This document shows, piece after piece, positions 1-32,701 of a DNA stretch of 32,701 nucleotides. The stretch covers positions 1 to 32,701 of the forward strand of contig CACYHR010000038.1 of the NCBI GenBank assembly GCA_902774265.1, given 5' to 3'. A program made the position numbers and the translations under genes. The stretch's first letter is position 1; each line of letters begins with the position of its first letter. The notes under the pieces are model-generated. The model searched no databases, was not told the origin of the DNA, and saw only the letters and a program-made list of their open reading frames with translations. This stretch comes from an uncultured Eubacteriales bacterium (GTDB lineage Bacteria > Bacillota > Clostridia > Peptostreptococcales > Anaerovoracaceae).

Positions 1-3
1 TGC

Positions 4-98
4 TCAACTACTCCTTTTCGGATGACTGAGATCTTGAAACGAAGGCTCTTTCAAGCCCCCGCTTCAAGATGCATCAGCATCTAAGCGGGGGTAGTTGA
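4..98 (+). mobile_element. Folded element resembling an IS200/IS605 right end (no transposase in window)
   Basis: The segment folds as a closed three-way structure. The outer stem is TCAACTAC (4-11) with GTAGTTGA (91-98). Hairpin one is CTTGAAA (33-39) with TTTCAAG (49-55). Hairpin two is CCCCCGCTT (56-64) with AAGCGGGGG (83-91), extended by AGATGC (67-72) and GCATCT (77-82) around the loop ATCA. A G-rich hairpin followed by TAGTTGAC recalls right ends of IS200/IS605 elements, where the TnpB guide RNA scaffold also lies. The family assignment is from memory and was not verified. No tnpA or tnpB is present, so this is either the edge of an element cut by the window start or a solitary end. There is no T-run, so a simple terminator is less likely. 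Confidence 0.42.
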
Positions 99-465
99 CG
101 TTCTCAGATATGCCGATAATACAAGCTCATTATACTACCATGCCGAATACTCTTCCAAGACAATGTGCGCATCTTTCGCGCCGCCTGACGCTGAGTCATA
201 ATTCACGGCTGTTACAAGTACGTTTTGCGAAGCCGGATATCCCCCTGAATTGTAATACTGAATCGGGGAAACCGGCCGCATGACAATCCTTGTATGCTAG
301 GATATGACTGCATACAATATTCCGAAATGTTTGCTTATTAAAGTGTTCAAAATTGCGTTAATATCTTGTCACGATTGCTGCGCTGAGTTATTATTTAAAT
401 AAGTTGGTTACAACGGACAAATTACTACAGTATTAATCAGAAACAGCATCATTTCAGACAAAACG
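99..465. other. Intergenic region, no gene seen
   Basis: No convincing gene is present. The only plus-strand frame here (95-283) has no ribosome site and low-complexity translated content. AT-rich stretches near 340-445 could hold the promoter of the diguanylate cyclase gene, but no clear -35/-10 pair could be picked out. Confidence 0.4.
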
Positions 466-1683
466 ATGAATTACGCGGTCATAGCAGTACTGGCATCCGC
501 AGTGCTGATAATCATCAATAATGAGATTCTCTTTCACAGAGATCCGGAAAACGAAAGTCAGGCGCATCACTATTACAGGGTGTTCCTTATTGCTGTGCTT
601 GCGTATTTTGCTACGGATGTGCTGTGGGGAATTTTCAGACAATTCAGGCTGATACAGTTTCAGTATATTGATACGGTAGCCGAATTCATAGCAATGGCGC
701 TGGCGATAGTATGCTGGATCAAATATGTAATAGTTTATCTGGAGCAAGACGATATTTACGGCAGGATACTCATATACGCCGGAAACTGGATATTCGCATT
801 CCAGCTTATAATGCTGACGGTCAACTTTATGAAGCCGGTGTTTTTCTGGTTTGATGAAAACGGGATATATCATCCGGGTGTCGCGCGCTATACATCTGTT
901 ATGTTTCAGATAGTGCTGTTTTTCCTGACTGCAGTCTATACGCTTTTAAGGAGCTCCCGCACGAACGACAATGCAAAAAGGAGAAGATACAATACGATCG
1001 GCTCATTCGGCATAGTTATGGTAATCCTGCTGTCAATGGAAATGTTGTTTCCTATCATGCCGCTGTACACGGCCGGATATATGCTTGGAATATGTATGAT
1101 GCATACCTTTGTGATCGAAGATGAACTGAGCGATTATATTGTGAACCTTGAGGAACTGCTCGAACGCGAGAAGCAGCAGACACAGCAGATTATTTCCGCA
1201 CAGAAGCTTGCGCATACCGATCCGCTTACGGGGATAAAGAATAAACTGGCATATATCGAAAAAGAGAAAGATCTGGATGCGCGCATAGAAAACGGTGAGG
1301 TCAGCAGGATGGCAATCGCAGTATTCGATCTCAACGGACTCAAGGAAATCAACGATACAAAAGGCCATGAGGTCGGTGATAAATATATCGTGGACGGATG
1401 CAAAATGATATGCAATCATTTCAAGCACAGCCCGGTGTTCCGCATAGGCGGGGATGAGTTTGTTGCGGTCCTCGAAGGCGATGATTTCAAAAACAGAAAC
1501 AGAATCATGAAGGCTTTCAACAATCTGGTCATGGAGAACAGCATGAACGGAGGTGTTGTAGTGTCAGCGGGAATCGCGGAGTATCTGCCGGAAAACGATG
1601 CAGGCACCAAAACGATATTCGACAGAGCGGATCATTACATGTATGAGCAGAAGAGACTGCTCAAGCTGCAGGATGCAGGCTAA
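466..1683 (+). CDS. Membrane-anchored diguanylate cyclase (GGDEF)
   Basis: Predicted to make cyclic di-GMP from two GTP at the membrane. The 405-residue protein has an N-terminal half of about six hydrophobic helices (residues 3-22, 37-56, 72-91, 101-120, 143-162, 178-212), a short charged linker helix (about 216-248), then a GGDEF domain. The catalytic loop RIGGDEF at 326-332 is intact, and the upstream FDLNGLKEIND stretch holds the Mg/GTP ligands. The usual RxxD inhibitory site before the loop is absent (the sequence is HFKHSPVF), so product inhibition through that site is unlikely. No sensor family is recognised in the membrane part. No good ribosome site precedes the ATG at 466, so the start is uncertain. 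The gene stands alone and is followed by a terminator. Confidence 0.88.
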   Translation: MNYAVIAVLASAVLIIINNEILFHRDPENESQAHHYYRVFLIAVLAYFATDVLWGIFRQFRLIQFQYIDTVAEFIAMALAIVCWIKYVIVYLEQDDIYGRILIYAGNWIFAFQLIMLTVNFMKPVFFWFDENGIYHPGVARYTSVMFQIVLFFLTAVYTLLRSSRTNDNAKRRRYNTIGSFGIVMVILLSMEMLFPIMPLYTAGYMLGICMMHTFVIEDELSDYIVNLEELLEREKQQTQQIISAQKLAHTDPLTGIKNKLAYIEKEKDLDARIENGEVSRMAIAVFDLNGLKEINDTKGHEVGDKYIVDGCKMICNHFKHSPVFRIGGDEFVAVLEGDDFKNRNRIMKAFNNLVMENSMNGGVVVSAGIAEYLPENDAGTKTIFDRADHYMYEQKRLLKLQDAG

Positions 1684-1739
1684 AAAGACCCGTGGCTTCT
1701 TAGCCTGATGCTGACTGCCGATTCCTGATACGGCAATTT

Positions 1740-1766
1740 GAGGGACCGAAGCCGGGCCCTCTTTTT
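1740..1766 (+). terminator. Rho-independent terminator after the diguanylate cyclase gene
   Basis: GAGGGACC (1740-1747) pairs with GGGCCCTC (1754-1761) with one mismatch across a short loop, followed directly by TTTTT. It lies 57 bases after the stop codon. Confidence 0.8.
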
Positions 1767-1895
1767 GATGTTCGCTCAAAAAGGTTAAAATTCAGCCATT
1801 GGCCGATCCCAAGGTATGCTGAGCGCGAAATACATCGGAATCAGCATTCGGCGAAGAGAAGATGCAACGCATGATGATAAGCAGAGTATTTCACT

Positions 1896-2076
1896 TTCAA
1901 CCAGGAGCAAAGCTCCAACAAGCTCGCTTGATTGGAGCGAGCGACGCCGTACTTATCGGAGGAGCTCAGCATCCGGAGATCAATGCTTCCGACCTTACGG
2001 CAACGCCGTATGATCCGGAGGAAGCATTTACAGACACCGGGAGCTTCAGCTCCTGAGAGCATCAGTGGGGGCAACC
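1896..2076 (+). repeat. Composite copy of the dispersed TAACAGACACCGG repeat family
   Basis: The left part (1896-1916, with AGGAGCAAAGCTCC) is identical over 21 bases to 3598-3618. The right part (2028-2076) reads TTACAGACACCGG, the hairpin GAGCTTCAGCTC, then GAGAGCATCAGTGGGGG. This is the inverse of what is seen at the end of the window (32683-32701). Between them lie further hairpins, GCTCGCT with AGCGAGC (about 1922-1942) and AATGCTTC (1982-1989) with GAAGCATT (2021-2028), and a repeated ACGCCGTA. The segment seems to be two repeat ends flanking about 110 bases of structured DNA. It can be read through in one frame into the leucine-rich-repeat gene downstream, but is probably not coding. 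Confidence 0.6.
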
Positions 2077-2246
2077 AAAAAAGAACAGCACACGGACAGG
2101 CGGATAAGTTTGCTGGCTATCGAGCCGGCGATTTAGTACAATATATACAATGTATGAAGAACAGTGTTTGGAGAATCGTGCGTTCGATAATCAGGCTTGT
2201 GATTGCTGATCATATCGGCAAAGACGGGATACGGGGGACTGTTGAA

Positions 2247-2654
2247 ATGAATAAAACAATAAGCAACTACTGCTATTCCGGAGATACGGAACTTAAAAAT
2301 TTTTTCGTTGAAGATGATGTTGTGGAAATCGGCGTCGGAGCTTTTTCGAATTGCGTTAATCTGGAAAGGGTAATACTGAATGATAAGATGCGCAGGCTGA
2401 AAAAAGAGGTCTTTTCCGGCTGCTGTAATCTGAGGGAGGTAAGAATCCCCGAGGGGCTTGAAAGTATAGGGGAATGGGCCTTCAGAGACTGCAGAAGCCT
2501 CCGCGTGCTTGAGATACCGGACAGCGTAACGGACATCTGCGAGGAATCATTTCTGAGCTGCCCTGATCTGACGATCATCGCGAAAGAAGGCTCGTTTGCC
2601 GCAGAATACGCTCGCCGGACGGGGATACCGCTGGCACAGCACATCTGTTACTAA
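2247..2654 (+). CDS. Small leucine-rich-repeat protein (BspA/TpLRR type)
   Basis: A 135-residue protein with about three to four repeats of the BspA type, seen as IGVGAFSNCVNLERVIL, EVFSGCCNLREVRIP, WAFRDCRSLRVLEIP and ESFLSCPDLTII. Such repeats form a solenoid used for protein binding, often on the cell surface. No signal peptide or anchor is present here, so the location is unclear. The ATG at 2247 is chosen because GGGGG lies nine bases upstream. Earlier in-frame starts at 2154 or 1932 would add a charged stretch translated from the repeat element, which lacks family character. It ends ten bases before the Nudix gene, so the two are probably cotranscribed. It may be a fragment of a once larger LRR protein. 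Confidence 0.7.
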   Translation: MNKTISNYCYSGDTELKNFFVEDDVVEIGVGAFSNCVNLERVILNDKMRRLKKEVFSGCCNLREVRIPEGLESIGEWAFRDCRSLRVLEIPDSVTDICEESFLSCPDLTIIAKEGSFAAEYARRTGIPLAQHICY

Positions 2655-2664
2655 AGGAGCACAT

Positions 2665-3063
2665 ATGGAAACAAAACATGTTGTCGCGGCAGTAATTGAA
2701 AAAGACGGCCGCATTTTCGCTGCACAGAGAGGATATGGCGATTACAGAGACTGGTGGGAGTTTCCCGGAGGCAAGATCGAAGCGGGAGAGACCCCCGAAG
2801 AAGCGCTGAAGCGTGAGATCCGTGAGGAGCTTCGGGCAGAGATAAGAATCGGCGAGCTGATCTGTACCATCGAATATGATTATCCGAAATTTCACATGAT
2901 AATGCAGTGCTATCTATGCGAAATGCTTTCGGACGGGATGGAGCTGGTTGAGCACGAAGCTGCCCGCTGGCTCTGCGCAGATGACATCCTGTCGGTAAAA
3001 TGGCTTCCGTCGGACATCGAATTAGTGGAAAAGCTGAAGAAACGACTGGAAAAGAATAGCTGA
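2665..3063 (+). CDS. Nudix hydrolase, MutT-like (8-oxo-dGTP/CTP pyrophosphohydrolase type)
   Basis: The 132-residue protein matches the usual length of MutT-family nucleotide-sanitising hydrolases. The Nudix box is complete: GGKIEAGETPEEALKREI followed by REEL, at about residues 36-57, supplying the glutamates that bind Mg. The start METKHVVAAVI resembles MutT N-termini and is supported by the AAAGGAG site five bases upstream. The likely substrate is an oxidised or non-canonical nucleoside triphosphate, but the exact one cannot be read from sequence. The stop codon of the LRR gene overlaps its ribosome site, and the GNAT gene follows ten bases later, so it sits in the middle of a small operon. 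Confidence 0.88.
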   Translation: METKHVVAAVIEKDGRIFAAQRGYGDYRDWWEFPGGKIEAGETPEEALKREIREELRAEIRIGELICTIEYDYPKFHMIMQCYLCEMLSDGMELVEHEAARWLCADDILSVKWLPSDIELVEKLKKRLEKNS

Positions 3064-3073
3064 ACAGAAATCT

Positions 3074-4447
3074 ATGAAGAAGATGAAACAAATGAAATTA
3101 CGTGAATTCCGCCCGGATGATGCTGTGGCGATATGCCGCTGGGTAAACAGCGAAAATGCTTTGTACGAATGGTCTGCGAACCGGATCGGAAAGTATCCGT
3201 TTACAGCCGATGATCTTACTGCGCATCATCTTACTGCGATGAAAAATGAACGCTTTATGCCGTTCACATTTGTTGATAATACTGATGAACCGATCGGGCA
3301 TATTGCAATCAGATATCCGGAAGAAAACGATAATTCCGCAATTCGCTTCGGTTTTGTCATAATCGATCCGGAGTTCAGACGAAGGGGGATGGCCACTGAA
3401 ATGCTTGATGCAGCATGTGTTTATGCTGCGTCAGTGCTGAATGCAGAAACAGCATCTGTGTCCGTATTCACCGCAAATGAAAAAGCTGTCAAATGCTATT
3501 ATTCCGCCGGATTCCGCTGGAACGGAGAGGCGGAGAAGTATGAACTTCCCATCGGGGAACGTGAAGGGATCATAATGGAGAAATCACTCGTCCCGTATTC
3601 AACCAGGAGCAAAGCTCCCGGTGTCTGTTATATGAATGACTGCGATGCATACGGGCAGTACAGACTCAATAAACGCAATAATATTTCAAGAGAGCTGCTG
3701 AATGATGTCCGCAGCTTCCTGGACCGTGAATGGATAGATCTGTCCGGCTTCGATCGGTTTGATGACGAAAGCAGAAATGCATCCGGCGTTGCTTACAGTG
3801 CGCCGGACATGGATGGATCCGTTCGTTCGGCGCAGTATCATGATGAGAATGATCTTTGGGCTGAGACAGATTTTGCAAAAGAAAAGACTGCGACACGCAG
3901 ACGCCCGACACTCAGAGAAAGGATTTTTTCGGAAGGCAGCCGGAAACCCGGGAAAAGCCAGAAGCAATCCCCGGAGGAATATGAAGATTTACCATATTTG
4001 TCTTCAAATGAAATAAGATATGAATCGTCGTCCTGCAATGATGATTTGCTTGCAGCAGAAACACCGGTGCAGTATGCGAACCGGATAGAAGACATTTTCG
4101 CCGGCCTCGGACAGACCTTTCAGGAGAAACTGCTCAGCATTATCGATTCAAAGGGCATGACTGATGCGCAGGTGTATACAAAGGCTAATCTCGACCGCCG
4201 TCTGTTTTCAAAGATCAGATGCAACATAAACTATAAACCGTCTAAAGCTACAGTACTTGCGCTTGCAATCGCGCTGGGTCTGAATCTGGACGAAACGACG
4301 GATCTTCTCGGTCGCGCCGGACTGGCGCTGTCGCCTAGCAGCAAGGCCGATCTTATAGTCAAATACTGCATAATAAATAAAATACATGACATTCTCGATG
4401 TCAACGCGATATTGTATGAATACGACCAGCCTCTGCTCGGCTGCTGA
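3074..4447 (+). CDS. GNAT acetyltransferase fused to a regulator-like C-terminal protein
   Basis: Residues 7-170 are a GNAT N-acetyltransferase with the acetyl-CoA loop RRRGMA at 102-107 and the terminal ANEKAVKCYYSAGF motif. Residues 176-186 (STRSKAPGVCY) are the translation of a dispersed repeat copy. Residues 187-457 are a second protein. Its last 110 residues (FQEKLLSIID through DQPLLGC) resemble a helical, helix-turn-helix-like domain common in Clostridia, recalled from memory as found beside vWA genes, as here. The middle is charged and probably disordered. A start for the second part exists at 3632, so two proteins may be made. No ribosome site is obvious at 3074; ATGs at 3083 and 3092 are alternatives. 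The GNAT substrate is unknown. Confidence 0.72.
   Translation: MKKMKQMKLREFRPDDAVAICRWVNSENALYEWSANRIGKYPFTADDLTAHHLTAMKNERFMPFTFVDNTDEPIGHIAIRYPEENDNSAIRFGFVIIDPEFRRRGMATEMLDAACVYAASVLNAETASVSVFTANEKAVKCYYSAGFRWNGEAEKYELPIGEREGIIMEKSLVPYSTRSKAPGVCYMNDCDAYGQYRLNKRNNISRELLNDVRSFLDREWIDLSGFDRFDDESRNASGVAYSAPDMDGSVRSAQYHDENDLWAETDFAKEKTATRRRPTLRERIFSEGSRKPGKSQKQSPEEYEDLPYLSSNEIRYESSSCNDDLLAAETPVQYANRIEDIFAGLGQTFQEKLLSIIDSKGMTDAQVYTKANLDRRLFSKIRCNINYKPSKATVLALAIALGLNLDETTDLLGRAGLALSPSSKADLIVKYCIINKIHDILDVNAILYEYDQPLLGC
3598..3631 (+). repeat. Dispersed repeat end at the GNAT fusion junction
   Basis: The copy holds AGGAGCAAAGCTCC followed by CCGGTGTCTGTTAT, the reverse complement of the family end ATAACAGACACCGG. 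Its first 21 bases are identical to 1896-1916. It has no stop codon in the reading frame used by the surrounding gene and lies between its two recognisable domains. Confidence 0.75.
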
Positions 4448-4584
4448 GAATCCGTTAATTTGTCGCTTGCCCGGCGACATATTCCCTTCCCGATTAGTGT
4501 ATCTTATAGTCAGCCTGAAACACCGGGTCAGACAACAAACAGATATACGAAGATAAAACATACTAATCGAGGGAGGGAACAGCC

Positions 4585-5262
4585 ATGAAAAAAGGACTTA
4601 CGGAACTTGTAATGATACTCGACAGAAGCGGATCGATGAGCGGCCTGGAGGCTGATACTATCGGCGGATTCAACAGCATGATCGAAAAACAAAAGAAAGA
4701 AGAAGGCGAAGTTTATGTCTCGACGGTACTTTTCGACAATGTGTCTGAAGTGGTCTATGACAGAGTAGATATCAGCCGTATAGAGCCAATGACCGATAAA
4801 CAGTATTATGTGCGCGGATGCACTGCGCTCCTGGATGCTGTCGGAGGATCGATCAGACACATAGCGAATATCCACAAATATGCAAGAGAAGAGGATGTGC
4901 CGGAAAAGACAATTTTTGTTATAACTACAGACGGCATGGAGAATGCGAGCCGGATCTATGATTATGATGAGGTCCGCCGCCTGATAGAACGGCAGAAAGA
5001 AAAGTATAACTGGGAATTCATATTTCTGGGAGCCAATATCGATGCTGCCGGTGAGGCGGCCAGATTCGGAATAAGCGAGAGCCGCGCAGCGACATATCAG
5101 CATGACGGACATGGAACGGCACTGAATTTCTCAGTGGTCTCCAAAGCTGTGGCTAAAATGAGAAGTGCGCAGTCGGCAGGAGCGATGAAGGCGGTATTTG
5201 AAGAAGAGGATGCGCTGGCACCGATAAGAGAGAATTTTGAAGCACATAAGAATGATAGATAA
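4585..5262 (+). CDS. von Willebrand factor A domain protein, cytoplasmic
   Basis: The 225-residue protein is almost entirely one vWA domain. The MIDAS metal site DRSGSMSG is at residues 13-20, and the second metal loop (RGCTALLDAVG) and ITTDGMEN follow in the expected order. No signal peptide or membrane segment is seen, so it should act in the cytoplasm as a Mg-dependent protein-binding module. GGGAGGG lies seven bases before the ATG. It follows the regulator-like fusion gene by 137 bases on the same strand. This pairing is recalled from other Clostridia and suggests a functional couple, whose role is unknown to me. Confidence 0.85.
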   Translation: MKKGLTELVMILDRSGSMSGLEADTIGGFNSMIEKQKKEEGEVYVSTVLFDNVSEVVYDRVDISRIEPMTDKQYYVRGCTALLDAVGGSIRHIANIHKYAREEDVPEKTIFVITTDGMENASRIYDYDEVRRLIERQKEKYNWEFIFLGANIDAAGEAARFGISESRAATYQHDGHGTALNFSVVSKAVAKMRSAQSAGAMKAVFEEEDALAPIRENFEAHKNDR

Positions 5263-5320
5263 TTTTCGCATGCAGATCCCGAAACGACAAAGTCACTTAT
5301 GTATTTGGCATATCGATATT

Positions 5321-5350
5321 TTGAATAGCATCAAAGCATTTTAATATGAT
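5321..5350 (+). promoter_or_regulatory. Candidate promoter for the tetrapyrrole operon
   Basis: TTGAAT (5321-5326) and TATGAT (5345-5350) are separated by 18 bases, about 75 bases before the hemB start. No cobalamin riboswitch or heme-responsive leader was recognised in the 163-base gap. Confidence 0.35.
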
Positions 5351-5425
5351 AAGGTGTATTATTGTATGGCGCAGGTCTTACAAAACTGACTTGCGGCAAA
5401 TAACAAAGTATTGAGAGGACGCTAA

Positions 5426-6421
5426 ATGCAGATCACAAACAGGCCGCGCAGACTGCGCACAACGCAGAATCTGCGCAGGATGGTCAGGGAGACCAGAATG
5501 GACGCTTCGTCACTCATCTATCCGATGTTCGTGACGGACGGAAAAGGGAGGACAGAAGAGATAGAAGCATTGCCGGGACAGTACAGATACACTGTAGACC
5601 GGACAGATGAAAAGATAGAGAAATTACTGAATGCAGGTGTCGGGAGCATAATGCTCTTTGGCATACCTGAAAACAAGGACGAATTCGGCACACAGGCATA
5701 TGCAGAGGACGGTATAGTGCAGAGAGCTGTATCACACATCAAAGCGCATTATCCGGAGATGTTCGTCATCACTGATGTATGCCTGTGTGAATATACTTCG
5801 CACGGACACTGCGGAGTGGTATGCGAATGCTGCGGCAGACTTGATGTGGATAACGACAGAACACTTGAACTGCTGCAGAGAACAGCCGTGTCACAGGCTT
5901 TGGCCGGAGCGGATATGGTAGCGCCATCGGACATGATGGATGGACGGGTAAGAGCAATAAGGGAAGCTCTTGACTCAAACGGGTTCAGCAATACACCCGT
6001 TATGTCATATGCGGTAAAATACGCATCGTCATTTTACGGACCTTTCCGCGAGGCCGCCGGTTCAGCTCCGTCATTCGGAGACAGAAGAAGTTATCAGATG
6101 GACTATCACAACAGGAGAGAAGGTCTGAAGGAAGCACTCATGGATGTCGAAGAGGGTGCGGACATTATAATGGTCAAGCCTGCAATGTCATATCTCGACA
6201 TGATACGCGAAGTCAGTGATGCAACTGATATTCCTGTAGCGACATACAGTGTAAGCGGTGAATATGCCATGGTAAAGGCAGCTGCAGCAAAAGGATGGAT
6301 AGATGAGCCGTCGATAGTGTGCGAAATGGCTGCAGGAGCATTCCGTGCAGGCGCTCAGCTGTATGAAACATATTTTGCCGAGGAACTTGCCGGATTTATT
6401 AAAGAGGGCAGGATAGGATAA
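5426..6421 (+). CDS. hemB: Porphobilinogen synthase (5-aminolevulinate dehydratase)
   Basis: Condenses two 5-aminolevulinate molecules to porphobilinogen, an early step to all tetrapyrroles. The 331-residue length is typical. The two active-site lysines are in SYAVKYASSFYGPF (K198) and IIMVKPAMSYLDMI (K251, Schiff base). The metal segment DVCLCEYTSHGHCG carries C119, C121 and C129, so this is the zinc-cysteine type rather than the Mg-aspartate type. A further C133-E-C135-C136 cluster just downstream is unusual. GAGAGGA lies six bases before the ATG. It is the first gene of a same-strand run reaching 12869. No hemA or hemL precedes it, so 5-aminolevulinate must come from genes elsewhere. Confidence 0.96.
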   Translation: MQITNRPRRLRTTQNLRRMVRETRMDASSLIYPMFVTDGKGRTEEIEALPGQYRYTVDRTDEKIEKLLNAGVGSIMLFGIPENKDEFGTQAYAEDGIVQRAVSHIKAHYPEMFVITDVCLCEYTSHGHCGVVCECCGRLDVDNDRTLELLQRTAVSQALAGADMVAPSDMMDGRVRAIREALDSNGFSNTPVMSYAVKYASSFYGPFREAAGSAPSFGDRRSYQMDYHNRREGLKEALMDVEEGADIIMVKPAMSYLDMIREVSDATDIPVATYSVSGEYAMVKAAAAKGWIDEPSIVCEMAAGAFRAGAQLYETYFAEELAGFIKEGRIG

Positions 6422-6464
6422 CGCTATAATATAAGAAACAGAGTATCAGGATATCATAATAGTA

Positions 6465-7436
6465 ATGCGGAATAGTTCAGAGGGACATATAAGCGGTTTT
6501 GATGATAAAAAAAGAATAATTCGTGTCGGCAGCAGGGCAAGCAGACTCGCTGTAATACAGTCAGAGCTCGTTATGGATCGGATAGAGGAGGCATGCCCCG
6601 GCATACAGACAGAGCTCGTTACGATGAAGACCACAGGCGACAGGATACTTGATAAGACCCTTGATCAGATCGGGGGAAAGGGCCTTTTCGTAAGGGAACT
6701 GGACGAAGCTCTTCGATCCGGAGCTGTAGACATAACTGTGCACAGTCTAAAGGATCTTCCGAAAGATATTCCCGAAGGTCTTCCTCTTGCAGCATTTTCG
6801 GTCAGGGAGGATCCGAGGGATGTACTGATACTTCCTAAGGGCAGTGCTTCGATAGATAACTCGCTCCCGGTCGGGACATCGAGTCTAAGACGTTCTCTGC
6901 AGTTCAGGGCGCTTTCTCCGGATACTGAAACGGCGGCTGTCAGAGGCAATGTAGAGACGAGACTCAGAAAGCTTGATGAAGGGCAGTACTCAGGTCTTAT
7001 AATGGCGGCTGCAGGGCTTATCAGACTCGGTCTTGAAGACAGGATAAGCAGGTATTTCAGCCCTGAGGAAATGATACCTGCTTCATGCCAGGGGATACTC
7101 GGGATACAGACAAGATCTGATAACACAGAGCTTGCCGGAATGCTGGCTGATTCTGTGAACAGCAGAGAATCAGAGCTTTCCGCTGCTTCGGAGAGGGCAT
7201 TTATAAAGACGGTCGGGGCAGACTGCGGCTCACCTGATACAGCTTATTCATGGCTTGAAGGCGGGAAGCTGCACATCAGGGGATTCAGAGTCGATCCTTT
7301 AAGCGGCCGGATGGATACAGAAGAACTCTGCGGCAGCATCAGCAGTACTGAAGATGCGGAATTACTCGGAAGAGAGCTTGCAGAAGTGCTGCTTCACAAA
7401 AATCGCCGCCGCACGCTCGTGACTTCAGTCGTGTGA
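6465..7436 (+). CDS. hemC: Hydroxymethylbilane synthase (porphobilinogen deaminase)
   Basis: Polymerises four porphobilinogens into hydroxymethylbilane in the cytoplasm. The 323-residue protein has the expected motifs: IIRVGSRASRLAVIQSEL near the N-terminus, HSLKDLP at 93-99 with catalytic D98, AVRGNVETRLRKLDEGQY, and AAAGLIRLGL. C254 in GADCGSP is the likely attachment point of the dipyrromethane cofactor. Two departures from the family are visible: PASCQGILGIQ replaces the usual PGQGALGIE-like loop, and about 17 residues precede the normal start of the domain. No ribosome site supports the ATG at 6465. It lies 43 bases after hemB and before the cobA-hemD fusion. Confidence 0.93.
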   Translation: MRNSSEGHISGFDDKKRIIRVGSRASRLAVIQSELVMDRIEEACPGIQTELVTMKTTGDRILDKTLDQIGGKGLFVRELDEALRSGAVDITVHSLKDLPKDIPEGLPLAAFSVREDPRDVLILPKGSASIDNSLPVGTSSLRRSLQFRALSPDTETAAVRGNVETRLRKLDEGQYSGLIMAAAGLIRLGLEDRISRYFSPEEMIPASCQGILGIQTRSDNTELAGMLADSVNSRESELSAASERAFIKTVGADCGSPDTAYSWLEGGKLHIRGFRVDPLSGRMDTEELCGSISSTEDAELLGRELAEVLLHKNRRRTLVTSVV

Positions 7437-7445
7437 AGCTTCACA
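7432..7445. promoter_or_regulatory. Perfect 14-base palindrome at the hemC stop codon
   Basis: TGTGAAGCTTCACA is a perfect palindrome containing the hemC stop codon and lies about 62 bases before cobA-hemD. It could bind a dimeric regulator, or may be chance. Confidence 0.25.
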
Positions 7446-7507
7446 GATGAAAAAAGATAGAGCGTAATGCGCATAATGATAATAGTGCATATCAATATAC
7501 ATTTTGA

Positions 7508-9043
7508 ATGAATATGTTAAACGACGATAATAAAAAAAGAAGCGGGAAAGTCTGGCTTGCAGGCGCCGGCCCGGGAGATGCGGGACTGTTTACACTTAAA
7601 GGCAGAGAAGTCCTTCAAAAGGCAGATGTCATCATATATGATGCATTGGTTGGAGGAGGCGTTCTTTCGATGATGCCCGAGCATGCAGAACTGATTTATG
7701 CCGGCAAAAGATCCGGCGCGCATACTCTTAAACAGGAAGAGATCAACAGTATACTTCTGGAAAAGGCGCTTGAGGGCAAAAAAGTAGTGAGACTAAAGGG
7801 CGGTGATCCGTTCCTGTTTGGCAGAGGCGGCGAAGAACTTGAACTTCTCAGAGAAAACGACATTCCATATGAGATAGTGCCCGGTGTTACGAGTGCCTTT
7901 GCGGCTCCCGCATATGCAGGGATCCCGGTAACTCACAGAGACTATTGCCAGAGCGTGTCCGTCGTGACCGGACACAGGCGCAGGAACGGAGAACTTGACA
8001 TAGATTTTGAGTCCCTCTCAGGAACAGGAGGGACACTTGTTTTCATGATGGGTATTTCCACTATCGGGCTTATCACAAGAGGATTGCTTGAAGCGGGAAT
8101 GCGCTCTGATATGCCTGCTGCCATCATCGAAAAAGGCACAGGAGCTGCCCAGAGAGTATTGCTTTCGACTCTCGGAGAACTTGAAAAGACTGCAGCGGAC
8201 AATAATGCCGCAGCGCCTTCAGTCATAGTAGTCGGCGATGTCGCCGCGCTTAGCAGCAGTTTAGGATGGACCGGGAATCTTCCGCTCTTCGGAGTCCGTG
8301 CTGTGGTCACGCGGCCTAAAGAGCTGGCTTCGGGGCTTGCATCCATGCTGAAAGAGAAGGGCGCCGAGGTAATCGAGCTTCCTGCCATCAGTATTGAGCC
8401 TGTCAGCGACAATACAGAGTTGAGTAATGCGATAGGACGTCTTGCGGAAGCTTATTACAGCTGGCTTGTGTTTACCAGCCCGAGCGGGGTAAGGGTGTTC
8501 TTTGACGAACTTATGCGGATCGGCGATTCCAGAGCTCTTGCCGGATGCCGTATTGCTGCGATAGGCAGAGGCAGCGAAAGGGAACTTCTCAGACATGGGA
8601 TAAAAGCTGATATGATACCTTCGGTCTATGACGGCAGGACTCTTGGCTGTGAGCTGAGAGATCTGCTCTCTAAAGGTGACCGGGTGCTGATACCGAGAGC
8701 TGCGATAGGAAATCCGGAGCTTACAGAAGAATTATCTAAAGCAGACGGAGTTATCGTTGACGATATAGCGACTTATGATACAGTGTATCGCAGTTCCTCC
8801 TGGTTCGATGCTGACAGTGCATTCGATCAGGCCGGAACTTACGCAATGTTCACAAGCGCGTCGACTGTGAGAGGCTTTGTCAGTGCATATCCTGAAATGG
8901 ATCATTCAAAGATATCCGCAGTATGTATAGGCAGAATGACAGCAGCGGAAGCAGAAAAATACGGAATGAAAGTGTTTGTATCAGAACAGGCAACTCTCGA
9001 CTCCCTGGTTCAGAGGCTCGAAGCCGCATACAAAGGAGAATAA
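7508..9043 (+). CDS. cobA-hemD: Uroporphyrinogen-III C-methyltransferase / uroporphyrinogen-III synthase fusion
   Basis: A 511-residue bifunctional enzyme. Residues about 14-255 are the SAM-dependent methyltransferase that turns uroporphyrinogen III into precorrin-2. It has the glycine loop AGAGPGDAGLFTLKG, VRLKGGDPFLFGRGGEE and PGVTSAFAAPAYAGIPVTHR. Residues about 260-508 are uroporphyrinogen III synthase, with VVTRPKELASGLASMLKEKG at its start and FTSASTVRGF near the end. This fusion is known in many Clostridia. The methyltransferase makes the branch toward siroheme or cobalamin. Its TAA stop is also the first three bases of a dispersed repeat copy. No clear ribosome site is visible before the ATG at 7508; a second ATG follows at 7514. 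Confidence 0.95.
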   Translation: MNMLNDDNKKRSGKVWLAGAGPGDAGLFTLKGREVLQKADVIIYDALVGGGVLSMMPEHAELIYAGKRSGAHTLKQEEINSILLEKALEGKKVVRLKGGDPFLFGRGGEELELLRENDIPYEIVPGVTSAFAAPAYAGIPVTHRDYCQSVSVVTGHRRRNGELDIDFESLSGTGGTLVFMMGISTIGLITRGLLEAGMRSDMPAAIIEKGTGAAQRVLLSTLGELEKTAADNNAAAPSVIVVGDVAALSSSLGWTGNLPLFGVRAVVTRPKELASGLASMLKEKGAEVIELPAISIEPVSDNTELSNAIGRLAEAYYSWLVFTSPSGVRVFFDELMRIGDSRALAGCRIAAIGRGSERELLRHGIKADMIPSVYDGRTLGCELRDLLSKGDRVLIPRAAIGNPELTEELSKADGVIVDDIATYDTVYRSSSWFDADSAFDQAGTYAMFTSASTVRGFVSAYPEMDHSKISAVCIGRMTAAEAEKYGMKVFVSEQATLDSLVQRLEAAYKGE

Positions 9044-9079
9044 CAGACACCGGATGTCCCCCGCCTCCAGGGCGGCGGA
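9041..9079 (+). repeat. Dispersed repeat copy starting at the cobA-hemD stop codon
   Basis: It begins TAACAGACACCGGATGT and continues with the hairpin CCGCC (9061-9065) and GGCGG (9071-9075). The TAA is the stop codon of cobA-hemD. Similar copies start at 22475 and 32606, and a degenerate one at 27087. Confidence 0.8.
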
Positions 9080-9192
9080 TACGATAATTGACTTGCAGCT
9101 CGGGATTCGCTTGCTGCCTGGAAACCGAAATCCTGAGTATTCGATGCGGAATAGAGATAATGCAGATAGAATAAGAAAGGCCGGATGAAATA

Positions 9193-9909
9193 ATGGATGT
9201 TAAAAAGGGAATAGCATATGGCGTGGGAGTCGGGCCGGGGGATCCTGAGCTGATGACGATAAAGGCGTGCAGGCTCATAAGGGAAAACGATGTAATCGCA
9301 GTTCCCGGCAAGGTTGCGGAAGAAGCGGTAGCGTATCGCATAGCTGCAGGAGCTGTGCCTGAGATCGCTGACAAGGAGCTTGTTCCTGTTTATATGCCTA
9401 TGGTAAGGGATGCGGAGCTTATCAGAAAGAGTCACAGAGAGGCTGCGGACACCATTGAGAAATACCTTGATGAGGGAAGGAACGTAGTATTTATCACTCT
9501 GGGCGATTCCACTATTTACTGTACCTTCAGTTATATACAGCATCTGCTTGAGGCTGATGGTTATGAGACCGAACTTGTGCCGGGAATCACATCGTTCTGT
9601 GCTGCTGCGGCAAGCCTCAATATTTCCCTGACTGAGTGGAATGAACCGCTGCATGTCATACCCGCTCTTCACAATACAGAAAAAGGTTCTCTCAGCTGGC
9701 CCGGCAATTATGTCCTGATGAAATCAGCCAGCAAAATGCGTGATGTCAAGGATATGCTGTCCTATACAGACCTCGATGTTCAGGCTGTCGAGAACTGCAG
9801 TATGGAAACGGAAAAGAAATACAGGTCGCTTGATGAGATACCCGATGATGCCGGTTATCTCTCGCTCATAATCGCAAAAGAAAATAAAAAAATAGAACTG
9901 GAAAAGTGA
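9193..9909 (+). CDS. cobI/cbiL: Precorrin-2 / cobalt-factor II C20-methyltransferase
   Basis: Adds a methyl group at C-20 of the corrin precursor, the first step committed to cobalamin rather than siroheme. The 238-residue length fits. Family motifs are YGVGVGPGDPELMTIKA at residues 9-25, the LGDSTIYCTFSY substrate loop, and the PGITSFCAAAASLNISL region followed by EWNEPLHVIPA, which separates CobI/CbiL from other corrin methyltransferases. With the cobalt transporter nearby, the anaerobic (cobalt-first) substrate is more likely, so cbiL is the better name. It follows the repeat copy by 113 bases, with AAAGG about 14 bases before the ATG. No later cbi genes are in the window. Confidence 0.88.
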   Translation: MDVKKGIAYGVGVGPGDPELMTIKACRLIRENDVIAVPGKVAEEAVAYRIAAGAVPEIADKELVPVYMPMVRDAELIRKSHREAADTIEKYLDEGRNVVFITLGDSTIYCTFSYIQHLLEADGYETELVPGITSFCAAAASLNISLTEWNEPLHVIPALHNTEKGSLSWPGNYVLMKSASKMRDVKDMLSYTDLDVQAVENCSMETEKKYRSLDEIPDDAGYLSLIIAKENKKIELEK

Positions 9910-9927
9910 TTAAGTGCAGGCGGCAAT

Positions 9928-10770
9928 ATGATAGAACTAAAAGGGCTTAAAAAGAATTTCGGCGATTTCACAGCTGTTGACGGTCTCTCTTTTACGATAG
10001 AGACCGGAGAATTCTTTGGGCTGCTCGGACCAAACGGAGCCGGAAAGACTACAACAATTAGTATGCTTTCTACCGTTCTGCTGCCGACGGCAGGAGAGAT
10101 ATATATTGACGGTGTGAGACTGACGAGGGCGGCAACTGAGCAAAAACGCAAGCTTGCAGTCATCACACAGGAATATTCTATGCGCCAGGATATGACAATG
10201 AATGAAGTCATGGAATATCAGGGACGCTTATATTATATTCCGAAGAAGCAAATAAAGGAAAAATCGCGCGAACTGCTCGAGTTTGCCGGCCTTTCGGATT
10301 ACAGGAGAAGGACGGTCAGGCATCTTTCCGGCGGCATGAAGCGCAAGCTTATGATATGTCGTGCGCTTCTCATCGAGCCTGAGATACTGCTGCTCGATGA
10401 GCCGACAGCGGGCATGGACGCGCTGTCGCGCCGCCGGATGTGGAATCTGCTGCGTCAGGTCAATAACAGCAATATGACAGTATTGCTCACGACTCACTAT
10501 ATAGAAGAGGCAGAAGCCCTCTGCGACAGGGTGGCAATGATCAACCGGGGACAGCTTCAGAAACTGGATTCCCCGAAAGCTCTTATCAGAGAGCTGGGTG
10601 AATTTACAGTCGACGAAACAGGACAGGAGGGAATGATCAGCACGCACTTTAAGGACAGAGATGATGCTATCAGATATCTGGAACATGCAGGCTCCGACTC
10701 GGCGATGAGACAGACTACACTGGAGGATGTTTTCATCGAATGTGCCGGCAAGAGAATAGCCGAGCGCTGA
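9928..10770 (+). CDS. ABC transporter ATP-binding protein, ABC-2/DrrA type
   Basis: A 280-residue ATPase. Walker A is GPNGAGKTTT, the signature is LSGGMKRKL, Walker B is EILLLDEPTAGMD, and the switch histidine is in LTTHYIEEAEAL. The C-terminal extension (about residues 225-280, ending in TTLEDVFIEC) is typical of DrrA and NodI-like exporters of the ABC-2 class. It starts 18 bases after cobI and is followed by its permease. Placement inside a tetrapyrrole operon suggests export of a tetrapyrrole, a related metabolite or a metal-binding molecule, but the sequence does not identify the substrate. Confidence 0.9.
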   Translation: MIELKGLKKNFGDFTAVDGLSFTIETGEFFGLLGPNGAGKTTTISMLSTVLLPTAGEIYIDGVRLTRAATEQKRKLAVITQEYSMRQDMTMNEVMEYQGRLYYIPKKQIKEKSRELLEFAGLSDYRRRTVRHLSGGMKRKLMICRALLIEPEILLLDEPTAGMDALSRRRMWNLLRQVNNSNMTVLLTTHYIEEAEALCDRVAMINRGQLQKLDSPKALIRELGEFTVDETGQEGMISTHFKDRDDAIRYLEHAGSDSAMRQTTLEDVFIECAGKRIAER

Positions 10771-10873
10771 TATTGAGCGCATGAAGCACTTCACTGAACC
10801 AAAGAATAAACAATATATGCAGATTGCCTGATCGCAAACAACTGAGCAGGATCAGACAGCCGGGAATCAAAAA

Positions 10874-11605
10874 ATGGGGATAATTACAGTACTCTGGGAG
10901 AAATGGGTCGAATTCAGAAGAGACTTTTACAAGATCACAGTCGCAGCGATGATCTCTCCTTTGATGTACCTGATAATCTTCGGACTGGGCATACGCACTA
11001 CATCGCATGGAGAACCGTATATACACTTCCTGGTGCCGGGGCTGGTCGCTATGGTCACCATGACCGGAAGCTTCGGCGCTATAGCCCAGAGCATGAGTGT
11101 ACAGCGCCTTTATGAGAAGGCACTCGATCAGGTAATGGTGTCGCCGACGCCTCTGTGGCAGTTTATACTGGGACAAATCATCGGCGGCAGTCTCCGGGGA
11201 CTATATGCGGCCTGCGTTATACTGGTTCTGACGATACCGGTAAGGAAAGGACTCATTTTTAACGGCCTGTCATTTGCAGTGATGCTGCTGAACGGGGCAG
11301 TCTTTGCAACTCTGGCTCTTGTATTGTCATTCCTTGCAAAGACATATTCGGATGCGCCGAGATTCAACACTTACATAATCATGCCGATGTCATTCCTGTG
11401 CAACACATTCTTTTCAACAGAAGAAATGCCCGATGGATTCAGACAGATCATTGAGATACTGCCGCTTTCGCAGGCCAGCGGCATGATAAGAAGCATTTCA
11501 GGCGGTGAAGCTCCGGATGCAGCAGGTTTTGCAGTACTCTTCGCATGGCTGGCATTGCTCGGCAGCATATCAGTCTATTTCATATACCGCAGGAAGAATC
11601 TGTAA
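10874..11605 (+). CDS. ABC-2 type transporter permease
   Basis: A 243-residue membrane protein with about six hydrophobic segments. The N-terminal coupling helix region is MGIITVLWEKWVEFRRDF, followed by SPLMYLIIFGLGI. The family's central motif is seen as ALDQVMVSPTPLWQFILGQI, and FLCNTFFSTEEMPDGFRQI with LPLSQASGMIR forms the usual last extracellular segment. It pairs with the preceding ATPase gene, 103 bases upstream. The closest well-known relatives are DrrB and NodJ-like export permeases, which work as dimers with two ATPase subunits. Substrate unknown. Confidence 0.9.
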   Translation: MGIITVLWEKWVEFRRDFYKITVAAMISPLMYLIIFGLGIRTTSHGEPYIHFLVPGLVAMVTMTGSFGAIAQSMSVQRLYEKALDQVMVSPTPLWQFILGQIIGGSLRGLYAACVILVLTIPVRKGLIFNGLSFAVMLLNGAVFATLALVLSFLAKTYSDAPRFNTYIIMPMSFLCNTFFSTEEMPDGFRQIIEILPLSQASGMIRSISGGEAPDAAGFAVLFAWLALLGSISVYFIYRRKNL

Positions 11606-11698
11606 GGATATTAATGAGCGGGAACTTAATAAGATAACAATAGAAGTGCAATACGATTATCCGGTAATCCGCGCCTGTGAATAAGAACTTTGATCCAC

Positions 11699-12394
11699 AT
11701 GAATAATAAAAGAATTTATGCATATATCATGTTTATGTTTTCTGCATTTATTCTGCTGCATCTGATGACGCCGGCAGATGCGTTTGCGGTGCCCGAAGTC
11801 ATAAAAGATGCAGACAAGGGAATAGGTGTTGAGGTGGAAAAAACATCGCCTGAACGTGACAGAAGTCTGCAGGACGGAGCTCTCATATACGGAATGACTC
11901 CTGTTTATCCCGAAGATATCAAAGAGGGTATCTACGATGCAGAGGCTCTTTCAAGCTCACAGTTCTTTAAGATCACAGATGCAAAACTGGATATAAAAGA
12001 CGGCCGGATCGATGCTGTCATAACACTTTCAAGTACCAGCTATGCCTATATTTATCCGGGCACAGCGGCTGAGGCAGGTCTGGCAGACAGATCGGAATGG
12101 ATCACAGCAGATGAGAGCAGCGGTTTCGGCCGCTTCAGAATCGAAGCCGAAGCCCTGAATAAAGAAATGCCCTGCGCCGCCTACAGTAAGAAAAAGCATA
12201 AATGGTATGATCGTGATATAGTTTTTCTTGCATCATCGCTCCCTGCTGATGCCATTCTGACAGAGATGAATGAAGACGGCGGCACGATCGAGGATACCAG
12301 AGATGCAGCGGTCAGAGTCATTTATATAGCCCTGGCGATAATTATCGCCGGAGGGATAGCAAACCATTTTGTTAAAAAAAGATACTACGAGTAA
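11699..12394 (+). CDS. Secreted, C-terminally anchored surface protein with a NEAT-like domain
   Basis: The 231-residue protein has a signal peptide (about 1-32, hydrophobic core YIMFMFSAFILLHLM, cleavage near ADAFA) and a C-terminal membrane helix (about 208-224) followed by KKRYYE. The extracellular part contains an immunoglobulin-like stretch: FKITDAKLDIKDGRIDAVI, YAYIYPGTAAEA, then AAYSKKKHKWYDRDIVFLA. I recall this pattern from Clostridial proteins linked to iron, heme or cobalamin uptake, and the fold resembles heme-binding NEAT domains, but the match is by eye. The ATG at 11699 is preferred over the TTG at 11690. Its position between an ABC exporter and a precorrin-2 dehydrogenase suggests binding of a tetrapyrrole or metal outside the cell. 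Confidence 0.65.
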   Translation: MNNKRIYAYIMFMFSAFILLHLMTPADAFAVPEVIKDADKGIGVEVEKTSPERDRSLQDGALIYGMTPVYPEDIKEGIYDAEALSSSQFFKITDAKLDIKDGRIDAVITLSSTSYAYIYPGTAAEAGLADRSEWITADESSGFGRFRIEAEALNKEMPCAAYSKKKHKWYDRDIVFLASSLPADAILTEMNEDGGTIEDTRDAAVRVIYIALAIIIAGGIANHFVKKRYYE

Positions 12395-12410
12395 TTGATC
12401 AGGAGAATAA

Positions 12411-12869
12411 ATGAGTCTGTACTTTCCGTTGTTTGTCGATCTTTCACAAAAAAACATCCTTTTTGTGGGTGCAGGAGCCGTGAATGCAGCGAGGATACAT
12501 AAGATGCTTGATTTTGCCGGCCATATAACCGTAGTTGCACCTGAAACAGATCCTGTTGTGCAGATGCTTGCGGAGGCGGGCAGAGTGACTCTGCTGCGCA
12601 GACGTTTTGATGAAAGCGATCTGGAAAACATGGACATGGTGCTCATATCTACAGGCCATGCCGGAACCGATGTACGCATAGCGGGAATGTGCAGAAGACT
12701 TGGTATCCCTGTGAATGCAGCGAGCGACAAATCACTGTGTGATTTTTATTTTCCGGGCATAGCGAGGAAAGATCCCCTCGTCGTCGGCATTACAGCATCC
12801 GGGGAAGATCACAGGATGGCAGCCGAAGCGACCGCATTTTTCAAAAAAATACTCAAAGACGAAAACTGA
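12411..12869 (+). CDS. sirC: Precorrin-2 dehydrogenase / siroheme synthase N-terminal domain
   Basis: Oxidises precorrin-2 to sirohydrochlorin with NAD. The 152-residue protein contains the Rossmann motif VGAGAVNAARI near residues 19-29, VAPETDP, the RRRFDESDLENMDMVLISTG segment, the CDFYFPGIARKDPLVVGI stretch, and ITASGEDHRMA near the C-terminus, where the family has the SGxSP-like loop. It is shorter than most family members (about 200 residues) and ends soon after the dimerisation segment, so ferrochelatase activity is doubtful. AGGAG lies six bases before the ATG, and the gene starts 17 bases after its neighbour. It closes the tetrapyrrole operon and supplies the substrate for cobalt insertion or siroheme. 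Confidence 0.88.
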   Translation: MSLYFPLFVDLSQKNILFVGAGAVNAARIHKMLDFAGHITVVAPETDPVVQMLAEAGRVTLLRRRFDESDLENMDMVLISTGHAGTDVRIAGMCRRLGIPVNAASDKSLCDFYFPGIARKDPLVVGITASGEDHRMAAEATAFFKKILKDEN

Positions 12870-12895
12870 ACTGCAAGCTATACACATACTTTCGA

Positions 12896-12941
12896 CACAA
12901 AAAAATACGGCACAGAGATCCGGTTCTGAATCTCTGTGCCT
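12896..12941. terminator. Bidirectional terminator between sirC and the protease gene
   Basis: GGCACAGAGAT (12909-12919) pairs perfectly with ATCTCTGTGCC (12930-12940) across a ten-base loop. On the minus strand it is followed by GTATTTTTTTG, a strong terminator for the protease gene. On the plus strand the tail TGTTT is weaker but may still end the tetrapyrrole operon. Confidence 0.85.
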
Positions 12942-12984
12942 GTTTGCAATAAAACAGGAAGGCAACAGGAAGGCGAAAAACAGC

Positions 12985-15527
12985 TTATTTCACTTTTCCG
13001 CTGACAACGGTCTTGCTGTATTCTCCATTCTGATCATTCGACGCCACAGCGCATACCTTGACCTGATAGCGGCGGCCCTTCCGCAGGCCTTTGATTACAA
13101 GTTTTGTGCCCGATTTTGCTTTGAAGCTCTTTGAAGACCATTTTTTGCTGCCCTTTGCACGATATTTGACCTTGTATTTAACAACGCCCGATGCCTTCTG
13201 GCTTTTGACCTTTACAGTCATTTTTCCGCTGCCGGTACTCAGACTTCTGATAACTGATTTTTTCGGAATGATGCTGAAGTAAACTTTTTCGCTGCCGCTG
13301 TATACAGGATCTCCGGGCTTGATCTTTATAATGATCTCAGCATCGCCGCATTTCACATTCTTCCTGTACTTGTATGTATAATGGCTGGCAGGGATGATTT
13401 CTTCCATATCATCTTCGACTTCAAACTTAGGTTTGTGCGCTTTTCCGTCGTATACTATACCATCATCGATAAATACACTTACTGCAGATATAGTCTTCTT
13501 TTCAACGGACAGAGGCACTGCTATTGTTCCGATGCCTTCGGCAGTAACATACATAAGAGCGCGTCCGATACCCTTTGAAGTTACTGTGACCTTTGTCGGT
13601 TCCTTAGGATCCGGGGTAAGAGTGAATATGTCGGAGCCTCCCTCTGCAAGTTCCCAGCTGATCTCAGGAGTATCAAAATCATCTCCGCTGTCTCCGGCGA
13701 AAAGCAGTTTTAAGGTGGAAGAATTGTCCCCCTCTGCATGACCGATTTCCGTATCTCCGGATATCCTCATGCTGATATTCGGCAGAGGAGTGCTGTAGCC
13801 CTTGATCGGGAAATTGTCAAATGAGAACAGAAGATTTGATATATCCAAGAGTTTTTCGCGAAGCTTTGAATCCGAGTAATCGAACCAGTGACCATCGGCA
13901 TATAAGAAGCTTTCGCCCTTGTTTATCACGCCTTCTACCCATATTCCCGAATCAAAACCATAAACCTTATACGCCTCTTTATTCATGGCAATAGGGAAAT
14001 TGAATGCGTATTCTCCTTCAGGCGTGATCTGTGTCTGAACTATAGAGTAGTGCTGACCTTTCTGGATTATATCCGGACTGGCAAGATCGATCTTGTGGAA
14101 TCCGCCGAGTCTGAATGCTGTCTCGGTTCTGTCAACCAGCTTTCCATCGGTTGGATCACTGAATTCATCAGGGAGAAGATATACTTCATTTATGACTTTT
14201 GTATTTGCGAAGGTAGTCTCGCATGATACCTGTTCAAGAAGTTCACATTCATCTGCCTCAAAAACATTAGACATACGGATCTTGTCAGGTACAGAAGCGC
14301 CGCTGATATCATCCACGGGCATAAAATCATGCTCATCAAGATTATATGCTGATCCTACATTGCTCTTGTCAAAGTCGAGTGCTTCCGGAGTGCACAGAGT
14401 TTTATCATAATACGAAAGCCAGAAATATCCTGTATGCTGGCCTTTGCTGTTTTCGATACCCCAGCCCGGTCCCCTGTCAGGGAAGGATCTCTCCTGTGAT
14501 CCCCAGCTGTTCTTGATGAGCCATGCACCGTTTGCAGGAGGCTGATGACCTTCTATGAAGTTGCTCTTATCATAGTTGTCATCCCAGCCGACTATTGTGA
14601 CGGCATGATTCGCATACCCGGTAGCATCATATGTGTAGTGAGCCCAGTTTCTGCTTATATACTTGCCGTCACCCGGTTCCTGGCTCGGATTGAATGTATC
14701 AGCGCAGAATCCAATCTGAACAGCGCGCTTGCTCATAAGCATTTCCTTTATCTGGGAGGTTCCTTCAGGATTATAAGTATACTCTTCTGTCTCGTAATTA
14801 ACCTGTGCCGGAGAATCAAGTATGAAGGATTCCTTAAGAACATAAGACTGCCTGAACCTCATTTCTTCAGGCAGCGACCAGTCATCCTTGTCATCATAGC
14901 AGTAATCGCGCACCTTTCCGTCAGATGACCTTTTGATAGTCCACTTGTTCAGACCGGAATAATTATGATCGGTCCTGTACCGGAAGCAAACAGGCTGGTA
15001 GCCATGAATGAGAATCCTCCACCGTTCAGCTTGTCGGCAATTGTAACACCTTCATCACAATGTGTTCCCTCGCCGAATTGCGGACTGGAAGGATCGTTTA
15101 TTGCCTCACTGACGAAGTATACAAGGTGTTTTTCAGATAGATCCAGGGTGTTTACATCATATCCGTCTTTTGCGGCAAGCCCCGATCCCAGCAGGCTGCT
15201 TTCGGCAGCAGCGATAGCTGCAAATCCCCAGCATGTGCCGAAAGGATTCTGGAATTTTACCGGAGTTACGCAGTTGTAATCGCGAAGGTCATATGATTCC
15301 GGGAAATCTTCTGCAGCTTTTACTGCAGAATCGCCTTCTGTGCTTCTGAACGGATCATTTTCCGGATCCTGGAGCCGGGCAGCCAGCGCAGACAATGCCT
15401 TGCCGTCATATGAAACACTGTTTGAAGCATCGTTTGAAGCATCGCCGGCTGATTCCGCATATGCCGCAGGAACCATGGCAAACAACATGCTCAGCGACAC
15501 CAGAACAGTAAGGATTCTCTTGATCAT
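12985..15527 (-). pseudogene. Secreted papain-family (C1) cysteine protease, frameshifted
   Basis: The reading frame is broken between about 14950 and 14990. The first part (start ATG at 15527, AAGGAG upstream) has a signal peptide (1-24, ending AAYA), the propeptide-like region, and the active-site segment QNPFGTCWGFAA with Q93 and C99. It runs in frame to GTGP and then hits a stop at 14949. The second part, in a different frame, resumes with DHNYSGLNKWTIKR and carries the catalytic histidine (NHAVTIVGWDDNY) and asparagine (WLIKNSWG). A lectin-like region, an MBG-type Ig domain (VSVFIDDGIVYDGKAHKP) and a C-terminal fibronectin-type domain follow. Cysteine and histidine lie in different frames, so no active enzyme is made unless the frame is corrected. 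A one-base deletion or a sequencing error would explain it. Originally a surface protease. Confidence 0.8.
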
Positions 15528-15556
15528 GGTAGTACTCCTTATCTTGTATTTGCAAT

Positions 15557-15599
15557 AAATTTGCAGTCTGCATATTGCAACGCAGAGCCGCAAATTTGC
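15557..15599. promoter_or_regulatory. Cluster of TTGCA/AAATTTGC boxes upstream of the protease gene
   Basis: AAATTTGC occurs at 15557-15564 and again inside the palindrome GCAAATTTGC (15590-15599), with TTGCAA between them, 30-75 bases upstream of the protease ATG on its own strand. The spacing suits an operator, but no regulator is assigned. Confidence 0.25.
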
Positions 15600-15614
15600 C
15601 ATTGACATTCGGAT

Positions 15615-15647
15615 ATGGAACCGAATGCCTTAGAGGCGGGTTCCATC
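15615..15647. repeat. Degenerate fragment of the dispersed repeat family
   Basis: ATGGAACC (15615-15622) and GGTTCCAT (15640-15647) form a hairpin. GCCTTAGAGGCGGGTTCCAT nearly matches 32629-32650 inside the copy at the window end, including the GGCGGGTTCCAT core. Confidence 0.45.
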
Positions 15648-15964
15648 CTGCGTCTGTTTTAAGCTGAGTAAATAATACACCAAAACAGCCGCAAAATAAA
15701 CTAAGCGCACGAATTGCAGAACCTTCCGGGTATCCCCCCGGGAGGCTTGTATCCGGATTGTCAGGTCAATATAATTCATCAGTAAGACAATAATGATTCA
15801 ATCAGAAAATCATCCGATCAGTCTGACAGACCAAAGCAATATCCGGATGTAATATTCCTGGTGAGTTTCGGTCGGTATATTGAACATGATAATGTAGTTT
15901 CCGGCTGAATATTTGGTCTGATATAGATTAAAAAGGATAATTGGAAGAGAAATGGAGGTATATT
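15648..15964. other. Intergenic region between the protease gene and cbiM, with one strong hairpin
   Basis: CCTTCCGGG (15722-15730) pairs with CCCGGGAGG (15737-15745) with one G-T pair around a six-base loop. There is no T-run on either side, so it is not a standard terminator. No cobalamin riboswitch boxes were recognised. TTGAAC (15880-15885) and TGATATAGA (15919-15927) could be weak promoter elements for cbiM. Confidence 0.4.
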
Positions 15965-17044
15965 ATGCACATGGCAGATGCACTGCTGGCTCCGGCTGTT
16001 GCAGCAACGATGTATGTTGCATCAGGCGCAGCTGCGGGAGTTTCCATACACAATCTTAAAAAGGACGATGATCCGCAGAAATTACCGGTGATGGCCGTAA
16101 CGGCTGCTGTAGTATTCGCCGGTCAGATGATAAACTACACTATTCCGGGTACCGGTTCATCCGGTCACATGTGCGGAGGAATGCTTCTTTCGGCGCTGCT
16201 AGGGCCATATGCGGGATTCCTGTCAATGATTGTGGTGCTGGCCATCCAATGCCTGTTCTTCGCTGACGGAGGGTTGATGGCATTGGGGGCCAATATATGG
16301 AATATGGCATTTTACGGCTGCTTTGTCGGTTATTTCCTGATCTGGAAACCGATCATGCACAGCCGGTGGTTTGGCGAAGACAGATCCGCTATACGTAAAA
16401 GGATAATCTGCGCTTCGATACTGGGCTGTATAATAACGCTGCAGCTCGGCGCATTCTCGGTCGTACTCGAAACAAGCCTTTCCGGGATCACGGAGCTTCC
16501 GTTCAAAGTTTTCCTGGGGCTCATGCAGCCGATACATCTTGCAATCGGTCTGGTAGAGGGACTCATCACAGCTGCGATCCTCTCATTCGTGTTCGAATCA
16601 AGACCTGAAATGCTGCGGGAAATCGACGCTGCGGCAAGCGGACTCGAGGGTAAGCGTTCATTCAAAACAACAGTTGCAATACTGGCGATAATTGCTGTCG
16701 TGGTTGGCGGCGGACTCAGCCTGTTTGCCAGCGGAAATCCTGACGGTCTTGAATGGGCCCTGTTCGGAAATGCTGACGGCGGATACTCGGCAAACATGGG
16801 CCTGGATGAGGAAAATTACGGCGTTTCCAGCAATGCGGCAGATACTGCGGAACGCATACAGGAAAAAACTTCGATACTGCCTGACTATGCCTTCCCGGAC
16901 AGCGATAGTCCTGCGGGCACCAGCGTTTCCGGTATAGTCGGATCGCTTATAGTAGCCGGTGTTGCAATCGTGATATGCTTCATAGGAGGATTCTTCCGCA
17001 AAAAGAACAGAAACAACAAGAGCGGGGTTGAGAGCAAGGTATAG
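15965..17044 (+). CDS. cbiM: Cobalt/nickel ECF transporter substrate-binding subunit, CbiM-CbiN fusion
   Basis: Membrane S-component that captures Co(II) or Ni(II). The start at 15965 gives the N-terminus MHMADALLAP; in this family the free amino group and His2 bind the metal, so nothing may precede it. GGAGG lies six bases upstream. His68 in SGHMCGG is the third expected ligand. Six or so hydrophobic helices cover residues 5-210. The C-terminal part is CbiN-like: a helix at 234-252, the NPDGLEWALFG motif (PDGLE 259-263), SILPDYAFP, then a final helix near 322-343. Length 359 fits CbiMN/NikMN fusions. Corrin genes upstream favour cobalt, but nickel cannot be excluded. First gene of cbiM-Q-O. 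Confidence 0.93.
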   Translation: MHMADALLAPAVAATMYVASGAAAGVSIHNLKKDDDPQKLPVMAVTAAVVFAGQMINYTIPGTGSSGHMCGGMLLSALLGPYAGFLSMIVVLAIQCLFFADGGLMALGANIWNMAFYGCFVGYFLIWKPIMHSRWFGEDRSAIRKRIICASILGCIITLQLGAFSVVLETSLSGITELPFKVFLGLMQPIHLAIGLVEGLITAAILSFVFESRPEMLREIDAAASGLEGKRSFKTTVAILAIIAVVVGGGLSLFASGNPDGLEWALFGNADGGYSANMGLDEENYGVSSNAADTAERIQEKTSILPDYAFPDSDSPAGTSVSGIVGSLIVAGVAIVICFIGGFFRKKNRNNKSGVESKV

Positions 17045-17049
17045 CTATA

Positions 17050-17850
17050 ATGAACAAAATGGAGAAAGCTCTCGCTGAGCTTGGCAGGATGGATGAGCTG
17101 GCGATGCAGGAATCACCGGTCCATAAGCTAAACGCAACAGCGAAGCTGCTCAGCACAGTTTTTTACATATTGACTGTAATGTCATTCGACAAATACGACC
17201 TGAGCGGCATTATTCCAATGCTGCTCTGGCCGGTTTTTATGTATCAGATGAGCGGTATCAATATCCGCACATGCTTTTACAAACTGCGAATAGTACTGCC
17301 TCTTGTAATGGCAGTAGGTATTTTCAATCCGCTTTTTGACCGCGAACCGATGCTCCAGATCGGAAGCATAACGATCTCGGGCGGCGTAATAAGCATGCTG
17401 ACTCTGATGCTCAAAGGCGTTTTCTGCCTGATGGCATCATTTCTGCTGGTTGCAACGACTCCGTTTGATTCCATCTGCGCATCGCTGAGAAGAATGCATG
17501 TGCCTTCGATGCTGGTAACTCTTCTGCTGCTGACCTACCGTTATGTTGGTGTGATGACGGAGGAGCTTGCCATCATGACTGACGCGTATCATCTGAGAGC
17601 ACCGGGACAAAAGGGCATACATGTTTCTGCGTGGGGATCGTTTCTGGGGCAGCTCTTGCTGCGAAGCATGGATCGTGCACAGGAACTGTACGCAAGCATG
17701 CTGCTCAGAGGTTATCACCAGCATTTTCACTATGCTTACCATATACCGTTTCGCGGCAAAGACGCAGCATATCTCATAGGAAGCTGCGCGTTTTTTGTAT
17801 TAATAAAATGGTTCGATGTTTCGCAGCTGATCGGCGGACTTTTTGTATAG
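17050..17850 (+). CDS. cbiQ: ECF transporter transmembrane (T) component
   Basis: The 266-residue membrane protein couples the ATPase to CbiM. It starts five bases after cbiM. The N-terminal segment SPVHKLNATAKLL is typical of CbiQ, several hydrophobic helices follow (about 32-60, 74-92, 104-140), and the C-terminal coupling regions hold the conserved alanine-arginine signatures in modified form, ADAYHLRAPG and ASMLLRGYH. The Q-loop contacting helices (MDRAQELYASMLLRGY) are clear. A 135-base gap separates it from cbiO, larger than usual for this operon and containing an inverted repeat. Confidence 0.92.
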   Translation: MNKMEKALAELGRMDELAMQESPVHKLNATAKLLSTVFYILTVMSFDKYDLSGIIPMLLWPVFMYQMSGINIRTCFYKLRIVLPLVMAVGIFNPLFDREPMLQIGSITISGGVISMLTLMLKGVFCLMASFLLVATTPFDSICASLRRMHVPSMLVTLLLLTYRYVGVMTEELAIMTDAYHLRAPGQKGIHVSAWGSFLGQLLLRSMDRAQELYASMLLRGYHQHFHYAYHIPFRGKDAAYLIGSCAFFVLIKWFDVSQLIGGLFV

Positions 17851-17866
17851 CCGGTTAGACGCAGAT

Positions 17867-17950
17867 TCGAGTTTTTGTGTCAGATGTAAAGCGACAAAAA
17901 TCGACTGCTATAGGAGTGCGGAGATGAAACAGATTGCCGGATTGCGGTGA
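17867..17950 (+). promoter_or_regulatory. Inverted repeat and possible nine-codon micro-ORF before cbiO
   Basis: TCGAGTTTTTGTGTC (17867-17881) pairs imperfectly with GACAAAAATCGA (17893-17904). Downstream, AGGAG (17912-17916) precedes ATG at 17924, which opens the peptide MKQIAGLR ending with TGA at 17950, 35 bases before the cbiO start. It could affect cbiO expression, but coding capacity this small may be chance. Confidence 0.25.
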
Positions 17951-17985
17951 AAAGGCAGACGGCAAGGTCTCGGGAGAAGGACAGG

Positions 17986-18708
17986 ATGATTGAATTTGAC
18001 AAAGTGAATTTCGCATATGAGCATGGAGAAACGGTTATAAATGATCTGTCGTTTCGCATAGGGGACGGAGAATCAGTTGGGCTGATCGGTGCCAACGGTG
18101 CGGGCAAATCGACCATCATGAAGCTGCTGCTGGGACTGCTTGCTCCGCAGTCGGGGCGCATACTGGTGGATGAGCTTGCTGTCGGCAAAAAAGACCTTGA
18201 AGCGGTAAGAAAAAAGCTGGGCTTTGTGCTGCAGAATTCCGATAATCAGATGTTCATGCCTACTGTATTTGAGGATATGATGTTCGCCCCGCTCAATTAC
18301 ATGATCAGCCGGGAAGAAGCGGAAAAGAGAGTACACGGGGTCCTGGAAAAGCTCGGGCTGCAATATCTGAAATACAAATACAACCATAAGATCTCCGGCG
18401 GAGAAAAGCGTATGGCCGCCATAGCGACAGTTCTTGCTATGGAACCGGAAGCCATACTTATGGACGAGCCGACTTCGGCGCTTGACCCGTATAACCGCAG
18501 GATCGTGATCAACACTATAAAGGATCTTACACAGACAAAGATCATCACTTCACATGATCTGGATATGATAATGGATACCTGCAGCCGCGTTATCCTTCTG
18601 TCGGACGGGCAGATCGCAGCTGACGGCGAGACCATGGATATACTGAGTAACAGAGAACTTCTCGAAGCCAATCATATGGAGCTTCCGCTAAGCCTGCAGA
18701 AGCGCTGA
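17986..18708 (+). CDS. cbiO: ECF transporter ATP-binding protein
   Basis: The 240-residue ATPase powers cobalt uptake with CbiM and CbiQ. Walker A is GANGAGKST, the Q-loop is FVLQNSDNQMF (the NSDNQ form typical of ECF ATPases), the signature is ISGGEKRMAA, Walker B is AILMDEPTSALDP, and the switch histidine is in ITSHDLDM. The ATG at 17986 is preferred because GGGAGAAGG precedes it and MIEFDKVNFAY is a normal start; the GTG at 17947 would add 13 charged residues. Its 3' end overlaps the convergent HAD gene by 21 bases. Confidence 0.93.
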   Translation: MIEFDKVNFAYEHGETVINDLSFRIGDGESVGLIGANGAGKSTIMKLLLGLLAPQSGRILVDELAVGKKDLEAVRKKLGFVLQNSDNQMFMPTVFEDMMFAPLNYMISREEAEKRVHGVLEKLGLQYLKYKYNHKISGGEKRMAAIATVLAMEPEAILMDEPTSALDPYNRRIVINTIKDLTQTKIITSHDLDMIMDTCSRVILLSDGQIAADGETMDILSNRELLEANHMELPLSLQKR

Positions 18709-19410
18709 CTGCAGCTCCTCGCATGTCGAAACGATCGTTTCTGCGCCGCAGTCAAGCAATTGTTTCCTTGAACGAAATCCCCAGTCTACGCAAATACAAT
18801 CGAGATCAGAATTCCGGGCTGTCTCGATATCGACCTCTGTATCCCCGACATATACCGCATCTTCCGGGGCTATGCCCATGTCTTCGAGCGCGGCATAAAT
18901 CATGTCAGGCGCTGGCTTTCTCCTTATGCCGGCCTTCTCGCCGGCGGCATGGTCAAAACAGCCGGGGAAATGGTCGATGCATAGCGTCTGTACGGCTTCA
19001 TCGGGTTTGTTTGAAACAACAGCAGTTTTGATCCCTGCTTTCCTGAGTTCGCTCAGCAGTCCGATAATCCCTTCGTAAGGACCGGTTTTAACAGCGCAGT
19101 GCTCTGCGTAATACGGCTTATAATATTCAAGTATCTCATCTGCGATGCTGCTGTCGAAAGGCAGCTTTGGTTCATCGCGAGTTCCTATAGCAGCGATCTG
19201 ATCATCTGTCAGCCATTTTTCTGCTGCAAGTGCCCGCTTCAACGCAGTGAGTGCACCGCTTCCGAAGAAAGCAAATGTTTCTTTTGCGGTAAAATCAGCT
19301 TTATGACCGAAATGCGCCATAGCGTGATTTATCGCATCCTTCAGATCTTCTATCGTATCCAGTATAGTGCCGTCCATATCAAAGACAGCAGCCTTGTATC
19401 GTTTTGCCAT
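18688..19410 (-). CDS. HAD-superfamily phosphatase, phosphoglycolate phosphatase-like
   Basis: The 240-residue protein has all four HAD motifs: FDMDGTILDT with the nucleophile aspartate near the N-terminus, VVSNKPDE with the serine of motif II, a lysine in RRKPAPDMIYAAL, and YVGDTEVDIETARNS with the acidic pair. A helical cap of the Gph/PgmB kind (about residues 16-90) lies between motifs I and II. The start at 19410 is chosen for the GGGGGAAG site just upstream and the standard AKRYKAAVFD opening. The likely substrate is a small phosphorylated metabolite such as 2-phosphoglycolate; specificity in this family is not readable from sequence. The last 21 bases overlap cbiO tail to tail. Confidence 0.9.
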   Translation of the reverse strand: MAKRYKAAVFDMDGTILDTIEDLKDAINHAMAHFGHKADFTAKETFAFFGSGALTALKRALAAEKWLTDDQIAAIGTRDEPKLPFDSSIADEILEYYKPYYAEHCAVKTGPYEGIIGLLSELRKAGIKTAVVSNKPDEAVQTLCIDHFPGCFDHAAGEKAGIRRKPAPDMIYAALEDMGIAPEDAVYVGDTEVDIETARNSDLDCICVDWGFRSRKQLLDCGAETIVSTCEELQSALLQA

Positions 19411-19537
19411 ATCTTCCCCCTTTAGCAGTATGCAATTATGAATGTGAATTATGTCTATGATTCCGTACACAATCGGCGCACTGAATCCGGAACTCTATTT
19501 TACAGGCGCTGAATGACGGAATCAAGGGATTACAAAA

Positions 19538-19846
19538 GGGTGTATCATTTTGTGTTTCTTCAGAATTCATACACCGCTTTTCTCAAATGCGGTGTATAAT
19601 TTGCGAAAATTAGTTTTTTTTTACACCCGAAGACCATCAAAATGCCTTGTTCTGCGTCATAATGAGACAATCGGGTGTATTATTCTGCTCATTTACAGAA
19701 TCCATACACCGTTTTTCCGATATTACGGTGTATAAATAGTGAAATTCAGCCATTCTATACACCCAAAGGCCGTCAAATGGACGTTTACGAGGGGCAAATC
19801 GGGAAAAATGGTGTATGAAATGAAGAAAATGCTCGAAAAATACACC
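19538..19846. repeat. 2.3-copy, 135-136 base tandem repeat of nested GTGTA palindromes
   Basis: Each unit carries boxes in alternating orientation: GGGTGTAT (19538, 19673; diverged at 19810), ATACACCG (19569, 19704; ATACACC at 19840), CGGTGTAT (19590, 19726) and TACACCC (19622, 19758). Spacing between equivalent boxes is 135 or 136 bases throughout. The two middle boxes form perfect hairpins: ATACACCGC with GCGGTGTAT in unit one, and ATACACCGT with ACGGTGTAT in unit two. The outer GGGTGTA and TACACCC can pair around them. TACACCCGA (19622-19630) is also the exact inverse of TCGGGTGTA (19671-19679). Box spacers are partly conserved (CCxTCAAA). The third unit is incomplete. The array fills the gap between the divergent HAD and ketopantoate-reductase-like genes. 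It contains no gene. I do not recognise it as a known RNA or operator family. Confidence 0.8.
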
Positions 19847-20030
19847 TCAAGTGGTACCTGCTGCGTTCAGTGCACTGCTACTCCGTTTTGTATTCAAGTG
19901 AGATCGTTATTCGACAGATCAAATCGATCAATTGAATTGTTATCAGGCGGTCTGTGTGATAGTATAGTTCCGGTATGAACCGTAACACATGCCGAACGAT
20001 CAGATATTAGTTCTAAACAGGTGATTATTG

Positions 20031-20957
20031 ATGAGCAACGGATATATCGGCCTGATAGGTCTCGGAGCGATCGGTGCTCCGCTTGCAAGGATACTCTACA
20101 AATATTACGGCGACAGATTCATTCTGGTTTCGGATGATGAACACGCGGCAAGGCTCAAGAGCGGCCGCATCAGCATCAACGGGGATCTTTTTTGTCCAAA
20201 AGTAATAACTCCTCAGGATCATGCGGATGAGAAGCTGGATGTTCTTTTTATCTGTGTAAAGAATTACAGTCTTGACTCCGCTTTCAGGGATATGGACGAG
20301 CTGATCAGCGACGATACTCTGCTGATGCCGCTTCAGAACGGACTGTATTCGTACGATTTTCTGCGGGAAAGATTTCCTGCCAATGTAGTGCTTGAGGGTT
20401 TTGCGCAGGGACCAAACACCCGTATTTACGATTATGATATTGTTTACCAGAATCCGGGAACATATTACCTCGGCAAAACTCATGCCGATTACAGGACATA
20501 TGCAGTAGATATTTATGAGCTGCTTGAAAAAGCCGGAGTTCCGTGCGTTCTGTCGGATGACATCAGACATGCCATGTGGTGCAAGCTGATGCTGAATGTT
20601 GCCGGCAACGCGCTTACAGCGCTCACGGATCTTGACTATGTCATGTTCAGAAATTCTCCGGAGGCGCAAAAGGTCTGCCGCACCATTATGCAGGAATTCA
20701 GGTTCGTCGCAGCGACAGAAGACGTGCTGATAACCGCAGCGGATATTTCAGATGTCATGGAATATTTCATGACCTATAAGGAATCAAAGAGAACATCCAT
20801 GCTCGAGGACGTTATCAACAAACGTCAGACTGAGAACGAATATATTGCCGGATACATCAAGCGTCTGGCCGAAAAGAACGGGGTCGCAGCGCCGTTCACT
20901 GACATGCTTTACTCGATCATGCGCATCAAAGAGGATGTTTACCTCGGCAGGATATGA
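20031..20957 (+). CDS. Ketopantoate reductase family protein (2-dehydropantoate 2-reductase-like)
   Basis: The 308-residue length is normal for PanE, which reduces ketopantoate to pantoate with NADPH for coenzyme A synthesis. The Rossmann motif is GLIGLGAIGAPLA near residues 6-18. The catalytic region HAMWCKLMLNVAGNALTAL contains the conserved lysine and asparagines. The C-terminal domain has the ESKRTSMLEDV segment and NEYIAGYIKRLAEKNGV, matching the substrate-closing region. The ATG at 20031 has AGGTG seven bases upstream; a TTG just before it is less likely. Panthothenate genes panB and panC are not nearby, so a related ketoacid reductase role is possible. It follows the GTGTA repeat by 185 bases and lies 33 bases before the next gene. 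Confidence 0.85.
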   Translation: MSNGYIGLIGLGAIGAPLARILYKYYGDRFILVSDDEHAARLKSGRISINGDLFCPKVITPQDHADEKLDVLFICVKNYSLDSAFRDMDELISDDTLLMPLQNGLYSYDFLRERFPANVVLEGFAQGPNTRIYDYDIVYQNPGTYYLGKTHADYRTYAVDIYELLEKAGVPCVLSDDIRHAMWCKLMLNVAGNALTALTDLDYVMFRNSPEAQKVCRTIMQEFRFVAATEDVLITAADISDVMEYFMTYKESKRTSMLEDVINKRQTENEYIAGYIKRLAEKNGVAAPFTDMLYSIMRIKEDVYLGRI

Positions 20958-20990
20958 ATGGTTGAAAAATCAGCATGAGAGGACATGAAA

Positions 20991-21656
20991 ATGTTCAGAG
21001 AATACACGGGTAGAATCACTATTTGTATAGCCGGCCTGGCGCTCTACGCGCTGGGCAATTTTTTTGGTGTGCTTGCCGGATCGGCGGGGACGAACGGATG
21101 GAATACGCTTGCGCTGGGACTTTCCAACATAACAGGCATGACTTTCGGAACCGGTGTGTTCTGCGTAAGTATCGTGATACTAATAATCGACTTTCTCGGA
21201 AAAGGCAAGCTGGGATTTGGGACCTTTATGAATGTTTTCCTCATACCGTGGATGTCGGATATAATGATCGAAGGCTTCAAATTCATACCGGATCCGCCGA
21301 ATCTGATCATCGGGGTCATATACACTCTCTTCGGACAAATGATCATCGCATTTGCTACCGTGGTGTATATGCGCCCGGGACTCGGCGCCGGTCCGCGTGA
21401 TACCCTGATGGTGATAACGGGCAGATTATTTCCGAGGGTACCGGTAGGAGCTGTAAAATTTGCTCTTGAAATACTGGCGCTGATCGCCGGAATAATAATG
21501 GGTGCAGCATTCGGAATAGGAACGGTGCTTGTCATAGCCCTGCAGTCCGGCTTTTTCCAGTTTGCCTGCTATGTATGCAGATTCGAGCCGCGCGATATAA
21601 AAAATGAGGATCTGCTCGATACATGGAAAAGGATTACAGGGTACAGGGAAAACTGA
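20991..21656 (+). CDS. YczE/YitT-like integral membrane protein
   Basis: The 221-residue protein has about five hydrophobic segments: near residues 9-27, 45-67, 74-90, 105-128 and 155-187. It contains the glycine-rich loop RPGLGAGPRDTLMV, characteristic of the YczE/YyaS group. Function in this group is unknown; transport has been suggested. The ATG at 20991 is preferred to the one at 20985 because GAGAGGA (20977-20983) would be only one base from the earlier start. It is probably cotranscribed with the reductase gene upstream. It ends ten bases before the convergent phosphotransferase gene. Confidence 0.8.
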   Translation: MFREYTGRITICIAGLALYALGNFFGVLAGSAGTNGWNTLALGLSNITGMTFGTGVFCVSIVILIIDFLGKGKLGFGTFMNVFLIPWMSDIMIEGFKFIPDPPNLIIGVIYTLFGQMIIAFATVVYMRPGLGAGPRDTLMVITGRLFPRVPVGAVKFALEILALIAGIIMGAAFGIGTVLVIALQSGFFQFACYVCRFEPRDIKNEDLLDTWKRITGYREN

Positions 21657-21666
21657 TATAGCAGCT

Positions 21667-22833
21667 TTACAAAGCCATCAAGGAGATGCTCCGGATGATT
21701 CGGCGCATCTCGTCTTTTTTTGACTCCATTTCTTCAGCCAGCCTGAACTGGGCGCGGCATCTGTCGAGGTTCTGGCCCGGGCGGTCAGTCTTAAAATATG
21801 TATCGCCCTGCAGGTAGTCGGTGAGAAAACGCATCCCGCACTCTATCGCCATCAGAACGCACGCATCAGGAAGCATCCGGATTTCTTCCTCGGTCATGCA
21901 GGTAAACTCTCTCAAAAATCCGTCCGCAAAAGCCGCAAACAGGTCCGTGTCGAAATGAAGCCTGCTGAGATCCTGCTCGTCCTCACGACCGGTGCATGCG
22001 CCGGAACGGATCGCATCTGCAAAATCATTTATCGCCAGTCCCGGCATAACTGTATCAAGATCAATAACACATATTGCCATCCCGGTTTCATTATCGATAA
22101 GCACATTGTTAATCTTAGTGTCATTATGAGTGATTCTCAGCGGCAGCCTTCCGCCTGAAACAGCATCATTCAGCTGATCCATCAGACTTTCTCTCTTTAT
22201 GACAAATTCCATTTCTGAAGCGACACCGGCAGCTCTGCCGCAAACATCGGAATTAAATGCAGTCATGAGTTCAGCATATCTTTTGCGCGCGTTGTGGAAA
22301 TCTTTTATAGTCTCGCTGACAGAATCTGCCGGGAGATCGGAAAGCATCATCAGGAAGCGGCCGTAACCGGCGCCGATCTCCTTGAAAACAGCAGTATCAT
22401 CTGCGGTTTCGCAGCTGTGAGTTCCATCAATAAACCCTGTCATCCGCCAGCAATCGTTTCCATCTTTAAAAATATAACAGACACCGGATGTACCCCGCCT
22501 CTTAGGGAGCGGGATCATAGTCAGAGATGTCCTTGCCGGATCCCGGCCCGCATTTGCTGCCGCCTTACTGACATGCTCTGTCACGACAAACATATTATGC
22601 ATAAGTGATTCAGGAGATTTGAACACCTGAGTGTTGATCCGCTGCAATACAAATCTACGCTCAGCATTCCGGCGGTAAGCAGCATTCGCATCATCCCGGC
22701 ATGTGATTCTGCACGTCACTAGAAAAGTATCATTTATATGACCCTTGCCAAGCGGCGCGATGCTGATGATTTTATCCGGAATTTCAAAGTTCCCGGCGAT
22801 TCGCGCCAGCTCGTCTATGAATTTATCATTCAT
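21667..22833 (-). CDS. APH-family phosphotransferase, N-acetylhexosamine 1-kinase-like, with a repeat-derived insert
   Basis: The 388-residue protein has the aminoglycoside-phosphotransferase kinase fold. The catalytic loop HNDTKINNVL holds D238, and the Mg-binding IDLDTVMPGL holds D258, followed by NDFADAIR. This set of motifs resembles the NahK-like group that phosphorylates N-acetylhexosamines at C-1. GHINDTF near residue 31-37 is the nucleotide loop. Residues 109-120 (LPKRRGTSGVCY) are the translation of a dispersed repeat copy lying between the TMIP strand and the IFKDGN strand, so it sits in a surface loop. The ATG at 22833 is preferred; the GTG at 22845 overlaps the GAGGAG ribosome site. 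Substrate unproven. Confidence 0.82.
   Translation of the reverse strand: MNDKFIDELARIAGNFEIPDKIISIAPLGKGHINDTFLVTCRITCRDDANAAYRRNAERRFVLQRINTQVFKSPESLMHNMFVVTEHVSKAAANAGRDPARTSLTMIPLPKRRGTSGVCYIFKDGNDCWRMTGFIDGTHSCETADDTAVFKEIGAGYGRFLMMLSDLPADSVSETIKDFHNARKRYAELMTAFNSDVCGRAAGVASEMEFVIKRESLMDQLNDAVSGGRLPLRITHNDTKINNVLIDNETGMAICVIDLDTVMPGLAINDFADAIRSGACTGREDEQDLSRLHFDTDLFAAFADGFLREFTCMTEEEIRMLPDACVLMAIECGMRFLTDYLQGDTYFKTDRPGQNLDRCRAQFRLAEEMESKKDEMRRIIRSISLMAL
22475..22513 (+). repeat. Dispersed repeat copy inside the phosphotransferase gene
   Basis: It reads TAACAGACACCGGATGTACC and then the hairpin CCCGC with GCGGG around CTCTTAGGGA. Compared with the copies at 9041 and 32606 it has few base changes. 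On the minus strand it is open in the host gene's frame and encodes RRGTSGVCY. Confidence 0.8.
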
Positions 22834-23200
22834 ATCAATATCCACTCCTCTACTTATTTCTATACGCAGCCAGACAGCCGGACATCACCATATCGCGCCC
22901 TATACGTAGTCAAACATCATCACACCGCCATTTTAACATGAAACTGTTTAAATAATCCGTCTTCCCGGTTGATCATCCTAATGTGTGCATTACATTTGGA
23001 GTTAAGAAGTATTAATATTTGGCAGAAAACCAGTTGAGACGTGATATATGATAAGGCTCGAATCAGGGGCGTGTCATAAATGTGAAGCCTTAAGTGTTTT
23101 TACTTCTCTGTTCCGACACAGTCTTTCATAATCGAACCATAATTGTGTCACAAAATATTGCTACCATGTAAAAAATCAAAAAAAGCAAAGGGCGTTCTTG
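22834..23200. other. Intergenic region upstream of the DUF4317 gene
   Basis: No gene is seen. Just upstream of the kinase-like gene lie two imperfect direct repeats of about 32-40 bases, beginning CTATACGCAGCCAGAC (22860) and CTATACGTAGTCAAAC (22900). The remainder is AT-rich with no open frame of note. Confidence 0.45.
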
Positions 23201-23209
23201 TGGTATACT
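23201..23209 (+). promoter_or_regulatory. Extended -10 promoter element before the DUF4317 gene
   Basis: TGGTATACT fits the extended -10 pattern TGnTATAAT with one mismatch. It lies 103 bases before the GTG start. No matching -35 hexamer is evident, as expected for extended -10 promoters. Confidence 0.5.
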
Positions 23210-23311
23210 AATGCTGCTGTGCCGGATGCACGGACTGATGATCGGTCTGTTGCCGCGCCTGACAATCCGGCCGGCGTTGCCCAATATTAATACAGAAGGA
23301 GACAGATTTCA

Positions 23312-24472
23312 GTGAGACCTGAAGACAACAGAAAGATCAAGAAACGCATAGATACAACGCTTGACAATTTCCGCAGCATATACGGCTGCTATGTCAACGG
23401 AGCTAAAGAGATAGTTACTACGATGGAGATCCCGGTACTGGACATGCAGACCGAGGAACGTGAAATGTATGCCGGCATGCTCAAAAAAGTTCTGTCGGGC
23501 ACCCTTGAGAGAAATCTGGTGGATATCGAATTTCCGCACGACAAGGTGGGTGAGGCGGACGAGCACAAGCTGCTTATGGCTCTCAAATCTTCACAGCTTC
23601 GTGACGAGGCGATGAGGGATCTGCTTTACAACAGGATAATCGAGAGCCTCGAGATGGAAGGCGACAGTTATGTGATCCTGCTCGCGGCAGATACATATGA
23701 CCTGAGGACAAAGGATATCAAAAATGAAGAATGGTCTGAGGAATCTACAGAGCAGTTCGAGTATTTCATATGTGCAATCTGTCCGGTCAGGACCTCTAAG
23801 GCAGCGCTTCAGTATATAGCGCAGGATCAGGAATTCCGCGGCATTTCAACAGGAACGCTGCTTGCAGCGCCGGCGCTCGGATTTGTGTTCCCGATACTTG
23901 ATGAAGGGGCATCGGATATATACCGAACACAGTATTATTCAAAAAGCGCGTCCATCAATCACAGCGAGCTGATAAGCGGTCTGTTCATGACGGAGCGTCC
24001 TCCGATGGCTGCGGAGGTGCAGAAAGAAACCTTCAATTCCGTGCTTGCCGAGAGTCTCGGCGATGAATGCAGTCTGGAGATAATAACCTCACTTCAGGCG
24101 AAGATGGCGGCAAAAGCCGAAGACAATGAAGCAGACGGATCAAAGGAGATACCGCGCATTTCTATAGAAGATGTAGAGGAAATCCTGACAGACAAGGGTA
24201 TTTCTGCGGATAAGATCAAAGAATTCGGAGAGTCGGCAGGCGAAAGATTCGACGGAGCCGGTGATCTCAATATCAACAATCTGATACAAAAGAGGGCGTT
24301 CGAGATAAAGACGCCTGAATCAAAAATCGTTACGGAACCCGCAAACGCGGTGAGACTCAAAACCAGAACGATCGATGGAGTCACATATCTGCTCGTCCCT
24401 GTAGGCGAGAGCGTAACGGTAAACGGAGTAGATATAGCCGTGCAGTTTGATGATCCGTCCGGAGAAGAGTGA
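23312..24472 (+). CDS. DUF4317 family protein
   Basis: A 386-residue protein of a family widespread in Clostridia and of unknown function. The opening segment (RPEDNRKIKKRIDTTLDNFRSIYGCYVN), ICPVRTSKAALQYIA and the PALGFVFPILDEGASDIY segment match what I recall of DUF4317. No signal peptide or membrane helix is visible, so it is cytoplasmic. The C-terminal third is acidic (ISIEDVEEILTDKGISADKIKEFGESAGE), and the last 45 residues form a small beta-rich unit. The GTG start at 23312 is set by AAGGAGA nine bases upstream. The CCA-adding enzyme gene follows after 21 bases, so the two are probably cotranscribed. Confidence 0.82.
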   Translation: MRPEDNRKIKKRIDTTLDNFRSIYGCYVNGAKEIVTTMEIPVLDMQTEEREMYAGMLKKVLSGTLERNLVDIEFPHDKVGEADEHKLLMALKSSQLRDEAMRDLLYNRIIESLEMEGDSYVILLAADTYDLRTKDIKNEEWSEESTEQFEYFICAICPVRTSKAALQYIAQDQEFRGISTGTLLAAPALGFVFPILDEGASDIYRTQYYSKSASINHSELISGLFMTERPPMAAEVQKETFNSVLAESLGDECSLEIITSLQAKMAAKAEDNEADGSKEIPRISIEDVEEILTDKGISADKIKEFGESAGERFDGAGDLNINNLIQKRAFEIKTPESKIVTEPANAVRLKTRTIDGVTYLLVPVGESVTVNGVDIAVQFDDPSGEE

Positions 24473-24493
24473 TCCGGCAAAAGCATAAAGCAT

Positions 24494-26020
24494 ATGGAAA
24501 CAGTGGCAGAGCGTATTGCTCGTAAGGTAAATGAAAAGGGCGGCAGAGCGTTCTATGTCGGTGGATATGTTCGTGACCGTGTGCTCGGGATCGACAGCAA
24601 GGATGTAGATATAGAGGTCCACGGTATAGAGCCTGACAGCTTATATGAAATTCTGCAGCAGATAGGAGAACCGCTTTCATACGGCAAAAGCTTTGGCGTG
24701 TATTCGCTTGCAGGCGAGGAAATCGATATAGCGATGCCGCGCAGGGAGCGGGCCGCAGATCACGAAAACCGCGGCGCCGATGCAGCGAAGCGGCCTGCGG
24801 ATCACGAAAACCACTGTACCTGCTCTGATAAAAAAACAGCTGACTGCACAAGTACAGGAGGTTCATCTGCAGGCGTTCCCGCCAGAGGTCACAGAGATTT
24901 CGAGATCGAGATCGACCCTTATATAGGAACATATGAAGCAGCAAGGCGGCGTGATTTTACAATAAATGCACTGATGCAGGACGTCCTGACCGGAGAGATA
25001 ATCGATCATTTCGGCGGACTTGAGGATCTGCAGAACGGAATAATACGTCATATATATGCCGAAGCATTCGTTGAAGATCCCCTGAGAGTGTTAAGGGCAG
25101 CACAATTCGCGGCGCGATTCGGATTCACTGTTGCGCCGGAGACTATAGAGCTTTGCCGTGGCATTGATCTTTCGGCTCTGTCCCGCGAACGAGTTGAAGA
25201 GGAACTCAAAAAAGCACTGCTGAAGGCGGATAAGCCATCGATCTTTTTTGAAACCCTGAGAAGCATGGACCAGCTGGGGATATGGTTCACGGAACTGGAG
25301 CAGACAATTGGCCTGGAGCAGGATCCGGTATTCCATCCCGAGGGCGATGTCTGGACGCATTCGATGCAGGTACTGGACCGTGCGGCAGCTAATCGCAGCA
25401 ATGCGTCCGAACCATACAGATTCATGCTTTTTGCACTGGTGCACGACCTCGGCAAAATAAGTACGACGGAGCGGATCAAGGGCCGCATCCATTCATATGA
25501 ACATGAGACCAAAGGGCTGCCCGTTGTTGAGAGCTTTGCAAGACGCGTCACAGCTGAAAAAGGAGTGATAGATTATCTGCTCAATATGGTGCCGCTCCAC
25601 ATGAGACCGAATGTAATGGCGTATTCCAGATCCGCTGTCAAATCCACAAACAAACTCTTTGATCTGGCAGATGCCCCTGAGGATCTTATTTATTTTGCGG
25701 ATGCTGACAGACCGCTCTTCTCCGGCACGGAAGCTTTTTCGGGAGACAGTGCCTTCCTGTTTGAACGGCTGTCACTGTTCAATGAAATGATGGAAAAGCC
25801 GTATGTCATGGGCCGTGACCTGATAGATGCGGGGCTTGAACCCGGGGAGGATTTCGGAGAAATACTTGATTTCGCGCATAAACTAAGGCTTGCCGGGATC
25901 GAAAAAGAGCTCGCGCTGAAGCAGGCGCTTGCTTACGCGCGCAAGCTTCGCAGAGAGCGGGATAATCGTGCACGGCAAAGTGAGTCGACCAAGTCAGACC
26001 AAAAGAATGCGCAAACATAA
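24494..26020 (+). CDS. cca: CCA-adding tRNA nucleotidyltransferase with C-terminal HD domain
   Basis: Adds or repairs the 3' CCA end of tRNAs. The 508-residue protein has the class II head: GGYVRD at 23-28, the metal pair DVD at 37-39, the RRRDFTINAL motif near 150-160, and EDPLRVLRAAQFAARFGF for nucleotide recognition. A later HD domain contains HPEGDVWTHSMQ and LVHDLGK. Residues about 86-130 are an insert in the loop between DIAMPRRER and GHRDFEIEIDP, where relatives have only a few residues. The insert includes RAADHEN and RPADHEN, two copies 14 residues apart. No clear ribosome site precedes the ATG at 24494. The 3' end overlaps a possible upstream extension of the next gene. Confidence 0.93.
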   Translation: METVAERIARKVNEKGGRAFYVGGYVRDRVLGIDSKDVDIEVHGIEPDSLYEILQQIGEPLSYGKSFGVYSLAGEEIDIAMPRRERAADHENRGADAAKRPADHENHCTCSDKKTADCTSTGGSSAGVPARGHRDFEIEIDPYIGTYEAARRRDFTINALMQDVLTGEIIDHFGGLEDLQNGIIRHIYAEAFVEDPLRVLRAAQFAARFGFTVAPETIELCRGIDLSALSRERVEEELKKALLKADKPSIFFETLRSMDQLGIWFTELEQTIGLEQDPVFHPEGDVWTHSMQVLDRAAANRSNASEPYRFMLFALVHDLGKISTTERIKGRIHSYEHETKGLPVVESFARRVTAEKGVIDYLLNMVPLHMRPNVMAYSRSAVKSTNKLFDLADAPEDLIYFADADRPLFSGTEAFSGDSAFLFERLSLFNEMMEKPYVMGRDLIDAGLEPGEDFGEILDFAHKLRLAGIEKELALKQALAYARKLRRERDNRARQSESTKSDQKNAQT

Positions 26021-26123
26021 TGAGCAGGAATTGTTTCTATTGAGCGTAAACACGGTAAAAAGGACCGGATCATATAGGAAACGAAAAATGCCGAAAATCC
26101 GGATTCGGCTGCGGACTGAAGTA

Positions 26124-27089
26124 ATGAAAGAGGAAATATACGTCAAAAAATATATAAGTGAGGAAGATTTAAAAACTGTGTTCCCCATCAGACCTGCTGA
26201 ATGCAACAAGGGTGATTTCGGGTATGTCGCTCTGATAGGCGGGTCGTTAGAATACAGCGGCGCGATCAGGCTCGCGGCTCTGGCAAATGCTGCCATGAGA
26301 TCGGGAGCCGGAGTAGCATCTGTTGCAGCGCCGCGCAGCATATGCCCTGTCATAGCGAATTCAATTCTTGAGGCAACGCTCATACCGCTGAGCGACAGCA
26401 GCGGCAGGATGGTTTTTAAAGAGGATGAATTCGCGGCGATCTGCAGAAGGTATGACTGTATAGCCTTTGGCATGGGCATCGCAAACACGCCGGAAACGGC
26501 AAAGGCGGTGGAGTTTTTACTGCGGAATTATGAAAAAACTCTGATAATCGATGCGGACGGACTAAATGCCATGGCAAAGCTGGACCGCGAAATAATCAGA
26601 AACTCCGGGGCAAGTCTTGTTCTGACCCCGCATGTCAAGGAATTTTCGAGATTATCGGGAATGACTGTGGAGGAGATAAAAGCGGATCCCGTGAGTGCAG
26701 CGGCCAGGCTGGCTGATGAGCTGGAGGCGACAGTCCTGCTCAAAGGCAGCACTACGGTTGTTACCGAACCCTGCCGGGGAGATAGCTTAGAAAGCTTCGC
26801 GCAGAGAGACGATCCCGGTCAGGAACACAGTCGGGATCAGAAGCTCCGCAGAGTATTTCTGACTGACAGAGGATGTCCCGGCATGGCAACCGCAGGAAGC
26901 GGAGATGTCCTTTCCGGAATCCTTTCGGCAGTATGCGCGAATGCAGAAGACCTGACTCTTGCAGCAGCTGTCGGCGCTTATATAAACGGCGCTGCAGGTG
27001 AGCTGGCACAGAGCCGCCGCAGCGCAGTCACTATGACTGCTGCAGATACAGCCTCCGCCGTCGCAGAAATTATCGAAAGGTCATTATAA
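26124..27089 (+). CDS. nnrD: ADP-dependent NAD(P)H-hydrate dehydratase
   Basis: Repairs hydrated NADH and NADPH with ADP. The start MKEEIYVKKYISEEDLK is typical, so the ATG at 26124 is preferred; the ATGs at 26088 and 25929 extend upstream, the latter overlapping cca. The motifs KGDFGYVALIGGSLEYSGA, IIDADGLNA, LTPHVKEFSRL, and the catalytic GMATAGSGDVLSG (D261) are all present. Residues about 217-243 are an extra segment between TTVVTEP and VFLTDRG, where relatives have a tight turn. Its DNA contains a seven-base inverted repeat. The protein lacks the N-terminal epimerase domain found in long forms. The stop TAA begins a degenerate repeat copy. Confidence 0.9.
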   Translation: MKEEIYVKKYISEEDLKTVFPIRPAECNKGDFGYVALIGGSLEYSGAIRLAALANAAMRSGAGVASVAAPRSICPVIANSILEATLIPLSDSSGRMVFKEDEFAAICRRYDCIAFGMGIANTPETAKAVEFLLRNYEKTLIIDADGLNAMAKLDREIIRNSGASLVLTPHVKEFSRLSGMTVEEIKADPVSAAARLADELEATVLLKGSTTVVTEPCRGDSLESFAQRDDPGQEHSRDQKLRRVFLTDRGCPGMATAGSGDVLSGILSAVCANAEDLTLAAAVGAYINGAAGELAQSRRSAVTMTAADTASAVAEIIERSL

Positions 27090-27131
27090 CAGACGACGGA
27101 TGTCACCTCGGCGGATGTCACCCGACGGAAA
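27087..27131 (+). repeat. Degenerate dispersed repeat copy at the nnrD stop codon
   Basis: It begins TAACAGACGACGGATGTCACC, differing from the consensus end at few positions, and contains CGGATGTCACC twice in tandem. The first TAA is the stop codon of nnrD. Confidence 0.6.
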
Positions 27132-27201
27132 CAGCATCAATGCGGCGGCTGTGTTATTTGACCTGATCACCGGAATGGTAAGACAAGGGGAGGTAAGCAT
27201 T

Positions 27202-27510
27202 ATGAAGAATAACCCGAAAACTATAGCAGTAATATCTTATCTTACATGGATCGGCTGGATAGCAGCATTCGTCATGAGAGACGAGAATGATGAATTCGAA
27301 ACACATCACATAAATCAGTCTCTGATAATCAATCTCGGATTCATAGCGATATCCGCAATCTGGGCGGTGCCGGGAATGCCGTTAAAGGGAAGTATACACG
27401 GAATAGTGTGGTGCGGAGGAATGGTATTCTGGTGCATAGGGTTGGTGCGTGCGTTCAAAAACAGCACGCAGCCGCTGCCGCTAATAGGTGATCTTCACCT
27501 GATAAACTGA
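27202..27510 (+). CDS. Small membrane protein, DUF4870/Tic20-like
   Basis: The 102-residue protein has three hydrophobic segments (about 8-23, 43-59, 68-86), with a polar stretch RDENDEFETHHINQS after the first. A charged or polar loop with HxxQ-type residues after the first helix recalls DUF4870/Tic20-like small membrane proteins, whose function is unknown. GGGGAGGT lies seven bases before the ATG at 27202. The frame extends upstream to 27100, but that part lies over the degenerate repeat and is unlikely to be translated. It is followed by a strong terminator. Confidence 0.72.
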   Translation: MKNNPKTIAVISYLTWIGWIAAFVMRDENDEFETHHINQSLIINLGFIAISAIWAVPGMPLKGSIHGIVWCGGMVFWCIGLVRAFKNSTQPLPLIGDLHLIN

Positions 27511-27660
27511 TGTGGATAACGGCAGGGATCCCCGGGCTTTTGCAGGGGGAACTGGATCTGACAATTGATCAGCCGTATAGTCTGCTCAATTGCCGAAGAG
27601 CGATGGATACTTCTGAGACCCTTAAAATAACATCATAAAATAAAACCTGAAAATAGAAGC
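27511..27660. other. Short intergenic stretch
   Basis: No gene or promoter recognised. The segment leads to the terminator at 27661-27714. Confidence 0.35.
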
Positions 27661-27714
27661 AGCGCACCCGGGAGGATGTCCCATTCAGATCATCCTGCAC
27701 AGGTGCGCTTTTTT
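27661..27714 (+). terminator. Rho-independent terminator, two-tier hairpin
   Basis: AGCGCACC (27661-27668) pairs with GGTGCGCT (27702-27709), and AGGATG with CATCCT forms an inner stem. TTTTTT follows on the plus strand. It ends the nnrD and small membrane protein transcript; the convergent LysR gene ends 46 bases further on. Confidence 0.85.
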
Positions 27715-27759
27715 AGATGCATTTTGCATTTTCGTTGCTTTGAAGTTGTTATGTAGTTG

Positions 27760-28638
27760 TTATTTTTCGCTTTTTGTAAGATACCTTACGGCGTATTCCA
27801 GAAATTTGCGGGCGACCGATGACAGCTGATCTATAGATCTGCAGGCTATGCCGAATGTGATCTTTTCAGGCGGATCGAGCGGCAGCTTGACAATATGCTC
27901 ATTCCACCTGCATGCGCTCAGTTCGTTTACTATGCTGACACCGAGACCCTGCTGCACCATAGCCAGAGTGACAGGTGTGTCATAGGTCGTATAGGAGATT
28001 TCAGGATTTACATTATTCCTTTTTAAAATATTCAGGATCTCCAGATCCTGACCCTGCGAAGTCAGAATGAATTTATCCTGCCCGGCGCGGCTGACCGGAT
28101 AACTGCAGGCATCTGCCAACGGATGGTTTTCCGGTAAGACTGCCAGCATCTGCTCCTCAGCGAGCGGTATCCATTCATACGGCATAGGATCGGCATAGGT
28201 CAGAATGCCAAGCTCGGCCTCGCCCAGATCCAGATGCTCATAAATGTCAGAACGCACACATTCCATTATAGTTATATGTATGTCGGGATAGTCTTTGCTG
28301 AATAATCCGACTATCTCCGGCAGCCAGTTTGTAGCCGCACTCGGATAGGCAGTTATTGAAAGACTGCCTGCAAGCAGCCCCCTGACATCCGCGGCATAAT
28401 CATATATACGCTGCTCGTGAGCAAGATAATCATTGATAAGCGGAATGAGACCCCGTCCTTCGGCGGTCACTCGCACTCCTTTGGATGATCTTTCAAGCAG
28501 AGTAAGACCGAGTTCTTTTTCAAGAGAACTCACGAGCTGACTGACCGCAGAGGGAGTATAGCCGAGAGCATCAGCAGCTGCAGCCTGGCTGCCTGCCTCA
28601 GCGGCCTTGAGAAATGCATATAGTTTTTTGTTATCCAT
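27760..28638 (-). CDS. LysR-family transcriptional regulator
   Basis: The 292-residue protein has an N-terminal winged helix-turn-helix (residues 1-60; AAEAGSQAAAADALGYTPSAVSQLVSSLEKELG is the DNA-binding stretch) and a C-terminal substrate-binding domain (about 90-285). The latter has VTLAMVQQGLGVSIVNEL, typical of the effector pocket. The ATG at 28638 has an AGGGG site just upstream. LysR regulators usually control a divergent neighbour, but 604 bases separate it from the histidine kinase gene, so its target is uncertain. Effector unknown. Confidence 0.92.
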   Translation of the reverse strand: MDNKKLYAFLKAAEAGSQAAAADALGYTPSAVSQLVSSLEKELGLTLLERSSKGVRVTAEGRGLIPLINDYLAHEQRIYDYAADVRGLLAGSLSITAYPSAATNWLPEIVGLFSKDYPDIHITIMECVRSDIYEHLDLGEAELGILTYADPMPYEWIPLAEEQMLAVLPENHPLADACSYPVSRAGQDKFILTSQGQDLEILNILKRNNVNPEISYTTYDTPVTLAMVQQGLGVSIVNELSACRWNEHIVKLPLDPPEKITFGIACRSIDQLSSVARKFLEYAVRYLTKSEK

Positions 28639-29125
28639 CTTTGCCCCTATAAAAGATAAATATTCCTATTTACTGATCTCGGATCCGGAAAATCAGTCAG
28701 CCCGGAGTGGCGATTCGGAACCCGGAAACGCCGTCCTAAATAATAATTCAGTTCCGATGTAAAAAACTAATTGATAATTCCGATGTAAGAGTATCTGTCT
28801 ATTCAGAAATGCACATTCAGAAATCGAAAAACCCATATTCTTTGAACAGATTCCGGTGCCTCTGATCAAACGGTATAGTTATGCTGCATTTATACTGTAT
28901 AAAAAACATAAACTCTTCCATAATGGCAGAGTCAAGAAGCGGTATTAAGTAAAACATCGGACCGTTATTAAGAAATTTGATGCTTTTTATAAATGCTTCA
29001 GCCTTTTTTAACGCCAAAAATTGCTGCCTGAAGCCGGATAATCGCCTGCAGCTATTGACTCTCGGATTGTCCTACACATTATGATTAACATATCATCCCA
29101 TAAAGATGATATTGATAATAATGAG
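28639..29125. other. Intergenic region with an uncertain small reading frame
   Basis: A 66-codon frame lies on the minus strand at 28817-29017. It encodes a peptide with a hydrophobic stretch (GPMFYLIPLLDSAIMEEFMF) and a basic start, but shows no ribosome site and matches nothing I recognise. It may be a decayed gene remnant or chance. The rest of the region is AT-rich. Confidence 0.3.
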
Positions 29126-29171
29126 TGAAAAAGCATGGATGCGGTCTGCCGGCTGCGTACATGCTTTTTCA
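29126..29171. terminator. Strong hairpin upstream of the histidine kinase promoter
   Basis: TGAAAAAGCATG (29126-29137) pairs perfectly with CATGCTTTTTCA (29160-29171), with CGG and CCG stacked inside. A-run and T-run arms are typical of a bidirectional terminator. There is no clear gene immediately upstream on either strand that it would end, except the uncertain frame at 28817. Confidence 0.55.
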
Positions 29172-29214
29172 TTGTTCCAATTACCCTGAATAGTATGCAT
29201 ATGAGCAGATACTA

Positions 29215-29223
29215 TGTTATAAT
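29215..29223 (+). promoter_or_regulatory. Extended -10 promoter for the signalling operon
   Basis: TGTTATAAT is a perfect extended -10 element. Transcription would start near 29230, about 55 bases before the preferred kinase start. Confidence 0.6.
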
Positions 29224-29284
29224 ACTTCTGATTATGTAACAAATGCGTGATTACAATTCGCATATGTATTCGGGGACAGAAATT

Positions 29285-30802
29285 ATGATTTTTATCATAG
29301 ACCTGATGATCTTTCTGGGCAGTGCCCTGATGGTCTGGAATATATGGCGTTACATCCGCTTCATACGCATGGTCAGCCAAAAAGGCAACTGGGATAAAGA
29401 AAAGATAGGCCTTCAGATCCCTCTGGTTCTGCTTATCGGATTCCTGATCGGCTATGTGGTGGTTGGCGTATTCGGAAATCCCGATATCGTAATGTCGGGC
29501 ATCCTTTTCTTTGGAAGCGTATTCGTATTTTTGATGGTAAATATGATAGCGCGTGTTACCGTGCATATACAGACAACTGAGCATCTCGAGGCAAAGCTGA
29601 TGGCTGCCGAGGAGAGCAATAAGGCCAAAACGTCCTTCCTTTCCAACATGAGCCATGAGATACGTACGCCGATGAACGCCATCATCGGAATAGATACAAT
29701 AGCACTGAGAGAACCTGATCTGAACGAAGAGACGAGAAGCCAGTTCCTCAAGATAGATGCAAGCGCAAGACATCTGCTGTCACTGATCAACGACATTCTG
29801 GACATGAGCCGTATAGAATCCGGTCAGATGATGATGCGCGAAGAGCCTATGGTCATGGACGATGTCATCGGGCAGGTCAGCAGCATTATCCATACCCAGT
29901 GCGAGGAAAAAGGCCTCAAGTATGAGTACGAGATACACGGTCGCGATGACAGCTCGATGATGGAAGACGCGTGCTGCATGGGCGACGAGATCAAAGTCAA
30001 GCAGGTGCTTATAAACATACTCGGCAACGCGGTCAAATATACGCCTGCACCGGGCAAAGTGTCGCTTATCGTAGAGGAGCAGAATTGCTGTGCCGGCAAA
30101 TGCGATGGCAGCGGCTGTCATGTAAGATTTACAATAAAAGATACAGGAATAGGAATAGATGAAGAATTCCTCCCGCATATCTTCGATACCTTCTCGCAGG
30201 AGGATGTTTCGATGACGAGCCGGTACGGAGGCAGCGGACTCGGAATGGCTATCACAAAGAATCTTGTAGACATGATGGGCGGGACCATCAGTGTTGAGAG
30301 CCGCAAGGGCAAGGGCTCCACGTTCACAGTGGATCTCGATTTCAAACCGCTCAGCAGGGAAGCCCTGGAGGAGATAAGGGCGAAACATGAAGACAAAAAC
30401 GATTTCAGCCTTGCCGGCCGCAGGATACTATTTGCCGAGGATGTGGAGATTAACGCTGAGATACTCTGTGATCTGCTCGAACTTGAAGACATGGAAACTG
30501 ACTGGGCTAAAGACGGTCAGATAGCTGTCGATACATTCCTGCAGAGTGAACCGGGATACTACGATGCGATAATCATGGATATGCGTATGCCGGTGATGGA
30601 CGGAGTTACGGCAGCCAGGATCATTAGAGGCCTGGATAGAGAAGATGCAAAGACTATACCGATCATTGCCCTTACAGCAAACGCATTTTATAAAGATATA
30701 CGTGCGTGCCTCGATGCCGGAATGGACGTGCATCTGTCCAAGCCGGTGGATGCAGATCTGCTGAACGATACACTTAAGAAGATGATCGGCCACGATGCAT
30801 AA
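29285..30802 (+). CDS. Membrane hybrid histidine kinase with C-terminal receiver
   Basis: The 505-residue protein starts with three hydrophobic helices (about 2-20, 43-63, 71-90) and no large external sensor. Next is a short coiled linker, then the kinase: H-box SHEIRTPMNAIIG with phosphorylated H124, N-box NILGNAVKYTP (N248), DTGIGI, and GGSGLGMAITKNL. A receiver domain follows (about 378-505) with the acidic pair in ILFAEDVEIN, phosphoacceptor D432 in IIMDMRMPVMDG, and K486. No HPt domain is attached. An insert in the ATPase domain carries NCCAGKCDGSGCHV (268-278), four cysteines. The ATG at 29285 has GGGG upstream; ATGs at 29264 and 29243 are alternatives. It shares an operon with the EAL gene. 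Confidence 0.9.
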   Translation: MIFIIDLMIFLGSALMVWNIWRYIRFIRMVSQKGNWDKEKIGLQIPLVLLIGFLIGYVVVGVFGNPDIVMSGILFFGSVFVFLMVNMIARVTVHIQTTEHLEAKLMAAEESNKAKTSFLSNMSHEIRTPMNAIIGIDTIALREPDLNEETRSQFLKIDASARHLLSLINDILDMSRIESGQMMMREEPMVMDDVIGQVSSIIHTQCEEKGLKYEYEIHGRDDSSMMEDACCMGDEIKVKQVLINILGNAVKYTPAPGKVSLIVEEQNCCAGKCDGSGCHVRFTIKDTGIGIDEEFLPHIFDTFSQEDVSMTSRYGGSGLGMAITKNLVDMMGGTISVESRKGKGSTFTVDLDFKPLSREALEEIRAKHEDKNDFSLAGRRILFAEDVEINAEILCDLLELEDMETDWAKDGQIAVDTFLQSEPGYYDAIIMDMRMPVMDGVTAARIIRGLDREDAKTIPIIALTANAFYKDIRACLDAGMDVHLSKPVDADLLNDTLKKMIGHDA

Positions 30803-30898
30803 TGCGCAATCAAAAAACACAACACGATAAGCCGGTGATTAAAACATGCCGCATTATATTAATGCAGCGCACCTCCGCTTACCTGAGGGAGTCAGATA

Positions 30899-32608
30899 AT
30901 GATAAAATCCAGTGAATTAAACAGACGACATCTCGTTCTCGTTGTTGAAGATCAGGAGATCAACCGGGATATACTCGGAGATATACTCGAGAAAAAGTAT
31001 GATCTGATTTATGCCGAGAACGGTGAGATAGGAATGAAACTGATCAGAGAAAAAGCGGATCAGCTTTCCATTGTGCTGCTGGATCTTATAATGCCTGTCA
31101 TGGATGGATTCGAAGTGCTGCGTCAGATGCAGGATGATCCGGAACTGTGCGAGATACCGGTCATAGTTCTGACAGCCGAAAAAAAGGCCGAACTTGAGGC
31201 TCTTAAGCTGGGAGCCTCGGATTTCATCACCAAACCTTTTGATATGGATGAGATCGTTCGGGCCCGTGTAGGAAAGCATATAGAACTGAACGAACGCCGC
31301 CAGCTGATACGCTCTGCGGAAAGAGACCATCTTACCGGCCTCTACACCAAAGGATTTTTCTTCGAGTACGCCGATCAGATCGTCAAATATCATCCTGAAT
31401 ACAAAATGGATGCCGTTGTCATCGATATTGACAGGTTCCACTCCGTAAACGAGTTCAACGGCAGAGAATTCGGCGACAAAGTTCTCAAAAAGCTTGCGGA
31501 AGGCATAAAGGAGTTCCTCAGGACCACAGACGGTATCGCCAGCAGGATAGAGGGCGACCGTTTTGACATATTCTGCCTGCATCGTGAGAGCGGTGAATAC
31601 GCGGAAATACTTGAAAAACTGCAGGGCGACATCGAGAATATGTCCGAAAATGCGAGCATCAGGCTCAGGATGGGAGTCACACCATACAGAGAGGGCGTCT
31701 CTCCATCGGCGATGTTCGACCGTGCCAGAGTAGCCTGCAATATGATCCGCGGGAGCAATAAGGATCATCTCATGATCTTCGATGAGGACATGCGCCAGAT
31801 GGAGATGTACCAGCAGAGACTTCTCAATGATCTCAGCTGGGCGATAGAAGATAAACAGTTCGTTGTCTATTATCAGCCAAAATACGACATACAGGCCGAT
31901 CCGCCGCGGCTCACCAGCGCCGAGGCCCTGGTGAGGTGGAAGCACCCCGAGCTCGGCATGATCTCACCGGGGGATTTCATCCCGCTGTTTGAGAATAACG
32001 GAGTAATAAATCAGGTTGACAGCTATGTATGGTCCGTTGCGGCCGGTCAGATTGCTGAATGGAGAGATAAACTCGGATATCTGCTGCCGCTGTCCGTCAA
32101 CCTGTCGCGTACAGAGATATTCGATCCTAAGCTCGAAACATATCTCGAAACACTGCTCAAAGAGAACAAGCTGACATCGCACGATCTAAAGCTCGAGGTT
32201 ACTGAATCGGCATATACGGACAATGCAGCGGAACTCATAGAGATCGTGGATGAGCTCCGGAAGGCGGGATTCGAGATCGAGATGGACGATTTCGGCTCGG
32301 GTTATTCATCCCTAAACATGCTATCATCAATGCCGATAGATGTACTCAAGATGGACATGAAATTCATACGCAACCTCGAAGCGGATATCAGGAATTTCCG
32401 CATGATAGAGCTAATACTCGACATTGCGAAATTCCTTGAGGTACCGGTCGTAGCGGAAGGCGTCGAGACAGAGGAACAGGTGAAGATGCTCAAAGACGCC
32501 GACTGCGAGCTCGTGCAGGGTTTCTATTTCTCAAGACCGCTGCCGGCGGTTGAGATCGAATCTCTGATTATCAAAGAGATGAACACAAAACGCGATCAGG
32601 AACAATAA
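30899..32608 (+). CDS. Response regulator with degenerate GGDEF and intact EAL domain (c-di-GMP phosphodiesterase)
   Basis: The 569-residue protein is REC-GGDEF-EAL. The receiver (10-125) has phosphoacceptor D62 in VLLDLIMPVMDG and K112 in TKPFD. The GGDEF domain (about 140-298) reads EGDRF at 218-222, so it should not make c-di-GMP but could bind GTP. The EAL domain (about 306-560) has E342-A-L, the metal residues in EVTES (E436), DDFGSGYSS (D463, D464), KMDMKF (K484, D486), and VAEGVET (E520, E523). It should break down c-di-GMP when the receiver is phosphorylated, probably by the kinase 96 bases upstream. GAGGGAG precedes the ATG. Its TAA stop is the first three bases of a dispersed repeat copy. 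Confidence 0.93.
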   Translation: MIKSSELNRRHLVLVVEDQEINRDILGDILEKKYDLIYAENGEIGMKLIREKADQLSIVLLDLIMPVMDGFEVLRQMQDDPELCEIPVIVLTAEKKAELEALKLGASDFITKPFDMDEIVRARVGKHIELNERRQLIRSAERDHLTGLYTKGFFFEYADQIVKYHPEYKMDAVVIDIDRFHSVNEFNGREFGDKVLKKLAEGIKEFLRTTDGIASRIEGDRFDIFCLHRESGEYAEILEKLQGDIENMSENASIRLRMGVTPYREGVSPSAMFDRARVACNMIRGSNKDHLMIFDEDMRQMEMYQQRLLNDLSWAIEDKQFVVYYQPKYDIQADPPRLTSAEALVRWKHPELGMISPGDFIPLFENNGVINQVDSYVWSVAAGQIAEWRDKLGYLLPLSVNLSRTEIFDPKLETYLETLLKENKLTSHDLKLEVTESAYTDNAAELIEIVDELRKAGFEIEMDDFGSGYSSLNMLSSMPIDVLKMDMKFIRNLEADIRNFRMIELILDIAKFLEVPVVAEGVETEEQVKMLKDADCELVQGFYFSRPLPAVEIESLIIKEMNTKRDQEQ

Positions 32609-32701
32609 CAGACACCGGATGTCCCCCGCCTCTTAGGCGGCGGGTTCCATTTTCGACCATCAGTGGTGGGTAACAATCCCCCACTGATGCTCTCAGGAGC
32701 T
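32606..32701 (+). repeat. Most complete dispersed repeat copy, cut by the window end
   Basis: It starts at the stop codon TAA of the EAL gene: TAACAGACACCGGATGT, then hairpin one CCGCCT (32626-32631) with AGGCGG (32635-32640). Hairpin two is CATCAGTGG (32658-32666) with CCACTGATG (32681-32689). The last bases, CTCAGGAGCT, are the start of a third hairpin whose right arm, seen at 3598-3631 and inverted at 2028-2076, ends in CCGGTGTCTGTTA. The full element would be about 115 bases with inverted TAACAGACACCGG ends and no coding capacity. Confidence 0.8.

Follow-up and report, generated by a model that had tools for sequence, protein, structure and literature searches.

The Lrp family and 186 CI are wrapped-DNA regulators with multi-site operators that extend over 100–250 bp. 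In REPIN/RAYT (TnpA-REP) systems, the partner enzyme is a HUH/Y1 tyrosine transposase and the recognized form is a short single-stranded DNA hairpin. For homing endonucleases, the target site is expected to be intact in the empty allele. The array described here resembles each of these systems in part. With the operators of autoregulated repressors and wrapped-DNA regulators, it shares inverted half-sites, whole-turn spacing and placement at the regulator's own promoter. REPIN/RAYT systems (PMC3116915, PMC8049555, PMC8266576) have dispersed intergenic repeats with inverted parts that are tied to one chromosomal enzyme gene and persist for a long time, as is the case for the arrays considered here. 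Free-standing homing endonuclease genes, including those of the PD-(D/E)XK and EDxHD types (PMC6083498), are selfish-looking nuclease genes with private DNA recognition; the genes considered here are alike in this and in their PD-(D/E)XK-like motif.

The array in the window and its relatives

The window, i.e. the whole stretch of 32,701 nucleotides that was analysed, contains ten exact boxes at 19539–19846, in which GGTGTA (F) alternates with TACACC (R). The boxes start at 19539 (F), 19570 (R), 19591 (F), 19622 (R), 19674 (F), 19705 (R), 19727 (F), 19758 (R), 19810 (F) and 19841 (R), and the start-to-start spacings of 31, 21, 31, 52, 31, 22, 31, 52 and 31 bp correspond to whole helical turns. 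Two stretches of about 50 bp recur at 135/136 bp with an identity of 75–76%, which confirms the alternating boxes and the 135–136 base register of the preliminary description. The array is not listed by TRF at its default threshold; the program lists a 26-bp tandem repeat of 2.1 copies elsewhere in the window (28737–28788).

The boxes form five F-N25-R units on the plus strand, each with exact boxes that match the pair pattern (19539–19575, 19591–19627, 19674–19710, 19727–19763 and 19810–19846). Units 1 and 2 are separated by an inner spacer of 15 bp (19576–19590, GCTTTTCTCAAATGC) that reads as a T-tract followed by an A-tract, and units 3 and 4 by an inner spacer of 16 bp (19711–19726). The outer spacer between units 2 and 3 (19628–19673) is 46 bp long, or five turns from box to box. 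The last outer spacer (19764–19809, plus strand) holds a degenerate nuclease gene start with an ATG at 19777, recognized by eye from comparison with the gene at locus L125 (see below), and the start of the 19628–19673 spacer resembles, by eye, the ribosome-site/start region of this last one.

The genes next to the array look, by eye, like those of a HAD phosphatase and a ketopantoate reductase. No replication initiator was recognized next to the array, and arrays are found at nine places in the source genome, which does not fit an iteron replication origin; the preliminary description had listed iteron-like binding sites as one option. Elsewhere in the window, a papain-like peptidase lookalike gene (12985–15608, minus strand) is seemingly split into two ORFs (14949–15608 and 12985–14913).

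The source genome assembly (3.26 Mb, 110 contigs, 90.8% complete) contains GGTGTA-N25-TACACC at 27 places, compared with none for the reversed control pattern; therefore, the window array is not a product of chance. Chaining of the boxes gave the nine places, with 59 exact boxes and none with one mismatch, and the 27 25-nt spacers have a mean identity of 83% to their nearest copy. The GGTGTA array is a dispersed intergenic element. Among the 148 family genomes sampled, only the source genome has the longer F-R-F pattern. When the genome_contigs collection was scanned for exact matches, 13 loci came up; they belong to six MAGs, whose titles read Mogibacterium sp. (from sheep ileum and horse faeces) or uncultured Clostridiales (RUG series). 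Within the genus, a perfect GGTGTA pair is present in 12 of 47 genomes, seven of which have four or more (27, 24, 22, 20, 13, 4 and 4); the reversed control matched once, in one genome. Six of these seven array-rich genomes are apparently the six MAGs of the genome_contigs scan, based on identical coordinates or counts.

Two other origins were considered and rejected. The phage and plasmid collections searched contained no array DNA, and the nuclease matches there span the catalytic domain only, the two viral ones being the ends of long proteins that resemble helicases; these results disfavor a phage or plasmid origin. The sole F-R-F match in 2.9 million viral contigs lies in L280 (2311–2367, minus strand, IMGVR_UViG_3300045125_000107). 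A promoter-specific regulon was set aside on the grounds that the neighbours of solo arrays look unrelated and that some arrays seemingly lie between genes of one operon, both judged by eye.

Several other repeats accompany the arrays. Inverted repeats of the type ACTTCCGTCC...GGACGGAAGT flank a GGTGTA array of the source genome (L032, about 2958–3000 and 3414–3456, contig C20), and ACTTCCGT/ACGGAAGT repeats also build the array that precedes the gene of a distant nuclease homologue (L174, G149); the two types are possibly a second box family in the source genome. Further repeats, TGTGTATG/CATACACA and CTGTACAG, adjoin a GGTGTA array around 3850–4450 of L134 (G149), as if several box families were nested together. 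The first 200 bases of L037 and L038 (contigs C84 and C93) share a near-alike stretch, with TTGACA...TATAAT on the minus strand, beside array fragments.

Relatives often contain a symmetric eight-box module of about 253 bp, F31R-51-F31R-21-F31R-51-F31R, in which boxes and spacing persist while the spacers diverge. At the array loci, box distances were counted between adjacent exact boxes no more than 110 bp from each other, with no spacing filter. The F-R distance is 31 bp in 111 of 122 cases, a value that is biased since the loci were picked for a 31-bp pair. The 83 R-F distances are 10 (2), 20–22 (33), 50–52 (46) or other (2) bp, and 79 of them fall in the 10, 21–22 or 51–52 bp classes; the scan that yielded L083 and L084 had the 21–22 step fixed as well. 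A further 18 neighbouring pairs are F-F or R-R. All of these values come close to integer multiples of 10.4 bp, and the boxes thus lie on the same side of the helix.

The A/T content around the pairs also oscillates with a period of 10.4 bp. With all boxes masked, the phase ranges from −21 to +12 degrees in nine groups (seven GGTGTA genomes, the GGTGTG pairs of G151 and the GTGTCA pairs of G102), and the phasing is similar under lighter box masking. The amplitude exceeds all 200 shuffles in eight of the nine groups, the exception being G152 with four units. An A/T oscillation of constant phase is a pattern pointing to duplex DNA that would be curved or wrapped on a protein.

The nuclease gene and its private boxes

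At L125, the last pair of an array lies inside an ORF, such that the boxes spell codons 11–23 (MVYEQKKIRDNYT) of the protein P0001. Relative to the ATG, the L125 boxes are at −186F, −154R (one mismatch), −103F, −72R, −51F, −19R, +32F and +63R. Step by step, the module (32/51/31/21/32/51/31) differs from the solo layout by at most one base, and it is the control region of the nuclease gene, from −186 to codon 23. A second array begins 243 bp after the nuclease stop. L129 encodes a 54%-identical protein and has the same layout with some boxes altered. Scans of two leaders for promoter-like sites gave no clear signal (4 vs 2.8 expected; 2 vs 0.7).

The window array retains traces of such a gene. 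Unit 5 reads MVYEMKKMLEKYT in the frame of an open frame at 19739–19978, comparable to codons 11–23 of P0001; the distance from the ATG at 19777 to the box is one base longer than in the L125 gene, which places this ATG out of frame. Moreover, a 75-base stretch at this end of the array shares 80% DNA identity with L111, a nuclease-start remnant. Based on the degenerate start and the likeness to L111, the window array is read as a solo copy of a nuclease control region. The preliminary description had proposed selection on structure or protein binding, which is borne out in part; the likeness to a nuclease control region was not visible to its author.

P0001 consists of 280 residues, in which a small N-terminal region is followed by a PD-(D/E)XK-like catalytic domain. 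No Pfam family matches it, and its NCBIfam match to Vsr is below threshold (E 0.12). Scanned against Pfam, 24 aligned homologues matched 14 families weakly, including DUF790 (three homologues, best E 7e-5) and TPD (two, E 0.046), with no HUH family among the 14. PHROG matches include an endonuclease (five members) and a Holliday junction resolvase (four members), the best E being near 0.004. A likeness to candidate defence proteins is seen in PADLOC, where all 24 homologues scanned match the PDC-S68 profile (best E 2.7e-34), P0001 doing so through its C-terminal nuclease domain. The profile match to T7 endonuclease I is weak (E 0.35), and the AlphaFold2 model of a related nuclease domain has a pLDDT of 40.

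Residues W147, E177, D207, Y219, E221, H222, G224 and K238 are invariant across the 24 sequences. An acidic core of the form E...(P)D...ExK, or a variant of it, is present as E177, D207 and E221, and the pattern E177-D207-E221-H222 would fit a PD-(D/E)XK-type core with a histidine near the usual position of the lysine. The N-terminal region, which we take to resemble the three-strand DNA-binding domain of integrases, may bind DNA; one of the 24 members has a weak PHROG integrase match (E 0.015).

A nuclease homologue is encoded by 68 of the 148 family genomes (E≤1e-8), often several per genome, and homologues carry other boxes at the same places. These are GGTGTG/CACACC (L185, G151C14a), GTGTAC (G148C43), ATGGAC or TGGACA (L194), GTTGGC (L186, L187, L199), GGTGAC (L189, L190), GTTGAC (L197) and TGTATA (L193), with GTGTCA (L195) and TGCGCA (G152C45) occurring upstream only. 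An inverted 6-mer pair at 27, 29 or 31 bp within +0 to +95 with at least three upstream copies was detected in 11 of 48 homologues, compared with 0 of 285 downstream control windows (11 homologues and one control window with at least two upstream copies); L185 and G151C14a were missed because of the low-complexity filter. At least two inverted pairs at 26–35 bp in −400 to +95 were detected in 19 of 46 homologues, the remaining 27 having fewer than two; the controls gave 9 of 364 for the upstream regions of other genes and 0 of 200 for shuffles.

The boxes also recur away from the nuclease genes. GGTGTG-N25-CACACC occurs 14 times in G151, four times in G135, once in G000 and in none of six other genomes searched, with three pairs each in G151 and G135 at the nuclease gene itself. 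GTGTCA-N23-TGACAC occurs 12 times in G102 (five at the gene and seven elsewhere), once in nine other genomes and not at all in 138; its reversed control occurs once in five genomes. Mixed arrays of G151, L121 and L124 (contigs C8, 32304/32438, and C11, 99127/99261), have GGTGTA and GGTGTG pairs 134 bp apart, an arrangement suggesting boxes that may be in transition.

Solo arrays with the box of the resident nuclease are found in G150, G151 and G102, so that the repeat type goes with the enzyme, as in REPIN/RAYT, in these three genomes, a match that was not seen in G000, G148, G149 or G152; the rule that the box follows the nuclease holds in only some genomes. A nuclease with GGTGTA pairs in its operator was seen in only two of the seven GGTGTA-array genomes (G150 and G151). 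The full-length nuclease of G148 has GTGTAC, and a gene-start remnant alone lies beside GGTGTA; the nuclease of G153 is at a contig edge; G149 and G152 have distant homologues only. The assemblies of G148, G149, G152 and G000 carry GGTGTA arrays without a GGTGTA nuclease. A search with P0001 detected no homologue in the source assembly (90.8% complete), and the same search gave matches down to 24% identity in the six other genomes; profile A1 likewise detected none there, in a search run without a positive control. The source-genome gene is predicted either to lie in the unassembled part or to have been lost recently. The nuclease genes L167 (G151) and L129 (G150) lie just upstream of a cca tRNA nucleotidyltransferase lookalike gene; a similar cca-like gene is present in the window (24494–26020), and no nuclease homologue was found in the source genome.

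Orthologous arrays and competing explanations

The window array is probably a solo copy of a nuclease operator/leader, one of the satellites of a cooperative autoregulatory array that are kept by selection on binding. The main difficulty for this reading is that no such nuclease was detected in the source assembly, although its boxes are the cleanest of all; the GGTGTA arrays of G148, G149 and G152, in assemblies with no GGTGTA nuclease, and the 27 of 46 homologues with fewer than two inverted pairs also count against it.

Three pairs of orthologous arrays were compared (L108/L138, L136/L126 and L124/L117). Counted from the first sequence, 30/30, 12/12 and 18/18 box columns agree, compared with 173/254, 195/279 and 173/281 for the non-box columns, flanks included. 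The box columns of the second sequence are identical in 31/48, 12/12 and 31/36 cases; the first value reflects a 54-bp internal gap in L108 and its diverged first box, and the third a difference in the boxes themselves. Half of the six boxes of L124 (G151), among them the whole first pair, read GGTGTG or CACACC, where L117 (G152) has GGTGTA or TACACC. Since G151 has a GGTGTG nuclease besides the GGTGTA one, this difference is read as a box switch, in either direction. The retention of boxes while the spacers change, together with the change of both boxes in one pair, supports the selection on boxes that the preliminary description had proposed and favors its option of a multi-site operator. 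Relatives and paired box changes are both present, unlike what it expected of a recent chance duplication.

The principal alternative, to which we give a lower but still considerable probability, is that the nuclease mobilizes the solo arrays, which would be non-autonomous elements (MITE- or REPIN-like) of a purely selfish kind, with box conservation reflecting no more than recent copying from competent sources. The ends of the copies are in its favor. Homologies among source-genome copies often start 1–7 bases before an outer box or end within three bases after one; the outermost boxes are usually inverted, and the conserved boxes could themselves anchor these alignments. In G149, which contains similar array copies, the likeness of L139 to L137 and L084 breaks off one base outside the left box; the right end of the 253-bp match to L137 or L084 is uninformative because the contig of L139 stops six bases after the array. 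Patchy occurrence within the genus points the same way, as does a locus of G179 that is syntenic with one in G000 (neighbouring gene of 92% protein identity) and lacks the array present there, in an intergenic region too diverged for the empty site to be read at base level. Against a purely selfish origin, the arrays at shared loci are old (other columns 62–70% identical, flanks included) and have kept their boxes, one pair changed both boxes in place, an outcome not expected if selection acted on mobile copies alone, and neither a transposase, nor a target-site duplication, nor a clean empty site was seen. Other arrays are at places common to two to four genomes, as judged by matching flanks; together with the G179 locus, they indicate gain or loss of arrays in this family plus long residence.

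A second alternative, which we regard as unlikely, is that the arrays are sites of another chromosomal protein, such as a nucleoid-organizing protein or global regulator, of which the nuclease gene is one target. Such a protein would suit the persistence of arrays where no close nuclease is assembled and solo-array neighbours that look, by eye, functionally unrelated. The box differs, however, between nuclease paralogues, even between two in G151, where both kinds of solo array are found, and a third box is present in G102. A single global regulator does not explain arrays whose boxes differ by nuclease paralogue.

Finally, a tandem structured RNA or processed hairpin array is very improbable: hairpin pairing between boxes is possible and T-tract/A-tract dyads occur in the inner R-N15-F spacer, but Rfam 15 covariance models matched nothing in the window and no array in 20 further loci (five matches elsewhere in these), spacer covariation was not above shuffles, and the spacings are near multiples of the B-DNA repeat with phased A/T. 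The structured-RNA option of the preliminary description is rejected on the Rfam and covariation results. Its hairpins and inter-unit inverted repeat are literally present, as a consequence of the alternating inversion of the boxes; there is no evidence of a folded strand, the dyad complementarity of the spacers having a z of 1.9 over 111 units (38 of 1000 shuffles as high) and per-genome values from 1.7 to −4.3.

Proposed mechanism and relation to known systems

From the DNA, we infer binding, wrapping, regulation and mobility, the last as nuclease-driven copying of the arrays. In the preferred reading, that of an autoregulatory array with satellites, the nuclease would bind its boxes as inverted dimers; these would line up along a single face of the duplex, wrapping some 250 bp. 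The bound nuclease would cover its own leader and first 22–23 codons, and a dangerous enzyme would thereby repress itself. More tentatively, modules might be copied around the genome with the outer boxes as ends, perhaps through nuclease cleavage and repair, and solo modules might persist as bound satellites, sinks or target sites with their boxes under selection.

A broader proposal, put forward with somewhat less than even confidence, is that multi-copy PD-(D/E)XK-type nucleases with private 6-bp boxes wrap a control region of about 250 bp in a nucleosome-like manner and seed lasting copies that re-evolve their boxes with nuclease specificity, which would constitute a new class of intragenomic system. 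If true, a common, unnamed nuclease family would be linked to a DNA element of unusually rigid architecture, offering a natural series of enzyme/site pairs for the joint evolution of DNA specificity, autoregulation and spread. For many such nucleases, the DNA at the start of their own gene is also predicted to spell out the target.

No description of such arrays was found among open-access papers, searched by listing and abstract opening. The described systems each differ in specific ways. The PDC-S68 profiles are about 1,200–1,270 positions long, whereas the nucleases here are stand-alone proteins of roughly 250–300 residues with arrays. In contrast to the Lrp family and 186 CI, the gene here is nuclease-like, the sites extend into its coding part and copies of the entire operator occur elsewhere in the genome. 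Compared to homing endonucleases, the boxes here are multiple and are located at and inside the gene. REPIN/RAYT would be the nearest analogue in behaviour, although the enzyme and DNA form here fall outside its definition: the enzyme is PD-(D/E)XK-like instead of a HUH tyrosine transposase, and the repeat is no short hairpin but a duplex array with helical phasing that can reach about 253 bp or more. Moreover, the repeat here doubles as the leader and 5′ coding sequence of the enzyme gene itself.
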